From: Reyranella sp.
Lineage (GTDB): Bacteria; Pseudomonadota; Alphaproteobacteria; Reyranellales; Reyranellaceae
DNA length: 64,000 bases
Assembly: GCF_004297405.1 (NCBI RefSeq)
Contig: NZ_SCVC01000029.1
Span: 1-64,000 of the forward strand
Reading direction: 5' to 3'
The notes below the pieces were generated by a model. The model worked only from the letters and a program-made list of their open reading frames with translations, did no database searches and had not been told where the DNA came from. The stretch's first letter is position 1. Every line of letters begins with the position of its first letter. Made by a program: the position numbers and the translations under genes. Below are positions 1 through 64,000 of this stretch, in pieces.

Positions 1-753
1 CAGGATGCGGAACTGATGGCCGCGCTCGCCCTCGAAATAGAGCACCGTGTCGACCATGTGCTCGAGCACGCGCGGGCCGGCGATGGCGCCGTCCTTGGTG
101 ACGTGGCCGACCAGCAGCACAGCGATGCCGCGCCGCTTGGCCAGTTCGACCAGGGCCTGGGCCGAGGAGCGCACTTGCGTCACCGTGCCGGGCGTACTGT
201 CGACCGTGTCGAGCCACATGGTCTGGATCGAGTCGATCACGGCGACCCGCGGCGCATCGGGACGCTCCAGGCTCGCAACGATATCGCGGACCGAAGTCGC
301 CGCCGTGAGCTGGACCGGCGCGTCGGCCAGGCCCAGCCGTTCGGCGCGCAGTCGTACCTGATCGAGCGCCTCTTCGCCGGAAATATAGGCGCAGGCGGTA
401 TTCTTGCGGGCAAGAGCCGCGGCCACCTGCAACAGCAAGGTCGACTTGCCGATGCCTGGATCGCCGCCGATCAGCAGCGCAGAGCCCGTGACCAGGCCGC
501 CGCCGCAGACGCGGTCGAACTCGGAGATGCCGCTCAGGTAGCGCGGCGGTTGAGGCGTCGCGCCACGCAGGCCAGCGAATTCGAGCGAACGTCCCTTGCC
601 GCCACGCGCCAACCCACCGCCGGCAGGGCCGGGCGCGGGCGCTGCTTCCTCGACGATGGTGTTCCACTCGCCGCAGGACTCGCAGCGACCGCTCCACTTG
701 CTGGTGACGGCGCCGCAAGATTGGCAGACGAAACGTTTGAGCGGCCGCGCCAT
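1..753 (-). CDS. radA: DNA repair protein RadA (3' end beyond the left edge)
   Basis: RadA is a RecA-like ATPase that promotes branch migration of recombination intermediates. The 251 codons present begin at ATG 753. They show an N-terminal four-cysteine zinc motif (CQSC, then CESC), a Walker A GGDPGIGKST and a Walker B-like VAVIDSIQTMW. The KNRFG motif and Lon-like C-terminal domain lie outside the window, so there is no stop codon here. Its ATG overlaps the stop of the upstream methyltransferase-like gene by one base (TGATG), so it is probably the last visible gene of the dnaB-alr-mlaEF run. Identification is very secure. Confidence 0.96.
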   Translation of the reverse strand, partial: MARPLKRFVCQSCGAVTSKWSGRCESCGEWNTIVEEAAPAPGPAGGGLARGGKGRSLEFAGLRGATPQPPRYLSGISEFDRVCGGGLVTGSALLIGGDPGIGKSTLLLQVAAALARKNTACAYISGEEALDQVRLRAERLGLADAPVQLTAATSVRDIVASLERPDAPRVAVIDSIQTMWLDTVDSTPGTVTQVRSSAQALVELAKRRGIAVLLVGHVTKDGAIAGPRVLEHMVDTVLYFEGERGHQFRIL

Positions 754-1607
754 CAGTGCAGCTCACGCTTGGAGAGGCACCAACCATCGCGGTGCAGCCA
801 GCACGTCTCGTCGGGCTGGTGTAGATCGCGCCGGAGACTGCGAACGGCCTGCTGTCCGACGGGATCGGAAATGGCCTGGCCGATCGCTTCAGCGTCTTCG
901 GGGCTGCGCGCCCCGGCGCAGGGATAGAAGGCGACCCAACCGGCAGAACGTGCGGCAAGACCGTCCCCTCGACGGTCCAGGCGCAGCATGAAGCCGCCAC
1001 GCCGGCGCTCAGCTGTCATCGGCAGCAGCATCCGGCCCCCGTCGGCCAGTGCCTCGAGCCACCAGCCGTGTGGCGTGGTGGCCCCGGCGAAGGCCACGAT
1101 GACATCCCATTGACCATCGACCGGTTGGCTCGCATCGCCCAGGCGGACATGAGCGTTCGGCCATGTCGAGAGATTGCGTTGCGCAAGCTCGGCGAGCGGT
1201 CCGTCGATTTCGACCGCGTCCACTCTGCCTGTCGGTCCAACCAGTTCTGCAAGGATCGCTGTGTAGTAGCCTGAGCCTGCGCCGAGCTGCAGCACGCGCG
1301 CGCCGTCCGGTACGCCAAGACGGTCGAAGTGGCGTGCCCACAACGCCGGCTCACCGATGTTGAGCCCACGGCTCTCGTCGAGCGCCACCAGCACATTGTG
1401 ATAAAGCCGGCGTGGATCTGCGTCCCGGGTGCTCCAGTAACCATCGGCGAAGTGGAAGAGGCGCCACGGGCCCGGGCCGACGAAAGCCTCACGCGGGACG
1501 GTGGCGAAAGCCTCCACGACGCGCGCATCGGTGAGATGGCAGGTCGTACGCAGGTCTTCGGCGAACCAGCGCCGGGCCACTTCGAGGCTGGGCTGGCGAT
1601 CGTCCAT
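753..1607 (-). CDS. Protein-L-isoaspartate O-methyltransferase-like protein
   Basis: A 284-residue protein of the PIMT fold. The SAM-binding motif I is VLQLGAGSGYYTAIL, followed by an acidic motif II (VDAVEID). The N-terminal region (VVEAFATVPREAFVGP) resembles the start of Pcm proteins, which methylate isoaspartyl residues of damaged proteins. The family usually has about 210-220 residues, so this copy has an extra C-terminal part of unknown role and may act on another substrate. I chose ATG 1607, which lies just after the mlaF stop (TGACATGG); an upstream in-frame ATG at 1700 would overlap mlaF by 90 bases. The gene is translationally coupled to radA. Confidence 0.75.
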   Translation of the reverse strand: MDDRQPSLEVARRWFAEDLRTTCHLTDARVVEAFATVPREAFVGPGPWRLFHFADGYWSTRDADPRRLYHNVLVALDESRGLNIGEPALWARHFDRLGVPDGARVLQLGAGSGYYTAILAELVGPTGRVDAVEIDGPLAELAQRNLSTWPNAHVRLGDASQPVDGQWDVIVAFAGATTPHGWWLEALADGGRMLLPMTAERRRGGFMLRLDRRGDGLAARSAGWVAFYPCAGARSPEDAEAIGQAISDPVGQQAVRSLRRDLHQPDETCWLHRDGWCLSKRELH

Positions 1608-1608
1608 G

Positions 1609-2382
1609 TCAGAGCTTCCTGACTTGCATACGAATCGGGCCTTCTGCGCGGCCGTGGATGAACTGATCGACATGGGCGTTGCCCGACCGGTCGATCTCAC
1701 CGACCGGACCCTGCCAGATCAGCTTGCCTTCATGCAGCATGCCGACGCGATGGCCGATCTTGCGGGCGCTGGCCATATCGTGGGTGATCGAGATGGCGGT
1801 CGCGCCGAGGTCGTGGACACACTTCACGATCAGGTCATTGATGACGTCGGCCATGATCGGGTCGAGGCCAGTGGTCGGTTCATCGAAGAAGATGATCTCC
1901 GGCTCGCGGGCGATGGCGCGCGCGAGGGCCACGCGCTTCTGCATGCCGCCCGAGAGCTCCGACGGGAAGAGTTCGCCGATCTCGGGGCCAAGGCCAACGG
2001 CACCCAGCTTGGCGGCAGCGACCTCGCGCGCCTCGTCGACCGGCATGCCGTCGCTCTGGATGGGGCCGAAGGCGACATTTTCCCAGACACGCAGCGAGTC
2101 GAACAGGGCGCCGCCCTGGAACAGCACGCCGAACTTGCGCATGACCCGCGCCCGCTCGTGTCTGCCAAGGTCTGTCGTCTCCTCACCATCGACCTGGATC
2201 GAGCCGGCGTTGGGTTCCATGAGGCCCAGGATACACTTCAGCAGGACCGATTTTCCGGTGCCCGAACCGCCGATCACCACCATAGACTCGCCGGCCGCGA
2301 TCTCGAGATCGATGCCCTGCAACACCTTCTTGGGCCCGAAGGCCTTGGTGACTCCGTGCAACGAGATTTTGGGGGAAGCCAT
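1609..2382 (-). CDS. mlaF: ABC transporter ATP-binding protein, MlaF type
   Basis: A 257-residue ATPase with Walker A GGSGTGKSV, signature LSGGMQKR, Walker B IIFFDEPTTGLDP and a switch histidine in SITHDM. These match the MlaF/Ttg2A family, which powers retrograde phospholipid transport between the outer and inner membranes. It starts 11 bases after the stop of the MlaE-type permease, so the pair is an operon. The MlaD-type partner is not here; a mlaD-like gene lies about 30 kb away at 32427. No MlaB or MlaC gene is seen in the window. Confidence 0.9.
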   Translation of the reverse strand: MASPKISLHGVTKAFGPKKVLQGIDLEIAAGESMVVIGGSGTGKSVLLKCILGLMEPNAGSIQVDGEETTDLGRHERARVMRKFGVLFQGGALFDSLRVWENVAFGPIQSDGMPVDEAREVAAAKLGAVGLGPEIGELFPSELSGGMQKRVALARAIAREPEIIFFDEPTTGLDPIMADVINDLIVKCVHDLGATAISITHDMASARKIGHRVGMLHEGKLIWQGPVGEIDRSGNAHVDQFIHGRAEGPIRMQVRKL

Positions 2383-2393
2383 GAATGTGCCGG

Positions 2394-3173
2394 TCAGCGG
2401 GCGAAGAAGGCTTCAGTGATGAAATAGTTGAACGTCAGGATCAGGATCGAGGCGGAGACCACGGCGTTGGTGGTGGCCATGCCCACGCCCTGGGCACCGC
2501 CCTTCGACGTGTAGCCGTGGTAGCAGCCCATGAGCGTGATCAGGAAACCGAAGACGGCCGCCTTCACGAGGCCGGAGAACACATCCTGAAACTGCAGGAA
2601 ATCGAGCGTGTTCCGGAGATAGGCCGCATCGTTGAAGTCGAGTTTGTACACGCCGACCAGAAAACCGCCCAGGATGCCGATGATATCGGCGACCAGAACC
2701 AGAACGGGCAGGGTGATGATACCGGCGATCAGGCGCGGCACGACGAGGTACTTGAACGGATCAGTCGAGAGCGTGGTGAGCGCGTCGATCTGCTCGGTGA
2801 CGCGCATCGTGCCGATCTCGGCCGCCATCGCCGCGCCGACTCGGCCAGCGACCATAAGGCCGGCGAGGACCGGCCCCAACTCGCGTGTCAGCGACACCAC
2901 GACGACGTTGGGGATCGCGCTTTCGGCAGAGAAGCGGGCAAAGCCCGTGTAGCTCTGCAGCGCCAGCACCATACCGGTGAAGATCGCAGTCAGGCCAACG
3001 ACGGGCAGCGAGTAGTAACCGATCTCCATGATCTGCCGCAGGATCTGCTGGCGGTACCAGGGGGGCTGCACCGCCTGCCGGATGGCATGGAAAGCAAAAG
3101 CCGAAACCGAACCGATGGCCTCCAGGAAGGCCAGCGTCATGCGGCCGAGGACAGTGAGCAAGGGAACGCTCAC
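2394..3173 (-). CDS. mlaE: ABC transporter permease, MlaE type
   Basis: A 259-residue integral membrane protein with several hydrophobic segments and the MlaE signatures ELGPVLAGLMVAGRVGAAMAAEIGTM (split here only for naming: ELGPVLAGL then GRVGAAMAAEIGTM) and VTEQIDAL. It would form the membrane channel of the phospholipid transporter with the following MlaF. The start is GTG 3173, overlapping the alr stop by four bases (GTGA), which implies translational coupling to alr. The family is usually about 260 residues, so the protein looks complete. Confidence 0.9.
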   Translation of the reverse strand: MSVPLLTVLGRMTLAFLEAIGSVSAFAFHAIRQAVQPPWYRQQILRQIMEIGYYSLPVVGLTAIFTGMVLALQSYTGFARFSAESAIPNVVVVSLTRELGPVLAGLMVAGRVGAAMAAEIGTMRVTEQIDALTTLSTDPFKYLVVPRLIAGIITLPVLVLVADIIGILGGFLVGVYKLDFNDAAYLRNTLDFLQFQDVFSGLVKAAVFGFLITLMGCYHGYTSKGGAQGVGMATTNAVVSASILILTFNYFITEAFFAR

Positions 3174-4342
3174 GCAGCCTCTCCGGGCGGTTCCGGTTCG
3201 GCCGGATCGTCAACATAGCTGTCGACATAGGCCCGGTGGTAGCGCCGCCCAAGAGCAGTCATCACCTCGTAGGCGTTGGTGCGGGCGTGGTCGGCGAGGT
3301 CATCTGGCGTCAGGTGCGGCCCCAAAACTTCAACGGTAGCGCCGGTCTGACAGGCAGCCTCCGGCACGTCGGTCACGTCGATGGTCACGAGATCCATGGA
3401 GATTCGGCCGACGACGGGCACATTGTATCCGGCGATATGCACATGCGTGCGGTTGACGAGGTTACGGAAATAGCCGTCCGCATACCCCAGCGCAATCGTG
3501 GCAATCCGGCTCTGGCGGGCTGACCGCCAGGCCCCGCCATAGCCCACGGTCTGGAAAGCATCGATGTTGCGCGTCTGCAGGATGCGTGCCTGCAAGGTAA
3601 CCACGCTTAGCATCGGATTGGACCGGCCGGGCAGGGGATTGATGCCATAGAGCGCCGCGCCCGGACGAAGCAGGTCGAAGTGATAGTCCGGGCCGAGGAA
3701 GATGCCGGAGGAATTGGCGAGCGAGGTCGGCGCGCCCGGCATGGCCCGCACGAACGACCGGAAGCGCGAAAGCTGCTCGCCGTTGATCGGGTTTGTGGGC
3801 TCCTCGGAAGCCACGAGATGGCTGATGATCAGCGCCAGCCGGAGCCCGCGCAGGCGGCCGCGTTCGTTGATCAGGACCTGCGCATCCTCGGCGCCGAAGC
3901 CCAGCCGATGCATGCCGGTGTCGAGATGAACGACGGCGTCCAGCGGCCGCTGGTAGCGTTGGGCGGCGGCGCGCCAGGCATTGAGCTGACCCAGGTGGTT
4001 CAGCACCGGCGTCAGCCCGTGCTCGACAAAGTCGGGTTCTGTCCCGGCGAGCAGGCCGTTCAGCACATAGATCGGATGCTCGGGCAGAACGCGGCGCAAC
4101 GCGATGCCCTCGTCGATATGGGCGACGAAGAACTGCCGGCACCCCTCGGCCGCCAGACGTGGTCCCACGACGGTGGCGCCACAGCCATAGGCATCGGCCT
4201 TGAGCACGCCGGCGCAGTCGACCGGCCGGCCGGCGGCGCGCCCGGCATCGCGCAGACCGCGCCAGTTGGCGGCGATGGCGCCCACGTCGATGGTGAGGAC
4301 GGCGCCAGCCCGGCGCGCGCGCTCGTCGTCGGGAAAGGACAT
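3170..4342 (-). CDS. alr: Alanine racemase
   Basis: PLP-dependent racemase that makes D-alanine for peptidoglycan. The PLP lysine sits in VLKADAYGCGA near residue 47, and the second catalytic region around the Tyr is IALGYADGYFRNL, followed by VVGRISMDLVTIDVT. At 390 residues it matches the family. It begins 11 bases after dnaB and overlaps mlaE by four bases. The order dnaB-alr-radA is conserved in many alphaproteobacteria; here mlaE, mlaF and a methyltransferase-like gene sit between alr and radA. Confidence 0.95.
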   Translation of the reverse strand: MSFPDDERARRAGAVLTIDVGAIAANWRGLRDAGRAAGRPVDCAGVLKADAYGCGATVVGPRLAAEGCRQFFVAHIDEGIALRRVLPEHPIYVLNGLLAGTEPDFVEHGLTPVLNHLGQLNAWRAAAQRYQRPLDAVVHLDTGMHRLGFGAEDAQVLINERGRLRGLRLALIISHLVASEEPTNPINGEQLSRFRSFVRAMPGAPTSLANSSGIFLGPDYHFDLLRPGAALYGINPLPGRSNPMLSVVTLQARILQTRNIDAFQTVGYGGAWRSARQSRIATIALGYADGYFRNLVNRTHVHIAGYNVPVVGRISMDLVTIDVTDVPEAACQTGATVEVLGPHLTPDDLADHARTNAYEVMTALGRRYHRAYVDSYVDDPAEPEPPGEAA

Positions 4343-4353
4343 GCCAGCCCGTC

Positions 4354-5883
4354 CTAGAAGGCCGGTGAGTCGGGCCGGTCCTCATAGGCCGGCAGGTTGC
4401 CGAACTTGGTGAACTGGCCTTCGAAGGAGAGCTGGACGATGCCGGTAGGACCGTGGCGCTGCTTGGCCACGATCACCTCGGCCTTGCCGTAGGTCTGCTC
4501 GCAGCGCTGCTTCCAGGCATCGTGACGCTCGTTGAACTTCTGGTCGCTTTCCTCGCCACGGCGACTCGGCTCGGAGCGGGTGAGATAATATTCCTCACGA
4601 TAGACGAACATGACGACGTCGGCGTCCTGCTCGATCGAGCCCGATTCACGAAGGTCGGCGAGCTGCGGACGCTTGTCCTCGCGCTGCTCGACTGCACGGC
4701 TGAGCTGGCTAAGGGCGATGACCGGCACGTTCAGCTCCTTGGCCAGCGTCTTGAGACCTCGCGTGATCTCCGAGACCTCCTGCACACGGTTTTCCTGCCG
4801 CGACTTGCCCGACGGGTTGAGGAGTTGGAGATAATCGACGATCAGCAAACCGAGGCCGTGCGTGCGCTTCAGACGGCGCGCGCGGGTACGCAAGGCCGCG
4901 ATGGAGAGCGCCGGCGTGTCGTCGATGAAGAAGTTGAGATGCTCGAGTTCATGGCTGACCGACAGGACCTTGTCGAAGTCGCTGCTGATCAGCTCGCCTT
5001 TGCGGATCTTCTCCGACGAGATTTCCGCCTGCTCGGCGAGCATGCGGGTCGCGAGCTGCTCGGACGACATTTCGAGAGAGAAGAAGCCGACGACCGCACC
5101 ATCTACGGCGTTCGGCTTTCCGTCGACGATTTCCTCGCGATAGGCCTTGGCGGCGTTGAACGCGATGTTGGTCGCCAACGCCGTCTTTCCCATCGACGGA
5201 CGGCCCGCCAGGATGAGCAGATCGGACTTGTGCAAACCACCCAGGAGCTGATCGAGCTGGAAGAGGCCTGAAGACACACCGGTGAGCTGGCCGACCCGAT
5301 GATAAGCCGCCTCGGCCGCGACGGTGGCCTCGGTCAAGGCCATCCGGAACGGCTTGAAGCCGCCCTCGGTTTGGCCGCTGGTCGCGAGGTCGTAGAGTTT
5401 CTTCTCGGCAGCTTCGACCTGCTGCAGCGCGGTTTCATCGACATCGCCCGAGAAGGCGCCGTTCACCACGCTTTCGCCGAGGTCGATGAGCTGCCGGCGC
5501 AGGTAGAGATCGTGCACGGCGCGGCCGAAGGCGCCGGCGTCAATCACATGCACCGAGGCGGCGGCGAGGCGGGCGAGATAGGCCGCGCCGCCGGCATCCT
5601 TCATGGCCTCGTCCTGCTCGACATAGGTTTTCAAGGTGATGGCGCTCACCACCTGGCCACGTTCGATCAGGCGCGACAGCGCATCGAAGAGCTTGCCGTG
5701 CAGCGGATCGGCGAAATGTTCGGCCTTCAGGAACTCCGCGACGCGCTGGTAGGCGGCGTTGTTCACCAGAATGGCGCCGAGCAGAGCCTGCTCCGCTTCG
5801 AAATTGTGCGGCGGCTCGCGCAGCCGGATGTCTTCCGCGCCAGGCAGACGGGTGACGTTCGAGGTGTCTTTCAGGGGCTCCAT
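4354..5883 (-). CDS. dnaB: Replicative DNA helicase DnaB
   Basis: A 509-residue hexameric helicase that unwinds DNA at the fork. The N-terminal domain starts with PPHNFEAEQALLGAIL, the usual DnaB opening. The RecA-like domain has Walker A GRPSMGKTAL, Walker B LLIVDYLQLL and the arginine-finger region EISEITRGLKTLAKEL-like stretch. No intein or frameshift is seen. It starts at ATG 5883, 98 bases downstream of the cfa stop; that gap holds only a short inverted repeat (TCAGG-N4-CCTGA near 5941-5954). Confidence 0.97.
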   Translation of the reverse strand: MEPLKDTSNVTRLPGAEDIRLREPPHNFEAEQALLGAILVNNAAYQRVAEFLKAEHFADPLHGKLFDALSRLIERGQVVSAITLKTYVEQDEAMKDAGGAAYLARLAAASVHVIDAGAFGRAVHDLYLRRQLIDLGESVVNGAFSGDVDETALQQVEAAEKKLYDLATSGQTEGGFKPFRMALTEATVAAEAAYHRVGQLTGVSSGLFQLDQLLGGLHKSDLLILAGRPSMGKTALATNIAFNAAKAYREEIVDGKPNAVDGAVVGFFSLEMSSEQLATRMLAEQAEISSEKIRKGELISSDFDKVLSVSHELEHLNFFIDDTPALSIAALRTRARRLKRTHGLGLLIVDYLQLLNPSGKSRQENRVQEVSEITRGLKTLAKELNVPVIALSQLSRAVEQREDKRPQLADLRESGSIEQDADVVMFVYREEYYLTRSEPSRRGEESDQKFNERHDAWKQRCEQTYGKAEVIVAKQRHGPTGIVQLSFEGQFTKFGNLPAYEDRPDSPAF

Positions 5884-5981
5884 GGAGAGCCTTTGTTAGT
5901 CACGAGAGGGGACTGCGACCACCACTAATGCGATGGCCTCGTCAGGATAGCCTGAAAGGTGGGGACAACCCTAGTGCAACG

Positions 5982-7220
5982 TCATTCCGCCGCGATTGAC
6001 CGTGTCGCACCCTCCGTGCGTTCGGCTTCGACCATGTAGTCGCGCGTCAGCGGCGTCGCGTCCTGTCGGCGCGCGATCTGCATCTGAAAGACCATTTGGT
6101 TCATATGCCGGAAGGCGACTTCGCAGCCGGCCAGATAAAATTCCCACATGCGACAGAAGCGATCGTCGTAGCCGGCGAGCTTCTTGATCTCCTCACGGTT
6201 GGCCAGGAAGCGTTTCCGCCAATGCCGCAGGGTCTCTGCATAGTGGAGCCGCAGCACCTCGACGTCGGTGACCCAGAGGCCAACCTTCTCGATCGCGGTG
6301 AAGACTTCCGACAGAGCGGGCGTATAGCCGCCGGGGAAGATATATTTCTTCAGCCAGGTGTTGGTGCCGCCCGGCGGCTCCATGCGCCCGATCGCGTGCA
6401 GCACCATGATGCCGTCGTCGGCCAGCAGCTCCTTCACCTTGGTGAAGTATTCGAGATAGTGTGCCGCGCCGACATGCTCGAACATGCCGACCGAGACGAT
6501 ACGGTCATAGCGCTCGGGCTCCTGGCGATAATCGAGCAGCTTGAAGTGCACCCGGTCGGCGACGCCGCCCTCGAGGGCGCGCCGGCTCGACACCGTGTGC
6601 TGTTCGGTGGAGAGGGTGACGCCTGTCACATCGACCCCGAATTCGCGGGCGAGGTAGAGGGCCATGCCGCCCCAGCCCGAGCCAATATCGAGGACGCGCT
6701 GACCGGGCTTCAGGAGCATTTTCGCGGCGATGTGCCGTTTCTTGTCTTCTTGTGCCGTTTCGAGTGGCTCATTGCCGGTCTTGAAGTAGGCACACGAATA
6801 CTGCCGGTCACGATCGAGGAAGAAGTCATAGAGCTGGTCGTTGAGGTCGTAGTGGTGCGCGACGTTCTTCTGCGCCTTGCCGATCGGATTGTACTGCTCG
6901 AGCGCGCGGAAGCACCGCTGCAGGGTATAGGACCAGCGCACCATCGGCGTTGCCTCAAGGGCGGCGATATTGCGGCCGAGCAGGTCCAGCAGATCATAGA
7001 GGTCGCCCTGTTCGACCGTGATCCGGCCGTCCATGTAGGCTTCGCCCAGCGCCAGGCGGGGCCGCACGGCAATGCGAACGCCTGTCCACCAGTCGCGAAT
7101 GCGCAGGGTGACTTCAGGGCCGGGCTTGCTCCCGGTGATGCGATGGGGCCGACCGGCCTCATCGATGATGGTCAACTGGCCTTCGCCCACTACACGGGCA
7201 AGGACCTTTGCAAGCAGCAT
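5982..7220 (-). CDS. cfa: Cyclopropane-fatty-acyl-phospholipid synthase
   Basis: A 412-residue SAM-dependent enzyme that adds a methylene bridge to unsaturated acyl chains of membrane lipids. Family motifs are HHYDLNDQLYDFFLD, QEDKKRHIAAKM, SAM motif VLDIGSGWGGMA, the catalytic-core MFEHVGAAHY and FPGGYTP. It starts at ATG 7220. It lies between the ribosomal rpsF-rpsR-rplI cluster and dnaB, with an iron-type transporter between, so the usual rplI-dnaB adjacency is broken here. Confidence 0.93.
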   Translation of the reverse strand: MLLAKVLARVVGEGQLTIIDEAGRPHRITGSKPGPEVTLRIRDWWTGVRIAVRPRLALGEAYMDGRITVEQGDLYDLLDLLGRNIAALEATPMVRWSYTLQRCFRALEQYNPIGKAQKNVAHHYDLNDQLYDFFLDRDRQYSCAYFKTGNEPLETAQEDKKRHIAAKMLLKPGQRVLDIGSGWGGMALYLAREFGVDVTGVTLSTEQHTVSSRRALEGGVADRVHFKLLDYRQEPERYDRIVSVGMFEHVGAAHYLEYFTKVKELLADDGIMVLHAIGRMEPPGGTNTWLKKYIFPGGYTPALSEVFTAIEKVGLWVTDVEVLRLHYAETLRHWRKRFLANREEIKKLAGYDDRFCRMWEFYLAGCEVAFRHMNQMVFQMQIARRQDATPLTRDYMVEAERTEGATRSIAAE

Positions 7221-7394
7221 CGTCTTTCCCCCGGGGCAACGAGCTGTGGGGTGGCCGCAAGCTCGTCCCGTAACTCCACGTCGTTCTTGGGTGAAATGTT
7301 AATCCGAATGGCTTTTTCAAGGCAAAGGGGGAGAGTGCAAAAATACCTAGGGACGGCCAGAGGTTAACTTGCAATTGATTTGCAGTCCTGCATA

Positions 7395-7424
7395 GCGAGT
7401 GATATCGGACTGATATTCACTCGC
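7395..7424 (+). promoter_or_regulatory. Nested inverted repeat directly upstream of the binding-protein gene
   Basis: GCGAGTGA (7395-7402) pairs with TCACTCGC (7417-7424), and inside it TATC (7403-7406) pairs with GATA (7412-7415). As RNA this is a 12-bp stem with a single bulged U and a five-base loop, ending three bases before the Shine-Dalgarno GGAGGA (7428-7433). As DNA it could be an operator: a possible promoter TTGATT (7375-7380), 19 bases, TGATAT (7400-7405) would put the -10 inside it. Because the gene looks like an iron transporter, an iron-responsive regulator such as Irr or Fur is plausible, but I do not see a standard box for either. Confidence 0.6.
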
Positions 7425-7437
7425 AGTGGAGGAAGAC

Positions 7438-8472
7438 GTGAAGCGACGCGCATTGATGAAGACTGGTCTCGCGCTAGGTGCCGGCCTGTTCATTGCCCGA
7501 CGGGCCGACGCGCAAGGCGGAACGCTGAACCTCTATTCGGCTCGTCACTACAACACGGACGAGGCCCTCTACGGCAATTTTGCGGATCTGACCGGCATCA
7601 AGATCAACCGTGTCGATGCCGAGCCCGACCCGCTCGTCCAGCGCCTCAAGGCGGAAGGGGACAAGAGCCCCTGTGACGTCCTTATCACGACCGACGCCGG
7701 CCGCATCGAGCGCGCCCGCGAGATGGGGCTGCTGCAATCCGTGAATTCGGCAGTGCTGACCAAGGCGGTGCCCGCGCACCTGCGTGATCCGGACAACAGC
7801 TGGTTCGGCTTCTCCAAGCGCGCCCGTGTCATCTTCTACAACAAGGAGAAGGTGACGGCCGCCGACGCGCCCAAGACCTACGAGGACCTGGCCAACGCCA
7901 AGTGGAAGGGCAAGATCCTGATCCGGCCCTCAGGCCATATCTACAATCAATCGCTGGTCGGCTCGATCCTGGCCGCCGACGGCCTGGAGAAGACCGAAGC
8001 CTGGGCCAAGGCGGTTGCGGGCAACCTGGCGCGTCCGCCGCGCGGCGGTGATACCGACCAGATCAAGGGCGTCGCCGCCGGCGAGGCCGAGATCGCGGTG
8101 GCGAACACCTATTACTACGTGAACCTCATGCGCTCGAAGAAGCCGGAGGATCGCGAGGTTGCCGCGAAGGTCGGCATCGTGTTCCCCAACCAGGCGAACC
8201 GCGGCACGCACGTGAACATCAGCGGCGGCGCCGTGGCCAAGTACGCGCCGAACAAGGAAGCCGCCGTGAAGTTCCTGGAGTACCTGGTGTCGCCGCAGGC
8301 GCAGCGGTACTTCGCCGAGGGCAATTCGGAGTTCCCGGTGGTTGCCAGTGTCGAGCTGTCGCCCGAGCTGAAGTCGCTGGGCACCTTCAAGGAAGATCAG
8401 CTCAACGCTCGCGTCTTCGCGCAGAACAACGCTGAAGCGCTGAAGATCATGGACCGGGCGGGCTGGAAGTAA
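7438..8472 (+). CDS. Iron(III) ABC transporter periplasmic binding protein (FutA/FbpA type)
   Basis: A 344-residue secreted protein of the extracellular solute-binding family. An N-terminal twin-arginine-like signal (KRRALMKTGLALGAG ... RRADAQ) is followed by LYSARHYNTDEALY, typical of ferric-ion binding proteins, and by NTYYYVNL, whose tyrosines match the iron ligands of FutA/FbpA. I chose GTG 7438 because GGAGGA lies four bases before it; GTG 7426 and ATG 7456 are also in frame. The permease lies convergently on the other strand and overlaps this gene by 26 bases. No ATP-binding gene is adjacent. Confidence 0.85.
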   Translation: MKRRALMKTGLALGAGLFIARRADAQGGTLNLYSARHYNTDEALYGNFADLTGIKINRVDAEPDPLVQRLKAEGDKSPCDVLITTDAGRIERAREMGLLQSVNSAVLTKAVPAHLRDPDNSWFGFSKRARVIFYNKEKVTAADAPKTYEDLANAKWKGKILIRPSGHIYNQSLVGSILAADGLEKTEAWAKAVAGNLARPPRGGDTDQIKGVAAGEAEIAVANTYYYVNLMRSKKPEDREVAAKVGIVFPNQANRGTHVNISGGAVAKYAPNKEAAVKFLEYLVSPQAQRYFAEGNSEFPVVASVELSPELKSLGTFKEDQLNARVFAQNNAEALKIMDRAGWK

Positions 8473-10084
8473 GCCTGGCTGTTGCCGCGACGGCGCGGCT
8501 GAGCAAGATCACCGGGACGAGCGAGACGGTGACAATCAGGATCGCTCCGACGGCTGCCTGAGCCAGGCGCTCGTCGGAGGCGAAGCGGAAGACACCGACC
8601 GCCAGCGTGTCGAAGTTGAACGGCCGGATCAGCAAGGTCGCTGGCAACTCTTTCAGAACCTCGACGAAGGCGATGATCGCGGCCGTGAGCAAGGGGCCGC
8701 GCAGCATCGGCATGTGGATGAAGCGCAGCACCTGGCGCGGCCGGGCGCCGAGCACGCGCGCACTGGCATCCATAGCCGGATCGATCGCCGCCAGCCCGGG
8801 CGCGACATTGGCCAGACCAACTGCCAGGAAACGCACCGTGTAGGCTGTCAGCAGGGCGAACGCCGTGCCGCTCAGCAACAGGCCGACCGGCAGTCCGAAG
8901 AGGCTTTGCGCCACTCGGTCGATGCCGTGATCGGCTGCCGCCAGAGGCAGCAGCACGCCGACCGCGATGACGGCGCCGGGGATCGCATAGCCCAGCGACG
9001 CGAACTCGATCGTCCGGTTGAGCGAGCGCCGGCGCACGAGGCGGCCGGCGTAGCTCAGGAACAGCGCCATGGCGACGATGATGATGGCGGCGAGCGTGGC
9101 GAGCACGAGGCTGTTGATGGCATCGCCGACGAAGCGTTCGTCGGCGATCGTGGCGCCTGAGGTCAGGGCGAGGCCGGCAAGATGCAGCGTCGGCAGCACG
9201 AAGCCCAGCAGTACTGGCAGGGTGCAGGCGACCACGGCCAGCAGACCGGCACCAGCCGACAAGACCGCCGGCTCGGCGTGATGGCGCAGGTTGGAGGCGA
9301 TGGTGAAACGCGCCCGGCCGCGCGAGCGACGCTCCAGAAGGATCAGAACGGCCGCGATCGCGATCAGCGCCAGGGAGATTTGCGCCGCGCCTTCGCGATT
9401 TCCCATGCCGTACCAGGTCCGGTAGATCGCGGTCGTGAAAGTCTGGACGCCGTAATATTGGACGGTGCCGAAATCGGCGAGCGCTTCGAGCAGGGCCAGC
9501 GCCGCGCCGGCGGCGACGGCGGGGCGGGCGAGCGGCAGTCCAATACGGAAGAAAGTTCGCCACGGGCCATGGCCCAGGATGCGGCTCGCCTCCAGCAGCG
9601 CCGGTGATTGCGACAGGAAGGCCGCGCGTGCCGCGAGATAGACGTAGGGGTAGAGCACCAGCGTGAAGAGGAAAGCCACGCCGCTTGCGGAGCCGAGATC
9701 AGGGAACCAGTAGTCGGCACGGCTCCAGCCCATGGCGTCGCGCAGCGCCGTCTGGATCGGGCCGGCGAAGGCCAGGAGGTCGGCATAGGCGTAGCCGATG
9801 ATGTAGGTCGGCAGCACCAGCGGCAGCAGCAAAACCCATTGCAGTATGCCGCTGCCGGGGAAACGGCACATCGTGACCAGCCAGGCCGTGCCGGTGCCGA
9901 TGACGACGCTGCCAACGCCGACACCCAACAGCAGGACAATCGTGTTGGCGACGATATCGGAAAGCTGGGTCGCGGCGAGGTGATGCCAGAGATCGCCCTG
10001 CCAGGTGAACAGGCTGGAGGTGATGCCGAGCAGGGGCATCGCCACGAGGGCAGCAACACTGAGAGCGCCCAGTCGCCAGATCAC
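8447..10084 (-). CDS. Iron-type ABC transporter permease (FbpB-like, fused double domain)
   Basis: A 545-residue membrane protein with about twelve hydrophobic segments arranged as two similar permease halves, the layout of FbpB/SfuB ferric-ion permeases. EAA-type loops are visible in both halves: around ARILGHGPWRTFFRIGLPL in the first and ASARVLGARPRQVLRFIHMP in the second. It is the natural partner of the binding protein it overlaps at its 3' end (26 bases, convergent). It begins 100 bases after rplI, separated from it by an intrinsic terminator. An ATPase subunit must come from elsewhere. Confidence 0.85.
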   Translation of the reverse strand: MIWRLGALSVAALVAMPLLGITSSLFTWQGDLWHHLAATQLSDIVANTIVLLLGVGVGSVVIGTGTAWLVTMCRFPGSGILQWVLLLPLVLPTYIIGYAYADLLAFAGPIQTALRDAMGWSRADYWFPDLGSASGVAFLFTLVLYPYVYLAARAAFLSQSPALLEASRILGHGPWRTFFRIGLPLARPAVAAGAALALLEALADFGTVQYYGVQTFTTAIYRTWYGMGNREGAAQISLALIAIAAVLILLERRSRGRARFTIASNLRHHAEPAVLSAGAGLLAVVACTLPVLLGFVLPTLHLAGLALTSGATIADERFVGDAINSLVLATLAAIIIVAMALFLSYAGRLVRRRSLNRTIEFASLGYAIPGAVIAVGVLLPLAAADHGIDRVAQSLFGLPVGLLLSGTAFALLTAYTVRFLAVGLANVAPGLAAIDPAMDASARVLGARPRQVLRFIHMPMLRGPLLTAAIIAFVEVLKELPATLLIRPFNFDTLAVGVFRFASDERLAQAAVGAILIVTVSLVPVILLSRAVAATARLTSSPPGP

Positions 10085-10110
10085 GACAGAACCTTAATCA
10101 TCCGGCGCCA

Positions 10111-10151
10111 CAAAAGAAAACGCATGCCATCGCGGTGCGATGGCATGCGTT
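10111..10151 (-). terminator. Intrinsic terminator of the rpsF-rpsR-rplI operon
   Basis: On the minus strand, a 14-bp perfect stem with a three-base loop (10120-10150, arms built on ACGCATGCCATCG) is followed by TTTTCTTTTG. It lies 34 bases past the rplI stop. It should also insulate the permease gene that begins at 10084. Confidence 0.88.
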
Positions 10152-10184
10152 CGAAGAGATGCACGGTGCCCGGGGGCACGCGGG

Positions 10185-10832
10185 CTACTTCTGGTCGGCC
10201 GGCGCTTCCTCGGCCTCGGCCGGAGCCTCGGCAGCTTCGCCTTCGGCGGCTTCGGCAGCCTTGGCTTCGAACAGCGCGGCAGCCTGCTCGGAGGCGCGGC
10301 GAGCGGCTTCAGCCGCTTCCATCGCCGCACGTTCGGTTTCTGCGACCAGCGTGCCACCCTTGGCGAGGAACTCGGCCTCGTCGGGCGAACGGGCGACGAT
10401 CGTGGTGATCTCGACCGTGACCTCCGGATGGAGGTGCACCTTGATCTTGTGTGCGCCCAGCGTCTTGATCGGCTTGTCGAGCTCGATCTGGCTGCGCTGG
10501 AGCTTGACGCCCTCGGTGGCGGCGCCGTCGGCGATGTCGCGCGAGGTGACCGAACCGTAGAGCTGCAGGGCTTCCGATGCCTGGCGGATCAGAGTGACCT
10601 TGAGGTCGCTCATCTTCGCGCCGACGGCTTCGGCTTCCGAACGACGCTCGAGGTTCTGGGCCTCGAGAGTCTTACGCTGCGATTCGAAGTAGGTGATGTT
10701 GTCCTTGGTGGCGCGCAGGGCCTTCTTCTGCGGCAGGAGGAAGTTGCGGGCGAAGCCGGGCTTCACCTTCACAACGTCGCCCATCTGGCCGAGCTTCGGC
10801 ACGCGCTCCAGCAGGATGACGTTCATCGGCAT
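10185..10832 (-). CDS. rplI: 50S ribosomal protein L9
   Basis: L9 binds 23S rRNA domain V with its N-terminal domain. The N-terminus (MNVILLERVPKLGQMGDVVKV) and the following GFARNFLLPQKKAL are diagnostic; the long connecting helix and C-terminal domain follow. At 215 residues it is much longer than the usual 150 or so, because of a low-complexity Ala/Glu-rich tail over the last 60-odd residues. The ATG at 10832 has AGGAGA seven bases upstream. It is the last gene of rpsF-rpsR-rplI. Confidence 0.96.
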   Translation of the reverse strand: MPMNVILLERVPKLGQMGDVVKVKPGFARNFLLPQKKALRATKDNITYFESQRKTLEAQNLERRSEAEAVGAKMSDLKVTLIRQASEALQLYGSVTSRDIADGAATEGVKLQRSQIELDKPIKTLGAHKIKVHLHPEVTVEITTIVARSPDEAEFLAKGGTLVAETERAAMEAAEAARRASEQAAALFEAKAAEAAEGEAAEAPAEAEEAPADQK

Positions 10833-10847
10833 GATTGCGTCTCCTGG

Positions 10848-11081
10848 TTAGGCGATGATGTAGGGCAGGAGCGCCAGGAAGCGGGCGCGCTTGATCGCCT
10901 GGGCGAGCTCACGCTGCTTCTTGGACGAAACCGCTGAGATGCGGCTCGGAACGATCTTGCCGCGTTCGGAGACGAAACGCTGCAGAAGGCGCACGTCCTT
11001 GTAGTCGATCTTCGGCGCATTGGCGCCCGAGAACGGGCAGCTCTTGCGGCGACGGGTGAAGGGGCGACGTTGCGCGCTCAT
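10848..11081 (-). CDS. rpsR: 30S ribosomal protein S18
   Basis: A 77-residue protein with the S18 core [19 protein letters not shown] and [20 protein letters not shown]. It forms a heterodimer with S6 on the platform of the small subunit. The N-terminus carries a basic stretch ([15 protein letters not shown]). Its ATG overlaps the rpsF stop by four bases (ATGA), so translation of the two partners is coupled. Confidence 0.97.
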
Positions 11082-11530
11082 TCTTCTTCTCCTGCTGGGG
11101 CTGCGACGGGGGCTGCGCCTTCGTCACCGAATCGCGGACGCTCGCGGCGAGGCGGACGGTCACCCCAGCGATCGCCACGATCGCCGCCCGGACGGTCCGA
11201 CTTCTCGGCGCTGCGCTGCATGACCGCCGAGGGGCCTTCCTCGAGTTCGTCGACGCGAACCGTGATGAAGCGGATGATGTCTTCGTTGATCGACATCGTG
11301 CGCTCCAGCTCCTTCACCGCCGCCGACGGGGCGTCGATGTTGAGCAGGGTGTAGTGGCCCTTGCGGTTCTTCTTGATGCGGTAGGTCAGCGAGCGCAGGC
11401 CCCAGTACTCCTTCTTGGAGACGGTGCCGCCCAGGCCGGTGACCAGTTCGGCGAACTGGGTGGTCAATGCCTCCACCTGCGTCGTCGGGACATCCTGACG
11501 CGCAATGAAGACGTTCTCGTAGAGTGCCAT
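11078..11530 (-). CDS. rpsF: 30S ribosomal protein S6
   Basis: A 150-residue protein opening with [13 protein letters not shown], then [21 protein letters not shown] and [16 protein letters not shown], the S6 fold. After about residue 105 it has a disordered Arg/Asp/Gly/Pro-rich tail (for example [18 protein letters not shown]), commoner in alphaproteobacterial S6. It is the first gene of the operon, preceded by a 140-base leader with strong secondary structure and a good sigma-70 promoter. Confidence 0.97.
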
Positions 11531-11583
11531 GTCGTTTTGGCTCCTTATGGCTGTTAGTGACCCGGAGTTCAGCGAACCGACCG

Positions 11584-11644
11584 GATCTAGCCGGCTCCCT
11601 GCATTTGCCCCGAAAGGGCGGATGCTCGAGCCGGCAAGGAGATC
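11584..11644 (-). promoter_or_regulatory. Structured 5' leader of rpsF
   Basis: In the rpsF transcript GATCT (11644-11640) pairs with AGATC (11588-11584) and GCCGGCTC (11635-11628) pairs with GAGCCGGC (11597-11590). An inner GCAT/ATGC and GCCC/GGGC stem closes a small loop. A further GGGCC-N6-GGCCC hairpin sits at 11646-11661. Leaders of rpsF operons often bind S6:S18 for autoregulation; this structure could serve that role, but I do not see the known motif clearly. Confidence 0.55.
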
Positions 11645-11673
11645 AGGGCCGATTTAGGCCCCGAAGAGCGGCG

Positions 11674-11701
11674 GTTATACAGGCCCACGGCCCGAAATCA
11701 A
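11674..11701 (-). promoter_or_regulatory. Sigma-70 promoter of rpsF-rpsR-rplI
   Basis: On the minus strand, TTGATT (11701-11696) and TATAAC (11679-11674) are separated by 16 bases. The predicted start of transcription near 11667 gives a leader of about 137 bases before the rpsF ATG. Confidence 0.65.
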
Positions 11702-11783
11702 GCAATCCCGGCGCAGCTTGACTGCGTCAGGGGCGCCGGTATGACTGCCCGCAATTCGCGTCGAACAAAGGGGGAAAACGCGT

Positions 11784-12725
11784 ATGAGTCGGGCTTTCGT
11801 CTTTCCAGGCCAGGGATCTCAGGCCGTCGGCATGGGCGCCGACCTCGCAGGGGCCTTCGCCACCGCCCGCGACGTGTTCGGCGAGGTCGACGAGGCGCTG
11901 GGCCAGAACCTGTCGAAGCTGATGCGGGAAGGGCCCGAAAGCGACCTGACCCTGACCGAGAACGCCCAGCCGGCTTTGATGGCCGTGAGCGTGGCGGTTG
12001 CGCGGATCCTCGAAAAGGATGGCGGTAAGCCACTACCGTCTCTGGCGGATTACGTCGCCGGCCATTCGCTCGGCGAATACTCGGCCCTTGCCGCGGCTGG
12101 CGCACTGCAACTCGCAGACGCTGCGCGGCTTCTCAAGCTGCGCGGCCAGTCGATGCAGAAAGCCGTGCCGGTTGGCGTTGGCGCCATGGCGGCCCTGCTG
12201 GGCATCGAGCTCGAGCCGGCCCAGGAAGCCTGCAAGGAAGCAGCCCAAGGCCAGATCGTCGCCGTGGCCAATGACAATGGCGGCGGCCAGGTCGTGGTCA
12301 GCGGCCACAAGGAAGCCGTCGAGCGCACGATCGAGGCGGCCAAGGCCAAGGGCTGCAAGCGCGGCATGATGCTGCCGGTGAGCGCGCCCTTCCATTGCCC
12401 GCTGATGCAGCCGGCCGCCGACGCGATGAAAGCGGCGCTCGAAGGCGTCGCACTGATGCCGCCACGGGTACCGCTGGTGGCCAATGTGCTGGCCGCTGAA
12501 ATCAGCGATCCCGGTGCGATCAAGCAGCGGCTGGTGGAGCAGGTGACGGGGCTGGTGCGCTGGCGCGAAGGCGTGCAGTACATGAAGACGAAGGGCGTCG
12601 ACATGCTGGTCGAGTGCGGCACCGGCAAGGTCCTGTCGGGCCTGGTCAAGCGCATCGACAAGGATATGACGGGCCTGGCGCTCAACACGCCGGCCGACAT
12701 CGAAGCCTTCCTGAAAACCGCCTGA
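11784..12725 (+). CDS. fabD: Malonyl-CoA:ACP transacylase
   Basis: A 313-residue enzyme that moves malonyl groups from CoA to acyl carrier protein for fatty-acid elongation. It opens with AFVFPGQGSQAVGMG and has the nucleophile elbow GHSLGEYSAL, the arginine region around LKLRGQSMQ and the late histidine in SAPFHCPLM. It starts at ATG 11784, is divergent from rpsF across a 253-base gap, and is first in fabD-fabG-acpP-fabF. Confidence 0.96.
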   Translation: MSRAFVFPGQGSQAVGMGADLAGAFATARDVFGEVDEALGQNLSKLMREGPESDLTLTENAQPALMAVSVAVARILEKDGGKPLPSLADYVAGHSLGEYSALAAAGALQLADAARLLKLRGQSMQKAVPVGVGAMAALLGIELEPAQEACKEAAQGQIVAVANDNGGGQVVVSGHKEAVERTIEAAKAKGCKRGMMLPVSAPFHCPLMQPAADAMKAALEGVALMPPRVPLVANVLAAEISDPGAIKQRLVEQVTGLVRWREGVQYMKTKGVDMLVECGTGKVLSGLVKRIDKDMTGLALNTPADIEAFLKTA

Positions 12726-12736
12726 GGAGTAGCGCC

Positions 12737-13474
12737 ATGTTCGATCTCAGCGGCAAGGCAGCCCTTGTCACCGGTGCCTCTGGCGGCATCGGTGGTGCAA
12801 TCGCCAAGGCCCTGCACAAGCAGGGCGCGACCGTCACCCTGTCCGGCACGCGCGCCGATGCGCTGGAGCAGCTCAAGGCCACGCTCGGAGAGCGCGCCCA
12901 TGTCGTCGCAGCGAAGATGGACGATGCCGCTGACATCGACCGTCTGGCCAAGGAGGCCGAGGCAGCGATGGGCAAGCTCGACATCCTGGTGAATAACGCC
13001 GGCATCACGCGCGACAACATCTCGATGCGCATGAAGGACGACGAGTGGGAGAAGGTGCTGCAGGTGAACCTGACCGGCACATTCCGCCTCACGCGGGCGG
13101 CGATGCGCGGCATGATGAAGCGCCGCTTCGGCCGCGTCATCAATATCACCTCGATCGTCGGCGTGACCGGCAATCCCGGCCAAGCGAACTATGCGGCCGC
13201 CAAGGCGGGCCTGATCGGCATGTCGAAGTCGCTGGCGCAGGAGCTGGCCTCGCGCGGGATCACGGTGAACTGCGTAGCGCCCGGTTTCATCGCTACGCCG
13301 ATGACCGACGCGCTGACCGACGACCAGAAGAAAACGATCCTCGGCCGCGTGCCGGCGGATCGCCTGGGCACGCCGGAGGAAATCGCTTCCGGCGTTGTTT
13401 ATCTCGCAAGCGACGAAGCGGCCTATGTCACCGGCCAGACCCTGCACATCAACGGCGGGATGGCGATGATCTGA
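12737..13474 (+). CDS. fabG: 3-oxoacyl-ACP reductase
   Basis: A 245-residue short-chain dehydrogenase that reduces beta-ketoacyl-ACP with NADPH. It shows the cofactor loop TGASGGIGGAIA, the NNAG motif in ILVNNAGITRDN, catalytic Ser in NITSIVGVTG and the YxxxK pair in NYAAAKAGLIG. The start ATG 12737 has GAGGAGT upstream and is 11 bases after fabD. A longer frame is open upstream but overlaps fabD and lacks support. Confidence 0.95.
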   Translation: MFDLSGKAALVTGASGGIGGAIAKALHKQGATVTLSGTRADALEQLKATLGERAHVVAAKMDDAADIDRLAKEAEAAMGKLDILVNNAGITRDNISMRMKDDEWEKVLQVNLTGTFRLTRAAMRGMMKRRFGRVINITSIVGVTGNPGQANYAAAKAGLIGMSKSLAQELASRGITVNCVAPGFIATPMTDALTDDQKKTILGRVPADRLGTPEEIASGVVYLASDEAAYVTGQTLHINGGMAMI

Positions 13475-13559
13475 GGGGAGGTCCTTGGGACAGCCCTTCA
13501 AGTGCCTGATTCTGTGGGCTTTTCGATTCTAGCCAATGGCCGTGGAGCTATGTTAAGAG

Positions 13560-13591
13560 CCCGGACTTCGCCAACCCCTTCGGCGACCGGG
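13560..13591 (+). promoter_or_regulatory. Hairpin in the acpP leader
   Basis: CCCGG (13560-13564) and TCGCC (13568-13572) pair with GGCGA (13582-13586) and CCGGG (13587-13591), giving a 10-bp stem with a three-base bulge, 29 bases before the acpP ATG. A weak promoter TTCTAG-N16-TATGTT (13526-13553) lies just upstream, so acpP, the most highly needed product of this cluster, may have its own transcript. Confidence 0.4.
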
Positions 13592-13620
13592 ATTTCAGAA
13601 TAGACGGGAAGGACAAGAAA

Positions 13621-13860
13621 ATGAGCGATATTGCCGAGCGCGTTAAGAAGATCGTCGTGGAGCATCTCGGCGTCGAGGCCGCGCAGGTCAAGGAAGACGC
13701 CAAGTTCATCGACGATCTCGGCGCGGACAGCCTCGACACGGTCGAGCTGGTGATGGCGTTCGAGGAAGAGTTCGGCATCGAGATCCCCGACGACGCGGCG
13801 GAGAAGATCCAGACCGTCGGCGACGCGATCGGCTTCATCAAAGGCAACGCGAAGTCCTGA
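13621..13860 (+). CDS. acpP: Acyl carrier protein
   Basis: A 79-residue acidic protein that carries growing acyl chains on a phosphopantetheine arm attached to Ser37 in [13 protein letters not shown]. The rest ([20 protein letters not shown]) matches housekeeping ACP. It lies between fabG and fabF, with GGAAGG upstream of ATG 13621. Confidence 0.98.
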
Positions 13861-13894
13861 TCTTCGCCAGTTCCTGCAACTAGGAAGGCGGAAG

Positions 13895-15151
13895 ATGAGG
13901 CGAGTCGTTGTAACTGGCATGGGTATGGTGACGCCGTTGGGTGACGGCGTCGACACGAACTGGCGTCGCCTGATGGCGGCGGAGTCTGGCATCCGGGCCA
14001 TCCAGGCGTTCGACACCTCCGATCTCGCGACCAAGATCGCGGGCGAGGTGCCTTTGGGCGAGAAGGCGAACGGCCACTTCAATGCCGACGCCTATATCGC
14101 GCCCAAGGACCAGCGGAAGCTCGACAAGTTCATCATCTTCGGTCTGGCGGCCGCCGAGCAGGCGGTCGAGGACTCCGGCTGGAAGCCGCAGGACGAAGAG
14201 GGCATGACCCGAACCGGCGTCATGATCGGCTCCGGCATCGGCGGCTTGCAGACGATCTACGAGACGTCGCTGGTGTTGAAGGAGCGTGGACCGCGGCGCG
14301 TCAGCCCGTTCTTCATTCCTTCGGCACTGATCAACCTCGTCTCCGGCCAGGTCTCGATCAAGTACGGCTTCAAGGGCCCGAACCATTCCGTGGTCACGGC
14401 CTGCGCCACCGGTGCCCATGCACTGGGCGATGCGGCTCGGTTGATCCAGCTCGAGGATGCCGACGTCATGGTGGCCGGTGGGGCCGAAGCTGCGATCTGC
14501 CGCATCGGCATGGCAGGTTTCAATGCCTGCAAGGCGCTGTCGACCGATTTCAACGATACGCCGACCCAGGCCTCGCGGCCGTGGGACAAGCGGCGCGACG
14601 GCTTCGTCATGGGCGAGGGTGCGGGCTGCGTGGTGCTCGAAGAATATGAGCACGCCAAGAAGCGTGGCGCGAAGATCTATGCGGAGATCATAGGCTACGG
14701 CCTGTCTGGTGATGCCCACCACATCACCGCACCGTCCGAGGATGGCGACGGCGCGATGCGTGCCATGAAGGCGGCGCTGAAGCGCGCCAAGCTCGGCACC
14801 GACCAGATCGACTATGTGAACGCACACGGCACCTCGACGATGGCCGACGTCATCGAACTCGGCGCCGTGAAGCGGGCGTTCGGCGAGGACGCTTACAAAC
14901 TCTCTATGTCGTCGACCAAGTCGGCGACGGGACATCTGCTGGGAGCTGCCGGCGCGATCGAGGCGATCTACGCGATCAAGTCGATCAACGAGCAGGCCGT
15001 TCCGCCGACCCTCAACCTCGACGAGCCCGACGAAGGTTGCGACATCGACCTGGTGCCCAAGCAAGCCAAGCAGCGCAAGGTTCGTTACGCGCTCAGCAAT
15101 TCGTTTGGATTTGGCGGCACCAACGCCTCCTTGATCGTCGGTCCCGTTTGA
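13895..15151 (+). CDS. fabF: 3-oxoacyl-ACP synthase II
   Basis: A 418-residue condensing enzyme that extends acyl-ACP with malonyl-ACP. It has the active-site cysteine in VVTACATGAHALGDA and the two histidines in VNAHGTSTMADV and KSATGHLLGAAGAIEA. It ends with FGFGGTNASLIVG, as usual. It starts at ATG 13895, 34 bases after acpP, with AGGAAGG upstream. Confidence 0.97.
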   Translation: MRRVVVTGMGMVTPLGDGVDTNWRRLMAAESGIRAIQAFDTSDLATKIAGEVPLGEKANGHFNADAYIAPKDQRKLDKFIIFGLAAAEQAVEDSGWKPQDEEGMTRTGVMIGSGIGGLQTIYETSLVLKERGPRRVSPFFIPSALINLVSGQVSIKYGFKGPNHSVVTACATGAHALGDAARLIQLEDADVMVAGGAEAAICRIGMAGFNACKALSTDFNDTPTQASRPWDKRRDGFVMGEGAGCVVLEEYEHAKKRGAKIYAEIIGYGLSGDAHHITAPSEDGDGAMRAMKAALKRAKLGTDQIDYVNAHGTSTMADVIELGAVKRAFGEDAYKLSMSSTKSATGHLLGAAGAIEAIYAIKSINEQAVPPTLNLDEPDEGCDIDLVPKQAKQRKVRYALSNSFGFGGTNASLIVGPV

Positions 15152-15167
15152 CCACCGGGAGCTGAGT

Positions 15168-16223
15168 TTGCTCAGCTATTTTCGTTGGGTCCTCTTCTTT
15201 GTCGCGCTGCTCGTCACGGTGATGGGCGGCGGGCTTTATCTCGGCCACACGATCCTTACTGCCGAGGGGCCACTCGAGAAGACCAAGAACGTCGTGATCC
15301 CGCGAGGCGCGGGGCCCACCACCATGTCGAAGCTGCTGCAGGAAGAGGGCGTCATTTCCCATCCGCGGCTGTTCCGCGTGGCGTTGATGATCGATCCGTC
15401 GCCCAAGCCCATCAAGGCGGGCGAATACGAAGTGCCGGCCCACACCTCCATGCAGACGCTGGTCGAGCTGCTGCAGTCGGGCAAGGTCGTGCAGCGCCGC
15501 CTCACCGTGCCTGAAGGTATGACGACGGCCGAGGTGATCGACCTCGTACGCAAGACCGAGGCGTTGGCGGGTGAGATCACGCTCGACCTCAAGGAGGGCG
15601 ATCTCCTGCCGGAGACCTATTTCTATTCGCGCGACGATACACGCGACGGTCTCCTGATGCGCATGAAAGAGGCGATGGAGAAGACGCTCGACGAGGCGTG
15701 GCGTAAGCGAGCGGCCGGCCTGCCTCTGGCCAACAAGCGTGACGCGCTGATCCTCGCGTCGATGATCGAGAAGGAAACGGCGGTACCGGCTGAGCGTACC
15801 AAAGTGGCCGCGGTCTTCATCAACCGGCTGCGCCGCCGCATGAAGCTCGAGAGCGACCCGACCACGATCTACGGCCTGACCGATGGCAAGGTCGCGTTCA
15901 ATCGCGAGCTGACGCGCGCCGATCTGACGTCCAACACGTCCTACAACACCTACGTGATCAACGGCCTGCCGCGCGGGCCGATCTGCAACCCCGGCCGCGC
16001 CTCGATCGTGGCGGCGACCAATCCGTTGGCGCGCGACCGTTCGCTCTTCTTCGTCGCCGATGGCCAGGGTGGGCATGCCTTCGCGCTGACGCTCTACGAA
16101 CATCAGCGCAACGTCGAGCGTTGGCGGCAAATCCAGCGCGAGCGGGCGGAGTCCCAGGGACAGACGCAGCCGCAGACACCGGCGGCACCGGCTCCGCAGA
16201 CGCCGGCGCCCCTGCGACAGTAG
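15168..16223 (+). CDS. mltG: Endolytic peptidoglycan transglycosylase MltG
   Basis: A 351-residue inner-membrane lytic transglycosylase that cuts nascent glycan strands. An N-terminal membrane anchor (residues 6-26) precedes the YceG domain, with EGMTTAEVIDL, the catalytic glutamate in ASMIEKETAVPAERTKVA and NRLRRRMKLESDPTTIYGL. The C-terminus is Gln/Pro-rich. It starts at TTG 15168 with GGGAG six bases upstream (15157-15161) and follows fabF by 16 bases, as in many bacteria where mltG sits beside fabF or pabC. Confidence 0.94.
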   Translation: MLSYFRWVLFFVALLVTVMGGGLYLGHTILTAEGPLEKTKNVVIPRGAGPTTMSKLLQEEGVISHPRLFRVALMIDPSPKPIKAGEYEVPAHTSMQTLVELLQSGKVVQRRLTVPEGMTTAEVIDLVRKTEALAGEITLDLKEGDLLPETYFYSRDDTRDGLLMRMKEAMEKTLDEAWRKRAAGLPLANKRDALILASMIEKETAVPAERTKVAAVFINRLRRRMKLESDPTTIYGLTDGKVAFNRELTRADLTSNTSYNTYVINGLPRGPICNPGRASIVAATNPLARDRSLFFVADGQGGHAFALTLYEHQRNVERWRQIQRERAESQGQTQPQTPAAPAPQTPAPLRQ

Positions 16224-16225
16224 GT

Positions 16226-16936
16226 ATGCCAGCCGTCCTTCTGGCGCTGGTCGTTCTCGCGGTGATGGCGTTAGGCCTTGCCTGGGTCCTGCGGGCAAAG
16301 CCGTCGGCTCTGGCGCGAACGCTGCGCGTCGTGCTGGTGGTGTTGGGCGGCATCGGTGTCGGTGCGTTGCTGATCTTCGGATTGCGTTTCCTGCCCGGCC
16401 TGTTGCCCGAACTTCTTGGCCTTGCCGGCATCGTCATCACAGCATTGATCGCGCGCGCCGTGCGGCACCGTTCCTCGGGTGGCTTCAGTTCACCGGGCAA
16501 TGGCCAACGCACGGAAGTGCGTACAGCTTTTCTTCAAGCCTGGATTGACCATGGCAGTGGTGATGTCGGCGGCACGATCCTGTCGGGTCGCTTCGCCGGG
16601 CGCACACTCGATGCACTATCCGATGCGGAGCTTCTCGATTTGCGGGCGGAGTGCTCTGCAGACGCCGATTCTCTCAGGGTGCTGGAAGCCTATCTCGATC
16701 GTCGTTTGGGCGCGAACTGGCGCAATACTCAGCAACAGCCGCCGCCGCGCGGACCGCGTACCGACATGACGCGCGAAGAGGCGATGGCGGTTCTCGGTCT
16801 GGCGGAAGGGGCGACAGCGGATGAGATCCGCGCGGCGCACCGTCGCCTGATCCAGCGCATGCATCCCGACGTCGGTGGCACGGCCGATCTCGCAGCGCGG
16901 ATCAATCGAGCCAAGGACGTCCTGCTTGGCGGTTAA
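16226..16936 (+). CDS. Membrane-anchored J-domain protein (Tim14/Pam18-like layout)
   Basis: A 236-residue protein that starts two bases after mltG. Two or three hydrophobic segments fill residues 3-85, a hydrophilic linker follows, and the C-terminus is a short J domain with the essential HPD in RLIQRMHPDVGG and the end helix ARINRAKDVLLGG. J domains stimulate the ATPase of Hsp70. The order membrane anchor then C-terminal J domain matches alphaproteobacterial relatives of mitochondrial Tim14. The client and cellular role here are unknown. Confidence 0.8.
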   Translation: MPAVLLALVVLAVMALGLAWVLRAKPSALARTLRVVLVVLGGIGVGALLIFGLRFLPGLLPELLGLAGIVITALIARAVRHRSSGGFSSPGNGQRTEVRTAFLQAWIDHGSGDVGGTILSGRFAGRTLDALSDAELLDLRAECSADADSLRVLEAYLDRRLGANWRNTQQQPPPRGPRTDMTREEAMAVLGLAEGATADEIRAAHRRLIQRMHPDVGGTADLAARINRAKDVLLGG

Positions 16937-17008
16937 TCTTGCCAGCGGCGGCTCTGGGTGGCATCTAGCCCGACCCCCGGATTGTCACCCGGCAATCCTA
17001 TCAAAGCA

Positions 17009-17026
17009 TTGATTCATCAATATAAT
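17009..17026 (+). promoter_or_regulatory. Inverted repeat abutting a consensus -10 upstream of galU
   Basis: TTGAT-TC-ATCAA (17009-17020) is a perfect 5-bp dyad that ends directly against TATAAT (17021-17026), 26 bases before the galU ATG. No good -35 is visible at the right distance, so the promoter may need an activator or be under control of a protein bound at the dyad. Confidence 0.5.
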
Positions 17027-17052
17027 CCACCCGTTCAACGAGGTTGGTGAGC

Positions 17053-17928
17053 ATGGTTCAGCGTATCCGTAAAGCCGTTCTGCCCGTCGCGGGTTTGGGA
17101 ACCCGATTTCTGCCTGCGACCAAGGCCATGCCCAAGGAAATGCTGACCGTGGTCGACCGGCCGCTGATCCAGTATGCGGTCGAGGAGTGCCTGCAGGCCG
17201 GGATCGACGAGTTCGTCTTCGTCTCGGGTCGTAACAAGGGCGCCCTGGAAGATCATTTCGATCACGCCTACGAACTCGAGATGACGCTGCAGCAGCGCAA
17301 GAAGGCGCCGGAGCTGAAGCAGACACAGGCTGCCACCATCAAGCCCGGAAACGCGATCTTCACGCGCCAGCAGAAGCCACTGGGTCTGGGCCATGCCGTC
17401 TGGTGTGCCCGCCACTGGATCGGACGCGAGCCCTTCGCGGTGCTGCTGCCCGACGAGCTGACGCTCGACACGCCAAGCTGCATTGGCCAGCTCGCTGCCG
17501 CGCACGACAAGACCGGTGGCAGCGTCGTCGCCGTGATGGACGTCCCGCGGAAGCAGACCAAGAGCTATGGCATTGCGGCGGTGAAGGACGAGAAGGACGG
17601 TCTCGCCGAGATCACGGGCATGGTCGAAAAGCCCAAGCCCGAAGACGCGCCCTCGACCTTGGCGCTGATCGGTCGCTACGTGCTTTTGCCGGAAGTGTTC
17701 GACCATCTCGACCAGCATGAGACGGGCGCCGGCGGCGAGATCCAGCTCACTGATGCGATGGCCAAGATGATCGGCAACGAACCGTTCCACGCGATGCGCT
17801 ACACCGGCCGACGCTACGATTGCGGCAGCCGCCTCGGCTTCCTCGAAGCCAACGTCGCGATCTCGCTCGACCGCGAAGACACAAAGGCCGAGAGTCGCGC
17901 CCTCATCGAACGGTTGATGAAGGGCTGA
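17053..17928 (+). CDS. galU: UTP-glucose-1-phosphate uridylyltransferase
   Basis: A 291-residue enzyme that makes UDP-glucose from UTP and glucose 1-phosphate. It has the nucleotide-binding start LPVAGLGTRFLPATKAMPKEML, the region GLGHAVWCARHWIG and the substrate-binding VEKPKPEDAPS. I chose ATG 17053 with AGG nine bases upstream; TTG 17044 is also in frame. It is first in galU-ugd-pgm, a set that would feed exopolysaccharide or lipopolysaccharide synthesis. Confidence 0.95.
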   Translation: MVQRIRKAVLPVAGLGTRFLPATKAMPKEMLTVVDRPLIQYAVEECLQAGIDEFVFVSGRNKGALEDHFDHAYELEMTLQQRKKAPELKQTQAATIKPGNAIFTRQQKPLGLGHAVWCARHWIGREPFAVLLPDELTLDTPSCIGQLAAAHDKTGGSVVAVMDVPRKQTKSYGIAAVKDEKDGLAEITGMVEKPKPEDAPSTLALIGRYVLLPEVFDHLDQHETGAGGEIQLTDAMAKMIGNEPFHAMRYTGRRYDCGSRLGFLEANVAISLDREDTKAESRALIERLMKG

Positions 17929-17932
17929 CGCC

Positions 17933-19249
17933 ATGCGCATCGCGATGATCGGTTCGGGCTATGTCGGACTGGTGTCCGGTGCCTGCTTCGCCCAGTTCGG
18001 CCACGACGTCATCTGCGTCGACAAGGAAGCCGCCAAGATCGAGCGGCTGCGTAAGGGCGAGATCCCGATCTACGAACCGGGACTCGACAAGCTGGTGGCG
18101 GACAATGCGCGGTCCGGCCGGCTGTCCTTCGGTACGAGCCTCCGCGACGCGGTGGCGGACGCCGATGCCGTCTTCATCGCTGTCGGCACACCAACCCGGC
18201 GCGGCGACGGCCATGCCGACCTGAGCTATGTCTATGCCGCCGCGGCCGAGATCGCCGACGCCCTGCAGGGCTATGCGGTGGTCGTCACCAAATCGACGGT
18301 GCCGGTCGGCACCGGCCGTGAGGTGGCCCGCATCATTCACGAGGCCCGGCCCGGGGCGGAGTTCGACGTGGTGTCTAATCCGGAGTTCCTGCGCGAGGGC
18401 GCGGCGATCGAGGATTTCATGAAGCCCGACCGCGTCGTGATCGGCGTGGAGAGTGCGCGAGCACGCGAGGTGATGTCGGCGATCTACCGGCCACTGAATC
18501 TGATCCAGACGCCGATGGTGTTCACCAACATCGAGACGGCCGAGGTCACCAAGTACGCGGGCAACGCCTTCCTCGCGACCAAGATCACTTTCATCAACGA
18601 GATTGCCGACCTTTGCGAGAAGGTCGGCGCCGACGTTCACGATGTCGCCCGCGGCATCGGTCTCGACGGCCGCATCGGCCGGAAGTTCCTGCATCCGGGG
18701 CCAGGTTTCGGTGGCTCGTGCTTCCCCAAGGACACGCTGGCGCTCGCCTATACGGCACGCGAGGTCGATGCCCCGCAGACGATCGTCGAGCAGGTGATCG
18801 CGGTGAACGACGCGCGCAAGAAGCGGATGGCCGACAAGGTCATTGATTTCTGCGGTGGCTCGGTGAAAGGGCTGCGGGTCGGCGTGCTCGGCCTGACCTT
18901 CAAGCCCGACACCGACGACATGCGCGACGCGCCGTCGCTCGACATCGTGCCGGCTCTGCAAGCCGCCGGCGCGACGATCGTGGCCTTCGATCCGGAGGGG
19001 ATGACTGAGGCGGGCCGTCTGTTGAAGAACATCGAATTTGCCAAGACGGCCTATGAGGTGGCCAATGGGGCCGACGTCCTGGTGCTGATCACCGAATGGC
19101 ACGAGTTCCGCGGTCTCGATCCGCGCCGCCTCAAGGAGCTGATGCGCCAACCACGCATCGTCGACCTGCGTAACGCGTTCAACCCCGAAGAAATGCGAGG
19201 GATGGGCTTCGCCTATGAAGGCGTCGGCCGGCCCGCGCCCCGCAATTAG
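17933..19249 (+). CDS. ugd: UDP-glucose 6-dehydrogenase
   Basis: A 438-residue NAD-dependent enzyme that oxidises UDP-glucose to UDP-glucuronate in two steps. The NAD fold starts with MIGSGYVGLVSGACFAQFG, the catalytic cysteine is in GFGGSCFPKDTLAL and the C-terminal UDP-binding domain has LGLTFKPDTDDMRDAPS. It starts four bases after galU, so the enzyme is made together with the source of its substrate. Confidence 0.95.
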   Translation: MRIAMIGSGYVGLVSGACFAQFGHDVICVDKEAAKIERLRKGEIPIYEPGLDKLVADNARSGRLSFGTSLRDAVADADAVFIAVGTPTRRGDGHADLSYVYAAAAEIADALQGYAVVVTKSTVPVGTGREVARIIHEARPGAEFDVVSNPEFLREGAAIEDFMKPDRVVIGVESARAREVMSAIYRPLNLIQTPMVFTNIETAEVTKYAGNAFLATKITFINEIADLCEKVGADVHDVARGIGLDGRIGRKFLHPGPGFGGSCFPKDTLALAYTAREVDAPQTIVEQVIAVNDARKKRMADKVIDFCGGSVKGLRVGVLGLTFKPDTDDMRDAPSLDIVPALQAAGATIVAFDPEGMTEAGRLLKNIEFAKTAYEVANGADVLVLITEWHEFRGLDPRRLKELMRQPRIVDLRNAFNPEEMRGMGFAYEGVGRPAPRN

Positions 19250-19278
19250 ACATCAACGTACAACCCCGGAGTTCCTGC

Positions 19279-20691
19279 ATGAGCCAGACGGCGCACAAGT
19301 TCGAGGCCAGCATCCTGCGCGAGTACGACATCCGCGGCGTCGTGGGCAGCACCGTTCATGCCGCAGATGCGCGTGCGATCGGCCGAACCTTCGGCACCCT
19401 CGTCAAGCGCAAGGGCGGCAAGCGCGTGGCGCTGGGCTATGATGGCCGGCTGAGTTCGCCCGAGCTGGCGGCGGCCTGCATCGAGGGGCTGACGGCTGCC
19501 GGTGTCGACGTCGTAAATATCGGCGTTGCGGCGACACCGATGCTCTATTTCGCTGTCTATCATCTCAGCGCCGATGGCGGCATCCAGATCACGGGCTCGC
19601 ACAATCCGCCAGACTACAATGGCTTCAAGATGATGATGGGCAAGAAGTCGTTCTTTGGCGCCGACATCCAGACGCTGGGAGCGATGGCCGGTAAGGGCGA
19701 CTGGGAAACCGGGCAGGGCAAGGTCGAGAAGAAGGACATCCTGGCGGACTATGCCGCGCGCCTGCTGCGCGACGTGAAGCCTGGCAAGAAGCTCAAGGTC
19801 GCCTGGGACATCGGCAACGGCGCCGTCGGCGTTTCGATCCGCGCCGTCGTCGACAAGCTGCCGGGCGAGCATTTCGTGCTGAACGAGAAGGTCGACGGCA
19901 CTTTCCCAGCGCACCATCCCGACCCGACCGTGCCGAAGAACCTGGAGCAGCTTATCGCCGAGGTGAAGAAGCACGGCTGCGACCTCGGCATCGCGTTCGA
20001 CGGTGACGGCGATCGCATCGGTGCGGTCGACGGCAAGGGCCGCATCCTGTGGGGCGACCAGCTTCTGGTCCTGTGGGCACGCGACGTCCTGAAGAGCAAT
20101 CCGGGCGCCACCATCATCGCCGATGTGAAGGCGAGCCAGGTGCTGTTCGACGAGATCGCCAAGGCTGGCGGCAAGCCGATGATGTTCAAGACCGGCCATT
20201 CGCTGATCAAGAGCAAGATGGCGGAGATCGGCTCGCCACTCGCAGGTGAGATGAGCGGCCATGTGTTCTTCGCCGATACCTTCTACGGCTTCGACGATGC
20301 GCTCTATTGCGGATTGCGGCTTCTGAATGTCGTGGCCAACGCCAAAGAGAGCCTGGCCGAGATGCGTGACGGGTTGCCCCAGCCGGTCAACACGCCCGAA
20401 CTGCGCTTCGACTGCCCGGACGACCAGAAGTTCGGCGTGGTCGAGAAGGTGAAGGCGCGCCTGCAGAAGGAGGGCGCCAAGTTCTCCGACATCGACGGCG
20501 TGCGGGTCAGCACCAAGGACGGCTGGTGGCTGCTCCGCGCATCGAACACCCAGCCCGTCCTCGTGGCGCGCTGCGAGGCGGCCGATAATGCGGGCCTGGA
20601 TCGGCTGAAGGATGAGCTGAAGGCTGCGCTGGCCGCCAGTGGCGTTGAACTGCCCGACGATGTCGAGGCGGGTGGCGCTGGCCATCACTGA
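19279..20691 (+). CDS. Phosphomannomutase/phosphoglucomutase
   Basis: A 470-residue alpha-D-phosphohexomutase. The phosphoserine loop is ITGSHNPPDYNGFKM, the metal loop FDGDGDRIGAVD and the sugar loop GEMSGHVFF, and the C-terminal phosphate-binding loop is RASNTQPVLVAR. It closely resembles AlgC, which works on both glucose and mannose phosphates, so it can supply glucose 1-phosphate for GalU. It follows ugd by 29 bases and its stop overlaps the next ATG by one base. Confidence 0.93.
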   Translation: MSQTAHKFEASILREYDIRGVVGSTVHAADARAIGRTFGTLVKRKGGKRVALGYDGRLSSPELAAACIEGLTAAGVDVVNIGVAATPMLYFAVYHLSADGGIQITGSHNPPDYNGFKMMMGKKSFFGADIQTLGAMAGKGDWETGQGKVEKKDILADYAARLLRDVKPGKKLKVAWDIGNGAVGVSIRAVVDKLPGEHFVLNEKVDGTFPAHHPDPTVPKNLEQLIAEVKKHGCDLGIAFDGDGDRIGAVDGKGRILWGDQLLVLWARDVLKSNPGATIIADVKASQVLFDEIAKAGGKPMMFKTGHSLIKSKMAEIGSPLAGEMSGHVFFADTFYGFDDALYCGLRLLNVVANAKESLAEMRDGLPQPVNTPELRFDCPDDQKFGVVEKVKARLQKEGAKFSDIDGVRVSTKDGWWLLRASNTQPVLVARCEAADNAGLDRLKDELKAALAASGVELPDDVEAGGAGHH

Positions 20692-21125
20692 TGCGTTTCT
20701 TCTTCTACGGCACCTTGCTCGATCGCGACGTCACCGCGATCGTGCTGGGGCGTCGCCTGCCGCCGCAGGCCTTTCTTGCGGCGAGCCTGTTGGGCCATGC
20801 GCGCCGCCGAGCCAAGGATGCCACCTATCCGGTGGTGATCCCCGATCCGTGCGAGGAGGTTGCCGGCGCTATCGTTGGCGGTCTCAGCCGCCGCGACGTA
20901 GCCCGGCTCGCAGGCTACGAGGGGCCGGGCTATCGCATTGCGCCGTTGCGGGTGAAGGTCGGCGGCGCCTTGACGACCGTATCGGTATTCGAGCCGATCC
21001 AGACTCGGCTGCAGCCGAGTGGCGATCCTTGGGACCTGGCGCTATGGCAGCGCCGTCACAAACGGCCGTTCGTGAACTGGCTGCGCAAAGCGCTCAACGA
21101 GCGCCTGGGGTATTCCACGCCGTGA
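20691..21125 (+). CDS. Gamma-glutamylcyclotransferase family protein
   Basis: A 144-residue protein with the family opening FFFYGTLLD, the loop that binds the gamma-glutamyl group, and a core with VAGAIVGGLSRRDVARLAGYEGPGY. Relatives cleave gamma-glutamyl amino acids to 5-oxoproline, though some act on other amides. It is coupled to the mutase gene by a one-base overlap (TGATG), and its 3' end overlaps the convergent carboxypeptidase gene by 32 bases. The link to sugar metabolism is not obvious. Confidence 0.8.
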   Translation: MRFFFYGTLLDRDVTAIVLGRRLPPQAFLAASLLGHARRRAKDATYPVVIPDPCEEVAGAIVGGLSRRDVARLAGYEGPGYRIAPLRVKVGGALTTVSVFEPIQTRLQPSGDPWDLALWQRRHKRPFVNWLRKALNERLGYSTP

Positions 21126-22554
21126 TCTGCAGCGCCGAGCAGTAGATCTTCTTCTTCTCGAGCTGCTTGCAGCCGTCGACGGCCTGGTCCTGCGAGAGGT
21201 TGCCGAGCCGGGCGCGATGGAACGTGCGATTCGCCATCTGGACTTCATCGACCATGGCGGCGGCCGATTTGGCCGAGGCGGGGAGCTGGGACGTGGCGCG
21301 CGCCAGGGCGAGCTGGGCGGCCTGCGGATCGTTGAAGGAGCCGACCTGAATCACCCAGCTGCCGAGTGCCGGCGTATCGTTGGGAGCAGGGACTGCAGCG
21401 GTGGCGGGCACAGTGGCGGGCGTTGCCGGAGCCGGGGCGACGAAGCCGGCGTACTTCGGCGTAACGGGCGGCCTCTGGGAACTCGGTGCATCGGCCTTGG
21501 CGACTGCCGCCGGCGGACGATAGGCCTCGGCGAAACTGGCACCCGGATCGAACTGGGCGGCGGTGTACCGGGCCGACGGCGGCTTGCGCTGGGCCGTCCA
21601 GGCCGAGAGCTGCATGGACTGGGCGATGGAGAAGCCGCGATCCATGAGGGCGGCCATCTGCCGGTCGCGCTGGGCAGCGCTGTCGCCGCCCATGACCACG
21701 CCGATCAGCCGGCGATTGTCGCGCACGGCCGACATCACCAAGTTGAAGCCAGAGGCGTTGGTGTAGCCGGTCTTGAGACCGTCGGCGCCGTCGTAGCTGC
21801 CGAGCATGCGATTGTGGTTTGCAAGCGTGCGGCCGCGGTAGGCGTAGCTCTGCACGGAGAAGATCGCATAGTAGTGGGGGTAGTCGCGCAGGAGCGCGTT
21901 GGCGAGCTGGCTGAGATCGCGGGCCGTCGTCACCTGCTCGCGGTTGGGCAGACCCGAGGCATTGCGGAATACCGTCGACGTCATGCCAAGCTGACGCGCC
22001 TTCTGCGTCATGGCTCGGGCGAAGGCTTCCTCGCTGCCGGCCATGCCCTCGGCCAGCAGGACAGCGGCGTCGTTGGCGGAGCGAGTCACCAGGGCCATCA
22101 CGGCGTCGCGCACGTTCACCGTGCCGCCGGGTGTCATACCCATCTTGGTGGGCGGCGCGTTCAGCGCATTGACCGACACCGGCAACGAATCCCCCAGCGA
22201 CAGCCGGCCCGAGTCGAGGGCCGAGAAGGTGAGGTAGATCGTCATCATCTTGGTAAGCGAGGCCGGATAGCGCAGCTCGTCCGGCCGGTCGGAGGCCAAC
22301 TCGCGGCCGCTCTGGGCATCGACGATCAGATAGGCATCACGGCCGCTGACGGCCGGATTGGGCACCCACGACGACGCAGCAGGCGTTACTCGTTTTGCCT
22401 TGGAGCGGGCCTTGGCTTTGACTGGCGAACCGGCGCGTTTGACCGATGTCGTCTGCGCGTCGGCGGGCGCCGGCGCCACGGTGACGCCGACAAAAACAAC
22501 ACCCACGGCAAGCCAGGAAAGGCTGACCGCGATTCGCCTGAAGGGGAAGGTCAT
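21094..22554 (-). CDS. D-alanyl-D-alanine carboxypeptidase with C-terminal SPOR domain
   Basis: A 486-residue secreted penicillin-binding protein of the DacA/DacF class, which trims the last D-Ala from peptidoglycan stems. After a signal peptide (residues 1-33) come the three active-site motifs: SLTK in YPASLTKMM, SAN in TRSANDAAVL and KTG in GLKTGYTNAS. A Pro/Ala linker leads to a SPOR domain in the last 75 residues (WVIQVGSFNDPQAAQLALAR), which binds denuded glycan at division sites. So it probably acts at the septum. Confidence 0.92.
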   Translation of the reverse strand: MTFPFRRIAVSLSWLAVGVVFVGVTVAPAPADAQTTSVKRAGSPVKAKARSKAKRVTPAASSWVPNPAVSGRDAYLIVDAQSGRELASDRPDELRYPASLTKMMTIYLTFSALDSGRLSLGDSLPVSVNALNAPPTKMGMTPGGTVNVRDAVMALVTRSANDAAVLLAEGMAGSEEAFARAMTQKARQLGMTSTVFRNASGLPNREQVTTARDLSQLANALLRDYPHYYAIFSVQSYAYRGRTLANHNRMLGSYDGADGLKTGYTNASGFNLVMSAVRDNRRLIGVVMGGDSAAQRDRQMAALMDRGFSIAQSMQLSAWTAQRKPPSARYTAAQFDPGASFAEAYRPPAAVAKADAPSSQRPPVTPKYAGFVAPAPATPATVPATAAVPAPNDTPALGSWVIQVGSFNDPQAAQLALARATSQLPASAKSAAAMVDEVQMANRTFHRARLGNLSQDQAVDGCKQLEKKKIYCSALQITAWNTPGAR

Positions 22555-22716
22555 CGCGAATATGCCATACGCTCAAATCTGATTTTTGTGCCCAGCCAAT
22601 AGCTTATGAGCAATTGTTGTAAGATTACTAAAGATCACGCGGTTATGCAACGATCCAGCCGCCGCCGTAGTGCCAAAGTTGGACCGGAAAGTGCAAGTCC
22701 CCATCTGGAGGCAGCG

Positions 22717-23436
22717 ATGAAGGCTATTTTCTTGGCGTTGACGGCCTTGACCCTTACTGCTGCCCCGTCGGCCTGGGCGCAGCGGGCGGATCGCAACGTC
22801 GACAAGCCCATCGTCCGCAGCTTCCATTGGTTCGATTATGTCGCCGCCAACGACATCCGCAAGGAATGTGCGCCGGGCGGCCGTAACCGGCTGCGGCTGA
22901 TCTACAATGCCCTGTGGGAAGAACAGGTTCGCGCCTACGAAGTTTACCTGCAGCCGGACGGGACGGCCGGCCTCGATATCGGTGTGCTGACCGGGCAGGG
23001 CACGGTGACCACGGGTATCACAAACATGTTGCTATCCGACCCGTCTGATATTTTTGCACCCTGGAGCATGAAGCGCGGTCAGCGCCTGCTGAACGCCGGC
23101 GAAACCCGCGAGTTGACCAGCTTGCTCGACGCCAGCCGCGGCTTCGGCCCACCGCCCGACGGGCTCCGCCTGCCGGACAACGATTTCTGGTGGACGATCG
23201 CATCCTGTCGCAACGGCGTGTGGGGTTTTCAGGCTTACCACTACCCGACCGATGGCTTTGTGAACGTGAAATTTTCCGCCAAGCTCTTCTCGTGGGACAC
23301 GGTGAAGATTCCGGTAAATCCGCCACGCAAACTGGAGCCGGCCGAACTGCGACGCGACATGAACGCGCCGATCGAGCGCGCCCGGGCAGATCGCTGGATG
23401 CTGGTGGTGGGGAAGGATGGTCTGCGGCCGAGGTAG
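22717..23436 (+). CDS. Secreted protein of unknown function
   Basis: A 239-residue protein with a clear signal peptide (MKAIFLALTALTLTAAPSAWAQ). I do not recognise the mature part. It contains VRSFHWFDYVAANDIRKEC, GRNRLRLIYNALWEEQVRAYEVY and two cysteines that could pair. I chose ATG 22717 with GGAGG six bases upstream; a longer frame from 22606 lacks a ribosome site. It lies alone between the carboxypeptidase (divergent, 162-base gap) and clpS (same strand, 63 bases downstream). Confidence 0.75.
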   Translation: MKAIFLALTALTLTAAPSAWAQRADRNVDKPIVRSFHWFDYVAANDIRKECAPGGRNRLRLIYNALWEEQVRAYEVYLQPDGTAGLDIGVLTGQGTVTTGITNMLLSDPSDIFAPWSMKRGQRLLNAGETRELTSLLDASRGFGPPPDGLRLPDNDFWWTIASCRNGVWGFQAYHYPTDGFVNVKFSAKLFSWDTVKIPVNPPRKLEPAELRRDMNAPIERARADRWMLVVGKDGLRPR

Positions 23437-23499
23437 CGGAATCGCCAGCGCTGCCTATATAATTCATGTGTGGCTTGGATTTGGAGTTTGATCGGAACG

Positions 23500-23904
23500 A
23501 TGGACTTTGTGCGTAGTGCAGGCGAATGGCGGTTGGGCGGCCCGAACGAGCCTCCCGGTGGTCCGCCGCAAGAGCCGCCGCGCCGTGACGATGGGCAAGG
23601 CGGTGATGATGGTCGTACTGGCGCCCTAACGCTCACCCGGACGCGCACCAAGAAGCCGTCGATGTACAAGGTGTTGATGCTGAACGACGATTACACTCCG
23701 ATGGAGTTCGTCGTCGACGTTCTGCAGAACATCTTTCAGAAGAATCGAGATGAAGCCACGCAGATCATGCTTCACGTCCACCAGAAGGGTGTGGGCGTGT
23801 GCGGCGTCTACACCTACGAGATCGCCGAGACCAAGGTGACTCAGACGGTGGATTACGCCCGCAAGAACCAGCACCCTCTCCAGTGCACGTTGGAGAAAGA
23901 GTAG
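23500..23904 (+). CDS. clpS: ATP-dependent Clp protease adaptor ClpS
   Basis: A 134-residue adaptor that hands N-degron substrates to ClpAP. The core is [19 protein letters not shown], with the residues that grip the N-terminal amino acid, then [22 protein letters not shown]. The N-terminal 45 residues are Gly/Pro/Arg-rich and likely disordered, the segment that enters ClpA. I prefer ATG 23500; GTG 23470 is in frame. It is 39 bases upstream of clpA. Confidence 0.93.
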
Positions 23905-23943
23905 CGACCGGAGAGTAGTTCGTTTTTCTGCCGAGGTGGTTCG

Positions 23944-26265
23944 ATGTCCATGCTGTCCAAGAACCTCGAGAAGTCCCTGCATCGCGCTTTCGGCCTCGCT
24001 GGCGAGCGCCGCCACGAGTACGCGACGCTCGAGCATCTGCTGCTGGCGATGACGGAGGACGAGGATGCGATCCCCGTGCTCAAGGCGTGCGGCGTCGATA
24101 TCGACCGCCTGCGCCACGATCTCGAAACCTTCGTCGACAATCGCCTGAAGGGCATCATTACCCAGACGCCCAGCGAGCCGCTGCCCACGGCAGGCTTCCA
24201 GCGGGTGGTCCAGCGCGCCGCAGTCCATGTGCAGTCGTCGGGTCGTAAGGAAGTGACCGGCGCTAATGTGCTGGTGGCGCTGTTCTCCGAACGCGACAGC
24301 CACGCCGTGTCGTTCCTCGAGAATCAGGGTATGACCCGGCTCGATGCCGTCGACTACATCAGCCACGGCAAGGCCAAGGTACCGGGCCGGGCCCGCGCGC
24401 GTCGTGTCTCTGGTTCGGAAGAGGAGAATGGTGCCGAGCCCAGCGCCAAGCAGGGCAACGAGGCACTGGCCGCCTATTGCGTCGATCTCAACCAGAAGGC
24501 CCGCGACGGTCGCGTCGATCCACTGATCGGCCGCGAGCACGAGGTCGAGCGCACCATCCAGGTCCTGTGCCGCCGCACCAAGAACAATCCGCTCTATGTC
24601 GGTGAGCCCGGCGTCGGCAAGACGGCGATCGCCGAGGGACTGGCGCGCAAGATCATCGATGGCGAAGTGCCCGATGTCCTGAAGGAATCGGTGATCTACG
24701 CGCTCGACATGGGTGCGCTGTTGGCCGGCACGCGTTATCGCGGTGACTTCGAGGAGCGGCTGAAGGCCGTCCTCTCGGAGCTGAAGAAGAAGCCGAACTC
24801 GGTGCTGTTCATCGACGAGATCCACACGATCATCGGCGCCGGCGCCACCTCCGGCGGCTCGATGGATGCGTCGAACCTGCTGAAGCCCTCGCTGCAGTCG
24901 GGCGACCTGCGCTGCATCGGCTCGACGACCTACAAGGAGTACCGCAACTACTTCGAGAAGGATCGCGCCCTGGTTCGCCGCTTCCAGAAGATCGACGTGC
25001 CGGAGCCTTCGATCGGCGACGCCGTCGAGATTATGAAGGGGCTGAAGCCGGTCTACGAGAAGCATCACCACGTGAGCTACACCGACGACGCCATCAAGGC
25101 CGCCGTCGAGCTCTCGGCGCGCTACATCCACGACCGCAAGCTGCCGGACAAGGCGATCGACGTGATCGACGAAGTCGGTGCGGCGCAGATGCTGCGCACC
25201 CCGGACCTGCGCAAGACCACGATCGAAGTGCCGGACATCGAGGAAATCGTCGCCAAGATCGCGCGCATCCCGCCCAAGAGCGTGTCGAAGGACGACACCG
25301 AGCTGCTGCGCAACATCGACCGTGACCTCAAGACCGTCGTGTTCGGCCAGGACCGCGCGATCGACCAGCTCTCGGCGTCGATCAAGCTGGCCCGCGCCGG
25401 CCTGAGGTCGCCGGAGAAGCCGATCGGCAGCTACCTGCTGGCCGGCCCGACCGGCGTCGGCAAGACCGAGGTGACACGCCAGCTCGCGCGCCTGCTCGGC
25501 CTCGAGGTCATCCGCTTCGACATGTCGGAGTACATGGAGCGCCACAGCGTTTCGCGCCTGATCGGTGCGCCTCCGGGCTATGTCGGCTTCGATCAGGGCG
25601 GCCTGCTCACCGACAAGGTGAACCAGCATCCGCACTGCGTCGTGCTGTTCGACGAAATCGAGAAGGCGCATCCGGACGTGTTCAACGTCCTGTTGCAGGT
25701 GATGGACTACGGCAAGCTGACCGACCACAACGGCCGGACGGTCGACTTCCGCAATGTCATCCTCTGCATGACGACCAATGCCGGCGCCGCCGACATCGCC
25801 AAGCCCGCGCTGGGCTTCGGCCGTGAACAGCGGCACGACGAGGACGACGAAGCGATCAACCGGCTGTTCGCGCCGGAGTTCCGCAACCGTCTCGACGCGA
25901 TCATCAAGTTCGCGAGCCTCGGCCCCGAGTCGATGGGCAAGGTGGTGGACAAGTTCGTGGCCGAGCTCGAGGTCCAGCTTGCCGACCGCAAGGTGTTCAT
26001 CGAGCTGAACGACAAGGCGCGCAATTGGCTGGCGGAGAAGGGCTACGACAAGCTGTTCGGCGCCCGGCCGCTCGCCCGCGTCATCCAGGAGTACGTGAAG
26101 AAGCCGCTGGCCGAAGAGGTGCTGTTCGGCAGGCTCTCCGACGGCGGCACGGTGCGGGTCGATACCGAAGGCGAGGGCGATGCCACCAAGCTCGCCTTCA
26201 CCTTCCTGCCACCGGAGCGCGGAGCGCTGCCGCCGGCTAGCCAAGAACCCGTTCTGGCCGAGTGA
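23944..26265 (+). CDS. clpA: ATP-dependent Clp protease ATP-binding subunit ClpA
   Basis: A 773-residue AAA+ unfoldase for ClpP. It has an N-terminal repeat domain (binding ClpS), a first ATPase domain with [15 protein letters not shown] and [14 protein letters not shown], and a second with [15 protein letters not shown] and [20 protein letters not shown]. The ClpP-contact loop region is ALGFGRE, where other ClpA proteins have IGL or IGF. It starts at ATG 23944. Its stop overlaps the GTG of a small membrane protein gene. Confidence 0.96.
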
Positions 26266-26435
26266 ACGCTTTTCGGCCTCTCTGGATCGCCCTCCGCGCC
26301 GCGGTGCTCGCCACCGCGGTGTTCTGGGTGGCGTTGTTCCTCGTCGACAAGATCGGCTGGCAGGCGCCGCTCGGACTTACCGAGCAGCTGCTTTTCTTCG
26401 TGATCTTCTTCATCGGGGTGCTGATGACCAAGTAG
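26262..26435 (+). CDS. Small two-segment membrane protein
   Basis: A 57-residue protein starting at GTG 26262, which overlaps the clpA stop by four bases (GTGA), so it is probably translated by coupling. Two hydrophobic segments are separated by a short polar loop: IALRAAVLATAVFWVALFL and LLFFVIFFIGVLM, with DKIGWQAPLGLTEQ between. It ends four bases before the convergent acyltransferase gene. I do not recognise it. Its position suggests a link to ClpAP, perhaps as a membrane tether, but that is speculation. Confidence 0.65.
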   Translation: MNAFRPLWIALRAAVLATAVFWVALFLVDKIGWQAPLGLTEQLLFFVIFFIGVLMTK

Positions 26436-26439
26436 GTCG

Positions 26440-27618
26440 TCAGCCCTCGTTTTCTTTCCTGAACGGCGAATACTGCATCAGACCTTCGATCTCCTGCTCG
26501 ACAGCAGGACGCTCGCGCTTGAGATAATCGTCGATGGCACGGCGGAAGCCGGGATCGACGATCCAGTGGGCGGAGAAGGTCGGCACCGGTAAATAGCCAC
26601 GCTGGATCTTGTGGTCGCCTTGGGCGCCGGCCTCGACGCGTGCCAGGCCGTGGGTGATCGCATAGTCGATCGCCTGGTAGTAACAGGCTTCGAAGTGCAG
26701 GAAGGCGTGGCTTTCCAGGCAGCCCCAGTAGCGGCCGTAGAGCGTGTCGTCACCCTTGAGGTTGAGCGCGCCACCGACTGGCCGGCCGTCGGCCTCGGCC
26801 ATCACCAGCACGACCTTGTCGGCCATGGTGGCGCCTAGAATGTCGAAGAAGGAGCGGGTGAGGTAGGGCGACCCCCACTTGCGGCCGCCGGTGTCCATGT
26901 AGAAGGCGAAGAAAGTATCCCAATGCTCAGGGGAAATCTCGTCGCCGCACAGCGCCCGGACGGTCAGGCCCTCGCGTCGTACCTGTTCGCGTTCCTTGCG
27001 GATGGCCTTGCGCTTGCGTGACGCCAGGGCACCCAGGAAATCGTCGAAGGTGCGGTAGCCGTCGTTGTGCCAATGATACTGCTGGCCGAGTCTCAGCAGC
27101 CAGCCGCGCGCGCCGAAGCGCTTCCAGTCGGCCTCGGTGCAAAAGGTGACATGGACCGAGCTGATATTGTTGTCGCCGGCGACCTTGGCCAGCATGTCGA
27201 TCATCGCGTCGCGCACCGCCTCGGCATAGGGGCCGGGCCGGGCGAAGAGCCGTGGACCGGGTACCGGCGTGAAGGGCACTGCGACCTGCAGCTTCGGGTA
27301 ATAGCGTCCGCCGGCGCGCTCCAGGGCCTGTGCCCAGCCATGGTCGAACACATATTCGCCCTGGGAATGGCCTTTCACATAAAGCGGCGCTGCGCCTTGC
27401 AAGGTGCCGTCGGCCGCTTCGGCCAGGAGATACTGAGGCTGCCAGCCGGTGCGTCGACCGACCGACTTGGAGTCCTCGAGCGCCTTCAGGAACCCGTAAC
27501 TGAGGAAGGGATTGCCGGCCGAGCCGGGTGCCAGTGCGCAGGCATCCCACTGGGCGGCATCGACGGCGGCCAGCGAATCGACAATGCGCAGGCCGATGGT
27601 CGGGGTGTCATCCGGCAT
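26440..27618 (-). CDS. FemAB-like GNAT acyltransferase (PF04339 family)
   Basis: A 392-residue cytosolic protein of the family once called DUF482 (peptidoglycan-biosynthesis-like). Typical stretches are NPFLSYGFLKALEDSKSVG, DGWAQALERAGGRYYPKLQ-like text, FGARGWLLRLGQQYHWHN and FEACYYQAIDYAITHGLARVEAGAQGDHKIQRGY. The fold is two joined GNAT domains as in Fem transferases. Its true substrate is not known. It starts at ATG 27618, downstream of the strong terminator at 27712-27746. Confidence 0.85.
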   Translation of the reverse strand: MPDDTPTIGLRIVDSLAAVDAAQWDACALAPGSAGNPFLSYGFLKALEDSKSVGRRTGWQPQYLLAEAADGTLQGAAPLYVKGHSQGEYVFDHGWAQALERAGGRYYPKLQVAVPFTPVPGPRLFARPGPYAEAVRDAMIDMLAKVAGDNNISSVHVTFCTEADWKRFGARGWLLRLGQQYHWHNDGYRTFDDFLGALASRKRKAIRKEREQVRREGLTVRALCGDEISPEHWDTFFAFYMDTGGRKWGSPYLTRSFFDILGATMADKVVLVMAEADGRPVGGALNLKGDDTLYGRYWGCLESHAFLHFEACYYQAIDYAITHGLARVEAGAQGDHKIQRGYLPVPTFSAHWIVDPGFRRAIDDYLKRERPAVEQEIEGLMQYSPFRKENEG

Positions 27619-27711
27619 GCCTACAGCATAGCGTGAATCGTGCCAGGAAAAGGGCGAAGAGATCTCGCAGTTTTTCTTGGCTGGCTTGCGAACGGAATCC
27701 GATGAAGCCGC

Positions 27712-27746
27712 AAAGAAAAAAGTCCGGCAGACCGAAGTCGCCGGAC
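27712..27746 (-). terminator. Strong intrinsic terminator
   Basis: On the minus strand GTCCGGC (27746-27740) and GAC pair with GTC and GCCGGAC (27728-27722) around a TTCG tetraloop, with one bulged base, followed by TTTTTTCTTT. It ends the transcript that carries the micro-ORF and the long hairpins, and separates them from the acyltransferase gene downstream. Confidence 0.9.
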
Positions 27747-27917
27747 GCTTTAGCTAGTTTCGCCTTTCCGCCCTGGCAAGCCAGAGCGTCGGATCGGCTT
27801 ATTGCTCGTCTTCTGTAAGGTGGCTTCCGGTGGGGCCCCTTGAGGGGCGCCCACACGGAAGCCGAAAGGCGTTGGTTAGAGGGGCCAAAGTAAACTTTGG
27901 CCTACGCCCTTTCCTAT
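27747..27917 (-). ncRNA. Highly structured RNA segment between micro-ORF and terminator (candidate)
   Basis: This stretch has no credible gene. It contains an 18-bp hairpin with two single-base bulges (27822-27863: GGCTTCCG, GTGGG and GCCCC arms around a four-base loop). A second hairpin (27883-27902) has nine-base arms GGCCAAAGT/ACTTTGGCC and is enclosed by GGCGT/ACGCC (27868-27872 with 27904-27908). Together with the terminator at 27712-27746 it looks like the body of a stable RNA or a protected 3' UTR. The strand is assigned from the terminator and micro-ORF. It matches no RNA family that I know. Confidence 0.5.
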
Positions 27918-27974
27918 TTACTGCTTCTTCTTCTTAGCAGCCTTCTTCTTAGCAGCCTTCTTCTTAGCAGCCAT
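27918..27974 (-). CDS. Lys/Ala-repeat micropeptide
   Basis: An 18-residue ORF, MAAKKKAAKKKAAKKKKQ, made of three repeats of a 15-base unit (GCTGCTAAGAAGAAG). It starts at ATG 27974 with TAGGAGA seven bases upstream, a very good ribosome site. The sequence resembles histone H1-like tails and could bind nucleic acid. It lies 78 bases downstream of the nrdJ stop on the same strand. Whether it is translated is untested, but the repeats in frame and ribosome site argue for it. Confidence 0.55.
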   Translation of the reverse strand: MAAKKKAAKKKAAKKKKQ

Positions 27975-28052
27975 AACTGTCTCCTATGGTTAGCTATGAG
28001 GTCCCCAACCGTGAGGCCCCCGGGGTACGCGGGTACGCTACGCCACGCATGC

Positions 28053-31000
28053 TCAACTGCATCCGGTAGTACCGCCGCAGGCCGTGCATTTGAGGCACGT
28101 CCCGTTGCGGACCATCGTGAAGTTGCCGCATTCCGGACAGGCATCCCCTTCGTAACCCTTGAGCTTCGCCTCGAAGGCGAGACCCGAGGGCGAGGAGGAT
28201 GCTTCTCCGCGCGCGACGCCGACGACGGCCGCCTTGGCGATGTGCGCCGTAGCGACGGCTGGGCCGTCCGTCAGTCCGTTGGGCAGGGGGCCGGCCGCGA
28301 TCGCTTCGTTGGCGATCGCGACATTGCCGGCCGTCCGGCCATTCAATACGTAAAGGTTGCTGCGCATGTAGCCGACGCTGGCGATGCGGCTCACTGCGGC
28401 GGCGGCTGCTTCGGCAGCATCGGTGCCCGGAACCGGCAGCTCGCCCTGGATCTCGCCGCGGCCGACGCCGTCCGGCTGAAGATCGGCCTGCTCGACATGC
28501 GAGAGATCGTTGCGCCCGAGATAGGAGATCGCGAGCTCACGGAAGATGTAGTCGAGGACCGAGGTCGACATCTTGATGGCGTCGTTACCTTCGACCAGGC
28601 CTGACGGCTCGAAGCGCGTGAAGGTGTAGGCCTCCACGAACTCCTCGAGGGGGACGCCGTACTGCAGGCCGATTGAGATCGCGATGGCGAAGTTGTTCAT
28701 CAGGCTGCGGAACGCCGCGCCTTCCTTGTGCATGTCGACGAAGATCTCACCGACCCGGCCATCCTCGTATTCGCCCGTGCGCAGGTAGACCTTGTGCCCG
28801 CCGACGATGGCTTTCTGCGTATATCCCTTGCGGCGCTGCGGCAGCCGCTCGCGGCCGGCGCGAACTTCGCGTTCGACGATGCGTTCCACGATCCGCTCGG
28901 CAATGATCGGTGCCCGCGCAATCGGCGGCATGTCGGCGAGATCGTCGTTAGCGGCGAGATCGTCGCCGAGAACCATGGCGGACAGCGGCTGCGAGAGTTT
29001 CGAACCATCGCGATAGAGCGCGTTGGCCTTCAATCCGAGCTTCCACGACATCTCATAGGCCTTGCGGCAATCCTCGACCGTAGCTGCGTTTGGCATGTTG
29101 ATGGTCTTGGAGATGGCGCCCGATACGAACGGCTGGGCTGCAGCCATCATGCGTATGTGACTCTCTGCAGACAAGCAGCGCTTGCCATCTCGTCCACAGG
29201 GATTCGCACAATCGAACACAGAAAGATGCTCGCGACGAAGATCGACAGCGCCTTCGATGCTCATCGTCCCGCACGCGTGGATGTTCGCGGCAGCGATATC
29301 GCTCTTGGAGAAGCCGAGGCTCGCAAGGATGTCGAGGCTGCTGTCGGCGAGTGCGACGTCGTCGAGGCCGAGCACGTCGCGGCAGAAGGCGTCGCCCAGA
29401 GTGTAGCGGTTGAAGGCGAAGCGGATGTCGAAGGCGGTGGCGATCGCCTGGTCGACGCGCTTCAGCGTCGTGGCATCGAAACCGCGTGCCGCAAGGCTCT
29501 GATGGTTGATGGCCGGCGCTGCTTCGAGCGATCCATGGCCCACTGCATGGGCAACGATGCGATCAATTGCGGCCGCGCCATAACCCAAGGTGCGCAGCGC
29601 CAGGGGGACGGTCTGGTTGATGATCTTGAAATAGCCGCCGCCGGACAGTTTCTTGAACTTTACGAGCGAGAAGTCGGGCTCGATGCCAGTGGTGTCGCAA
29701 TCCATCACCAGGCCGATCGTGCCGGTTGGCGCGATCACCGAGACCTGGGCGTTGCGGAAACCGTGCCGTTCGCCGAGTTCCAGCGCCCGGTCCCAGGCAT
29801 GACGGGCCGCGACGATCAACCGTTCGTCCGAGCAATTGGCGGCGTCGAGCGCAATCGGCAGGGTGGAAAGCGCTTCGTAACCGCCGCGGGCGCCTTCGGC
29901 AGCGCGGCGGTGGTTGCGGATGACCCGCAGCATCGCCTCGCGATTGGCGGCGAAGCCGGGGAACGCGCCCATCAGACCCGCCATTTCCGCCGAAGTCGCA
30001 TAGGCAGTGCCGGTCATGATCGCGGTCAGGGCGCCGGCGATGGCGCGACCCTTGGCGCTGTCGTAACCGAGACCCGACGCCATCAGCAGGGCGCCGAGAT
30101 TGGCGTAGCCCAGGCCCAGGGTGCGGTACTCAAAAGAGAGTTCGGCGATCCGGCGAGATGGGTACTGCGCCATCATCACCGAGATTTCGAGCACGACTGT
30201 CCACAGGCGGCTGGCATGCTCGAGGGCGCCGACATCGACTGAGCCGTCTTGCCGGCGGAACCGCATGAGGTTCAGCGAGGCGAGGTTGCAGGCCGTGTCG
30301 TCTAGGAACATGTACTCCGAGCACGGATTGGAGGCGTTGATGCGCCCCGATTCCGGGCAGGTGTGCCAGTCGTTGATCGTGGTGTCGTATTGCAGGCCGG
30401 GGTCGGCCGAGTGCCAGGCGGCTTCGGCGATCTGGTCCCACAGGGCCCGCGCGCCGACTGTCCGGCAGACATTGCCGGTGGTGCGCTCGGTCAGCGCCCA
30501 TTGCCGGTCAGCCTCGACCGCGCGCAGGAACGTATCGGTTACCCGCACCGAGTTGTTGGCGTTTTGACCGGAGACAGAGGCATAGGCTTCCGATTCCCAA
30601 TCCGCATCGAACGTCGGGAATTCGATGTGCCGATAGCCCTGACGCGCGAACTGGATGACCCGCTGGATGTAGTTTTCCGGCAGTTCGGCCTGGCGGGCAG
30701 CGACGATCTCGCGCCGCAGCTTCGGGTTCTGTCGCGGATCGAAAGCGCCATCGCCAGCCATGCCGCTGTCGAGGCAAGCCTGCATGACGGCGTTGAGGTG
30801 GCGGTTGGCCAGACGGGAGCCGGCGACCAGGGCGGCCACCTTCTGCTCCTCGAGCATCTTCCAGGCGATGAAGTCCTCGATATCGGGGTGATCGATATCG
30901 ACCGTCACCATCTTGGCCGCGCGCCGGGTCGTACCGCCCGACTTGATGGCGCCGGCCGCGCGGTCGCCGATCTTGAGGAACGACATCAGGCCGGACGACT

Positions 31001-31748
31001 TGCCGCCGCCCGACAAACGCTCGTCGCTGCCGCGCACCTTGGAGAAGTTGGAGCCGGTGCCGGAGCCATACTTGAAGAGACGCGCCTCGCGGACCCAGAG
31101 GTCCATGATGCCGCCTTCGCTCACCAGATCGTCGGAGACGCTCTGGATAAAGCAGGCGTGCGGCTGTGGCCGCTCATAAGAAGAGTCCGACAGGTAGGTC
31201 TGGCCGTCGCGATGGTCGACATACCAGTGACCCTGGCCGGGACCATCGATGCCATAGGCCCAATGCAAGCCGGTGTTGAACCACTGCGGCGAGTTGGGCG
31301 CGCAAACCTGCGCCGCCAGCATGTGGCAATGTTCATCGTAGAAGGCGCGTGCATCGTCTTCGCTGTCGAAGTAGCCGCCTTTCCATCCCCAGTAGGTCCA
31401 GGCACCGGCCATCCGGTGGAATACCTGCCGCGCGCTCATCTCGCTGCCGTAGCGTTCGGCTGCGGGCAGTTCGGCGAGGGCAGATTCGTCGGCTACCGAA
31501 CGCCACAACCATTCCGGTACATCGGCCTCGGCAACGCGCACCATGCGCGCGGGCACTCCGGCGCGGCGGAAATACTTCTGCGCCAGGACATCGGCCGCCA
31601 CTTGCGACCACTCGGCCGGTACGTCGACATCCTTGAGCTGGAAGACGATCGATCCGTCGGGATTGCGAATTTCGGAATCGGCAGCACGAAACGCCATCCC
31701 TTCGAATGGCGATTTTCCTGCTTGCGTGTACCGACGCTCGAAGCGCAT
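28053..31748 (-). CDS. nrdJ: Vitamin B12-dependent (class II) ribonucleotide reductase
   Basis: A 1231-residue enzyme that makes deoxyribonucleotides with adenosylcobalamin and needs no oxygen. Core motifs are [38 protein letters not shown] with an active-site Cys and Glu, and [22 protein letters not shown]. The C-terminus is a zinc-ribbon-like [18 protein letters not shown]. No class I genes appear in the window. The ATG 31748 has GGGGGA six bases upstream. Candidate NrdR boxes and a foldable leader precede it. Confidence 0.95.
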
Positions 31749-31834
31749 CGACGATCCCCCGTGCCCAATTCCCGTCGTTCAATCCCTGTCGCGGGCAATG
31801 TTCGATCACTTTCGAACACGCACATATGGGCACG
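31749..31834 (-). promoter_or_regulatory. Foldable 5' leader of nrdJ (three-way-junction candidate)
   Basis: CGTGCCCA at the predicted 5' end of the transcript (31834-31827) pairs perfectly with TGGGCACG (31767-31760), which directly abuts the Shine-Dalgarno GGGGGA (31759-31754). Inside this outer stem lie a hairpin TGTTCG/CGAACA (31818-31813 with 31804-31799) and a weaker stem CCCG/CGGG (31795-31792 with 31774-31771). The layout could let a ligand or protein control access to the ribosome site. It is too short for a cobalamin riboswitch and lacks the B12-box sequence. Confidence 0.5.
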
Positions 31835-31839
31835 CGATG

Positions 31840-31882
31840 ATAGTAAATTACAAAATCTTGTGTGCGCAACTATATTTTGTAG
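31840..31882 (-). promoter_or_regulatory. nrdJ promoter with two candidate NrdR boxes
   Basis: The promoter is TTGCGC (31869-31864), 18 bases, TACTAT (31845-31840). Read on the plus strand, TTACAAAATCTTGTGT (31848-31863) and CAACTATATTTTGTAG (31867-31882) resemble the NrdR consensus ACACWATATNTWGTGT. The first lies between the -35 and -10 and the second just upstream, so bound NrdR would block polymerase. Their 19-base spacing is a little short of two helical turns, closer than most described pairs. Confidence 0.6.
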
Positions 31883-31939
31883 ACCACCATGTTGATGATA
31901 CTAGATGATGCAAGCGCGCAACAGGTGACTGAGTTACGC

Positions 31940-31968
31940 GATTCGCATGACGACGAACGATGCGAATC
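31940..31968. repeat. Perfect inverted repeat between nrdJ and the NDUFA12 gene
   Basis: GATTCGCAT (31940-31948) and ATGCGAATC (31960-31968) form nine-base arms with an 11-base spacer, 82 bases before the NDUFA12 start. It could be an operator or an mRNA hairpin. The rest of the 301-base gap (31749-32049) holds only the nrdJ leader and promoter; I see no gene in it. Confidence 0.55.
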
Positions 31969-32049
31969 ATGTCTCGATCACGTCGCGTTGCACGCGATGA
32001 AGCGCCCGCGTACAAGCGGCGCGGTCACTTACGACAACGTGGTTGGTCC

Positions 32050-32400
32050 ATGACTATCGGCACCTGGCTCTTCACCAAGATGCGTGGCGAACTCGTCGGC
32101 ACGGATGGCGAGGGCAATCGTTACTACCTCGACAAGCGCACCATTCCGGGCCTGCGGCGCAAGCGCTGGGTGATCTACAACGGCGTTGCCGAAGCCTCGC
32201 GCGTTCCGCCCGAATGGCATGGCTGGCTGCACCACACGACCGATGCCATCCCGTCTGCCAGTGATGCGTCGCGCAAGCCGTGGCAGAAGGAGCATCTGCC
32301 GAACCTTACTGGTACCGACCATGCTTACCGGCCGCCCGGCCATACGCTCTCCAGTGGTGAGAAGCCGAAGCCGCCTTACGAGGCATGGCGTCCAGGTTGA
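32050..32400 (+). CDS. NADH:ubiquinone oxidoreductase subunit NDUFA12
   Basis: A 116-residue accessory subunit of respiratory complex I, shared by mitochondria and alphaproteobacteria. Typical stretches are TWLFTKMRGELVGTDGEGNRYY, RRKRWVIYNGVAEASRVPPEWHGWLHH and KPWQKEHLPNLTGTDHAYRP (written here in parts of the same region). I chose ATG 32050; the frame is open upstream but without a ribosome site. Its stop at 32400 precedes the mlaD start by 26 bases. It is a strong taxonomic marker. Confidence 0.93.
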   Translation: MTIGTWLFTKMRGELVGTDGEGNRYYLDKRTIPGLRRKRWVIYNGVAEASRVPPEWHGWLHHTTDAIPSASDASRKPWQKEHLPNLTGTDHAYRPPGHTLSSGEKPKPPYEAWRPG

Positions 32401-32426
32401 CGAGAGCGGCAGCGAAGGAGACGAGG

Positions 32427-32876
32427 GTGGGCCGCAATATCGTCGAGACGATCATAGGTGCGTTGGTCCTCGTGGTGGCCGGCGTCTTCGTCTTCTATGC
32501 CTTTGCAAAATCGGATCGCAGCGGTCCGGATGGCTATGAAGTCATCGCCCGCTTCGGGCGTATCGATGGGTTGAAGCGCGGCGCCGATGTAACGTTGAGC
32601 GGGGTCAAGGTCGGCGCCGTCACGGGTTTCAATCTCGATCCCAAGACCTACCAGGCCGTCGTACGGCTCGCGGTCTCGTCCAACGTCAACCTGCCGTCCG
32701 ACACCAACGCCAAGATCGTGAGTGAATCGCTGCTGGGCGGTGTCGTGGTGGTGCTCGAGCCCGGCAACGACAAGACGATGATTCGCGCCGGCGGCGAGAT
32801 CAACCATACGCAGGATTCGATCCCACTCACCGAACTGATCGCCAAATTCATGTTCGGAAGCGCAGGGAGCAAATGA
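32427..32876 (+). CDS. mlaD: Outer membrane lipid asymmetry protein MlaD
   Basis: A 149-residue single-pass protein with an MCE domain, which carries phospholipid in the Mla transporter. The membrane anchor is VETIIGALVLVVAGVFVFY; the MCE domain has ARFGRIDGLKRGADVTLSGVKVG and later IVSESLLGGVVVVLEPG. I chose GTG 32427, which has AAGGAG six bases upstream, over ATG 32385, which overlaps the previous gene. MlaE and MlaF partners are 29-30 kb away at 1609-3173. Confidence 0.9.
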   Translation: MGRNIVETIIGALVLVVAGVFVFYAFAKSDRSGPDGYEVIARFGRIDGLKRGADVTLSGVKVGAVTGFNLDPKTYQAVVRLAVSSNVNLPSDTNAKIVSESLLGGVVVVLEPGNDKTMIRAGGEINHTQDSIPLTELIAKFMFGSAGSK

Positions 32877-33103
32877 TGAATGCTCATGCCCCCAAGGCAC
32901 CGCCGGTGTGGCGGCAACCGGATGGCAAGCCGGTCTCGTGCCTCGAAAAGATCAAAGTCCTCAATCAGAACATCCAGGAGATCGAAACCCTCTGCGCCGA
33001 CGCGCTGGAGGACGGAGTTCTGATGGGATGCGACGCGAGCCAGATCAAGCAGGCGCTTCACGAGTTGATCGACGGACTCGCGCCACCGCACGCCAAGAAG
33101 TGA
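32873..33103 (+). CDS. Small conserved-looking hypothetical protein
   Basis: A 76-residue protein whose ATGATG start (32873/32876) overlaps the mlaD stop by four bases. It has a Pro-rich N-terminus and a likely helical C-terminal half (CLEKIKVLNQNIQEIETLC, then GCDASQIKQALHELIDGL) with three cysteines. No signal peptide. It is coupled on both sides: its stop overlaps the GTG of the DUF2155 gene. I do not recognise the family. Confidence 0.75.
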   Translation: MMNAHAPKAPPVWRQPDGKPVSCLEKIKVLNQNIQEIETLCADALEDGVLMGCDASQIKQALHELIDGLAPPHAKK

Positions 33104-33567
33104 GCTTGCGCACCTTCCTCATAGCGGCCGCGATCGTGGCCTGTGCCGCTGCGGCTGCTCCCGCATCCTATGCTCAAACCCAGACTCAGGTCCCGCAACG
33201 ACCCGGCAATGCCAACTTGCGGCCGATCCCGGAGGGGCCGGGGACACGCTCGGCTGAGCTGCAAGGGCTCGACAAGGTGACGGCGCGGACCCAGCGTTTC
33301 TATGCGCCGGTCGGACAGACGACGCGCTTCGGCACCCTGGAGATCAAGGTCGATGATTGCTTGGTGAACGTGCCGGAAGCGCCGCCGGAGTCCGTCGCCT
33401 ATCTCACCATCACCGATCACAAGCCTGGCCAGGCGGAGGAGAAGCTGTTCGCCGGCTGGATGTTCGCCTCGACGCCATCTCTCTCCGCGCTCGACCACGG
33501 CGTCTACGATGTGCGCGTGCTCTCCTGCACGATGGCGCAGGGATCGACACCACCCAGCTCGCGCTGA
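33100..33567 (+). CDS. DUF2155 domain-containing periplasmic protein
   Basis: A 155-residue secreted protein with a signal peptide (SLRTFLIAAAIVACAAAAAP ... YAQ). The DUF2155 core is FGTLEIKVDDCLVNVPEAPPE, then AYLTITDHKPG and LFAGWMFASTPSLSALDHGVYDVRVLSC, with two cysteines that could form a disulfide. The start GTG 33100 overlaps the stop of the preceding gene (GTGA). Its 3' end overlaps aat, on the other strand, by 64 bases. The DUF is common in alphaproteobacteria beside aat and accBC; the function is unknown. Confidence 0.88.
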   Translation: MSLRTFLIAAAIVACAAAAAPASYAQTQTQVPQRPGNANLRPIPEGPGTRSAELQGLDKVTARTQRFYAPVGQTTRFGTLEIKVDDCLVNVPEAPPESVAYLTITDHKPGQAEEKLFAGWMFASTPSLSALDHGVYDVRVLSCTMAQGSTPPSSR

Positions 33568-34154
33568 AACGTCGCCGTCCGATCGATTGCCTGGGCCAGC
33601 AGCACCTTAAAGTCGTCACGCGGGATCTCGACGGCGCCGAAACTCCGCAGATGCTCGGTCATGAACTGACAGTCGAGCAGGCGGAAGCCACCTTTGATGA
33701 GGCGCGCCACCAGGTGGACAAGCGCCACTTTCGAGGCGTCGCGCTGGCGCGAGAACATGCTCTCGCCGAAGAAGGCCGCGCCCACCGAGACACCGTAGAG
33801 CCCGCCGACCAGCTTGCCGTCGACGCGACACTCCACGCTATGGGCGTGGCCGCGCCGGTGGAGCTCGGTGTAGAGGTCGACGATTGGTTCGTTGATCCAG
33901 CTCTCGGGATGGCCCGGCCGCGGCTCGGCGCAGGCGCGGACGGTCTCGGCGAAGGCCGTATCGGCGCTCACGTCGAAGTGGCCGGCTCGAACGGTACGGG
34001 CGAGGCGATGCGGCAGGTGAAAGCCATCGAGCGGAAGCACCGCGCGCAGCCGCGGATCGAGCCAGTAGAGCTTGGGATCGTCGCGGCGCTCGCCCATAGG
34101 GAAAACGCCAATACGGTAAGCCTGCAGCAGGAGGTCGGGCGTGATCTCCAGCAT
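33504..34154 (-). CDS. aat: Leucyl/phenylalanyl-tRNA-protein transferase
   Basis: A 216-residue enzyme that adds Leu or Phe to proteins starting with Arg or Lys, creating N-degrons read by ClpS-ClpAP, whose genes are also in this window. Motifs include PDLLLQAYRIGVFPMGE, YWLDPRLRAVLPLDGFHLP, SWINEPIVDLYTELHRRGHAHSVE and ESMFSRQRDASKVALVHL. It starts seven bases after accC. Its last 64 bases lie antisense to the DUF2155 gene. Confidence 0.94.
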   Translation of the reverse strand: MLEITPDLLLQAYRIGVFPMGERRDDPKLYWLDPRLRAVLPLDGFHLPHRLARTVRAGHFDVSADTAFAETVRACAEPRPGHPESWINEPIVDLYTELHRRGHAHSVECRVDGKLVGGLYGVSVGAAFFGESMFSRQRDASKVALVHLVARLIKGGFRLLDCQFMTEHLRSFGAVEIPRDDFKVLLAQAIDRTATFQRELGGVDPCAIVQESTRTS

Positions 34155-34161
34155 GCCGCCG

Positions 34162-35505
34162 CTACTTCTTCAGGCCGACCAGCTTCTCCAGCCAGTGGAT
34201 GTCGTAGTCGCCGTCGATGAAGGCCTGCTCGCCGATGATGCGACGGTGCAGCGGTATCGTCGTATCGATGCCGCCGATCACGAACTCTTCGAGCGAACGG
34301 CGCAGGCGCATCAGGCACTCGTTGCGCGAAGTGCCGTTGACGATGAGCTTGGCCACCATCGAGTCGTAGTAGGGCGGCATGACGTAGCCGGTGTAGAGGC
34401 CGGAATCGACGCGCACACCGAGGCCACCCGGCGGGTGATAGTCGACGATCTTGCCGGGGCAGGGGATGAAGGTCTCGGGGTGCTCGGCGTTGATGCGGCA
34501 CTCGATGGCGTGACCCTGGATGACGATGTCCTTCTGGGTCATGCCGAGCGGTGCACCGGCAGCAATGCGAATCTGTTCACGCACCAAGTCGATGCCGGTC
34601 ACCGCTTCGGTGATCGGATGCTCGACCTGCAGGCGTGTGTTCATCTCGATGAAGTAGAACTCGCCGTCCTGAAACAGGAACTCCAACGTGCCGGCGCCGC
34701 GATACTTGAGCTTGCGGACGGCGTCGGCGGCCAACTCGCCGATCCTGTTGCGCTGCTCGGTATTGAGGGCAGGCGAGGGGGCTTCCTCCAGCACTTTCTG
34801 GTGACGGCGCTGCAGTGAGCAGTCGCGCTCGCCCAAATGCACGCCGGCGCCGAGGCCATCGCCCAGCACCTGGATCTCGATATGGCGCGGCCGGGCGAGA
34901 TACTTCTCGACGTAGACGGCGTCGTTGCTGAAGGCCGCCTTGGCTTCGGCGCGCGCCAGCGAGAAGGCTTCGGCCGCTGCTTCGGGGCTCTCCACGACCT
35001 TCATGCCGCGTCCGCCGCCGCCGGCCACGGCCTTGATCAGCACCGGCCAGCCGATCTTTTCACCAAGGGCGATGATTTCTTCCAATGATTCGACCGGACC
35101 GGGCGAGCCCGGCACCAGGGGCAGGCCAAGATCGTGCGCGGTCTGCTTGGCCACGATCTTGTCGCCCATCATCGAGATGTGCTGCGGCGTCGGGCCGATG
35201 AAGGTGAAGCCGTGCGCCTCGACCGCTTCGGCAAAGCGGGCATTCTCCGACAGGAAGCCGTAGCCGGGATGGATCGCATCGACGCCGGCGATGGTCGCGG
35301 CGGACAGGATCTGGGGAATGTTGAGATAGCTGTCGCGTGCGGGCGGCGGTCCGATGCATACCGACTCGTCGGCCAGCCGCACATGCATGGCGTCGCTGTC
35401 AGCCGTCGAATGTACCGCGACCGTCTGGATCCCCATCTCGCGGCAGGCGCGATGGATGCGGAGCGCAATCTCGCCGCGATTGGCGATCAGGACCTTGTCG
35501 AACAT
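34162..35505 (-). CDS. accC: Acetyl-CoA carboxylase, biotin carboxylase subunit
   Basis: A 447-residue ATP-grasp enzyme that carboxylates biotin on AccB, the first step of fatty-acid synthesis. It begins with KVLIANRGEIALRIHRACREM and has the glycine-rich ATP loop AVAGGGGRGMKVV and the active-site region EMNTRLQVEHPITEAVTGIDLV. The start ATG 35505 is 13 bases after accB. The order aroQ-accB-accC-aat is usual for alphaproteobacteria. Confidence 0.97.
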   Translation of the reverse strand: MFDKVLIANRGEIALRIHRACREMGIQTVAVHSTADSDAMHVRLADESVCIGPPPARDSYLNIPQILSAATIAGVDAIHPGYGFLSENARFAEAVEAHGFTFIGPTPQHISMMGDKIVAKQTAHDLGLPLVPGSPGPVESLEEIIALGEKIGWPVLIKAVAGGGGRGMKVVESPEAAAEAFSLARAEAKAAFSNDAVYVEKYLARPRHIEIQVLGDGLGAGVHLGERDCSLQRRHQKVLEEAPSPALNTEQRNRIGELAADAVRKLKYRGAGTLEFLFQDGEFYFIEMNTRLQVEHPITEAVTGIDLVREQIRIAAGAPLGMTQKDIVIQGHAIECRINAEHPETFIPCPGKIVDYHPPGGLGVRVDSGLYTGYVMPPYYDSMVAKLIVNGTSRNECLMRLRRSLEEFVIGGIDTTIPLHRRIIGEQAFIDGDYDIHWLEKLVGLKK

Positions 35506-35518
35506 CCCCGCGGGGCCC

Positions 35519-35980
35519 TTACTCGACGACCATCAGCGGCTCGCCGAATTCCACCGGCTGGGCATTCTCGACCAGGATCGACGTCACGGTGCCGGCCTTG
35601 GGCGCCTTGATGGGATTGAAGGTCTTCATCGCCTCGATGATGAGCAGTGTCTGGCCGGCCGTCACCTTGTCGCCGACGGCGACGAAGTTGGGCTTGCCGG
35701 GCTCGGGCGCCAGATAGGCGGTGCCCACCATCGGCGACTTCACGGCGCCGGAATGCTTGGCGATGTCTGCGGCGCCGGCGGCTGCCGGGGCGACAGCTGC
35801 GACGGCCGCAGCGGCGAGAGGGGCGGCCATCTGGACGGGAGCAGCGGTCATCGTCACGGCCGGACGGGCGACGCGGATGCGGCGCTCACCATCGGCCAGT
35901 TCGATCTCGCCGAGATGGGTCTCTTCCAGGATCTCCGCCAGCTTGCGGACGAACTCGGTATCCATCTCGAATTTTGCCAT
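35519..35980 (-). CDS. accB: Acetyl-CoA carboxylase biotin carboxyl carrier protein
   Basis: A 153-residue protein that carries biotin on the lysine of LLIIEAMKTFNPIKAP. An N-terminal helical region (MDTEFVRKLAEILEETHLGEIEL) is joined by an Ala-rich linker to the biotinyl domain, which begins with VKSPMVGTAYLAPEPG. It starts 22 bases after aroQ and forms an operon with accC. Confidence 0.97.
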   Translation of the reverse strand: MAKFEMDTEFVRKLAEILEETHLGEIELADGERRIRVARPAVTMTAAPVQMAAPLAAAAVAAVAPAAAGAADIAKHSGAVKSPMVGTAYLAPEPGKPNFVAVGDKVTAGQTLLIIEAMKTFNPIKAPKAGTVTSILVENAQPVEFGEPLMVVE

Positions 35981-36002
35981 GGAGAAGCGCTCCCGATGTT
36001 TG

Positions 36003-36473
36003 TCAGCGTGCCAGCAGACGCGCCAGCGCCTGGAGGGCGAGAAGATACCCCTGCGTGCCCAGTCCCGCGATCACGCCGACCGCAGCCGGGCTGATGTAGG
36101 ACCGATGGCGGAAGCTCTCACGCTTGTAGATGTTGGACAGGTGGACCTCGATGGCCGGCAGCTCGGCGGCATTCAGCGCGTCGAGCAGGGCAACCGAGGT
36201 ATGGGTGTAGGCGCCGGCGTTGATGACGATGCCGGCATTCTTCTCGCGTGCCGCCTGAATAAGGTCGACCAGCACGCCTTCATGATTGCTCTGGGCAAAT
36301 TCGACATCGAGGCCAAGCCGATCCGCTTCCGCGCGGCACGCCTTTTCGACGTCGGCCAGCGTTTCGCGGCCGTAGATTTCCGGCTGTCGCTTACCCAGCA
36401 TGTTGAGATTGGGCCCGTTGAGCACCAGCACCGGCTTGCTGGCCGGTGGGCGCCGGGCGGCCTTTGCGGCCAA
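36003..36473 (-). CDS. aroQ: Type II 3-dehydroquinate dehydratase
   Basis: A 156-residue dodecameric enzyme of the shikimate pathway. It has [22 protein letters not shown] (with the catalytic Tyr in the flexible loop after it), [34 protein letters not shown] with the catalytic His region, and [11 protein letters not shown]. The start is TTG 36473, supported by GGGAGG five bases upstream (36484-36479). It is first in aroQ-accB-accC-aat, with its own promoter. Confidence 0.94.
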
Positions 36474-36499
36474 TCCTGCCTCCCATAGAAGAGGCGGGC

Positions 36500-36527
36500 G
36501 TTATAGCATGGGGAGTCGGCCCGACAA
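36500..36527 (-). promoter_or_regulatory. Promoter of aroQ-accB-accC-aat
   Basis: On the minus strand TTGTCG (36527-36522) and TATAAC (36505-36500) are 16 bases apart, placing the transcript start about 20 bases before the aroQ TTG. The -10 sequence is identical to that of the rpsF promoter at 11674. The -35 lies just after a seven-base-pair hairpin whose loop is the marR stop codon (36528-36544). Confidence 0.6.
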
Positions 36528-36534
36528 GGCGGCC

Positions 36535-36996
36535 TCAGGCCGCCTTTCTCAACAGTTTGGCGTGGGCGAACAGCCGATCACACAAGCCGTTGAGGGTTTC
36601 GCGCTCCTCCGGGGAGAGGGCCTGGTAGAGTTCGCCCTCGTAGCCGAGGGCCAGGGGAACGATCCGGGCGTGCATGGAGCGGCCTTTGGCGCTCAGCCGC
36701 AAGGACGCCCGCCGGCGGTCGTTGAGGTCGGTCGCCCGCTCGATCAGGTCCCGTTTCATGAGCCCGGCCACCGCCCGGCTTACCGCCACCTTGTCCATGA
36801 CGATCCGCTGTCCCACCTCAGAGGCGGTGAGGGGGGCGAAGCGCCCCAGGGCGGCCATGACCCGCCATTGCGTGACGCTCAACCCGAACGGCTCTGCGTA
36901 GAGGTCGTGCAGGGATTCACTCACAAGCTGGGCCAGGACGGACAGGCGGTAGGGGAGAAAATTCTCCAGTTCGAGGGCTTGCAAAGCGTTCGGCAT
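36535..36996 (-). CDS. MarR-family transcriptional regulator
   Basis: A 153-residue winged-helix regulator. The DNA-binding part is WRVMAALGRFAPLTASEVGQRIVMDKVAVSRAVAGLMKRDLIERA, seen in pieces such as TASEVGQRIVMDKVAVSR, with wing DLNDRRRASLRLSAKG. It is divergent from the homogentisate operon across a 53-base gap that holds a dyad. The likely job is repression of hpd-hmgA-fahA-maiA and of itself, relieved by an aromatic intermediate. Confidence 0.88.
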   Translation of the reverse strand: MPNALQALELENFLPYRLSVLAQLVSESLHDLYAEPFGLSVTQWRVMAALGRFAPLTASEVGQRIVMDKVAVSRAVAGLMKRDLIERATDLNDRRRASLRLSAKGRSMHARIVPLALGYEGELYQALSPEERETLNGLCDRLFAHAKLLRKAA

Positions 36997-36998
36997 AA

Positions 36999-37016
36999 TA
37001 GTTACATTTGAAACTA
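36999..37016. promoter_or_regulatory. Candidate MarR operator
   Basis: TAGTTACATTTGAAACTA is an 18-base dyad in which seven of nine positions pair. It starts three bases upstream of the marR ATG and lies 34 bases before the hpd ATG, where it could block both promoters. It is the only such dyad in the gap. Confidence 0.65.
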
Positions 37017-37049
37017 ATTCAGCATACCGGTCAATCTCGGGAGGTCATC

Positions 37050-38141
37050 ATGGCGAGCATCGGCGATCGCAATGTCCTGGAGATCGATGAAATCAATCCC
37101 ATGGGGACCGACGGCTTCGAGTTCGTCGAATATACCGCGCCCGATCCGGCGGCGCTGGGCGCGCTGTTCGAGAGCATGGGCTTCACCAAGGTGGCGCGGC
37201 ATCGCTCGAAGGATGTCTCGCTCTATCGCCAGGGCGATGTGAACTTCATCGTCAATGCCGAGACGGAGAGCTTCGCCCAAGGGTTCGCGCGTGTGCACGG
37301 ACCCAGCGTCTGCGCCATTGCGCTGCGCGTGAAGAATGCGGCCTTCGCCTACAAGCGGGCGCTGTCGCTCGGCGCCTGGGGGGTAGAGGGCAAGGTCGGG
37401 CCTATGGAGCTCAATATCCCCGCGATCAAGGGCATCGGCGATTCGCTGCTCTATCTCGTCGACCGCTATGGCGAGCGGGGCTCGATCTACGACGTCGACT
37501 TCGAGTACCTGCCGGGCGTCGATCGCAACCCGAAGGGTGTGGGGCTCACCTATATCGATCACCTGACCCACAATGTGCATCGCGGCCGCATGGACGAGTG
37601 GGCGGACTTCTACGAACGGCTCTTCAATTTCCGCGAGGTCCGCTACTTCGACATCGAAGGCAAGCTGACCGGCCTCAAGTCCAAGGCGATGACCAGCCCG
37701 TGCGGCAAGATCCGCATCCCGATCAACGAAAGCACCGACGACAAGTCGCAGATCCAGGAATATCTCTCGGCCTATCACGGCGAGGGCATCCAGCACATCG
37801 CGTTGGGCACGCACGACATCTACGAGGCTGTCGAGACGCTCAAGACCAAAGGCGTACCGTTCCAGACGGTGCCGGACACCTACTACGAGCAGATCGACAA
37901 GCGCCTGCCGGGCCACGGCGAAGACCTCGACCGGCTCGCGCGCAACCGCATCCTGGTCGACGGTGCCCCGACCGAAGGTGGCGGGCTGCTGCTGCAGATC
38001 TTCACCCAGACGGTGATCGGGCCGATCTTCTTCGAGATCATCCAGCGCCGCGGCAACGAAGGCTTCGGCGAAGGCAACTTTCGCGCCCTGTTCGAGTCGA
38101 TCGAACTCGACCAGATTCGCCGCGGCGTGCTGAAAGCATAG
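37050..38141 (+). CDS. hpd: 4-hydroxyphenylpyruvate dioxygenase
   Basis: A 363-residue iron(II) enzyme that turns 4-hydroxyphenylpyruvate into homogentisate. The C-terminal metal-binding domain shows the ligands in [17 protein letters not shown] (first His), [13 protein letters not shown] (second His) and [19 protein letters not shown] (Glu) with the adjacent conserved Phe/Gly stretch. I chose ATG 37050 with GGGAGG upstream; the frame is open from 37008 but would overlap the operator region. It is the first gene of the tyrosine degradation operon. Confidence 0.95.
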
Positions 38142-38150
38142 GAGGAAACC

Positions 38151-39299
38151 ATGGCCAAGAACTGGATCCCGCTGCGCCAGGTCGAAGGCACGGCCTCGCG
38201 TCAGGCCCATGTGCGGTTGCCCGAAGGCACCTACGAGCGCGAGATCAGCAAGGAGGGCTTCTTCGGCCCTTCGGCGCAGTTCCATCACAAGCACAAGCCG
38301 ACGGACTGGATCGACTTCGACGGCCCGATCCGGCCTCGTGCGCTCGATCTCAACAAGCTCGTGACGGCCAAGGTCAATCCCTGGAACGCCGAACTCGTGA
38401 TGAGCAACGCGCACCTGCAGATGCGCATCTGGCGGCTGGACAAGGCGATGCCCGAGCTGGCGCGCAACAGCGACGGCGACCAGCTCCTGTTCGTCCACGA
38501 AGGCCAGGGCGCCCTGTTCTGCGACTATGGCCACCTCGATTACAGCGAGGGTGACTACCTGGTGATCCCACGCGGCACGATGTGGCGCCTGGAGCCGGCC
38601 AAGCCCACTGTTTCATTGATGATCGAGGCGACCAACGACCATTTCACTCTGCCCGAAAAGGGACTGGTCGGACGCCACGCCATCTTCGATCCGGCGATAC
38701 TCGACACGCCGCACATCGACGATGCCTTCCGCGCCCAGCAGGACGAGCGCACCTGGAAGGTGTCGGTGAAGCGGCGCAACCAGCTTTCGACGGTGACCTA
38801 TCCGTTCAATCCACTCGATGCAGTGGGCTGGCATGGCGATCTGAGCATGGTGCGCATCAACTGGCGCGATTTGAGGCCGCTGATGAGCCACCGCGCCCAC
38901 CTGCCGCCGTCGGCGCACACGACCTTCATGGCCGGCCGCTTCGTCGTTTGCACCTTCGTGCCGCGGCCGCTCGAAAGCGACCCGGAGGCACTGCGCCTGC
39001 CATTCTTCCACAACAACGACGATTTCGAGGAAGTGATCTTCTATCACAAGGGCAGCTTCTTCAGCCGCGACAACATTCATCCCGGCATGATGACGGTGCA
39101 TCCGACCGGCTTCACGCATGGGCCGCATCCCAAGGCCTTCAATGCCGCCACCAAGGGCGGCAAGACCGAGACGGACGAAGTTGCCGTCATGATCGACACG
39201 CGCGATGCCATCGATGTCGCGCCCATGCCGGCCGGTGTCGAGTTCGAAGGGTATGTGAAGTCCTGGCGACCGGCGGACGTCAAACAGGCAGCAGAGTAG
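38151..39299 (+). CDS. hmgA: Homogentisate 1,2-dioxygenase
   Basis: A 382-residue iron enzyme that opens the ring of homogentisate to maleylacetoacetate. Visible stretches are GDQLLFVHEGQGALFCDYG, YLVIPRGTMWRLEP, NNDDFEEVIFYHKGSFFSR and HPTGFTHGPHPKAF, which hold the His/Glu iron ligands. It is shorter than the 430-440 residues of the animal enzyme and belongs to the shorter bacterial branch. It starts nine bases after hpd. Confidence 0.92.
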   Translation: MAKNWIPLRQVEGTASRQAHVRLPEGTYEREISKEGFFGPSAQFHHKHKPTDWIDFDGPIRPRALDLNKLVTAKVNPWNAELVMSNAHLQMRIWRLDKAMPELARNSDGDQLLFVHEGQGALFCDYGHLDYSEGDYLVIPRGTMWRLEPAKPTVSLMIEATNDHFTLPEKGLVGRHAIFDPAILDTPHIDDAFRAQQDERTWKVSVKRRNQLSTVTYPFNPLDAVGWHGDLSMVRINWRDLRPLMSHRAHLPPSAHTTFMAGRFVVCTFVPRPLESDPEALRLPFFHNNDDFEEVIFYHKGSFFSRDNIHPGMMTVHPTGFTHGPHPKAFNAATKGGKTETDEVAVMIDTRDAIDVAPMPAGVEFEGYVKSWRPADVKQAAE

Positions 39300-39314
39300 G
39301 GGGAAATCCAAACA

Positions 39315-40307
39315 ATGAAGCTGGGATCGCTGAAGGAAGGCGGCCGCGATGGCACGCTGATTGTGGTCAATCGCGCGCTGACGCGGGCCGTGCGCGCCGC
39401 CAATGTGGCGCCGACCCTGCAACGGGCGCTAGACGACTGGGCCGCCGTCGAACCTAAGCTGCAGGCGCTGGCCGCACAGCTCGAGAACGACAAGGCACCG
39501 GGCACGTTCGCGGTCGATACGACGGCGCTCGCGGCGCCGTTGCCGAGGGCTTATCAATGGGCCGACGGGTCGGCCTACGTCGTGCATGTCGAGCTGGTCC
39601 GCAAAGCGCGCGGCGTCGAGATGCCGCCCTCCTTCTGGACGGACCCATTGATGTACCAGGGCGGCTCGGACTCCTTCACTGGCCCCAACGATGCGATCGA
39701 GATGGCAGACGAGGCCTGGGGCATCGACTTCGAAGGCGAGATCGGTGTGATCGTCGACGACGTCCCGATGGGCGTGTCGGCGCAGGCAGCGCGCAAGCAC
39801 ATCAAGCTCGTGACGATCTTGAACGATGTCTCGCTGCGCAACCTCATCGTGACCGAGTTGGCCAAGGGCTTCGGTTTCTTCCACGGCAAGCCCGCCACGG
39901 CTTTCGCCCCCGTCGCCGTGACGCCGGACGAACTGGGCGATGCCTGGGATGGCGGCAAGGTCAACCTGCCGCTGATCTCGACCCTGAATGGCAAGGAATT
40001 CGGCCATCCGAATGCCGCCACAGACCTCACTTTCGACTTCGGGCAGCTCATCGCCCATGCGGCCCGGACCCGTCATCTTGAAGCAGGGACGGTCGTTGGT
40101 TCTGGCACGGTCGCGAACCGAGATGCAGCCGTGGGCTGCTCCTGCATTGCCGAGCGCAGGGTCCGTGAGACGATCGACGGCGGCAAAGCCGTGACGCCCT
40201 TCATGTCGTTCGGCGATCAGATCCGCATCGAAATGTTCGATCGTGCCGGCAAGTCGATCTTCGGCGCCATCGACCAGAAGGTCGTGCGCTACACGCCACC
40301 GACCTGA
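39315..40307 (+). CDS. fahA: Fumarylacetoacetase
   Basis: A 330-residue hydrolase that splits fumarylacetoacetate into fumarate and acetoacetate, the last step of the pathway. The metal-binding stretch is AWGIDFEGEIGVIVDDVP, followed by LNDVSLRNLI, GFFHGKPATAFAPVAVTP and GTVVGSGTVANRD. It starts at ATG 39315, 15 bases after hmgA. Confidence 0.93.
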   Translation: MKLGSLKEGGRDGTLIVVNRALTRAVRAANVAPTLQRALDDWAAVEPKLQALAAQLENDKAPGTFAVDTTALAAPLPRAYQWADGSAYVVHVELVRKARGVEMPPSFWTDPLMYQGGSDSFTGPNDAIEMADEAWGIDFEGEIGVIVDDVPMGVSAQAARKHIKLVTILNDVSLRNLIVTELAKGFGFFHGKPATAFAPVAVTPDELGDAWDGGKVNLPLISTLNGKEFGHPNAATDLTFDFGQLIAHAARTRHLEAGTVVGSGTVANRDAAVGCSCIAERRVRETIDGGKAVTPFMSFGDQIRIEMFDRAGKSIFGAIDQKVVRYTPPT

Positions 40308-40337
40308 GCCGTGCTAGAGTGACCGCGGGAGGCGGTC

Positions 40338-40982
40338 ATGAAGCTTATCGGCTATTTCCGGTCGTCCGCGGCGTTCCGCGTACGCATTGCGCTCAACCTC
40401 AAGGGAATCGAGGTCGAGCATGCGTCGCGGCATCTGCGCAAGGGTGAGCAGGCGGCTCCCGACTATGTTGCCCTGAACCCGCAGAAACTGGTGCCTGCAT
40501 TCGTGCTGGACGATGGGGCCGTGCTTACCCAGTCGCTGGCGATCATGGAATATCTTGAGGAGACGCATCCCGAGCCTGCGCTGCTGCCCAGGGATCCGGT
40601 CGGCCGGGCCAAGGTGCGGGCGCTTTCGCTGATCGTCAGCGCCGATATCCATCCGATCCAGAATCTGCGGGTCATGGGCTATCTGCGCGAAAAGTTCGGC
40701 CAGACCGAGGAAAGCGCCTTCGCCTGGTCGCGCCACTGGATCGAAACCGGTTTCGACGCTTACGAAGCGACGTTGGGCAAGGGGCCGGAGGCCGGCACCT
40801 TCAGCTACGGCAACTCGCCGACCATGGCCGACATGTGCCTGGTGCCGCAGGTGTTCAATGCGGCCCGGTTCAAGGTCGACATGAAGCGCTATCCGACCAT
40901 CCAGCGGATCTACGACGCCTGCATGAAGCATCCGGCCTTCGACGCAGCCCAACCCTCGAAGCAGCCGGACGCCGAACCGTGA
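40338..40982 (+). CDS. maiA: Maleylacetoacetate isomerase
   Basis: A 214-residue zeta-class glutathione transferase that isomerises maleylacetoacetate to fumarylacetoacetate. It has GYFRSSAAFRVRIALNLKGI, with the SSA motif in place of the usual SSC, NPQKLVPAFVLDDG, and QSLAIMEYLEETHPEPALLP. The order in the operon is hpd-hmgA-fahA-maiA. Its stop overlaps the GTG of the next gene by three bases. Confidence 0.93.
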   Translation: MKLIGYFRSSAAFRVRIALNLKGIEVEHASRHLRKGEQAAPDYVALNPQKLVPAFVLDDGAVLTQSLAIMEYLEETHPEPALLPRDPVGRAKVRALSLIVSADIHPIQNLRVMGYLREKFGQTEESAFAWSRHWIETGFDAYEATLGKGPEAGTFSYGNSPTMADMCLVPQVFNAARFKVDMKRYPTIQRIYDACMKHPAFDAAQPSKQPDAEP

Positions 40983-42451
40983 AAAAAGCCGTTGTCGTTG
41001 TTGCCGCGCTCCTTGTCATTCTCGTGGGGGCAGGCGCAGTCGCCGTGCCCTTTGCCGAAGACTATGCCGCCCGCCACATCAAGGCCGGACTGGCGCAGAA
41101 TGGCCTCGAAGTCGAAAGCGTGAAGGTCCATCTGCTCGAACGCAGCATCGCAATCGACAAGATTGCCAGCCTCAATGGCAGTGTGAAGATCGGGGGCTGG
41201 AAGGTCGAAGGCCTCGTCTGGCCGTTCGAGGAAATCAGACAGGGACGCTTGCCGCTCGACGGCTTGAACTGGGGTGATCCATTGAAGGCGGATCGTCTGC
41301 ATCTCAGCGACGTGCGCCTCGCCGATCCCGACGAGGGCGGTGCGTGGACGATCAAGGAAGTGGTCGCGACCGGGCTCGATTTGCCGCGCTACGACCCGGT
41401 CTACGACGGGCCCTTTCGTAGTCAGGTCCTGACGGCTCGTCTGCTGCGCGCCCTCTCGGCGAAGCAGATCGAGCAGACGGAACTTGCCCACATCAGCATC
41501 GACGAGACATCGGTAGCCGCCCGCAAGCTCGTCGTTGCCGACTACGTGCAAGGCCTGATCGGCAAGCTCGACGTCGAGGAGGCGAAGGCGGGAAGCACTG
41601 GGGCGAAATCACCGGAGCTGACTTTGGGGGAATTGCGGGCCTCGCGGATCGACTTGCGACGCTCGCTCGACCTCGCCTCGTCGATCGACTGGGAGCCGGG
41701 CATGCCGATCGGCCGCGTCCCAGTCGGTTTTGCAGAGCTTTCGGGCTTCGGCGGCAATCTGATGACCCAATACGGCCTGTCGCTGGGCAAGATCACCATC
41801 GAAACGACCGCCGAGAGCCGCGATATCAGCCGCTCACGGCTGCGCGTCGAGGGGTTCGTGCTGGCGCCCTCGTGGCGCAGCGTCCAGGCGATGGCCACGC
41901 GCATGGTCCTGCAAGCCATGAATCTCGATGCGGTGCGGCTCGATTTCGACTGCAGCGCCGTCGACGATCGCGCCCGCCACGAACTGAGGGTGGACGACTG
42001 CAAGCTGGGCGGGCCAAATCTTGCCGATCTTTCCTTCACGGCGCGCCTCGTCGATATCGACGAGGAATTCTGGGAGGCCGTCGACTTCGGCGAAGTCTAC
42101 GCTTTGCTGGGCACCAAGGCCGCACTTGCGGCGGCCAAGCTGACGATCGCCGACAAGGGGCTGCTGCAACGCAGCCTGCAGGCCAAGGCGAAGCTCGGAG
42201 GCAAGGACGCCGCTGCCGAACGCGCGGAACTCGCGAACGAGATCAGGCGTCATCAACCACATGGCGTGCTGATCACGCAGGACATGACCAAGCTGCTCGA
42301 CACTGTCGCGCGCTTTGTCGAGCAGGGTGGCACGCTCACGCTCGACACGACCCCTCAGCCGGCGCTCGGGCTGGACAAGCTGGAATATCTCGGGAGGCCC
42401 GGCGCCGATCTGGTCAATGCGCTGGGCCTGACGGCAACCTTGTCCCGCTAG
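40979..42451 (+). CDS. Membrane-anchored periplasmic protein of unknown function (AsmA-like features)
   Basis: A 490-residue protein starting at GTG 40979, coupled to maiA. An N-terminal anchor (KKAVVVVAALLVILVGAGAVAV) is followed by DYAARHIKAGLAQNGLEVESVKVHLLERSIAIDKI, which reads like the opening of AsmA/DUF748 lipid-transport proteins, and a long beta-rich periplasmic region. The first residues after the anchor and the repeated amphipathic strands suggest an envelope role. It seems unrelated to tyrosine breakdown and may only share the transcript. The family is uncertain. Confidence 0.7.
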   Translation: MKKAVVVVAALLVILVGAGAVAVPFAEDYAARHIKAGLAQNGLEVESVKVHLLERSIAIDKIASLNGSVKIGGWKVEGLVWPFEEIRQGRLPLDGLNWGDPLKADRLHLSDVRLADPDEGGAWTIKEVVATGLDLPRYDPVYDGPFRSQVLTARLLRALSAKQIEQTELAHISIDETSVAARKLVVADYVQGLIGKLDVEEAKAGSTGAKSPELTLGELRASRIDLRRSLDLASSIDWEPGMPIGRVPVGFAELSGFGGNLMTQYGLSLGKITIETTAESRDISRSRLRVEGFVLAPSWRSVQAMATRMVLQAMNLDAVRLDFDCSAVDDRARHELRVDDCKLGGPNLADLSFTARLVDIDEEFWEAVDFGEVYALLGTKAALAAAKLTIADKGLLQRSLQAKAKLGGKDAAAERAELANEIRRHQPHGVLITQDMTKLLDTVARFVEQGGTLTLDTTPQPALGLDKLEYLGRPGADLVNALGLTATLSR

Positions 42452-43227
42452 CTCTTGCTCTTGCGGGCTTCGGCAATGAGCTGCTTCAGGGTGGCAGCGT
42501 CGATCGCACCGGGGACGAACTGCTTGCCGACCACGAAGGCCGGCGTACCGCGTACGCCCAGCGCATTCGCGAGCGCGATGTTGCGATCGATGATCTCCTT
42601 CAGCTTCGGCTCTTCCATGTCCTTCTGAAGCTGGGCCATGTCGAGGCCGACCGACGTGGCGATCTCGAGAATGCGATCGCGATCGAGCTTGCCGTTGTAC
42701 TCCATCAGGGCGTTGTGCAGTTCCGTGTGCTTACCCTGCTTCACGGAGGCGAGGGCGGCGAGGGCGGCGATGCGCGAGGGTTCACCCAGGATCGGCAGGT
42801 CCTTGTAGATGATCTTGACCTTGCCGTCGGCGCTGGTGACCGACTTCACCGCCTGATGGGCACGCTTGCAGTAGGGGCACTGATAATCGTTGAACTCGAC
42901 CATTGTGACATCGCCCGTGGGGTTGCCGCCGATCGGGCTGTCGCCGTCGCCGAACAGGGCGGCGTCGTGCTGGGAGATCGCCTTTTGGGCGACGGCATCG
43001 CGCTGGGTGTCCTGCTTGCGCTCCAGCTCCTGCATCGCTTCGACCAGCACTTCGGGATTGGCGAGCAGATAGGCGCGGATGCTCTGGCCGAGGTCGGCTG
43101 GGACGCTCGATGCGTTCGGCGCGGCGGCGGCGGGTGAAACCGCGCTGCCGGGGGCGCCGGTACGTGTGGCGACCAGGGCGCCGACCACGATCAATCCGAG
43201 AGAAATGGCCAGAAGAAATGAGCGCAT
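42448..43227 (-). CDS. DsbA-family thiol-disulfide oxidoreductase
   Basis: A 259-residue secreted thioredoxin-fold protein (BdbD/DsbA_2 type). A signal anchor (residues 1-20) precedes a helical region and the domain with CPYC in FNDYQCPYCKRAHQAV; the cis-proline loop is GVRGTPAFVVG. It would form disulfides in exported proteins. I chose ATG 43227; an upstream extension lacks support. It overlaps the convergent unknown gene by four bases and lies 22 bases downstream of the metalloprotease gene, so they may be one operon. Confidence 0.9.
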   Translation of the reverse strand: MRSFLLAISLGLIVVGALVATRTGAPGSAVSPAAAAPNASSVPADLGQSIRAYLLANPEVLVEAMQELERKQDTQRDAVAQKAISQHDAALFGDGDSPIGGNPTGDVTMVEFNDYQCPYCKRAHQAVKSVTSADGKVKIIYKDLPILGEPSRIAALAALASVKQGKHTELHNALMEYNGKLDRDRILEIATSVGLDMAQLQKDMEEPKLKEIIDRNIALANALGVRGTPAFVVGKQFVPGAIDAATLKQLIAEARKSKS

Positions 43228-43249
43228 TGTCTTGTCTCCAAGGCCGGCG

Positions 43250-44638
43250 CTACTTGCGCGGCCGGCTATTGATATAGGCTTTGAGATCCTGGGCGCGCTG
43301 CCATGCCGGCGTGCCTGCCGGCAGTTGACGCGCGGCGGTGTCGGCATGGCTCTGCGCTTCGGCACGCTGGCCGCGCAGGGACGCCATCTCGGCGCGGGCA
43401 AGCGAAGTCATGCCGGGATTGTTGAGCTTCGAGTAACCCGAAGCCATGAGCCGCCACAGTTCGAAGCTGTCGGACTCCTGTTGCATGGCGAGTTCGAGGT
43501 TGCGCACGGCCTCGCGATCGTTTTCGACGTTGTTGGTGTCGAGCAGCGCACGGGCGAAGTCTATCTTCACGATGGCGGCCGACGGCAGGAGCTGCACGGC
43601 GCGGCGATACGAGGCAATCGATTCGGCAGCCCGCCCATTCTCATAGAGCATCTGGCCCCTGACTTCGTGGAAGTACCCGTCGTTGGGATATTCCTTCAAC
43701 AGCCCGTCGATGGTGAGCAGGGCCGAGCCCAGCGCGCCCTTGCGGTAGAGCGCAATGGCACGGGCGTAGCGTGCCGGCACGGCGCGATCGCCTTCGACAT
43801 AACGCGACAAGGCGAGGTCGGGCGCGATGAAGCCATAGAGCTTGGCAACCATGCGCTGATGCAGCATCACGAACTGCGGTGTATCGGGGGTCTTGAGGTA
43901 GGAAGAATTCTTCGCTGCCTGCTCGAAGGCCGCAATTCGCTCGGGTGTCAGCGGATGGGTGGTGAGGTAGGGGTCGCGCCGATTGATGGCGAGCTTCTCT
44001 TCGCGCTGCAGGATGCGCAGAAATTCGATCGTGCCTGTCGGCGACTGGCCTGTGCGCTGCAGGTAGCTGATGGCAGCCTGGTCGGCCGCGCTTTCCTGTG
44101 TCTGTGTGTATTTGAGGAAGGACATCAGCGAGCCCGGCGCCATCGGCTTGCCGCCCATGCCGCCCGAACCGGCGGGGCCACCGACGCCGCCGCCGCCACC
44201 GCCGATGGCACCGCCCGCCATGGCACCGCCGGCCAAGATGGTCTCCAAAATCTGCAAGGTCGACAGGCTGCGCAGCTCTTCCTGCATGCGGGCCAGATGG
44301 CCGCCCGCAATATGACCGCTTTCATGGGCCATGACGCCGATGAGCTGGTTCGGCCGCTCCGTGCGCATGATCAGGCCGGTGTTGATGAAGATGCGCTGGC
44401 CGCCGGCCACGAAGGCGTTGAGTGAATTGTCCTGGACGAGCATGATCTCGACCCCATTAGGGTCGAGGCCGGCCGCTCTCCAGATCGGAACCGTGAAGGT
44501 GCGGATCGTGGATTCGATCTCGGCGTCGCGGATGAGATTGAGTCGTTGACCTTGCTGCGCTGTCGCGGCACGAAACGGCGCCAGCGCCAGAAGGGCGACA
44601 CAGATGAGGGTAGTGATGCGTCTGAACACAGATGGCAC
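43250..44638 (-). CDS. M48-family metalloprotease with TPR repeats (BepA-like)
   Basis: A 462-residue periplasmic protein. After a signal peptide (residues 1-27) the peptidase shows the zinc motif HESGH in IGVMAHESGHIAGGH and the third ligand in ESAADQAAISYL. A Gly-rich loop (GGGGGGVGGPAG) lies between. The C-terminal half has TPR-like helices (for example YFHEVRGQMLYENGRAAESIASYRRAV). BepA checks assembly of outer-membrane proteins such as LptD. The start is GTG 44638 or 44629, and either one overlaps the 5' end of the divergent lipoprotein gene. Confidence 0.9.
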   Translation of the reverse strand: MPSVFRRITTLICVALLALAPFRAATAQQGQRLNLIRDAEIESTIRTFTVPIWRAAGLDPNGVEIMLVQDNSLNAFVAGGQRIFINTGLIMRTERPNQLIGVMAHESGHIAGGHLARMQEELRSLSTLQILETILAGGAMAGGAIGGGGGGVGGPAGSGGMGGKPMAPGSLMSFLKYTQTQESAADQAAISYLQRTGQSPTGTIEFLRILQREEKLAINRRDPYLTTHPLTPERIAAFEQAAKNSSYLKTPDTPQFVMLHQRMVAKLYGFIAPDLALSRYVEGDRAVPARYARAIALYRKGALGSALLTIDGLLKEYPNDGYFHEVRGQMLYENGRAAESIASYRRAVQLLPSAAIVKIDFARALLDTNNVENDREAVRNLELAMQQESDSFELWRLMASGYSKLNNPGMTSLARAEMASLRGQRAEAQSHADTAARQLPAGTPAWQRAQDLKAYINSRPRK

Positions 44639-45992
44639 GGGTCTGCAGAGGGCTAGAAACGGTCAGCGGTCGCGTCAACTATACAGTGCCGCCTTCGCGG
44701 CGGCTGCCATCTTCTTGCTGTCGGGTTGTGGCACAAATGAGACGAGCCGGGAGATGGATCGGGCCGCAAATGCCGCGAATCCAGCCGGGCTGTCGCCAGG
44801 ACGGGGAGGTCTTTCACGGGTTGTTGCAACCGCATCCTTCGCAGCGGCTACCTCCGACGAGAGCCGCGCGACCGAGGTCGGGCGCGATATCCTGGCGAAT
44901 GGAGGCAATGCCACCGACGCCGCCGTCGCCATGTATTTCGCATTGGCCGTGACTCTCCCGTCGGCCGCAAGTCTCGGCGCGTCGGGGGCCTGTATCGTCC
45001 ACGACGACAAGACCAAGCAGGCGGAGTCGTTCGTCTTCGCACCGATCGCGGCTCCTGGACCGATCAAGGGCACATCGTTCTCCGTGCCGAACGGCGTGCG
45101 TGCCGTCACCTTGATGCATGTTCGCCATGGCTCGTCGCGCTGGGAGGCAGTGGTTGCCCCCGCCGAGCGGCTGGCGCGTTTCGGCGTGCCGGTCTCGCGG
45201 GCTTTGTCGCGCGATATGCAGGCCGGTGCCGGCATGCTTGGGGACAACGAGGCGCGTCGGGTCCTGGGCAATGCGCGTGAAGGAACCACGCTGGTCCAGG
45301 CCGAGCTTGCAGGGACGCTGGGCGCGATCCGCCAGCGTGGTGGCGCTGAATTTTTCCAAGGCCAGCTCGCACGGACCATCTCGGAGCAGATTTCCCAGGC
45401 CGGCGGCAGCATGCCGGTCGAGGCGCTGCGCAATGCCGTGCCGCAGGCGACGGCGCCGATAAGTGAGTCGCACTATCGTCGGCGGGTCTATGTCGCGCCG
45501 GCGCCGATGGCTGGTGCTTCGGCCCTTGCCGGATGGAAGGGCAGCGCGCCAGTCGGCGGCGTACCGGTCGATTCCAATGGCTTCGCGGGGCTGGCCGCGG
45601 TCGACGGCAAAGGCGGAGCGGCGGCCTGCGCGCTCTCCATGGGACAGCTCTTCGGCGCTCGTGTCATGGTTCCCAATACCGGCATCATGCTTGGCGCGCC
45701 GACGGCCGATGCGGCTGCGGTCAGCCCGCTCATCATCGCCAATCCCGGCAACGGTGAATTCACCTTCGCAGGCGCCGGCGGCGGTGCGGCGACAGCGGCC
45801 CAAGCCGTGGGTTGGGTGGCGCGCGGGACTATCGAGGAAGACAAGCCCCTGGCTTCCGTGCTGGCGCAACTGCGTGGGCAGGGGGGCTTCGTCAATGCGA
45901 TTGCCTGTCCGTCTGGCCTGCGCGCGGACGGGAGCACATGCCGCGTCGCGGCGGATCCGGCTGGGGCAGGCCTCGCCGCAGTTACCCGGTAA
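44616..45992 (+). CDS. Gamma-glutamyltransferase-like lipoprotein, catalytic Thr not found
   Basis: A 458-residue protein with a lipobox LLSGC near residue 40 and then a domain that opens like gamma-glutamyltransferases (TEVGRDILANGGNATDAAVAMYFALAV; SLGASGACIV). In active enzymes the small subunit starts at a threonine in a TTHxSVVD motif; the matching region here is GFAGLAAVDGKG, with no Thr-Thr-His, so self-processing seems lost. Later GVMLPNTGIMLGA-like text fits the family. It may bind a gamma-glutamyl or glutathione-like ligand without cleaving it. Starts at 44604-44616 all overlap the divergent protease gene. Confidence 0.7.
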   Translation: MRLNTDGTGLQRARNGQRSRQLYSAAFAAAAIFLLSGCGTNETSREMDRAANAANPAGLSPGRGGLSRVVATASFAAATSDESRATEVGRDILANGGNATDAAVAMYFALAVTLPSAASLGASGACIVHDDKTKQAESFVFAPIAAPGPIKGTSFSVPNGVRAVTLMHVRHGSSRWEAVVAPAERLARFGVPVSRALSRDMQAGAGMLGDNEARRVLGNAREGTTLVQAELAGTLGAIRQRGGAEFFQGQLARTISEQISQAGGSMPVEALRNAVPQATAPISESHYRRRVYVAPAPMAGASALAGWKGSAPVGGVPVDSNGFAGLAAVDGKGGAAACALSMGQLFGARVMVPNTGIMLGAPTADAAAVSPLIIANPGNGEFTFAGAGGGAATAAQAVGWVARGTIEEDKPLASVLAQLRGQGGFVNAIACPSGLRADGSTCRVAADPAGAGLAAVTR

Positions 45993-46004
45993 GCGGCGAT
46001 CATC

Positions 46005-47156
46005 ATGTCGGGTAAGCTCTCGCGCCGCGCCGGCGGCGTCGATCCTTTCATTGTCATGGACGTGATGGCAGCGGCGGCCGAAAAGGAAGCCGCCGGCGAT
46101 ACCGTTATCCATCTCGAGGTCGGACAGCCCAGCACACCGGCGCCGAAGGGCGCGCTCGCGGCGGCTCATGCGGCGCTGGACAATGATCGCATCGGCTACG
46201 CTGCTGCTCTCGGCGTACCGGCGCTGCGCGAACGCATCGCGCGTCACTATCGCGACGTCTATGGCGCCGAGGTTTCACCCGACCGTGTGATCGTCACGAC
46301 AGGTTCGTCGGGCGGCTTCCCGCTGGCTTTCCTGTCGAGCTTCGATGTCGGCGATCGTGTGGCGCTCGCAGCGCCTGGCTATCCGGCCTACCGCAACATC
46401 CTGACGGCACTGAACCTCGAGACCGTCGATCTGCCGACGTCGGCGGTCGATCGCTACCAGCCGACGGTCGAGGCATTGGAGAAGGCCGGCCGCATCGACG
46501 GGCTGATCGTAGCGAGCCCGTCCAATCCGACCGGCACGATGGTGAACCGCGCCGAACTCAAGGCACTGGCGGACTGGTGCAACGCCAAAGGCGTGCGGCT
46601 GATCTCCGACGAAATCTATCACGGTATCGTCTACGAGGGCGAAACCGCGTCGGCGGTCGAGATCACTGACAATGCGATCGTGGTCAACAGCTTCTCCAAG
46701 TACTTCTCCATGACCGGCTGGCGCGTCGGCTGGCTGGTCGTTCCGCCCGATCTGGTGCGACCGATCGAACGGCTGACACAGAACTTCTTCATCTCGGTGC
46801 CGACGCTCAGCCAGTACGCGGCGCTGGCTGCTTTCGAGTGTCGTGAGGAACTTGATGGCCATGTCCGCCGCTATCGCACCAATCGCGATCTCCTCATGGC
46901 CGGCCTGCCGGCGGCGGGACTCGACCGGCTGACACCGGCACAGGGCGCCTTCTACATCTACGCCGACGTTTCGCATCTCACCAACGACAGCCGAGAGTTC
47001 TGCCGGCTCATGTTGCGCGAGGCTGGTGTCGCGACGACGCCCGGCGTCGACTTCGACCGCGCCCGGGGGGCGGGGACGCTACGCATCTCCTTCGCCGGCT
47101 CGACCGCCGAGATGGAAGAGGCGGTGCGGCGCCTCAAGGCCTGGCGTCGCGCATGA
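46005..47156 (+). CDS. PLP-dependent aminotransferase, class I/II
   Basis: A 383-residue fold-type I aminotransferase. The PLP lysine is in VVNSFSKYFSMTGWRVGW; other motifs are VASPSNPTGTMVN, RLISDEIYHGIVYEG and RISFAGSTAEMEEAVRRL. The exact amino-acid substrate cannot be told; aspartate, alanine or aromatic aminotransferase activity are all possible. It starts 12 bases after the lipoprotein gene and overlaps the next gene by four bases. Confidence 0.9.
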   Translation: MSGKLSRRAGGVDPFIVMDVMAAAAEKEAAGDTVIHLEVGQPSTPAPKGALAAAHAALDNDRIGYAAALGVPALRERIARHYRDVYGAEVSPDRVIVTTGSSGGFPLAFLSSFDVGDRVALAAPGYPAYRNILTALNLETVDLPTSAVDRYQPTVEALEKAGRIDGLIVASPSNPTGTMVNRAELKALADWCNAKGVRLISDEIYHGIVYEGETASAVEITDNAIVVNSFSKYFSMTGWRVGWLVVPPDLVRPIERLTQNFFISVPTLSQYAALAAFECREELDGHVRRYRTNRDLLMAGLPAAGLDRLTPAQGAFYIYADVSHLTNDSREFCRLMLREAGVATTPGVDFDRARGAGTLRISFAGSTAEMEEAVRRLKAWRRA

Positions 47157-48100
47157 GGAGGCTGGCGCCACTCCTGGCGCTCGCTGTCGTGTCGCCGGCA
47201 TTCGCCCAGCAGAAGCCGAGCTTTGATTGTGCAAAGGCCGCCAGCCTGGCCGAAAGGGCGATCTGTGGCAGCGCCGATCTTGTTAGTGCTGACCGCGACA
47301 TGGCAGCGATCTACAGGCAGCTGTTCAACCGGCTGTCCGGCGCGGCCAGGGAGCATTTGATCACGGACCAGTTGCGCTGGATCGCCGCCCGCAACGAAGC
47401 CTGTATCTATGAACCCACGCGGATGGATACCTGCCTCTGGGATTTCCATCAGAGGCGGATCGCCCAACTGAAGGAGTTGGGGCAGGGCAGCTATCCCTTT
47501 GTCGGCACCTATTGGCTGATCAGACACGACAGAATCGGCAACATCTTCTATCGCATCGAGGCAGCCTGGCCGCAGTTCGATGGAACAACGGCTGATTTTT
47601 CCGCGGTGAACCGCAGCTTTGCCGGGCGTGCGCGCGAATCGGCGGCCGAGGTCATGCCAGACACCAAAGCTGGCCGCGACGCTGCGAGCGAGGAATGGTC
47701 GAACGAGCAGACCTTCGAGCTTTCCTATCCCGGCCCTCGCGCCGTCGCGGTATCGACATCGCGATGGACGCGGATCGGTGATGAAGTCAGCCGCGGCGGC
47801 ATCGAAGGGGCGTTGGTCGATTTGCGTACAGGGCGGTTCGCCGGCCCTACCGACGTCTTCAGCGGTGATTGGCTCGGTTTCTTGACGGCGCAGGTACTTG
47901 CCAAAGCCAGGTCGGTCGACGCCGGCAAACTCAAGACGCTCCTGCAGGAAGCGACGCCCTATCACTATCGTGCGGACCGGCTGGACCTGGTTTTCGAGCC
48001 GGGCGCAGTAGCACCCGAGGCCCAGGGACGGTTGACGGTTGCCGTGCCCTACAATGCGATTCGGAGTCTGCTGCGTGCCGACGGTCCCCTCGGTCGCTAA
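47153..48100 (+). CDS. Secreted LprI-like/DUF3298-like protein, copy 1
   Basis: A 315-residue protein with a signal peptide (RRLAPLLALAVVSPAFAQ). The N-terminal domain (SFDCAKAASLAERAICGSADL, then QLRWIAARNEACI) is the lysozyme-inhibitor LprI type (PF07007) with conserved cysteines. The C-terminal part resembles DUF3298 of the anti-sigma factor RsiV, though the final stretch is more divergent than in copy 2. ATG 47153 overlaps the aminotransferase stop (ATGA). Copy 2 follows 18 bases later, so the two arose by tandem duplication. Confidence 0.75.
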   Translation: MRRLAPLLALAVVSPAFAQQKPSFDCAKAASLAERAICGSADLVSADRDMAAIYRQLFNRLSGAAREHLITDQLRWIAARNEACIYEPTRMDTCLWDFHQRRIAQLKELGQGSYPFVGTYWLIRHDRIGNIFYRIEAAWPQFDGTTADFSAVNRSFAGRARESAAEVMPDTKAGRDAASEEWSNEQTFELSYPGPRAVAVSTSRWTRIGDEVSRGGIEGALVDLRTGRFAGPTDVFSGDWLGFLTAQVLAKARSVDAGKLKTLLQEATPYHYRADRLDLVFEPGAVAPEAQGRLTVAVPYNAIRSLLRADGPLGR

Positions 48101-48118
48101 CTCTGGAAGGAGATTGCG

Positions 48119-49114
48119 ATGAGATTGTTTCTGGCGACTTCTTTCGCCGTTGCTCTGACGACGGCTACGGCAGCTCAGGCGCAGAGCGGGCCCAGTTTCG
48201 ATTGTGCGAAAGCCTCCAATGTCGTGGAACGTGCGGTCTGCAAGGATGCAGACCTCGCCAAAGCCGACCGCGAATTGGCGAGCCTCTACACGGCGTTGCT
48301 GGGGCGGCTGACCGGGCCGGCCAAGGAGAGCCTGGAGAAGAACCAGGTGAGCTGGATCGTAAGCCGCAATCGTAGCTGCGGCGCCAGCGAGCCCGATATG
48401 ACGACCTATTGTCTCAAGAAGAGATACGAGGAGCGGATTGCCGACCTCAAGGCATCCGGTACGGGTACCTATCCCTTCGTCGAGGCGCAGACGATTGAGA
48501 AGAAGGGCAAGGTCGGCAAGGTCAGCTATTCGATCGACATTCTCTATCCGCGCTTCGCCGGAAAGACAGCCGACTTCTCTGCGGTCAACAAGGTCTATGC
48601 CGACAATGCCGCCAAGGCGGCACGTGAAACCACTCCGACTTCTGATCCCGGCGTCGATCGTCCGCAGGAATGGTCGGCGATGGGCAGCTACGCTCTCTAT
48701 CGTCCCGGCCCCGACGCCATCACGGTGGCGTTGGACTTCTGGAGCTATACCGGCGGGGCGCATGGCTATGGCGCCATCACATGCAAACTGGTCGACCTGC
48801 GTTCAGGCAAGGCCGTGGCCCCCGAGGCTGTGTTCGCGCCGGGCGATCAATGGTTGAAGGAGCTCGTCATTCTCACGGCCGCGGATCTCAAGAAGCAGTT
48901 TGTGGAGAATCCCGGTTTCGACGATGCCTTGAAGCCCGCGAGCCTCACCAAGCTTCTGCGCGAAGGCAGCCACTATTGCTGGCAGGCCGGCAAGCTGCAG
49001 CTTTACTTCAATCCCTACGAGGTCGGGCCATACGCTGCCGGCGCTTATACGGTCGACATTCCCTATGCGCGGCTGCGGCCGCATCTGCGCGCAGGCGGGC
49101 CTGTCGCCTTCTGA
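48119..49114 (+). CDS. Secreted LprI-like/DUF3298 protein, copy 2
   Basis: A 331-residue secreted protein with the same layout as the gene before it: signal peptide ending AQAQ, LprI-type domain SFDCAKASNVVERAVCKDAD with QVSWIVSRNRSCG, then DUF3298-like text (WSYTGGAHGYGAITCKLVDL; YEVGPYAAGAYTVDIPYARL). In RsiV this C-terminal domain binds lysozyme, and LprI inhibits lysozyme, so the fusion suggests an envelope defence or wall-hydrolase-binding role. That is inference. It has GGAAGGAG upstream of ATG 48119. Confidence 0.78.
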   Translation: MRLFLATSFAVALTTATAAQAQSGPSFDCAKASNVVERAVCKDADLAKADRELASLYTALLGRLTGPAKESLEKNQVSWIVSRNRSCGASEPDMTTYCLKKRYEERIADLKASGTGTYPFVEAQTIEKKGKVGKVSYSIDILYPRFAGKTADFSAVNKVYADNAAKAARETTPTSDPGVDRPQEWSAMGSYALYRPGPDAITVALDFWSYTGGAHGYGAITCKLVDLRSGKAVAPEAVFAPGDQWLKELVILTAADLKKQFVENPGFDDALKPASLTKLLREGSHYCWQAGKLQLYFNPYEVGPYAAGAYTVDIPYARLRPHLRAGGPVAF

Positions 49115-49121
49115 TTCCAGG

Positions 49122-49598
49122 CTAATGCAGTTTGCGCCGGTCGCGGGTTGCGGCCAGTGAACTGGTGGGCGCGGGGCGTTCGGTCGCGACAGGCGGCACC
49201 GGGCCGGAGTGGTGGCTCGCCATGCGCCAGCCATCGCTCGTTCGTACATAGAGATTGCTCGCCATGAGCTGGCCGTTGGGCAGAATTTCCCGACAGATCA
49301 CCAACGCCAGCCCCGGCCGGCCGACCACCCATTCCTCGGCGCAGCGCACGCGCGGCGCTTCCGGGTGCTTCATGATGGCGCGCCAGCTCGCCATGATCTC
49401 GGTGCGGTCATGAAGGGCGGCCTGCCCGGGATGAAGGCAAATCACCGAACCAGTCAGCGCCCAGATCTGATCCATCGCATTGGCATCACGATCGTTGAAG
49501 GCGCGGTAGAAAGCACGGTTGGCGGCCAGTACGGCGTCGCGTTCGTCGTCGTCGAATTCCGCCAGAAGCGGTGGCAGGCGAGGTGGACGGCGGGGCAT
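49122..49598 (-). CDS. SnoaL/NTF2-like protein
   Basis: A 158-residue protein with the cone-shaped SnoaL_3 or DUF4440 fold: VLAANRAFYRAFNDRDANAMDQIWA at the start, VICLHPGQAALHDRTEIMASW in the middle and ASNLYVRTSDGWRMASHH at the end. No signal peptide. Relatives range from enzymes to ligand-binding proteins, so no function can be assigned. It ends seven bases from the convergent LprI-like copy 2 and is divergent from the acyl-CoA dehydrogenases. Confidence 0.8.
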   Translation of the reverse strand: MPRRPPRLPPLLAEFDDDERDAVLAANRAFYRAFNDRDANAMDQIWALTGSVICLHPGQAALHDRTEIMASWRAIMKHPEAPRVRCAEEWVVGRPGLALVICREILPNGQLMASNLYVRTSDGWRMASHHSGPVPPVATERPAPTSSLAATRDRRKLH

Positions 49599-49668
49599 TC
49601 GACCCTCGAAACTCCCGGGTTGCGCGCCACAGGATTAGCCGACAGAGAAGGGGCATCCAACCGCCGAG

Positions 49669-50832
49669 ATGATGATGTCCATCCCCAAGCTCGAATTCCC
49701 ACCGTTCCACTTGCCTGCCGAAGCCGAGGCGTTGCGCGGCGAGGTCCGCGCCTTCCTCAAGGAGACACTGCCCGGCATCCAGACCGAGGATCGGTTTGCG
49801 AGCTGGAACACGCCGTCGCCGGAGTTCAGCCGGGCGCTCGGCGCCAAGGGCTGGCTCGGCATTACGTGGCCCAAGCAATACGGCGGCGCCGAGCGCACCT
49901 TCCTCGACCGCTACGTCGTGACCGAGGAATTGCTGGGCAACAGCGCGCCGGCCGGTTCGCACTGGGTCGCCGACCGCCAGTCCGGTCCGCTCCTGTTGAA
50001 GTTCGGCAGCGAGCAGCAGCGCCAGGCGATCCTGCCGCGTATTACGCGCGGTGAATGCTATTTCAGCATCGGCATGAGCGAGCCGGACTCGGGTTCGGAC
50101 CTCGCCTCCGTGCGTACGCGCGCCGAGCCGGTTCCCGGCGGCTTCCGCGTCAACGGTACCAAGGTGTGGACCTCCGGGGCGCATCGCAATCACTATTGCA
50201 TCACCTTGGTGCGCACGTCAGGGCAGCATGGCGACCGTCACAAGGGCCTCAGCCAGCTCCTGGTCGATCTCAAGACGCCGGGCGTCACCATCCGCCCGAT
50301 CATCAATCTCGCCGGACGGCATGACTGGAACGAGGTCACGTTCTCCGATGCATTCATCCCCGAGGATTGCCTGATCGGCAACGAGGGCGATGGCTGGCTG
50401 CAGGTGACGAGCGAACTCGCCTTCGAGCGGTCCGGCCCCGAGCGCTTCATGCAGAACGTCTATGTGCTGCGTGAATTGATCCGCGTCCTGGGCCGCCAGC
50501 CGGCCAAGCGCGCGAGCGCCATCGTCGGCCGTCTGATCGCACGCCTGTGGACCCTGCGTCAGATGTCGACCGCCGTTGCAGGCATGATGCAGGGCGGCCA
50601 GTCGCCGGCGATCGAAGCGTCACTGGTGAAGGATCTCGGTACGATCTACGAGCAGGACCTGCCCGAGATCGCCCGCACGTTGGCCGAGTCCGACGCTACG
50701 ACCGAGGACGATCTCGCCGATTTCCTCGATATCGCCCAGTACGCCACGATGATGGCCCCGAGCTACACCATCCAGGGCGGCACGACCCAGGTCCTGCGTG
50801 GCATCGTTGCCCGCGGCCTCGGACTGCGTTGA
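49669..50832 (+). CDS. Acyl-CoA dehydrogenase, subunit 1
   Basis: A 387-residue flavoprotein. It has the FAD and substrate motifs GITWPKQYGGAERTFLDRYV, YFSIGMSEPDSGSDLASVRT, NGTKVWTSGAHRNHY and the ending IQGGTTQVLRGIVARGLGL. The start is one of three ATGs in a row at 49669-49677. Together with the next gene it resembles heterodimeric dehydrogenases such as pimeloyl-CoA dehydrogenase PimC/PimD, though the substrate is unknown. Confidence 0.9.
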   Translation: MMMSIPKLEFPPFHLPAEAEALRGEVRAFLKETLPGIQTEDRFASWNTPSPEFSRALGAKGWLGITWPKQYGGAERTFLDRYVVTEELLGNSAPAGSHWVADRQSGPLLLKFGSEQQRQAILPRITRGECYFSIGMSEPDSGSDLASVRTRAEPVPGGFRVNGTKVWTSGAHRNHYCITLVRTSGQHGDRHKGLSQLLVDLKTPGVTIRPIINLAGRHDWNEVTFSDAFIPEDCLIGNEGDGWLQVTSELAFERSGPERFMQNVYVLRELIRVLGRQPAKRASAIVGRLIARLWTLRQMSTAVAGMMQGGQSPAIEASLVKDLGTIYEQDLPEIARTLAESDATTEDDLADFLDIAQYATMMAPSYTIQGGTTQVLRGIVARGLGLR

Positions 50833-50843
50833 GGAGAACGACC

Positions 50844-51905
50844 ATGGACCGCGAAACCCGCGACATGCTGCTGGAAACCGCCGGCCGCTTTTTCACCGAG
50901 CGCAGCAGCAAGGACGTCGTTAACGGCGTCGAGAAGGGCGTATGGCCGGCCGATCTCTGGAAAGAGATCGAGGAGATGGGCCTGCCACTGATTGCCGTGC
51001 CCGAAGCCCAGGAAGGTGTCGGCGGCACGCTGGCCGACCTGTTGGCGCTCCTGCGTGTGGCCGGCGAGCATGCCGTGCCGGTGCCGCTCGCCGAGACGAC
51101 ACTTGCCAATCTTCTCGTCGCTGCGTCGGGCGGCAAGCCCGCGAGCGGCCCCTCAACTCTGGCGCTTGGTGGCAGCGACTTGTCGCTTCAGGGCAATCGC
51201 CTGTCGGGCAAGGTGACGCGTGTACCGTTCGCCAGCGTCGCCGACCGGTTCGTGTCGGTCGTGAATGCTGGCGGCAAGCCGACCCTGGTGGTCGTGGCGC
51301 GCGATGAGGCGTCGGTCGAGGAGACGCCGAGCCATGCCGGTGAGCCGTACGGCACGGTGGTCTTCGACAATACGCCGGTCGAATTCTCGGCAGCGTCCGC
51401 CGTGAGTGCCGACCGCGCGCTGGAACTCGCCGCCCTGATGCGCACGATGCAGATGGCGGGCGCGGCCGACAAGGTGCTGGTGACGGCAGTCGAATACTGC
51501 AAGCAGCGCGTCCAGTTTGGCCGGCCGATCTCGAACTTCCAGGCGATTCAGCACATGCTGGCGGAACTCGCGAGCTGCGTGGCGGCTACCATCGCGTCGG
51601 CCGAGTCGGCCTCGCGCGATGCCGACGAGGGCGGGCTGGCCGATGGCGGCAGCTTCTCGATCGCGGCGGCCAAGACGCAATGCTCGGACTTCGCGCACCG
51701 CATCGCGGCGCTCTCGCATCAGTCGATGGGCGCCATGGGCTTCACCCACGAGCACATCCTGCATCACTACACGCGCCGCCTCTGGGTGTGGCGTCGCGAC
51801 TTCGGCAGCGAGGCCTTCTGGGGCGAGAAGATCGGCCAGGCCTTCGCCAAGGCCGGCCGCGACGCCATGTGGCCCGCCCTGACCGAGAGCAAATACGCGG
51901 CCTGA
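50844..51905 (+). CDS. Acyl-CoA dehydrogenase, subunit 2
   Basis: A 353-residue member of the same family as the gene 11 bases upstream but more divergent: the middle FAD-contact stretch is short and the recognisable parts are LWKEIEEMGLPLIAVPEAQ, KQRVQFGRPISNFQAIQHMLA and HQSMGAMGFTHEHILHHYTRRLW. Smaller, degenerate second subunits are usual in PimCD-type dehydrogenases. ATG 50844 has GAGGAG upstream. A longer open frame from 50547 only reflects overlap with the first gene. Confidence 0.88.
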   Translation: MDRETRDMLLETAGRFFTERSSKDVVNGVEKGVWPADLWKEIEEMGLPLIAVPEAQEGVGGTLADLLALLRVAGEHAVPVPLAETTLANLLVAASGGKPASGPSTLALGGSDLSLQGNRLSGKVTRVPFASVADRFVSVVNAGGKPTLVVVARDEASVEETPSHAGEPYGTVVFDNTPVEFSAASAVSADRALELAALMRTMQMAGAADKVLVTAVEYCKQRVQFGRPISNFQAIQHMLAELASCVAATIASAESASRDADEGGLADGGSFSIAAAKTQCSDFAHRIAALSHQSMGAMGFTHEHILHHYTRRLWVWRRDFGSEAFWGEKIGQAFAKAGRDAMWPALTESKYAA

Positions 51906-51967
51906 GCGGGCAACCAAGCCCGACAGCGGCCATTTCCTCCAATGGGATCATGCCCAATGGAGGATTC

Positions 51968-52195
51968 ATGGTTCATGACGACAAAGAGCGGCGGGGCGTC
52001 AAAAGCGCCTACGGCCGCTACAGCGCCTCCGATCAGGCGGACGAGCGTCGCAGCAAAGAGGTGCGCGATCACGGTGTCTATGGGCACCGTCCGGAAGACA
52101 GTCCGGGTCATGAGCGTGAACGCACAGCACGACCGACGAACGGCCGGAGTTCCCAGAAGAAACCTCGCTCGCCCCCTCGTGCCGGCCAGCGCTGA
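51968..52195 (+). CDS. Small charged hypothetical protein
   Basis: A 75-residue, very hydrophilic protein rich in Arg, Asp, Glu, Ser and Pro (VHDDKERRGVKSAYGRYSAS; later KKPRSPPRAGQR). GGAGG lies five bases upstream of ATG 51968. It is likely disordered. A hairpin follows at 52214-52240. I do not recognise the family, and its status as a gene rests on the ribosome site and composition. Confidence 0.5.
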   Translation: MVHDDKERRGVKSAYGRYSASDQADERRSKEVRDHGVYGHRPEDSPGHERERTARPTNGRSSQKKPRSPPRAGQR

Positions 52196-52213
52196 TCGAA
52201 GGTAACGTACTGA

Positions 52214-52240
52214 ACGGCGCTCCTGCACGGGGCGCCGTTT
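52214..52240 (+). terminator. Possible intrinsic terminator after the small charged protein
   Basis: ACGGCGC (52214-52220) pairs with GCGCCGT (52232-52238) around an 11-base loop, followed only by TT before GCG. The T tract is poor, so termination may be partial. The next promoter candidate (TTGCGT-N18-GATATA, 52239-52268) begins right after. Confidence 0.35.
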
Positions 52241-52306
52241 GCGTGTCTGGGTATTCTCTGGCGATATATCCGCAGGGATACGTCGACGGTCCATGGGAGC
52301 TGGCCG

Positions 52307-53656
52307 CTGATCGCACGTCGCAAGCGCATTGGCATCATCGGGGCGGGATTCACGGGCTCGATGCTCGCGGCCCGGCTCGCCCGACAATCGCCTGCGCCGG
52401 TGGATATTTTCCTGTTCGACCGCAACAGAGCTTTCGGGCGTGGCGTTGCCTACGCGACCGAGATCGATCGCCATCTCTTGAACGTGCCGGCAGCCAGCAT
52501 GAGCGCCCATGTCGAGGAGCCGGCGCATTTCCTTGGCTGGCTAAGAGGAAAGGGCCGCGAGGTCGAGGACGGTGCCTTTCTGCCGCGCGGTCTCTACGGA
52601 AACTATCTGCGCGATATCCTCGGCCGATCTCCCGATGTCTCCACGATTTCCGCCGACGTCCAGGGATTGCAAGTCGGTGACGGTGGTGTGGCGCTTTCGT
52701 TATCGGACGGTCGGGGATTGGACGTCGACCGGGCCATCCTTTGCCTCGGCAATTTTCCACCCGCTTCGCCAGTAGACGAGCACATCGACGAAACCTGCGT
52801 CGATCACTATGTCGCCGATCCCTGGCATTCCGGCAGGCTGTCGGAGGTGACGCCCGATGACACGGTCGTGTTGATCGGCACCAGCCTCACCATGGTCGAT
52901 GTCGTGTTGGAACTCGTCGCCAAAGGTCATCGCGGCCGTCTGGTTGCGGTGTCGCGGCGCGGTCTGCTGCCGGCGGCGCACCGCAAGGCGCAGCCCGCCA
53001 GATCGCCTTTCTCGCTCGACCATTTGCCGAACGATATGGCGAACCTGGTCCATGTGCTGCGGACGGCGGCGGAGGAAGAGAAACGCCGTGGTGGCGACTG
53101 GCGCACGGTCGTGGATTCGCTGCGCCCGCATACGCAAGCCCTGTGGCGCCGCCTGCCCATCGCCGAGCGCCGTCGCTTCATGCGCCATGTCAGGCCGTAC
53201 TGGGAAGTTCACCGCCACAGGCTGGCGCCGCAGGTCGCGGAGGAGTTGGCGGCCCTACGACGAGACGGCCGGCTCGAAATCGTGGCCGGACGGGTGCGCG
53301 AGATCGTGGCCCGTCCGAACGGCGTTCGCGTCAGCATCGCCAGGCGGCGCAGTGCGGCTCGGGAAGTCGTCGACAGCGGCTGGGTGGTCAACTGTTCGGG
53401 GCCGGCGCTCGACTACAGCCGGATCGATGATCCGCTCCTAGTGTCGCTGTTTGCCGACGGCCTCGTGCGGCCGGGGCCGTTGCGCCTTGGGCTGGATGTC
53501 GATGACGATTACCGCCTGATCGATCGGATGGGGATCGCCTCGCCGCAGCTCTTTGCCCTGGGGCCGATGATTCGCGGCGTGCTCTGGGAGACGACCGCCG
53601 TGCCCGACATTCGACGTCAGTGCGACGCGTTGGCGAAATTCCTCGCGGCGTCCTAG
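52307..53656 (+). CDS. FAD/NAD(P)-binding protein with an apparent CTG start
   Basis: A protein of about 449 residues with an N-terminal Rossmann fold RIGIIGAGFTGSMLAARLA, then FGRGVAYATEIDRHLLNVPA and VVLIGTSLTMVDVVLEL, the PF13454 (NAD_binding_9) layout. The first ATG (52361) falls inside the Rossmann motif, and no ATG, GTG or TTG exists upstream in frame before the stop at 52211. CTG 52307 has GGGAG seven bases upstream and adds an Arg/Lys-rich start (IARRKRIGIIG), so I chose it. Its substrate is unknown. It overlaps the convergent ATPase gene by four bases. Confidence 0.75.
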   Translation: MIARRKRIGIIGAGFTGSMLAARLARQSPAPVDIFLFDRNRAFGRGVAYATEIDRHLLNVPAASMSAHVEEPAHFLGWLRGKGREVEDGAFLPRGLYGNYLRDILGRSPDVSTISADVQGLQVGDGGVALSLSDGRGLDVDRAILCLGNFPPASPVDEHIDETCVDHYVADPWHSGRLSEVTPDDTVVLIGTSLTMVDVVLELVAKGHRGRLVAVSRRGLLPAAHRKAQPARSPFSLDHLPNDMANLVHVLRTAAEEEKRRGGDWRTVVDSLRPHTQALWRRLPIAERRRFMRHVRPYWEVHRHRLAPQVAEELAALRRDGRLEIVAGRVREIVARPNGVRVSIARRRSAAREVVDSGWVVNCSGPALDYSRIDDPLLVSLFADGLVRPGPLRLGLDVDDDYRLIDRMGIASPQLFALGPMIRGVLWETTAVPDIRRQCDALAKFLAAS

Positions 53657-54420
53657 TCGCGTTGCGGGCCGACGACGTAGCGCCCGCTTTCGGTGCGCTC
53701 GACGATGACAGGCACGCTGTAAACGGAACTCAGCACAGGGCCCGTCAGAGTTTCGTGCGACGTGCCGTAGGCGGCGAGGCGGCCGTCGGCGATGACGGCA
53801 ACCCTGGTTGCCAGTTCGCGCGCCTGGTCCGGATCGTGGGTCGAGAAGACGACACCGAAACCGCGCTCGCGCAAGGTGCGCACGCGATCGAGCACCAGGA
53901 AGCGATTGCCCAGGTCGAGGCTCGCCGTCGGCTCGTCCATCACCAGGAGCGGTGCATCTTGCGCCAAAGCGCGGGCGACCAGGCAGAGCTGGCGCTGGCC
54001 GCCGGAGATGCGATTTGCCTCGCGGTCGGAGAGATCGAGGATGCCGAGTTCGTCGAGCGCGGCCCGTGCGCGATTGTAGTCGGTGGTGCTGGGCGCTGCG
54101 AAAGGTCCGAGATGCGCCGTGCGGCCCATCAGCACCAGGTCGAGGACGGTATAGGCGAACTCCATCACCTGCGCCTGCGGAACATAGGCCACGGCGCGGG
54201 CAAGCGCCTGGCGTGACAGGCTGGCAACCGGCTTGCCCTCGATCTCGACTTCACCATCGAGTGCTGGGATGAGACCGAGGAGGGTCTTGAACAGCGTCGT
54301 CTTGCCGGCACCGTTCGGCCCCAGCAGGCAGAGCACTTCACCGCGGCCGACGGCGAGATCGATTCCTTCTGCGACGCGACGCTGCGGGTAGCCGATGGCG
54401 AGGCGGCGGGCCTGCAGCAT
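53653..54420 (-). CDS. FecE/MolC-type ABC transporter ATP-binding protein
   Basis: A 255-residue ATPase of the siderophore/cobalamin/molybdate class: Walker A GPNGAGKTTLFKTLLG, signature ISGGQRQL, Walker B LLVMDEPTASLDLG and switch FSTHDPDQA. It starts two bases after the permease gene and ends the minus-strand operon mop-trmO-binding protein-permease-ATPase. The molbindin, ModE boxes and modA nearby suggest molybdate or tungstate as the substrate, as in Haemophilus MolBCA, rather than an iron chelate. Confidence 0.88.
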   Translation of the reverse strand: MLQARRLAIGYPQRRVAEGIDLAVGRGEVLCLLGPNGAGKTTLFKTLLGLIPALDGEVEIEGKPVASLSRQALARAVAYVPQAQVMEFAYTVLDLVLMGRTAHLGPFAAPSTTDYNRARAALDELGILDLSDREANRISGGQRQLCLVARALAQDAPLLVMDEPTASLDLGNRFLVLDRVRTLRERGFGVVFSTHDPDQARELATRVAVIADGRLAAYGTSHETLTGPVLSSVYSVPVIVERTESGRYVVGPQRD

Positions 54421-54422
54421 GG

Positions 54423-55424
54423 TCAACTCCACACGCGACGGCCGCGCGCCAGCAGCCACACGAAGAGCGGTGCGCCAATCAGCGCCGTCAGCAGGCCGAG
54501 CGGGATTTCGATGCGGGCAGCGGAGCGCGCCAGGGTATCGACCAGCACCAGGAACGCTGCTCCCATTAGGATGGACGCCGGCAGCACGCGGTCGTAGCGC
54601 GGACCAACCAGCGGGCGGACCATGTGCGGGATCATCAGGCCGATCCAGCCGACGACACCCGAGACGGAGACGGCCGCGGCGGTGATCAACGTGGCGGCGG
54701 CGATCACGACACCGCGCACGAAGCCGACATTGACGCCGAGCGCGCGCGCTTCGTCGTCACCCAGCGACAGGACGCCGATCCGCCAGCGCAGCAAGGCCAG
54801 TGGCAGGAGTCCGACGATCACCAGCGGGGCGACGCTCCAGACATCGTCGACCTTGATGCCCGACAGGCTGCCCAGCAGCCAGAAGGTGATGGCGGGAAGC
54901 TGGTTGTAGGGATCGGCCAGGATCTTCACCAGCGAGATGCCGGCACCGGCAAGCGCGCCGACGACGATGCCGGCCAACACCAGCACCAGGACTTCATTCT
55001 GGCTGCGCAGTGTGCGGGCGAGGGCGTAGACGATGGCGACCGTTGCAAGGCCCGTCACGAAGCCCAGCCCCTGGATGGCAATCACGGGCAGCGACAGCAG
55101 GATGCCGAGGACGGCGCCGAAGCCCGCACCGGCCGAGACGCCCAATATGTCCGGCGATACCAGCGGATTGCGGAAGAGTGTTTGATAGCTGGCGCCGGCG
55201 GCGGCCAGGGCGGCGCCGACCAGAGCCGCCGCCAGAACGCGCGGCAGCCGGATCTGAAACAGGATGGTGTCGATGTGAGGTGAGTAGACGTCTCCGCGGA
55301 GCCGCGCGAAAAGCGCACCGATGACGTCGCCTGCCGGGATCGGGTAGGGGCCAACCATGCTGCCGACCAGCATGGCGGCGAGCAGGCCTAGGGCGAGCAG
55401 GGTTACGATTGGGACGGCGCGCAT
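54423..55424 (-). CDS. FecCD/MolB-type ABC transporter permease
   Basis: A 333-residue permease with about ten hydrophobic segments and the family stretches LPRVLAAALVGAALAAAGASYQTLFRNPLVSPDILGVSAGAGFGAVLG (read in pieces such as LPRVLAAALVGAALAAAG), ARALGVNVGFVRG and GWIGLMIPHMVRPLVGP. I chose ATG 55424, seven bases after the binding-protein stop; the frame is open further upstream without support. The FecCD class covers iron-siderophore, heme, B12 and molybdate transporters. Confidence 0.88.
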   Translation of the reverse strand: MRAVPIVTLLALGLLAAMLVGSMVGPYPIPAGDVIGALFARLRGDVYSPHIDTILFQIRLPRVLAAALVGAALAAAGASYQTLFRNPLVSPDILGVSAGAGFGAVLGILLSLPVIAIQGLGFVTGLATVAIVYALARTLRSQNEVLVLVLAGIVVGALAGAGISLVKILADPYNQLPAITFWLLGSLSGIKVDDVWSVAPLVIVGLLPLALLRWRIGVLSLGDDEARALGVNVGFVRGVVIAAATLITAAAVSVSGVVGWIGLMIPHMVRPLVGPRYDRVLPASILMGAAFLVLVDTLARSAARIEIPLGLLTALIGAPLFVWLLARGRRVWS

Positions 55425-55431
55425 GAGGCCG

Positions 55432-56466
55432 TCAATTTGCCGTGCCGCCCAGCAGTCGCGCCAGTTGCTCGTCGGTGAGGACGACGCCGTAGAACAGTTC
55501 GTAGAAGCCCCGCGTCTCGGCGCGCAAGTCAATGCCTGCCTCGGTCGGATAGAACAGGGACAGCAGCCAGCGCAGGCCGATCAGCCGGTTGAGCGAGGGC
55601 GGTGCATCGATCCAGCCCCACGGGAGGCTCGGCGCGAGATGGACGCGGTTATTTGCGACGGCGCGTACCTGATTCCAGCCGGGCTTGGTCTTCACATTGG
55701 TGAAGAAGGTCCGGTCGAGCGTGACGATGATGTCAGGCTGCCAGGCGATGATCTGCTCCAGCGAGGCATTGGAGATATTGCCGCTGCCACCCAGTCCCTG
55801 GGCGACGTTGACGGCGCCGGCATGCTCGATGATTTCGGTATTGATCGAGCCCCGGCTGCCGGTCTCCAGTCCTTCGGCTCCGCGCGCGAGATAGACCCGC
55901 GGTCGGCGGTCGGCGGGAACACGCGCCAGCACCCGATCGACCATGGCAAAGCTCGCCTCGGCATAGGCGGCGAGGTTGGCGGCCCGTTCGGCGCGGCCCA
56001 GCATGTCGCCTGCCAGCTTCAACGACGCGGCCGTTGCCGCAAAGCGACCGTCGATCAGGGCGTAGGGAATGCCGGTCTGGCTCTGCACGCGGTCAGCCAG
56101 TGAGACGAATGTCTCCGACACCGACCCGAAGTCGAGGACCATGTCGGGCTTGGCCGCAACCAGCCGCTCCAGGCTCACCGTGTCGCCGCGTCCGGTGAGG
56201 CGGCCGGTCTCGGGCAGATCGCGCGCCGGGGCGGCGAGAAATTCCTTCTCGGCGGGCGAGGGCGTGCGGATCCAGCCCACCATTGCGTCGCGGGCCAGCG
56301 TGTACGCCAGCACCGAGGCCGGCGGTCCGGCCACGAAGAGGCGATCAATGCGTGCGGGGAGCGTGACTTTGCGGCCGGCCGAATCGACGATCGTTCGGGT
56401 TTGGGCAAGGGCCGGACGTGCGATGAGGCCGGCGCCCAGCAGGGCAAGGGCGTCGCGACGCCTCAC
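55432..56466 (-). CDS. FecB/MolA-type periplasmic binding protein
   Basis: A 344-residue secreted protein with a Tat-like signal (MRRRDALALLGAGLIARPALAQ) and a two-lobed class III binding domain. Visible parts are IVDSAGRKVTLPARIDRLFVAGPP, LERLVAAKPDMVLDFG, and ASLEQIIAWQPDIIVTLD. The genomic setting (molbindin, ModE, modA) suggests it binds molybdate or tungstate like MolA; relatives bind siderophores or vitamin B12. ATG 56466 overlaps the TrmO-like stop by four bases. Confidence 0.85.
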   Translation of the reverse strand: MRRRDALALLGAGLIARPALAQTRTIVDSAGRKVTLPARIDRLFVAGPPASVLAYTLARDAMVGWIRTPSPAEKEFLAAPARDLPETGRLTGRGDTVSLERLVAAKPDMVLDFGSVSETFVSLADRVQSQTGIPYALIDGRFAATAASLKLAGDMLGRAERAANLAAYAEASFAMVDRVLARVPADRRPRVYLARGAEGLETGSRGSINTEIIEHAGAVNVAQGLGGSGNISNASLEQIIAWQPDIIVTLDRTFFTNVKTKPGWNQVRAVANNRVHLAPSLPWGWIDAPPSLNRLIGLRWLLSLFYPTEAGIDLRAETRGFYELFYGVVLTDEQLARLLGGTAN

Positions 56467-56960
56467 GGGTCTCCGACCTGGAAGTCACCGGCCTGTGCGG
56501 GCGCGAGCGGCTCGAACAGCGTCCGGTCAGGTTTCACATCGAGCAATGGTGTGCCGTCGAGGCAATCCAACCCGCGCACGAATAGAACCGGTCCTTCGAT
56601 CTTCACCAACTGCACGATCGACGTGCCGATCGGGTTGGGCCGCACCGGTGTGCGCAAGGAGAAGACGCCGCGTGCTTCACCATCATTGCCCGGGCTTTGA
56701 TGCACGAGGTCGCGCCGCGATTCGTGCAGCCAGTAGAGGACCTCCAGCCGCTCGAACTCTTCAATGCCCAGCAGACCTTCGTCCCACGGGGCCTCCAGCT
56801 CAAGCCGGCACGTCGGTCCGTCGAGCCGGCCTTGCCGCGGTGTTTCCAGCCGCGACGTCCATGGCGTGCGAATGCAGCCGATAAAGTGCAGCGAGGCGTC
56901 GAAGCCTTCCGGCGGATCGACCGCCCGTTCGCCTCGACGGATTTCGTTCAACCGGACCAT
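56463..56960 (-). CDS. TrmO/TsaA-like protein
   Basis: A 165-residue protein of the TsaA/TrmO fold (VirR-like beta barrel): FIGCIRTPWTSRLETPRQG, FERLEVLYWLHESRRD, SLRTPVRPNPIGTSIVQLVKI and LDCLDGTPLLDVKP are all family motifs. Proteobacterial TrmO methylates threonylcarbamoyladenosine-37 in tRNA with SAM. This copy sits inside the molybdate operon, coupled to the binding-protein gene by a four-base overlap, so its substrate may differ; in some archaea and bacteria TsaA-like genes associate with metal transporters. Confidence 0.82.
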   Translation of the reverse strand: MVRLNEIRRGERAVDPPEGFDASLHFIGCIRTPWTSRLETPRQGRLDGPTCRLELEAPWDEGLLGIEEFERLEVLYWLHESRRDLVHQSPGNDGEARGVFSLRTPVRPNPIGTSIVQLVKIEGPVLFVRGLDCLDGTPLLDVKPDRTLFEPLAPAQAGDFQVGDP

Positions 56961-56969
56961 CGGCGTGGA

Positions 56970-57176
56970 TCAGTCGAGGCCGACCATGACGTCGGAGGCC
57001 TTGATGACGGCATAGGCCTCCTGGCCGACCTTGAGGCCGAGCTCGTCGACGGCGTCGTTAGTAATGGCCGCCGTGACAATGATGCCGTTCACGTCGATCC
57101 GGACATGGGCGGTCGTCTGGCCTTTCTTCACCTCGACGATCTTGCCCTTCAATCGGTTCCTGGCGCTGATCCGCAT
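56970..57176 (-). CDS. mop: Molbindin (single Mop domain)
   Basis: A 68-residue protein made of one Mop (TOBE-like) domain: MRISARNRLKGKIVEVKKG, AHVRIDVNGIIVTAAIT and EAYAVIKASDVMVGLD. Such proteins form hexamers that store molybdate or tungstate. The ATG 57176 has AGGAGG upstream. It is the first gene of the operon that includes the transporter, divergent from modA across a 169-base gap. As the ModE regulator here has no Mop domain, this protein may also act as its oxyanion sensor; that is inference. Confidence 0.9.
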   Translation of the reverse strand: MRISARNRLKGKIVEVKKGQTTAHVRIDVNGIIVTAAITNDAVDELGLKVGQEAYAVIKASDVMVGLD

Positions 57177-57239
57177 GTGTCCTCCTGGGAAATGGCGACC
57201 GGAGTATAGGGGTGGCGGGGCCATATATCCATTCGGCTA

Positions 57240-57264
57240 CAACGAGGGGGCTTTAGCCTCGTTG
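57240..57264. repeat. Inverted repeat in the mop-modA gap
   Basis: CAACGAGG (57240-57247) and CCTCGTTG (57257-57264) are perfect eight-base arms with a nine-base spacer. It lies between the ModE-like box (57297-57320) and the mop start. It may be an operator for a second regulator or a hairpin in the mop leader. A possible mop -10, TATACT, is at 57209-57204 on the minus strand. Confidence 0.5.
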
Positions 57265-57296
57265 ATATGCAGATTGTCCGCGATTCCAGTGGATAT

Positions 57297-57320
57297 CGAT
57301 ATGTTCAAACTGATATATCG
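57297..57320. promoter_or_regulatory. ModE-box-like dyad upstream of modA
   Basis: CGATATGT (57297-57304) and ATATATCG (57313-57320) have one mismatch and an eight-base spacer, the same geometry as the two boxes at 58937-58960 and 59508-59533. It lies 25 bases before the modA ATG, overlapping a possible -10 (CGATAT, 17 bases after TTGTCC at 57274). It could also serve the divergent mop operon. Confidence 0.55.
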
Positions 57321-57345
57321 CACGATCAGAACGTGGGAGAGTTTC

Positions 57346-58137
57346 ATGCTGGCAACTCGTCGAATTTTCACGGCAGCCTTGGCCGCAGCCGCGCTGGCGT
57401 TGGCCGGTGGCGGGACACGGCCCGCTGAAGCGCAGAGCAAGGACGTCGTCATTCTTGCGGCGGCCAGCCTGAAGAACGCCCTCGATGAGGTCTCGGCTGC
57501 CTGGAACAAGCAGACCGGCAAGTCGACCAAGGTTTCCTATGCCGCGAGCTCGGTGCTTGCCAAGCAGATCGAGGGCGGCATTCCCGCCGACATCTTCATT
57601 TCAGCCGACGTTCCCTGGATGGACTATGTCGCCGAACGCAAGCTGATCAAGGCGCCGAGCCGTTCCGACTTTCTCGGCAACCAGATCGTGCTGATCGCCG
57701 CCAAGGATTCCAAGATCGATCTCAAGATCGACAAGGGATTCGGGCTGCGCGCGGCGCTGGGCAATGACGGCCGGCTGGCCATGGGCAATGTCGACTCCGT
57801 TCCGGCAGGCAAGTATGGCAAAGCGGCGCTGGAGTCGCTGGGCGTATGGTCCTCGGTGGCCGACCGCGTGGCCCAGGCGGAGAATGTGCGTATGGCGCTG
57901 ACGCTCGTCTCGCGCGGCGAGGCGCCGCTGGGTATCGTCTACAAGACCGATGCCGCGTCCGATCCCAATGTGCGCATCGTCGGCGCCTTCCCCGATGGCA
58001 CGCATCCGCCGATCATCTATCCGATGGCGCTGCTCGCCAGCTCGACCAATCCGGACGCGCAGGCCTTCGTCGACTATCTGAAGTCGCCGGCCGGCAAGCC
58101 CTTCTTCGAGAAGCAGGGCTTTACTGTACTGAAGTAA
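57346..58137 (+). CDS. modA: Molybdate ABC transporter substrate-binding protein ModA
   Basis: A 263-residue periplasmic protein with a signal peptide ending AEAQ and the ModA motifs ILAAASLKNALDEVSAAW, SSVLAKQIEGGIPADIFISADVPWMD and APLGIVYKTDAA. The start ATG 57346 has GGGAGAG upstream; ATG 57301 is in frame but lies in the ModE-like box. No modB or modC follows; the next gene is convergent and overlaps by 17 bases. Its permease may therefore be the FecCD-type one on the other strand or one encoded elsewhere. Confidence 0.92.
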   Translation: MLATRRIFTAALAAAALALAGGGTRPAEAQSKDVVILAAASLKNALDEVSAAWNKQTGKSTKVSYAASSVLAKQIEGGIPADIFISADVPWMDYVAERKLIKAPSRSDFLGNQIVLIAAKDSKIDLKIDKGFGLRAALGNDGRLAMGNVDSVPAGKYGKAALESLGVWSSVADRVAQAENVRMALTLVSRGEAPLGIVYKTDAASDPNVRIVGAFPDGTHPPIIYPMALLASSTNPDAQAFVDYLKSPAGKPFFEKQGFTVLK

Positions 58138-58519
58138 GGGCAGGTGCTTCGCTGCCGGCGAGGAGCAGGGAACGTCCCAGCTTCTCGGCGGCAGCGGCTG
58201 GCATGGAGAAGCCCACCGTTGCTGGGCCGACGGCGACCGCCAGCAGCGTCTCGCCGCCCGGCAGTTCTCCGACGCTGAGTGAGTCGGTCGGGACCAACGA
58301 GAGCTTGGCGCCGGCATCAGGTTCGACTTGAGGCAGGGCGCGGCCCAGCAGAAGCAGGAGAGGCACCAGCCGCTGCAGGTCCGCGGCCGGAATGGTGAGC
58401 GTCGTGCGCTCGCCGCCGCGGCGTACCACGGAAAGCTGAACGGCATTGGCCTGCGGCAGGAGCTCGCCGCTCACCTCGACTGCCTGACTGAGGTCGATCC
58501 GTTGTTCGTTGTTGTCCAT
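58121..58519 (-). CDS. Unknown small protein, second of a ModE-box-linked pair
   Basis: A 132-residue cytosolic protein with no recognised domain. Its layout, a beta stretch (RTTLTIPAADLQRLVPLLLL), a helix, then LLAVAVGPATVGFSMPAAAAEKLGRSLLLAG, parallels the upstream gene (SVVLPTDCLRALLMTLPNVI ... GFKVSFALSPEDAGGLAMSL), so the two are probably distant paralogues. It starts 10 bases after that gene. Its 3' end overlaps modA by 17 bases on the opposite strand. Location suggests a role in molybdenum or aldehyde metabolism. Confidence 0.7.
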   Translation of the reverse strand: MDNNEQRIDLSQAVEVSGELLPQANAVQLSVVRRGGERTTLTIPAADLQRLVPLLLLLGRALPQVEPDAGAKLSLVPTDSLSVGELPGGETLLAVAVGPATVGFSMPAAAAEKLGRSLLLAGSEAPALTSVQ

Positions 58520-58529
58520 CCACCAAGGC

Positions 58530-58910
58530 CTAGTTGAAGGCTGCACGCGGCTGATCGACATCGATGTCGACCAAGGACATGGCCAGCCCTCCGGCATCTT
58601 CGGGCGACAGGGCAAAGGACACCTTGAAGCCGTCCGGCGTCGTCATGGTGAGGATCCGGCTATCGCTGCCGGCCGCCGCCTGCAGGGAGAAACCGCCCAT
58701 CGGGTAGACGACCTTCAACGTATCGTCGCGGTAGCGCGCCTTCAGGGCCTGCTCGATGACGTTAGGCAAGGTCATCAGCAGCGCACGCAGGCAATCGGTC
58801 GGCAACACGACCGAGGCGGGGCGGCCGTCGGCGTCTTCCATGACGATGCGAAACGAGTCGCCCGTGGGATCAACCTGGCAGGTGGTCAGAGCCTTGCCGA
58901 CGATTTCCAT
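58530..58910 (-). CDS. Unknown small protein, first of a ModE-box-linked pair
   Basis: A 126-residue cytosolic protein with no recognised family: MEIVGKALTTCQVDPTGDSF, then VLPTDCLRALLMTLPNVIEQAL and GFKVSFALSPEDAGGLAMSLVD. I chose ATG 58910; the frame is open to 58973 but that part would encode the ModE-like box itself. The box ends 27 bases upstream of the ATG, so expression likely follows molybdate level. It lies just downstream of modE on the same strand. Confidence 0.72.
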   Translation of the reverse strand: MEIVGKALTTCQVDPTGDSFRIVMEDADGRPASVVLPTDCLRALLMTLPNVIEQALKARYRDDTLKVVYPMGGFSLQAAAGSDSRILTMTTPDGFKVSFALSPEDAGGLAMSLVDIDVDQPRAAFN

Positions 58911-58936
58911 GGCGAGATACCCGTGCTCGTGAAAGA

Positions 58937-58960
58937 CGCTATATCCAGTAAGATATAACG
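58937..58960. promoter_or_regulatory. ModE-box-like dyad upstream of the unknown pair
   Basis: CGCTATAT (58937-58944) and ATATAACG (58953-58960) have seven of eight arm positions paired and an eight-base spacer. This closely matches the Escherichia coli ModE site (TATAT/ATATA cores with CG ends). It sits between the modE stop (59004) and the start of the unknown pair (58910), where it would control the pair. Confidence 0.7.
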
Positions 58961-59003
58961 AGAGCTGGCGCAAGCGGCGGCCGGGTTTGAGCCGGGTCCG
59001 CTG

Positions 59004-59402
59004 CTAGTGCAGCTTGTCGGCCGGAGGCGTCAACAGGCGGGCGAGCGAGCGCATTTCCGGCGTCGAGGCGCCATAGGCGCGACGTTCCATCTCGCGGTAG
59101 AGCCGGACGATGTCGTTGCCGGTTTCGGTGACCACGGCACCGCCGCCGCCGCCGCCGCCCGTCTGGGCCGTGACGACCGGCTCACGAAACATCTTGTTGA
59201 GTTCGTCGATCAACAGCCACGCCTGACGGTAGGACATCTCCAGGGCGCGGCCGGCCGCAGAGATCGAGCCGGTCTCGTTGATCAGCTCGAGCAGGCGGAT
59301 TTTGCCGGGTCCGATTGATCGCTCTCCACCGAAGTCGATCCGCAGATGCAATGAGGTCTTCTCGGTGGCCTTGGTGGCTGGCTTGGTCAGCGTGCGTCCC
59401 AT
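59004..59402 (-). CDS. modE: ModE-type regulator, DNA-binding domain only
   Basis: A 132-residue winged-helix protein with the ModE N-terminal signature: LHLRIDFGGERSIGPGKIRLLELI, NETGSISAAGRALEMSYRQAW and the wing with seven glycines followed by AVVTETG. Full-length ModE has two extra C-terminal Mop domains that bind molybdate; they are absent here, so sensing may rely on the separate molbindin at 56970. I chose ATG 59402; TTG 59435 is in frame. It is divergent from the aldehyde dehydrogenases, with a box in the gap. Confidence 0.85.
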   Translation of the reverse strand: MGRTLTKPATKATEKTSLHLRIDFGGERSIGPGKIRLLELINETGSISAAGRALEMSYRQAWLLIDELNKMFREPVVTAQTGGGGGGGAVVTETGNDIVRLYREMERRAYGASTPEMRSLARLLTPPADKLH

Positions 59403-59488
59403 GATGATGCAATTATGCGATAGGCGGCCCGTCAAAACCAGATGCTGTGGGGCCTGGCCGGAGCGGTCTTGACCTCGGTGGATTGGCC

Positions 59489-59533
59489 GTGACGGCTGGC
59501 AAACCGCTCGTTATATTCAATTAAATATAACGA
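59489..59533. promoter_or_regulatory. ModE box over the aldehyde dehydrogenase promoter
   Basis: TCGTTATATT (59508-59517) and AATATAACGA (59524-59533) are perfect ten-base arms with a six-base spacer, the best ModE-like site in the window. A plus-strand promoter GTGACG (59489-59494), 17 bases, TATATT (59512-59517) puts the -10 inside the left arm, so bound ModE should repress the dehydrogenase genes. The site is also 106 bases upstream of modE and may be involved in autoregulation. Confidence 0.75.
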
Positions 59534-59563
59534 AGAAGAGTTTGCTGAAATCAGGAGGAAAAC

Positions 59564-61060
59564 ATGGACGTTTCAGCCAATGTCGGGCGCCTCGGCGCCG
59601 CTGCTTCCGCTTTCATTTCCAAGCCCCACAAGCTTCTGATCGATGGCAAGTGGGTCGTCGCCAAGGGCGGCAAGACCTTCCCGGTATTCGATCCCGCCAC
59701 GGGCGGCCAGATCGCGGCGGTCGCGGACGGGGGAGCGGCCGATATTGATCTCGCCGTGAAAGCCGCACGCAAGGCTTTCGACGACGGACCCTGGGGCAAG
59801 GTGAAGCCGACGGAGCGCGGAAAGATCGTCTGGCGGCTGGCCGACCTGCTCGAAAAGCACGCCACCGAGCTGGCCGAAATCGAGAGCATCGACAATGGCA
59901 AGCCGGTCAGCGACGCCAAGATGGTCGACCTGCCGTTCTCCTGCGAACTTCTGCGCTACATGGCCGGTTGGGCGACCAAGATCACCGGCCAGAGCATTCC
60001 GCTGTCCGCGCCCGGCGAATGGCATGCCTATTCGATGCGCGAGCCGGTCGGCGTGGTTGGCCAGATCATCCCCTGGAATTTCCCGCTGATGATGGCCGTC
60101 TGGAAGATCGCGCCGGCCCTCACGGCAGGCTGCACCATCGTGCTGAAGCCGGCCGAGCAGACACCGCTTTCGGCTATTCGCCTCGGCGAGTTGATCATGG
60201 AGGCGGGCTTTCCGCCCGGTGTGGTGAACATCGTGACGGGCGACGGCACGCCGGGCGCTGCGTTGGCGGCTCATCCCGATGTCGACAAGGTGGCCTTCAC
60301 CGGGTCGACAGAGGTCGGCAAGCTGATCGTTCAGGCCGCTGCGGGGAACCTCAAGAAGGTGAGCCTGGAGCTCGGTGGCAAGTCGCCGTCCTTCGTGTTT
60401 CCCGATGCCGATCTCTCGGTGGCCATTCCGGGGGCGGCGACCGGTATCTTCTTCAACATGGGCCAGTGCTGCACGGCAGGCTCGCGCCTCTTCGTGCACG
60501 AACGCCTGTTCGACAAGATGATGGCCGGCCTGTCCGACGAAGCTCAGAAGCTCAAGATCGGCCCAGGCCTCGACCCGACGACGCGCGTGGGTCCGCTGGT
60601 CTCCGAGGAGCAATTCCAACGGGTCACCGGCTATCTCGCGTCAGGCAAGGAGCAGGGCGCCGAAGCCATCACCGGCGGCCGGCGGCATGGCAATGAGGGC
60701 TATTTCATCGAACCCACCGTGCTGACCAAGACGACACCCACGATGAAGGTCGTCCGGGAGGAGATTTTCGGACCGGTCGTCTGCGCCATGCCCTTCAACG
60801 ACGACGATCTCGAGCGTATTGCCCGCCAGGGCAATGCGACTGAGTACGGGTTGGCGGCGAGCATCTGGACCCGCGATATCGGCGTTGCTCACAAGCTTGC
60901 GCGCAAGCTCAAGGCCGGCTCGGTCTGGATCAACGTCCATAACTTCAACGACGTGGCGCTGCCGTTCGGTGGCTACAAGCAATCCGGCTGGGGCCGCGAA
61001 ATGGGTTACGAGGCGATCGAGCTCTACACCGAGGTGAAAGCCGTCGCCGCAATGCTCTGA
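59564..61060 (+). CDS. NAD-dependent aldehyde dehydrogenase, first of a tandem pair
   Basis: A 498-residue enzyme that oxidises an aldehyde to its acid. It has the NAD-binding stretch GVVGQIIPWNFPLMMAVWK, the general base in VSLELGGKSPSF, the catalytic cysteine in MGQCCTAGSRLFVHE and the end motif PFGGYKQSGWGREMGYEA. AGGAGG lies upstream of ATG 59564. It is preceded by a strong ModE-like box, so it may be made when molybdate is scarce. The aldehyde is unknown. Confidence 0.92.
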   Translation: MDVSANVGRLGAAASAFISKPHKLLIDGKWVVAKGGKTFPVFDPATGGQIAAVADGGAADIDLAVKAARKAFDDGPWGKVKPTERGKIVWRLADLLEKHATELAEIESIDNGKPVSDAKMVDLPFSCELLRYMAGWATKITGQSIPLSAPGEWHAYSMREPVGVVGQIIPWNFPLMMAVWKIAPALTAGCTIVLKPAEQTPLSAIRLGELIMEAGFPPGVVNIVTGDGTPGAALAAHPDVDKVAFTGSTEVGKLIVQAAAGNLKKVSLELGGKSPSFVFPDADLSVAIPGAATGIFFNMGQCCTAGSRLFVHERLFDKMMAGLSDEAQKLKIGPGLDPTTRVGPLVSEEQFQRVTGYLASGKEQGAEAITGGRRHGNEGYFIEPTVLTKTTPTMKVVREEIFGPVVCAMPFNDDDLERIARQGNATEYGLAASIWTRDIGVAHKLARKLKAGSVWINVHNFNDVALPFGGYKQSGWGREMGYEAIELYTEVKAVAAML

Positions 61061-61073
61061 GAGGAGAGAATCA

Positions 61074-62570
61074 ATGACTGTAGTTGAGAAGGGCGTTGCC
61101 CAGCGCCCAGCCTATATCGATGGCAAAGTGAAGCTGATGCTGATCGATGGCCGCTGGGTAGCGGCCGCATCGGGCAAGACGTTTGAAAGCCGCAACCCGG
61201 CGACCGGCGAATTGCTCGCCCGGGTCGCAGAAGGTGATCGCGAGGACATCGACCGGGCGGTGGCTGCCGCCCGCAAGGCCTTCAATGGGCCGTGGAGCAA
61301 ATGGAAGCCGGCGGAGCGGCAGTTGCTGCTGCTCAAGCTCGCCGATCTGGTCGAGCAGCATATCGAAGAACTGGCGGCGCTCGACACGTTCGACATGGGT
61401 GCCCCCATTTCCCGTACACGCAACAACCGGCAGCGTGCTGTCGGCATGCTGCGCTACTACGCCGGGATGGCGACCTCCTTGCATGGCGAGACCATCGAGA
61501 ACTCGCTGGTCGGGGAGATCTTCTCCTACACCTTGAAGGAGCCGGTTGGCGTGGTCGGCGCCATCATTCCCTGGAACGGCCCGCTCACGGCGACCATCTG
61601 GAAGATCGGCCCGGCGCTGGCCACGGGCTGCACCGTCGTGCTGAAGCCGGCGGAAGAAGCGCCGCTCACCTCGTTGCGACTGGGCGAGCTTTGCCTGGAA
61701 GCCGGTGTGCCGCCCGGTGTCGTCAATGTCGTGCCAGGATTCGGCGAGACGGCGGGCGCCGCCTTGTCATCGCACCCCGACGTCGACAAGGTCGCCTTCA
61801 CGGGCTCGCATGTCACCGGCCAGAAGATCGTCCAGGCGTCGGCCGGCAATCTCAAGCGCGTGTCGCTGGAACTGGGCGGCAAGTCGCCGGACATCGTCTT
61901 TGCCGACGCGGACCTCGACGCCGCGGTACCTGGCGCCAGCATGGCGGTGTTCGCCAACTCCGGTCAGATCTGCAGCGCCGGAACGCGGCTCTTCGTCGAG
62001 AAGAAGGTGTACGAGGAGTTCACCGACAAAGTGGCCCGGTTCGCCAAGAACCTGAAGGTCGGCAATGGCGTTAATCCGGAAACCCAGGTCGGTCCACTCG
62101 TCTCTTCCGAGCAGCTCGATCGCGTCACCGACTATCTCAGCATCGGCCGGCAGGAAGGGGCGAAGCGGCTGAGCGGCGGCGAGCGGCTGACCGACGGCGA
62201 CTACCAGAAGGGCTACTTCGTGCCACCGACGGTATTCGCCGACGTGCGCGACGACATGCGGATCGCTCAGGAAGAGATCTTCGGGCCGGTGATCTCGGCG
62301 ATCCCTTTCACCGACATCGACGAAGTGATCCAGCGCGGCAACGCCACGACCTTCGGTCTCGGCAGCGGTGTGTGGACCCGCGACGTCAGCAAGGCTCATC
62401 GCCTGGCCAAGGCCATCCGTGCGGGCTCGGTATGGGTCAACTGCTACCAGGCGATGGACCCGGCCGTACCCTTCGGCGGCTACAAGATGAGCGGCTATGG
62501 CCGTGAAAGCGGCAAGCAGCACCTCGAAGAGTACCTCAACGTCAAGGCGGTCTGGATCAAGACCGCCTAA
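61074..62570 (+). CDS. NAD-dependent aldehyde dehydrogenase, second of a tandem pair
   Basis: A 498-residue paralogue of the gene 13 bases upstream, same length. It has GVVGAIIPWNGPLTATIWK, LELGGKSPDIVFADADL, the catalytic cysteine in NSGQICSAGTRLFVEKK and PFGGYKMSGYGRESGKQ. Differences around the cysteine and the N-terminal region suggest a different substrate or a heteromeric partner. It would share the ModE-controlled transcript. Confidence 0.92.
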   Translation: MTVVEKGVAQRPAYIDGKVKLMLIDGRWVAAASGKTFESRNPATGELLARVAEGDREDIDRAVAAARKAFNGPWSKWKPAERQLLLLKLADLVEQHIEELAALDTFDMGAPISRTRNNRQRAVGMLRYYAGMATSLHGETIENSLVGEIFSYTLKEPVGVVGAIIPWNGPLTATIWKIGPALATGCTVVLKPAEEAPLTSLRLGELCLEAGVPPGVVNVVPGFGETAGAALSSHPDVDKVAFTGSHVTGQKIVQASAGNLKRVSLELGGKSPDIVFADADLDAAVPGASMAVFANSGQICSAGTRLFVEKKVYEEFTDKVARFAKNLKVGNGVNPETQVGPLVSSEQLDRVTDYLSIGRQEGAKRLSGGERLTDGDYQKGYFVPPTVFADVRDDMRIAQEEIFGPVISAIPFTDIDEVIQRGNATTFGLGSGVWTRDVSKAHRLAKAIRAGSVWVNCYQAMDPAVPFGGYKMSGYGRESGKQHLEEYLNVKAVWIKTA

Positions 62571-62696
62571 GCGCATTACGTGTGACATAACCTCTGGGCT
62601 GGATGGTCCTCCGGCTCAGAGGCTGCGGCCTCGTAGGCCCTGCAATAGTGCCCTGTATGGGGCATAGTCCGTCCGAGAATCGGCAGTAGGCCGTAA
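62571..62696 (+). other. Gap with several short hairpins before the AGE-family gene
   Basis: The 126 bases between the second dehydrogenase and the isomerase gene hold no gene. CCTCTG ... CAGAGG (about 62592-62622) and TGCCC ... GGGCA (about 62651-62667) can form hairpins, but no T tract follows, so I do not call a terminator. The 5' leader of the isomerase gene may be structured. Confidence 0.35.
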
Positions 62697-63896
62697 ATGG
62701 ATGGAAGAATGAACGACGTCGAAGGCGATCTCGGCCTCCTCCGGGGGCGTCTGCTGCAGTGGTTGATGAACGATGCTCTGCCGATCTGGTGGAGCGTCGG
62801 CGCCGACAAGACGGGAGGTGGCTTCCACGAGGCCATCGACCACGCTGGCGAGCCAATCATCGCCGATCGCCGGGCGCGGGTGCAGGCGCGGCAGATCTTC
62901 ACCTATGCCGTGGCGCGGGACATGGGCTGGAGCGGACCGGCGCACGAAGCCATGACCCACGGTCTGGACTACTTCCTGGGGCGGTATCGGCGGCCGGACG
63001 GCCTGTTCTGCAACGCCCTGACCGTCGACGGAAAGCCGGCCGAAGCAGCGCCTTACCTCTACGAGCAAGCCTTTGCGCTCCTGGCCATGGCGACTGCCCA
63101 TGGGGTTGAGAACCGGACGCCGGAACTGGTGCCGGTCGCCGAACAGCTTTTGGAGCGCTTGCTCAGCGAGCGGCGAGGTCATGCGGGTGGGTTCACCGGC
63201 TTCGTGGACGATGCCGTCTACCAGTCCGATCCGCACATGCATCTTTTCGAAACGGCATTGGCCTGGGAGGAAATCTCGTCCGATCCGCGCTGGTCTCGCC
63301 TGGCCGATGAACTGGCCGAGCTCTGCCTTGCGCGTTTCATCACCAAGGATCGTGGCATCCTGCTCGAATATTTCGACTCCTCCTGGGCGCCGGCGGCAGG
63401 TGATATGGGACGCCTGGTCTGGCCGGGGCATCAGTTCGAATGGGCGGGCTTGCTGGAGCGCTGGGCGCTCTCGCGTGGCCGTGATGATGTCCGCAAAGTC
63501 GCGCGGCGTCTCTATCGCATCGGTGCGGATCACGGGATCGATGCGAAGCGCGGCGTCGCAGTCTTCGAGTTGACGGACGAGATGGTCGTGAACGATCCCA
63601 AGGCACGGCTCTGGGCACAGGCCGAATGGCTGAAGGCCGCGATCATCCTGGCACGCTCGGAGACGGACGCGGCGACACGCTTGAGCTATCTCGCCGATGC
63701 TGCAGCAGGGGCGCGGTCGTTGCTGTGCTTCCTGCAGACGCCCGTCGGCGGTTTGTGGCGAGACAAGCTGACTGGCGAGGGGGAGTGGATCGACGAGCCC
63801 GCGCCGGCGAGCTCGTTCTATCACATCATCGATTCGCTGCGCGTACTGGCGGCGTGGCAGGCCGACCCGAGTAAATCGGGCCGGCCCAAGATGTAA
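62697..63896 (+). CDS. AGE-family sugar epimerase/isomerase
   Basis: A 399-residue (alpha/alpha)6-barrel protein of the N-acylglucosamine 2-epimerase family, which includes mannose and cellobiose epimerases. Typical parts are GGGFHEAIDHAGEPI, RVQARQIFTYAVARDMGW, YLYEQAFALLAMATAHGV, HMHLFETALAWEEIS and RLVWPGHQFEWAGLLERW, with conserved histidines at the barrel centre. ATG 62697 or 62709 could be the start. The sugar cannot be told. Confidence 0.88.
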   Translation: MDGRMNDVEGDLGLLRGRLLQWLMNDALPIWWSVGADKTGGGFHEAIDHAGEPIIADRRARVQARQIFTYAVARDMGWSGPAHEAMTHGLDYFLGRYRRPDGLFCNALTVDGKPAEAAPYLYEQAFALLAMATAHGVENRTPELVPVAEQLLERLLSERRGHAGGFTGFVDDAVYQSDPHMHLFETALAWEEISSDPRWSRLADELAELCLARFITKDRGILLEYFDSSWAPAAGDMGRLVWPGHQFEWAGLLERWALSRGRDDVRKVARRLYRIGADHGIDAKRGVAVFELTDEMVVNDPKARLWAQAEWLKAAIILARSETDAATRLSYLADAAAGARSLLCFLQTPVGGLWRDKLTGEGEWIDEPAPASSFYHIIDSLRVLAAWQADPSKSGRPKM

Positions 63897-63905
63897 CCAG
63901 CAGGC

Positions 63906-64000
63906 TCAGGCGGCCTGATAGCCGATCACGGCCTTGGTCTCGAGGAACTCTTCGAGGCCCCACTTGCCGTATTCACGGCCATTGCCCGATTGCTTGTATC
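63906..64000 (-). CDS. Aldehyde dehydrogenase, C-terminal end (cut by the right edge)
   Basis: Thirty codons and a stop of a third aldehyde dehydrogenase, read from the right edge: [20 protein letters not shown], then [10 protein letters not shown]. The opening YKQSGNGRE is the usual final-loop motif of this family. It is convergent with the AGE-family gene, nine bases away. The start lies beyond the window. Confidence 0.85.

Follow-up and report, generated by a model that had tools for sequence, protein, structure and literature searches.

A predicted ModE operator over the promoter of tandem aldehyde dehydrogenase genes in Reyranella and a possible molybdate-dependent enzyme swap

Why would a ModE-type site lie in front of two aldehyde dehydrogenases (ALDHs) that need no molybdenum? 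The question is raised by a 64,000-nucleotide stretch (the window) from the genome of a Reyranella sp., a member of the Reyranellaceae. The predicted ModE operator occupies positions 59509 to 59532 (CGTTATATTCAATTAAATATAACG), over the -10 element and the expected start of the ALDH1-ALDH2 promoter. The arms of the dyad, 59508-59520 and 59521-59533, are 92% complementary, with perfect pairing between their outer ten bases (TCGTTATATT and AATATAACGA). The operator matches CGTTATATN8ATATAACG with 0 mismatches, and 100 dinucleotide shuffles of the window gave no match to this pattern, even at 3 mismatches. The ModE-like dyad with perfect ten-base arms that an earlier note had described is thus present, and exceeds what chance produces in the shuffles. 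This 24-bp dyad has a 9-6-9 layout and differs from the consensus core CGCTATATA-N6-TATATAACG at 3 of 18 arm positions; a ModE consensus of the same 9-6-9 layout is quoted in PMC2700814. One sigma-70-like promoter was found between 59380 and 62760, against 0.4 expected from shuffles. It lies on the forward strand at 59489-59517, with GTGACG from 59489, a 17-nt spacer and TATATT ending at 59517, so that the predicted -10 falls inside the box, as the earlier note had placed it. Both the box and GTGACG are conserved between the window and two relatives (G034 and G017), and the flanks have diverged. The promoter does lead into two ALDHs but, contrary to the earlier claim, perhaps not only into these: an AGE-family gene starts 126 bp past the end of ALDH2, and the intervening stretch showed no terminator.

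ALDH1 (59564-61060) and ALDH2 (61074-62570), both on the forward strand, each encode an NAD-type aldehyde dehydrogenase of 498 residues and are 53% identical. The 3' end of ALDH3 occupies 63906-64000 on the reverse strand, and the gene continues past the window to C41:65336. The PF00171 domain and the catalytic Asn, Glu and Cys motifs are present in the ALDHs, and both tandem genes are full-length, in agreement with their earlier assignment. The best-scoring NCBIfam model for ALDH1 is StyD, below its cut-off, and no substrate-specific NCBIfam model, whether StyD, betaine-aldehyde dehydrogenase or another, reached its cut-off among the best 25 of 43 for either ALDH1 or ALDH2.

The operator sits in a molybdenum cluster, of which the earlier note made no mention, comprising a divergent modE, a boxed modA, mop, a MolABC-like importer and boxed orphan genes. 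The start codon of the modE-like gene (59004-59402, reverse strand; 132 residues from ATG, with an alternative TTG start at 59435), likewise absent from that note, is 106 bp from the operator. Its product comprises a helix-turn-helix (HTH) domain only. It scores 90.8 bits against TIGR00637 (E 4.5e-26), below the cut-off of 98.5, and its sole Pfam match is PF00126 (25.8 bits versus 26.6); no TOBE/Mop molybdate-binding domain was matched in the 143-residue frame. Some genomes encode further proteins of about 365 residues with a weak ModE-like HTH. The modA gene (57346-58137, forward strand) encodes a molybdate-binding protein (TIGR01256, E 1.3e-56, above cut-off), and mop (56970-57176, reverse strand) a 68-residue TOBE molybdate-binding protein (TIGR00638, E 1.5e-24, above cut-off; PF03459), which is perhaps a candidate for a separate molybdate sensor. 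The FecCD-type ABC importer (53653-56466, reverse strand), made up of a binding protein, a permease and an ATPase (PF01497, PF01032, PF00005), appears MolABC-like by its architecture and adjoins mop in several relatives. Two orphan genes are located on the reverse strand: orfA (58530-58910; 126 residues), with a C-terminal Asn in 16/16 aligned sequences and a poor predicted fold (pLDDT 61.9), and orfB (58121-58519; 132 residues), a distant relative of orfA. Across 75 genomes, this small-protein family was found near ModE-type boxes only.

The window harbors two more ModE-type boxes, at 58937-58960 (CGCTATATCCAGTAAGATATAACG) before orfA and at 57297-57320 (CGATATGTTCAAACTGATATATCG) before modA. 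Another box precedes ALDH3 at C41:65370-65393 (CGTTGTATATATATGGATACAACG), outside the window. A search of the genome with CGNTATATN8ATATNNCG at no more than 1 mismatch revealed four sites on both strands (three in the window and C32:151796-151819) and two more on one strand, and the reversed pattern used as a control gave 0 matches. A modB-modC pair, both products of which score above the NCBIfam cut-offs, likewise has a box of this type in front.

Strict boxes were found in 45 of the 75 Reyranellaceae genomes, and the reversed-pattern control gave none in 75/75. Among the 67 strict boxes in the loci of relatives, 22 have an ALDH within 250 bp downstream (two of these boxes precede one same gene) and 24 have modA. 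The distance from strict box to start codon has a median of 62 bp for the ALDHs (21 cases) and 43 bp for modA (27 cases) in these relatives. We scored the region upstream of each ALDH, on the strand set by peptide matches, and counted a box at a score of at least 12, a threshold chosen after the values were known. On this count a box precedes ALDH1 in 5/5 cases, stand-alone ALDH2 in 9/10, with 3 additional tandem copies located behind the ALDH1 box, and ALDH3 in 17/18; the 18th ALDH3 follows a modE gene with a 1-mismatch box in front. ALDH2 is boxed without a neighboring modE in six loci (L071, L081, L093, L099, L062 and L065). The ALDH3b paralogues (64-68%) have a box in 2/12 cases, which are the 12 of 16 matches with a locus, the remaining four being left out. 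Within the Reyranella genome itself, five other ALDHs have none (0/5); it contains 11 ALDH-domain matches, of which these five were scored besides ALDH1-3 and three were left out. Other open reading frames in the same box-centered loci reach a score of 12 in 23/407 cases, some of them sharing their box with modA or an ALDH, and a short-chain dehydrogenase lies behind the box in two relatives. In related genomes that keep the genes, the dyad is thus kept before three ALDH lineages, often away from modE, which supports the regulatory half of the earlier note's proposal.

Outside the Reyranellaceae, the box is observed before many ALDH2 relatives, in Bradyrhizobium, Roseococcus and others. In a class-wide sample, 30 genomes outside the family had a match, and 26 of these contributed one locus each; an ALDH lies within 250 bp of the box in 4/26 loci; this count leaves out an ALDH about 420 bp from the box in L252 and another that ends at the box in L265. 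We then compared genomes with and without ModE, presence being set at 60 bits, a threshold likewise chosen after the values were known. At a shuffle-based box threshold of 10.3, a box precedes ALDH2 in 43/65 ModE-bearing versus 1/8 ModE-less genomes (p 0.005). At thresholds of 12 and 20.9 the counts are 42/65 versus 0/8 (p 0.0006) and 21/65 versus 0/8 (p 0.095). The contrast hinges on the threshold, with p from 0.0006 to 0.095 over the range 5.3 to 20.9, and without the Reyranellaceae p rises to as much as 0.18. At the shuffle-based threshold, ALDH2 is unboxed in 22/65 ModE-bearing genomes, and one ModE-less genome is boxed (score 10.8). The ModE-less set (n=8) includes six Bradyrhizobium, which may reflect one or a few losses, and a 3.3 Mb metagenome-assembled genome that may be incomplete. 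The comparison leaves out L115, L116, L148, L157, L165 and L186, where ALDH2 lies behind ALDH1, as well as L162. Eight of the 65 are Reyranellaceae loci that were taken to be ModE-bearing with no HMM scan, and the comparison outside the family omits them.

Taken from the sequences, these data argue that ModE very probably controls the ALDHs. Control of these NAD-type enzymes, as the earlier note had suspected, is well supported by a box kept in front of three ALDH lineages in many genomes, also away from modE, and more weakly backed by its threshold-dependent rarity in ModE-less genomes. The dependence of this last test on the threshold lowers confidence in ModE control, and in the scheme as a whole, a little. 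Since the operator lies over the -10, repression would be expected when molybdate is plentiful, and we consider this sign of control probable. Thus, in Reyranellaceae a set of NAD-type ALDHs would be under ModE control along with molybdate uptake. With plentiful molybdate, the HTH-only ModE would bind the box, molybdate status being read perhaps by a separate Mop. Bound ModE would cover the -10 and block transcription of ALDH1 and ALDH2, and the separate box of ALDH3 would serve to block that gene likewise. Under molybdate scarcity the repressor would leave, and the uptake genes and the molybdenum-free ALDHs would come on together.

The ALDHs might then take over aldehyde oxidation from molybdenum enzymes of the xanthine oxidase family. 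This family (MoCoBD_1) has 17 matches in the Reyranella genome and 6 to 28 per genome in 75/75 Reyranellaceae genomes. As all 75 genomes possess such enzymes, co-occurrence cannot test the swap. Xanthine-oxidase-family genes occur in 10/162 loci searched, and in G008 (L274) one such gene lies 2.3 kb from ALDH3; we do not count this as evidence for the swap. We infer, with moderate confidence, that the boxed ALDHs replace these enzymes under molybdate scarcity, and the scheme as a whole, from ModE operator through molybdate repression of the ALDHs with the uptake genes to the enzyme swap, is put forward as somewhat favored.

ModE could instead control the ALDHs for the synthesis or recycling of a molybdate-scavenging compound, or for the removal of an aldehyde that arises only when molybdate is lacking. 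FecCD-type importers with Peripla_BP_2 binding proteins often serve chelated metals, and such an importer is found in the cluster; the failure of ALDH1 and ALDH2 to reach a substrate-specific model among the best 25 of 43 would also fit. However, no chelator-synthesis genes were recognised among the NCBIfam and Pfam matches in the scanned part of the cluster, and three ALDH lineages and a short-chain dehydrogenase behind boxes fit general aldehyde oxidation better, so that we consider a scavenging role unlikely. Another possibility is that ModE with molybdate activates the ALDHs, which would then work with the molybdenum enzymes and not instead of them. ModE activates some promoters, those of moa and dms in E. 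coli being examples. Here the predicted -10 lies under the operator, and the box-ALDH distances resemble those to modA, which is molybdenum-repressed in R. capsulatus (PMC6925177), making activation quite improbable. The box might also serve the divergent modE alone, by autoregulation, with the ALDHs as accidental neighbors: the modE start codon is near enough in the window, and in three relatives (L063, L098, L099) modE has a strict box within 200 bp upstream. We reject this very improbable reading, as ALDH2 is boxed away from modE, ALDH3 is boxed in 17/18 genomes and the predicted -10 of the ALDH promoter falls within the operator. The box is nevertheless near enough to modE to act on that gene too. 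Finally, the HTH-only regulator scores below the ModE cut-off and some genomes encode the 365-residue proteins, but that another regulator with a similar motif binds the dyad is hardly credible given the 9-6-9 layout shared with the ModE consensus (PMC2700814) and the boxes before modA and modB-modC.

Repression of the ALDHs by ModE may reach beyond the family. We suggest tentatively, at somewhat below even odds, that a split switch of HTH-only ModE and Mop operates across Alphaproteobacteria, bringing on ALDH lineages and the orphan small proteins when molybdate is scarce, in place of xanthine-oxidase-family enzymes. If molybdate does repress these ALDHs as molybdenum-free substitutes, the availability of the metal would determine which cofactor soil bacteria such as Bradyrhizobium and Reyranella use for a common step of carbon oxidation. 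The question also arises of how molybdate is read by a ModE that lacks the sensing half, and a concrete genome and promoter set is available for direct testing.

We found no ModE control of an ALDH among the open-access papers listed in our searches, where ModE is confounded with the word "mode". The survey of Studholme and Pau in 2003 is said to be the main one of ModE sites and may list such ALDH sites. The classical E. coli-type ModE regulon differs in that the present ModE is HTH-only and that, in the Reyranellaceae, strict boxes precede an ALDH nearly as often as they precede modA. The two are alike in operator layout (PMC2700814) and in the boxes before modA and modBC. Predicted ModE sites in Geobacter sulfurreducens similarly precede metabolic genes outside molybdenum uptake, with a CoA-transferase, tRNA, transport systems and nucleases among the targets, and the main text of that paper contains no occurrence of "aldehyde dehydrogenase" (PMC2700814). 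The scheme is reminiscent of Rhodobacter capsulatus, where the ModE-like MopA and MopB, with molybdate, repress molybdate uptake operons together with anfA, the activator gene of the molybdenum-free Fe-nitrogenase (PMC6925177). There, too, ModE-like repressors shut off a molybdenum-free isoenzyme system along with molybdate uptake; that system concerns nitrogen fixation and acts through an activator gene, whereas ALDH structural genes would be the targets here, and the regulator here has no detected molybdate-binding domain. Nitrogenase is the one case that we met in the literature of molybdate repressing a molybdenum-free substitute, and the ALDHs would, if our reading is true, be a second.

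The dyad claimed by the earlier note was confirmed at 59508-59533, where it matches the ModE-type pattern perfectly; shuffled sequences indicate that none would be expected by chance in the window. The box was proposed to cover the -10 of the aldehyde dehydrogenase promoter, and this is borne out by a sigma-70-like GTGACG-17-TATATT whose -10 falls inside the dyad, the sole promoter of this type detected in 59380-62760. Downstream lie ALDH1 (59564-61060, + strand) and ALDH2 (61074-62570, + strand), which begins 13 bases past the ALDH1 stop. Each protein comprises an aldehyde dehydrogenase domain in which the motifs of the catalytic Asn, Glu and Cys are present, as well as a KPxE motif, the latter being associated with NAD use; among the matches listed (25 of 43), neither reached the cut-off of any NCBIfam model. 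The promoter had been said to lead only into these two genes. Both are indeed downstream of it, but an AGE-family gene follows at 62697 and no terminator was detected between it and ALDH2, so that it may be co-transcribed with the pair.

The 59508-59533 dyad is one of three ModE-type boxes within a molybdenum cluster. A ModE-like gene encoding only the HTH (59004-59402, - strand) lies to its left, divergent from ALDH1. A separate Mop gene accompanies this ModE without molybdate-binding half, and open frames of 120-200 residues also hold many of the ModE matches in the scanned genomes of ALDH2 relatives. The second box (58937-58960) precedes the orphan genes orfA and orfB, and the third (57297-57320) precedes modA, beyond which are found mop, trmO and a FecCD-type importer resembling MolABC. 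On another contig of the genome (C32), a modB-modC pair, whose products both pass NCBIfam cut-offs, has a box 21 bp upstream (C32:151796-151819). Just right of the window, a third aldehyde dehydrogenase gene, ALDH3, runs leftward from C41:65336 and is preceded by the symmetrical dyad CGTTGTATATATATGGATACAACG (C41:65370-65393). Judged from these boxes, ModE is predicted to control uptake genes, the orphan genes and the three aldehyde dehydrogenases in this genome. A degenerate dyad, CGTTATGCTTAATAAGATATAACG, was also observed at C41:66123-66146 (L114:4124-4147), where it immediately precedes a small gene for an ArsR-type HTH protein and adjoins a 1085-residue ORF; a similar dyad is present in a relative, G034 (L084:13594).

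The orphan genes orfA (58530-58910) and orfB (58121-58519), both on the - strand of the window, and orfC (C41:65423-65821), outside it and divergent from ALDH3, form one small-protein family. For none of the three does a Pfam or NCBIfam match exceed its cut-off or PHROGs give a match, and the orfA profile has none among PDB sequences. orfA ends in Asn in 16/16 aligned sequences. The family was found in 19/75 genomes, comprising 17/25 of those with ALDH2 or ALDH3 orthologues and 2/50 of the others (p = 5e-9), and among the matches listed 34/34 members are located near a ModE-type box of at most two mismatches. Aldehyde dehydrogenases often adjoin members near boxes. Relatives occur at loci L065, L088, L090, L131, L133, L150, L180 and others.

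A search of related genomes, as suggested by the earlier note, revealed a strict box in 45/75 Reyranellaceae genomes; the reversed pattern, used as control, occurred in 0/75. Genes starting within 250 bp downstream of the 67 strict boxes in the retrieved box regions of relatives were an aldehyde dehydrogenase (22), modA (24) or neither (21), counts that are non-independent owing to the relatedness of the genomes, two of the 22 boxes sharing one ALDH1. The nearest recognised gene to the last 21 was orfA (7), modE (3), mop (1) or MolA (1), while no query gene was recognised beside the remaining 9. Weaker boxes were scored over about 300 bp of upstream sequence with a threshold of 12, using a matrix built from 28 boxes before modA only, so that aldehyde dehydrogenase sites were absent from training; when upstream regions of ALDH2 relatives were shuffled (3,200 sequences), 99.9% scored below 10.3 and the maximum was 20.9. 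Scores of at least 12 were obtained upstream of 5/5 ALDH1, 9/10 stand-alone ALDH2 (three further copies lie in tandem behind an ALDH1 box) and 17/18 ALDH3, the exception sitting after a modE gene fronted by a one-mismatch box. The controls gave 2/12 for the ALDH3b paralogue (64-68% identical), 0/5 for five other aldehyde dehydrogenases of the window's genome, and 23/407 for ORFs of other kinds in these box-centred loci. Other genes observed behind boxes in relatives include DUF2325 genes, which a ModE-type box closely precedes in five (L062:5173-6471, L081:1260-2546, L099:6914-8224, L109:4391-5740, L111:6987-8312) and EamA-family transporter genes right after strict boxes in two (L066:6686-7648, L085:6917-7861). 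Two relatives carry short-chain dehydrogenases (L109:7381-8235, L111:8398-9252), one on the same strand after a boxed ALDH2 and the other with a one-mismatch box 153 bp upstream.

ALDH2 relatives of at least 91% identity belong to Reyranella soli, Enhydrobacter aerosaccus and MAGs, by which the window's genome is placed in Reyranellaceae, and those at 77-85% to Bradyrhizobium, Rhodopila, Roseomonas and others. Many relatives outside the family are preceded by a box, some with modE or orfA close by. ModE was sought in the genomes behind 70 of 80 ALDH2-relative loci (47 + 21 genomes; two loci share a genome), and eight genomes with no match of at least 60 bits were classed as ModE-less; tandem ALDH2 loci were left out of the test. 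At the shuffle-based threshold of 10.3, a box preceded ALDH2 in 43/65 others versus 1/8 ModE-less (Fisher p = 0.005), and outside Reyranellaceae in 34/55 versus 1/8 (p = 0.018), all p values of this comparison being optimistic owing to the relatedness of the genomes. A threshold of 12, picked after the values were seen, gave 42/65 versus 0/8 (p = 0.0006) overall and 18/26 versus 0/6 (p = 0.003) within Bradyrhizobium; at 20.9 the counts were 21/65 versus 0/8 (p = 0.095). The ModE-less genomes scored 8.8 and 10.8 in two cases and below 0 in the other six. This contrast is supporting, not decisive, evidence for the predicted control of ALDH2 by ModE. When 387 genomes were drawn from across the class, the strict box was present in 34 and the reversed one in 4. 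Among 26 non-family loci read from this draw, modA or modE was present in 15, and an aldehyde dehydrogenase lay within 250 bp of the box in four (L244, L245, L249, L253), against about 0.4% expected per locus (p near 3e-6), a rate roughly estimated from nine full aldehyde dehydrogenases among about 6,000 genes. Open frames of about 365 residues with a weak ModE-like HTH (43-52 bits) also recurred in many of the genomes in which ModE had been sought, a set rich in Bradyrhizobium.

Comparison of the window with relatives G034 and G017 shows the box and GTGACG conserved amid diverged flanks. Before stand-alone ALDH2 in four genomes, TTGACG lies 11 bp upstream of the box; by manual count, a TATATG hexamer then falls within the box, with a spacer of 16. 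Strict boxes lie a median of 62 bp ahead of the start codon of aldehyde dehydrogenases and 43 bp ahead of that of modA. A study of R. capsulatus describes the ModE-like MopA and MopB as repressing, with molybdate, uptake operons and anfA (PMC6925177). From the box position, the modA-like distances and these R. capsulatus regulators as so described, we infer that the aldehyde dehydrogenases would be repressed via the box when molybdate is present. Among the open-access papers searched, where "ModE" is nearly unsearchable as a word and which do not include the main ModE-site survey, none turned up that describes NAD aldehyde dehydrogenases under ModE control. We rate the predicted system as a known regulator and a known operator with an unexpected, apparently widespread target class, the aldehyde dehydrogenases.

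The xanthine-oxidase family takes in aldehyde oxidoreductases and has 17 matches in the window's genome. Such molybdenum enzymes occur in all 75 Reyranellaceae genomes (6 to 28 each), and their presence or absence is therefore uninformative on a swap. The natural reading is a putative swap in which molybdate shortage would bring a switch to molybdenum-free aldehyde dehydrogenases, for which Fe-nitrogenase provides a precedent as a molybdenum-free substitute under the same shortage.
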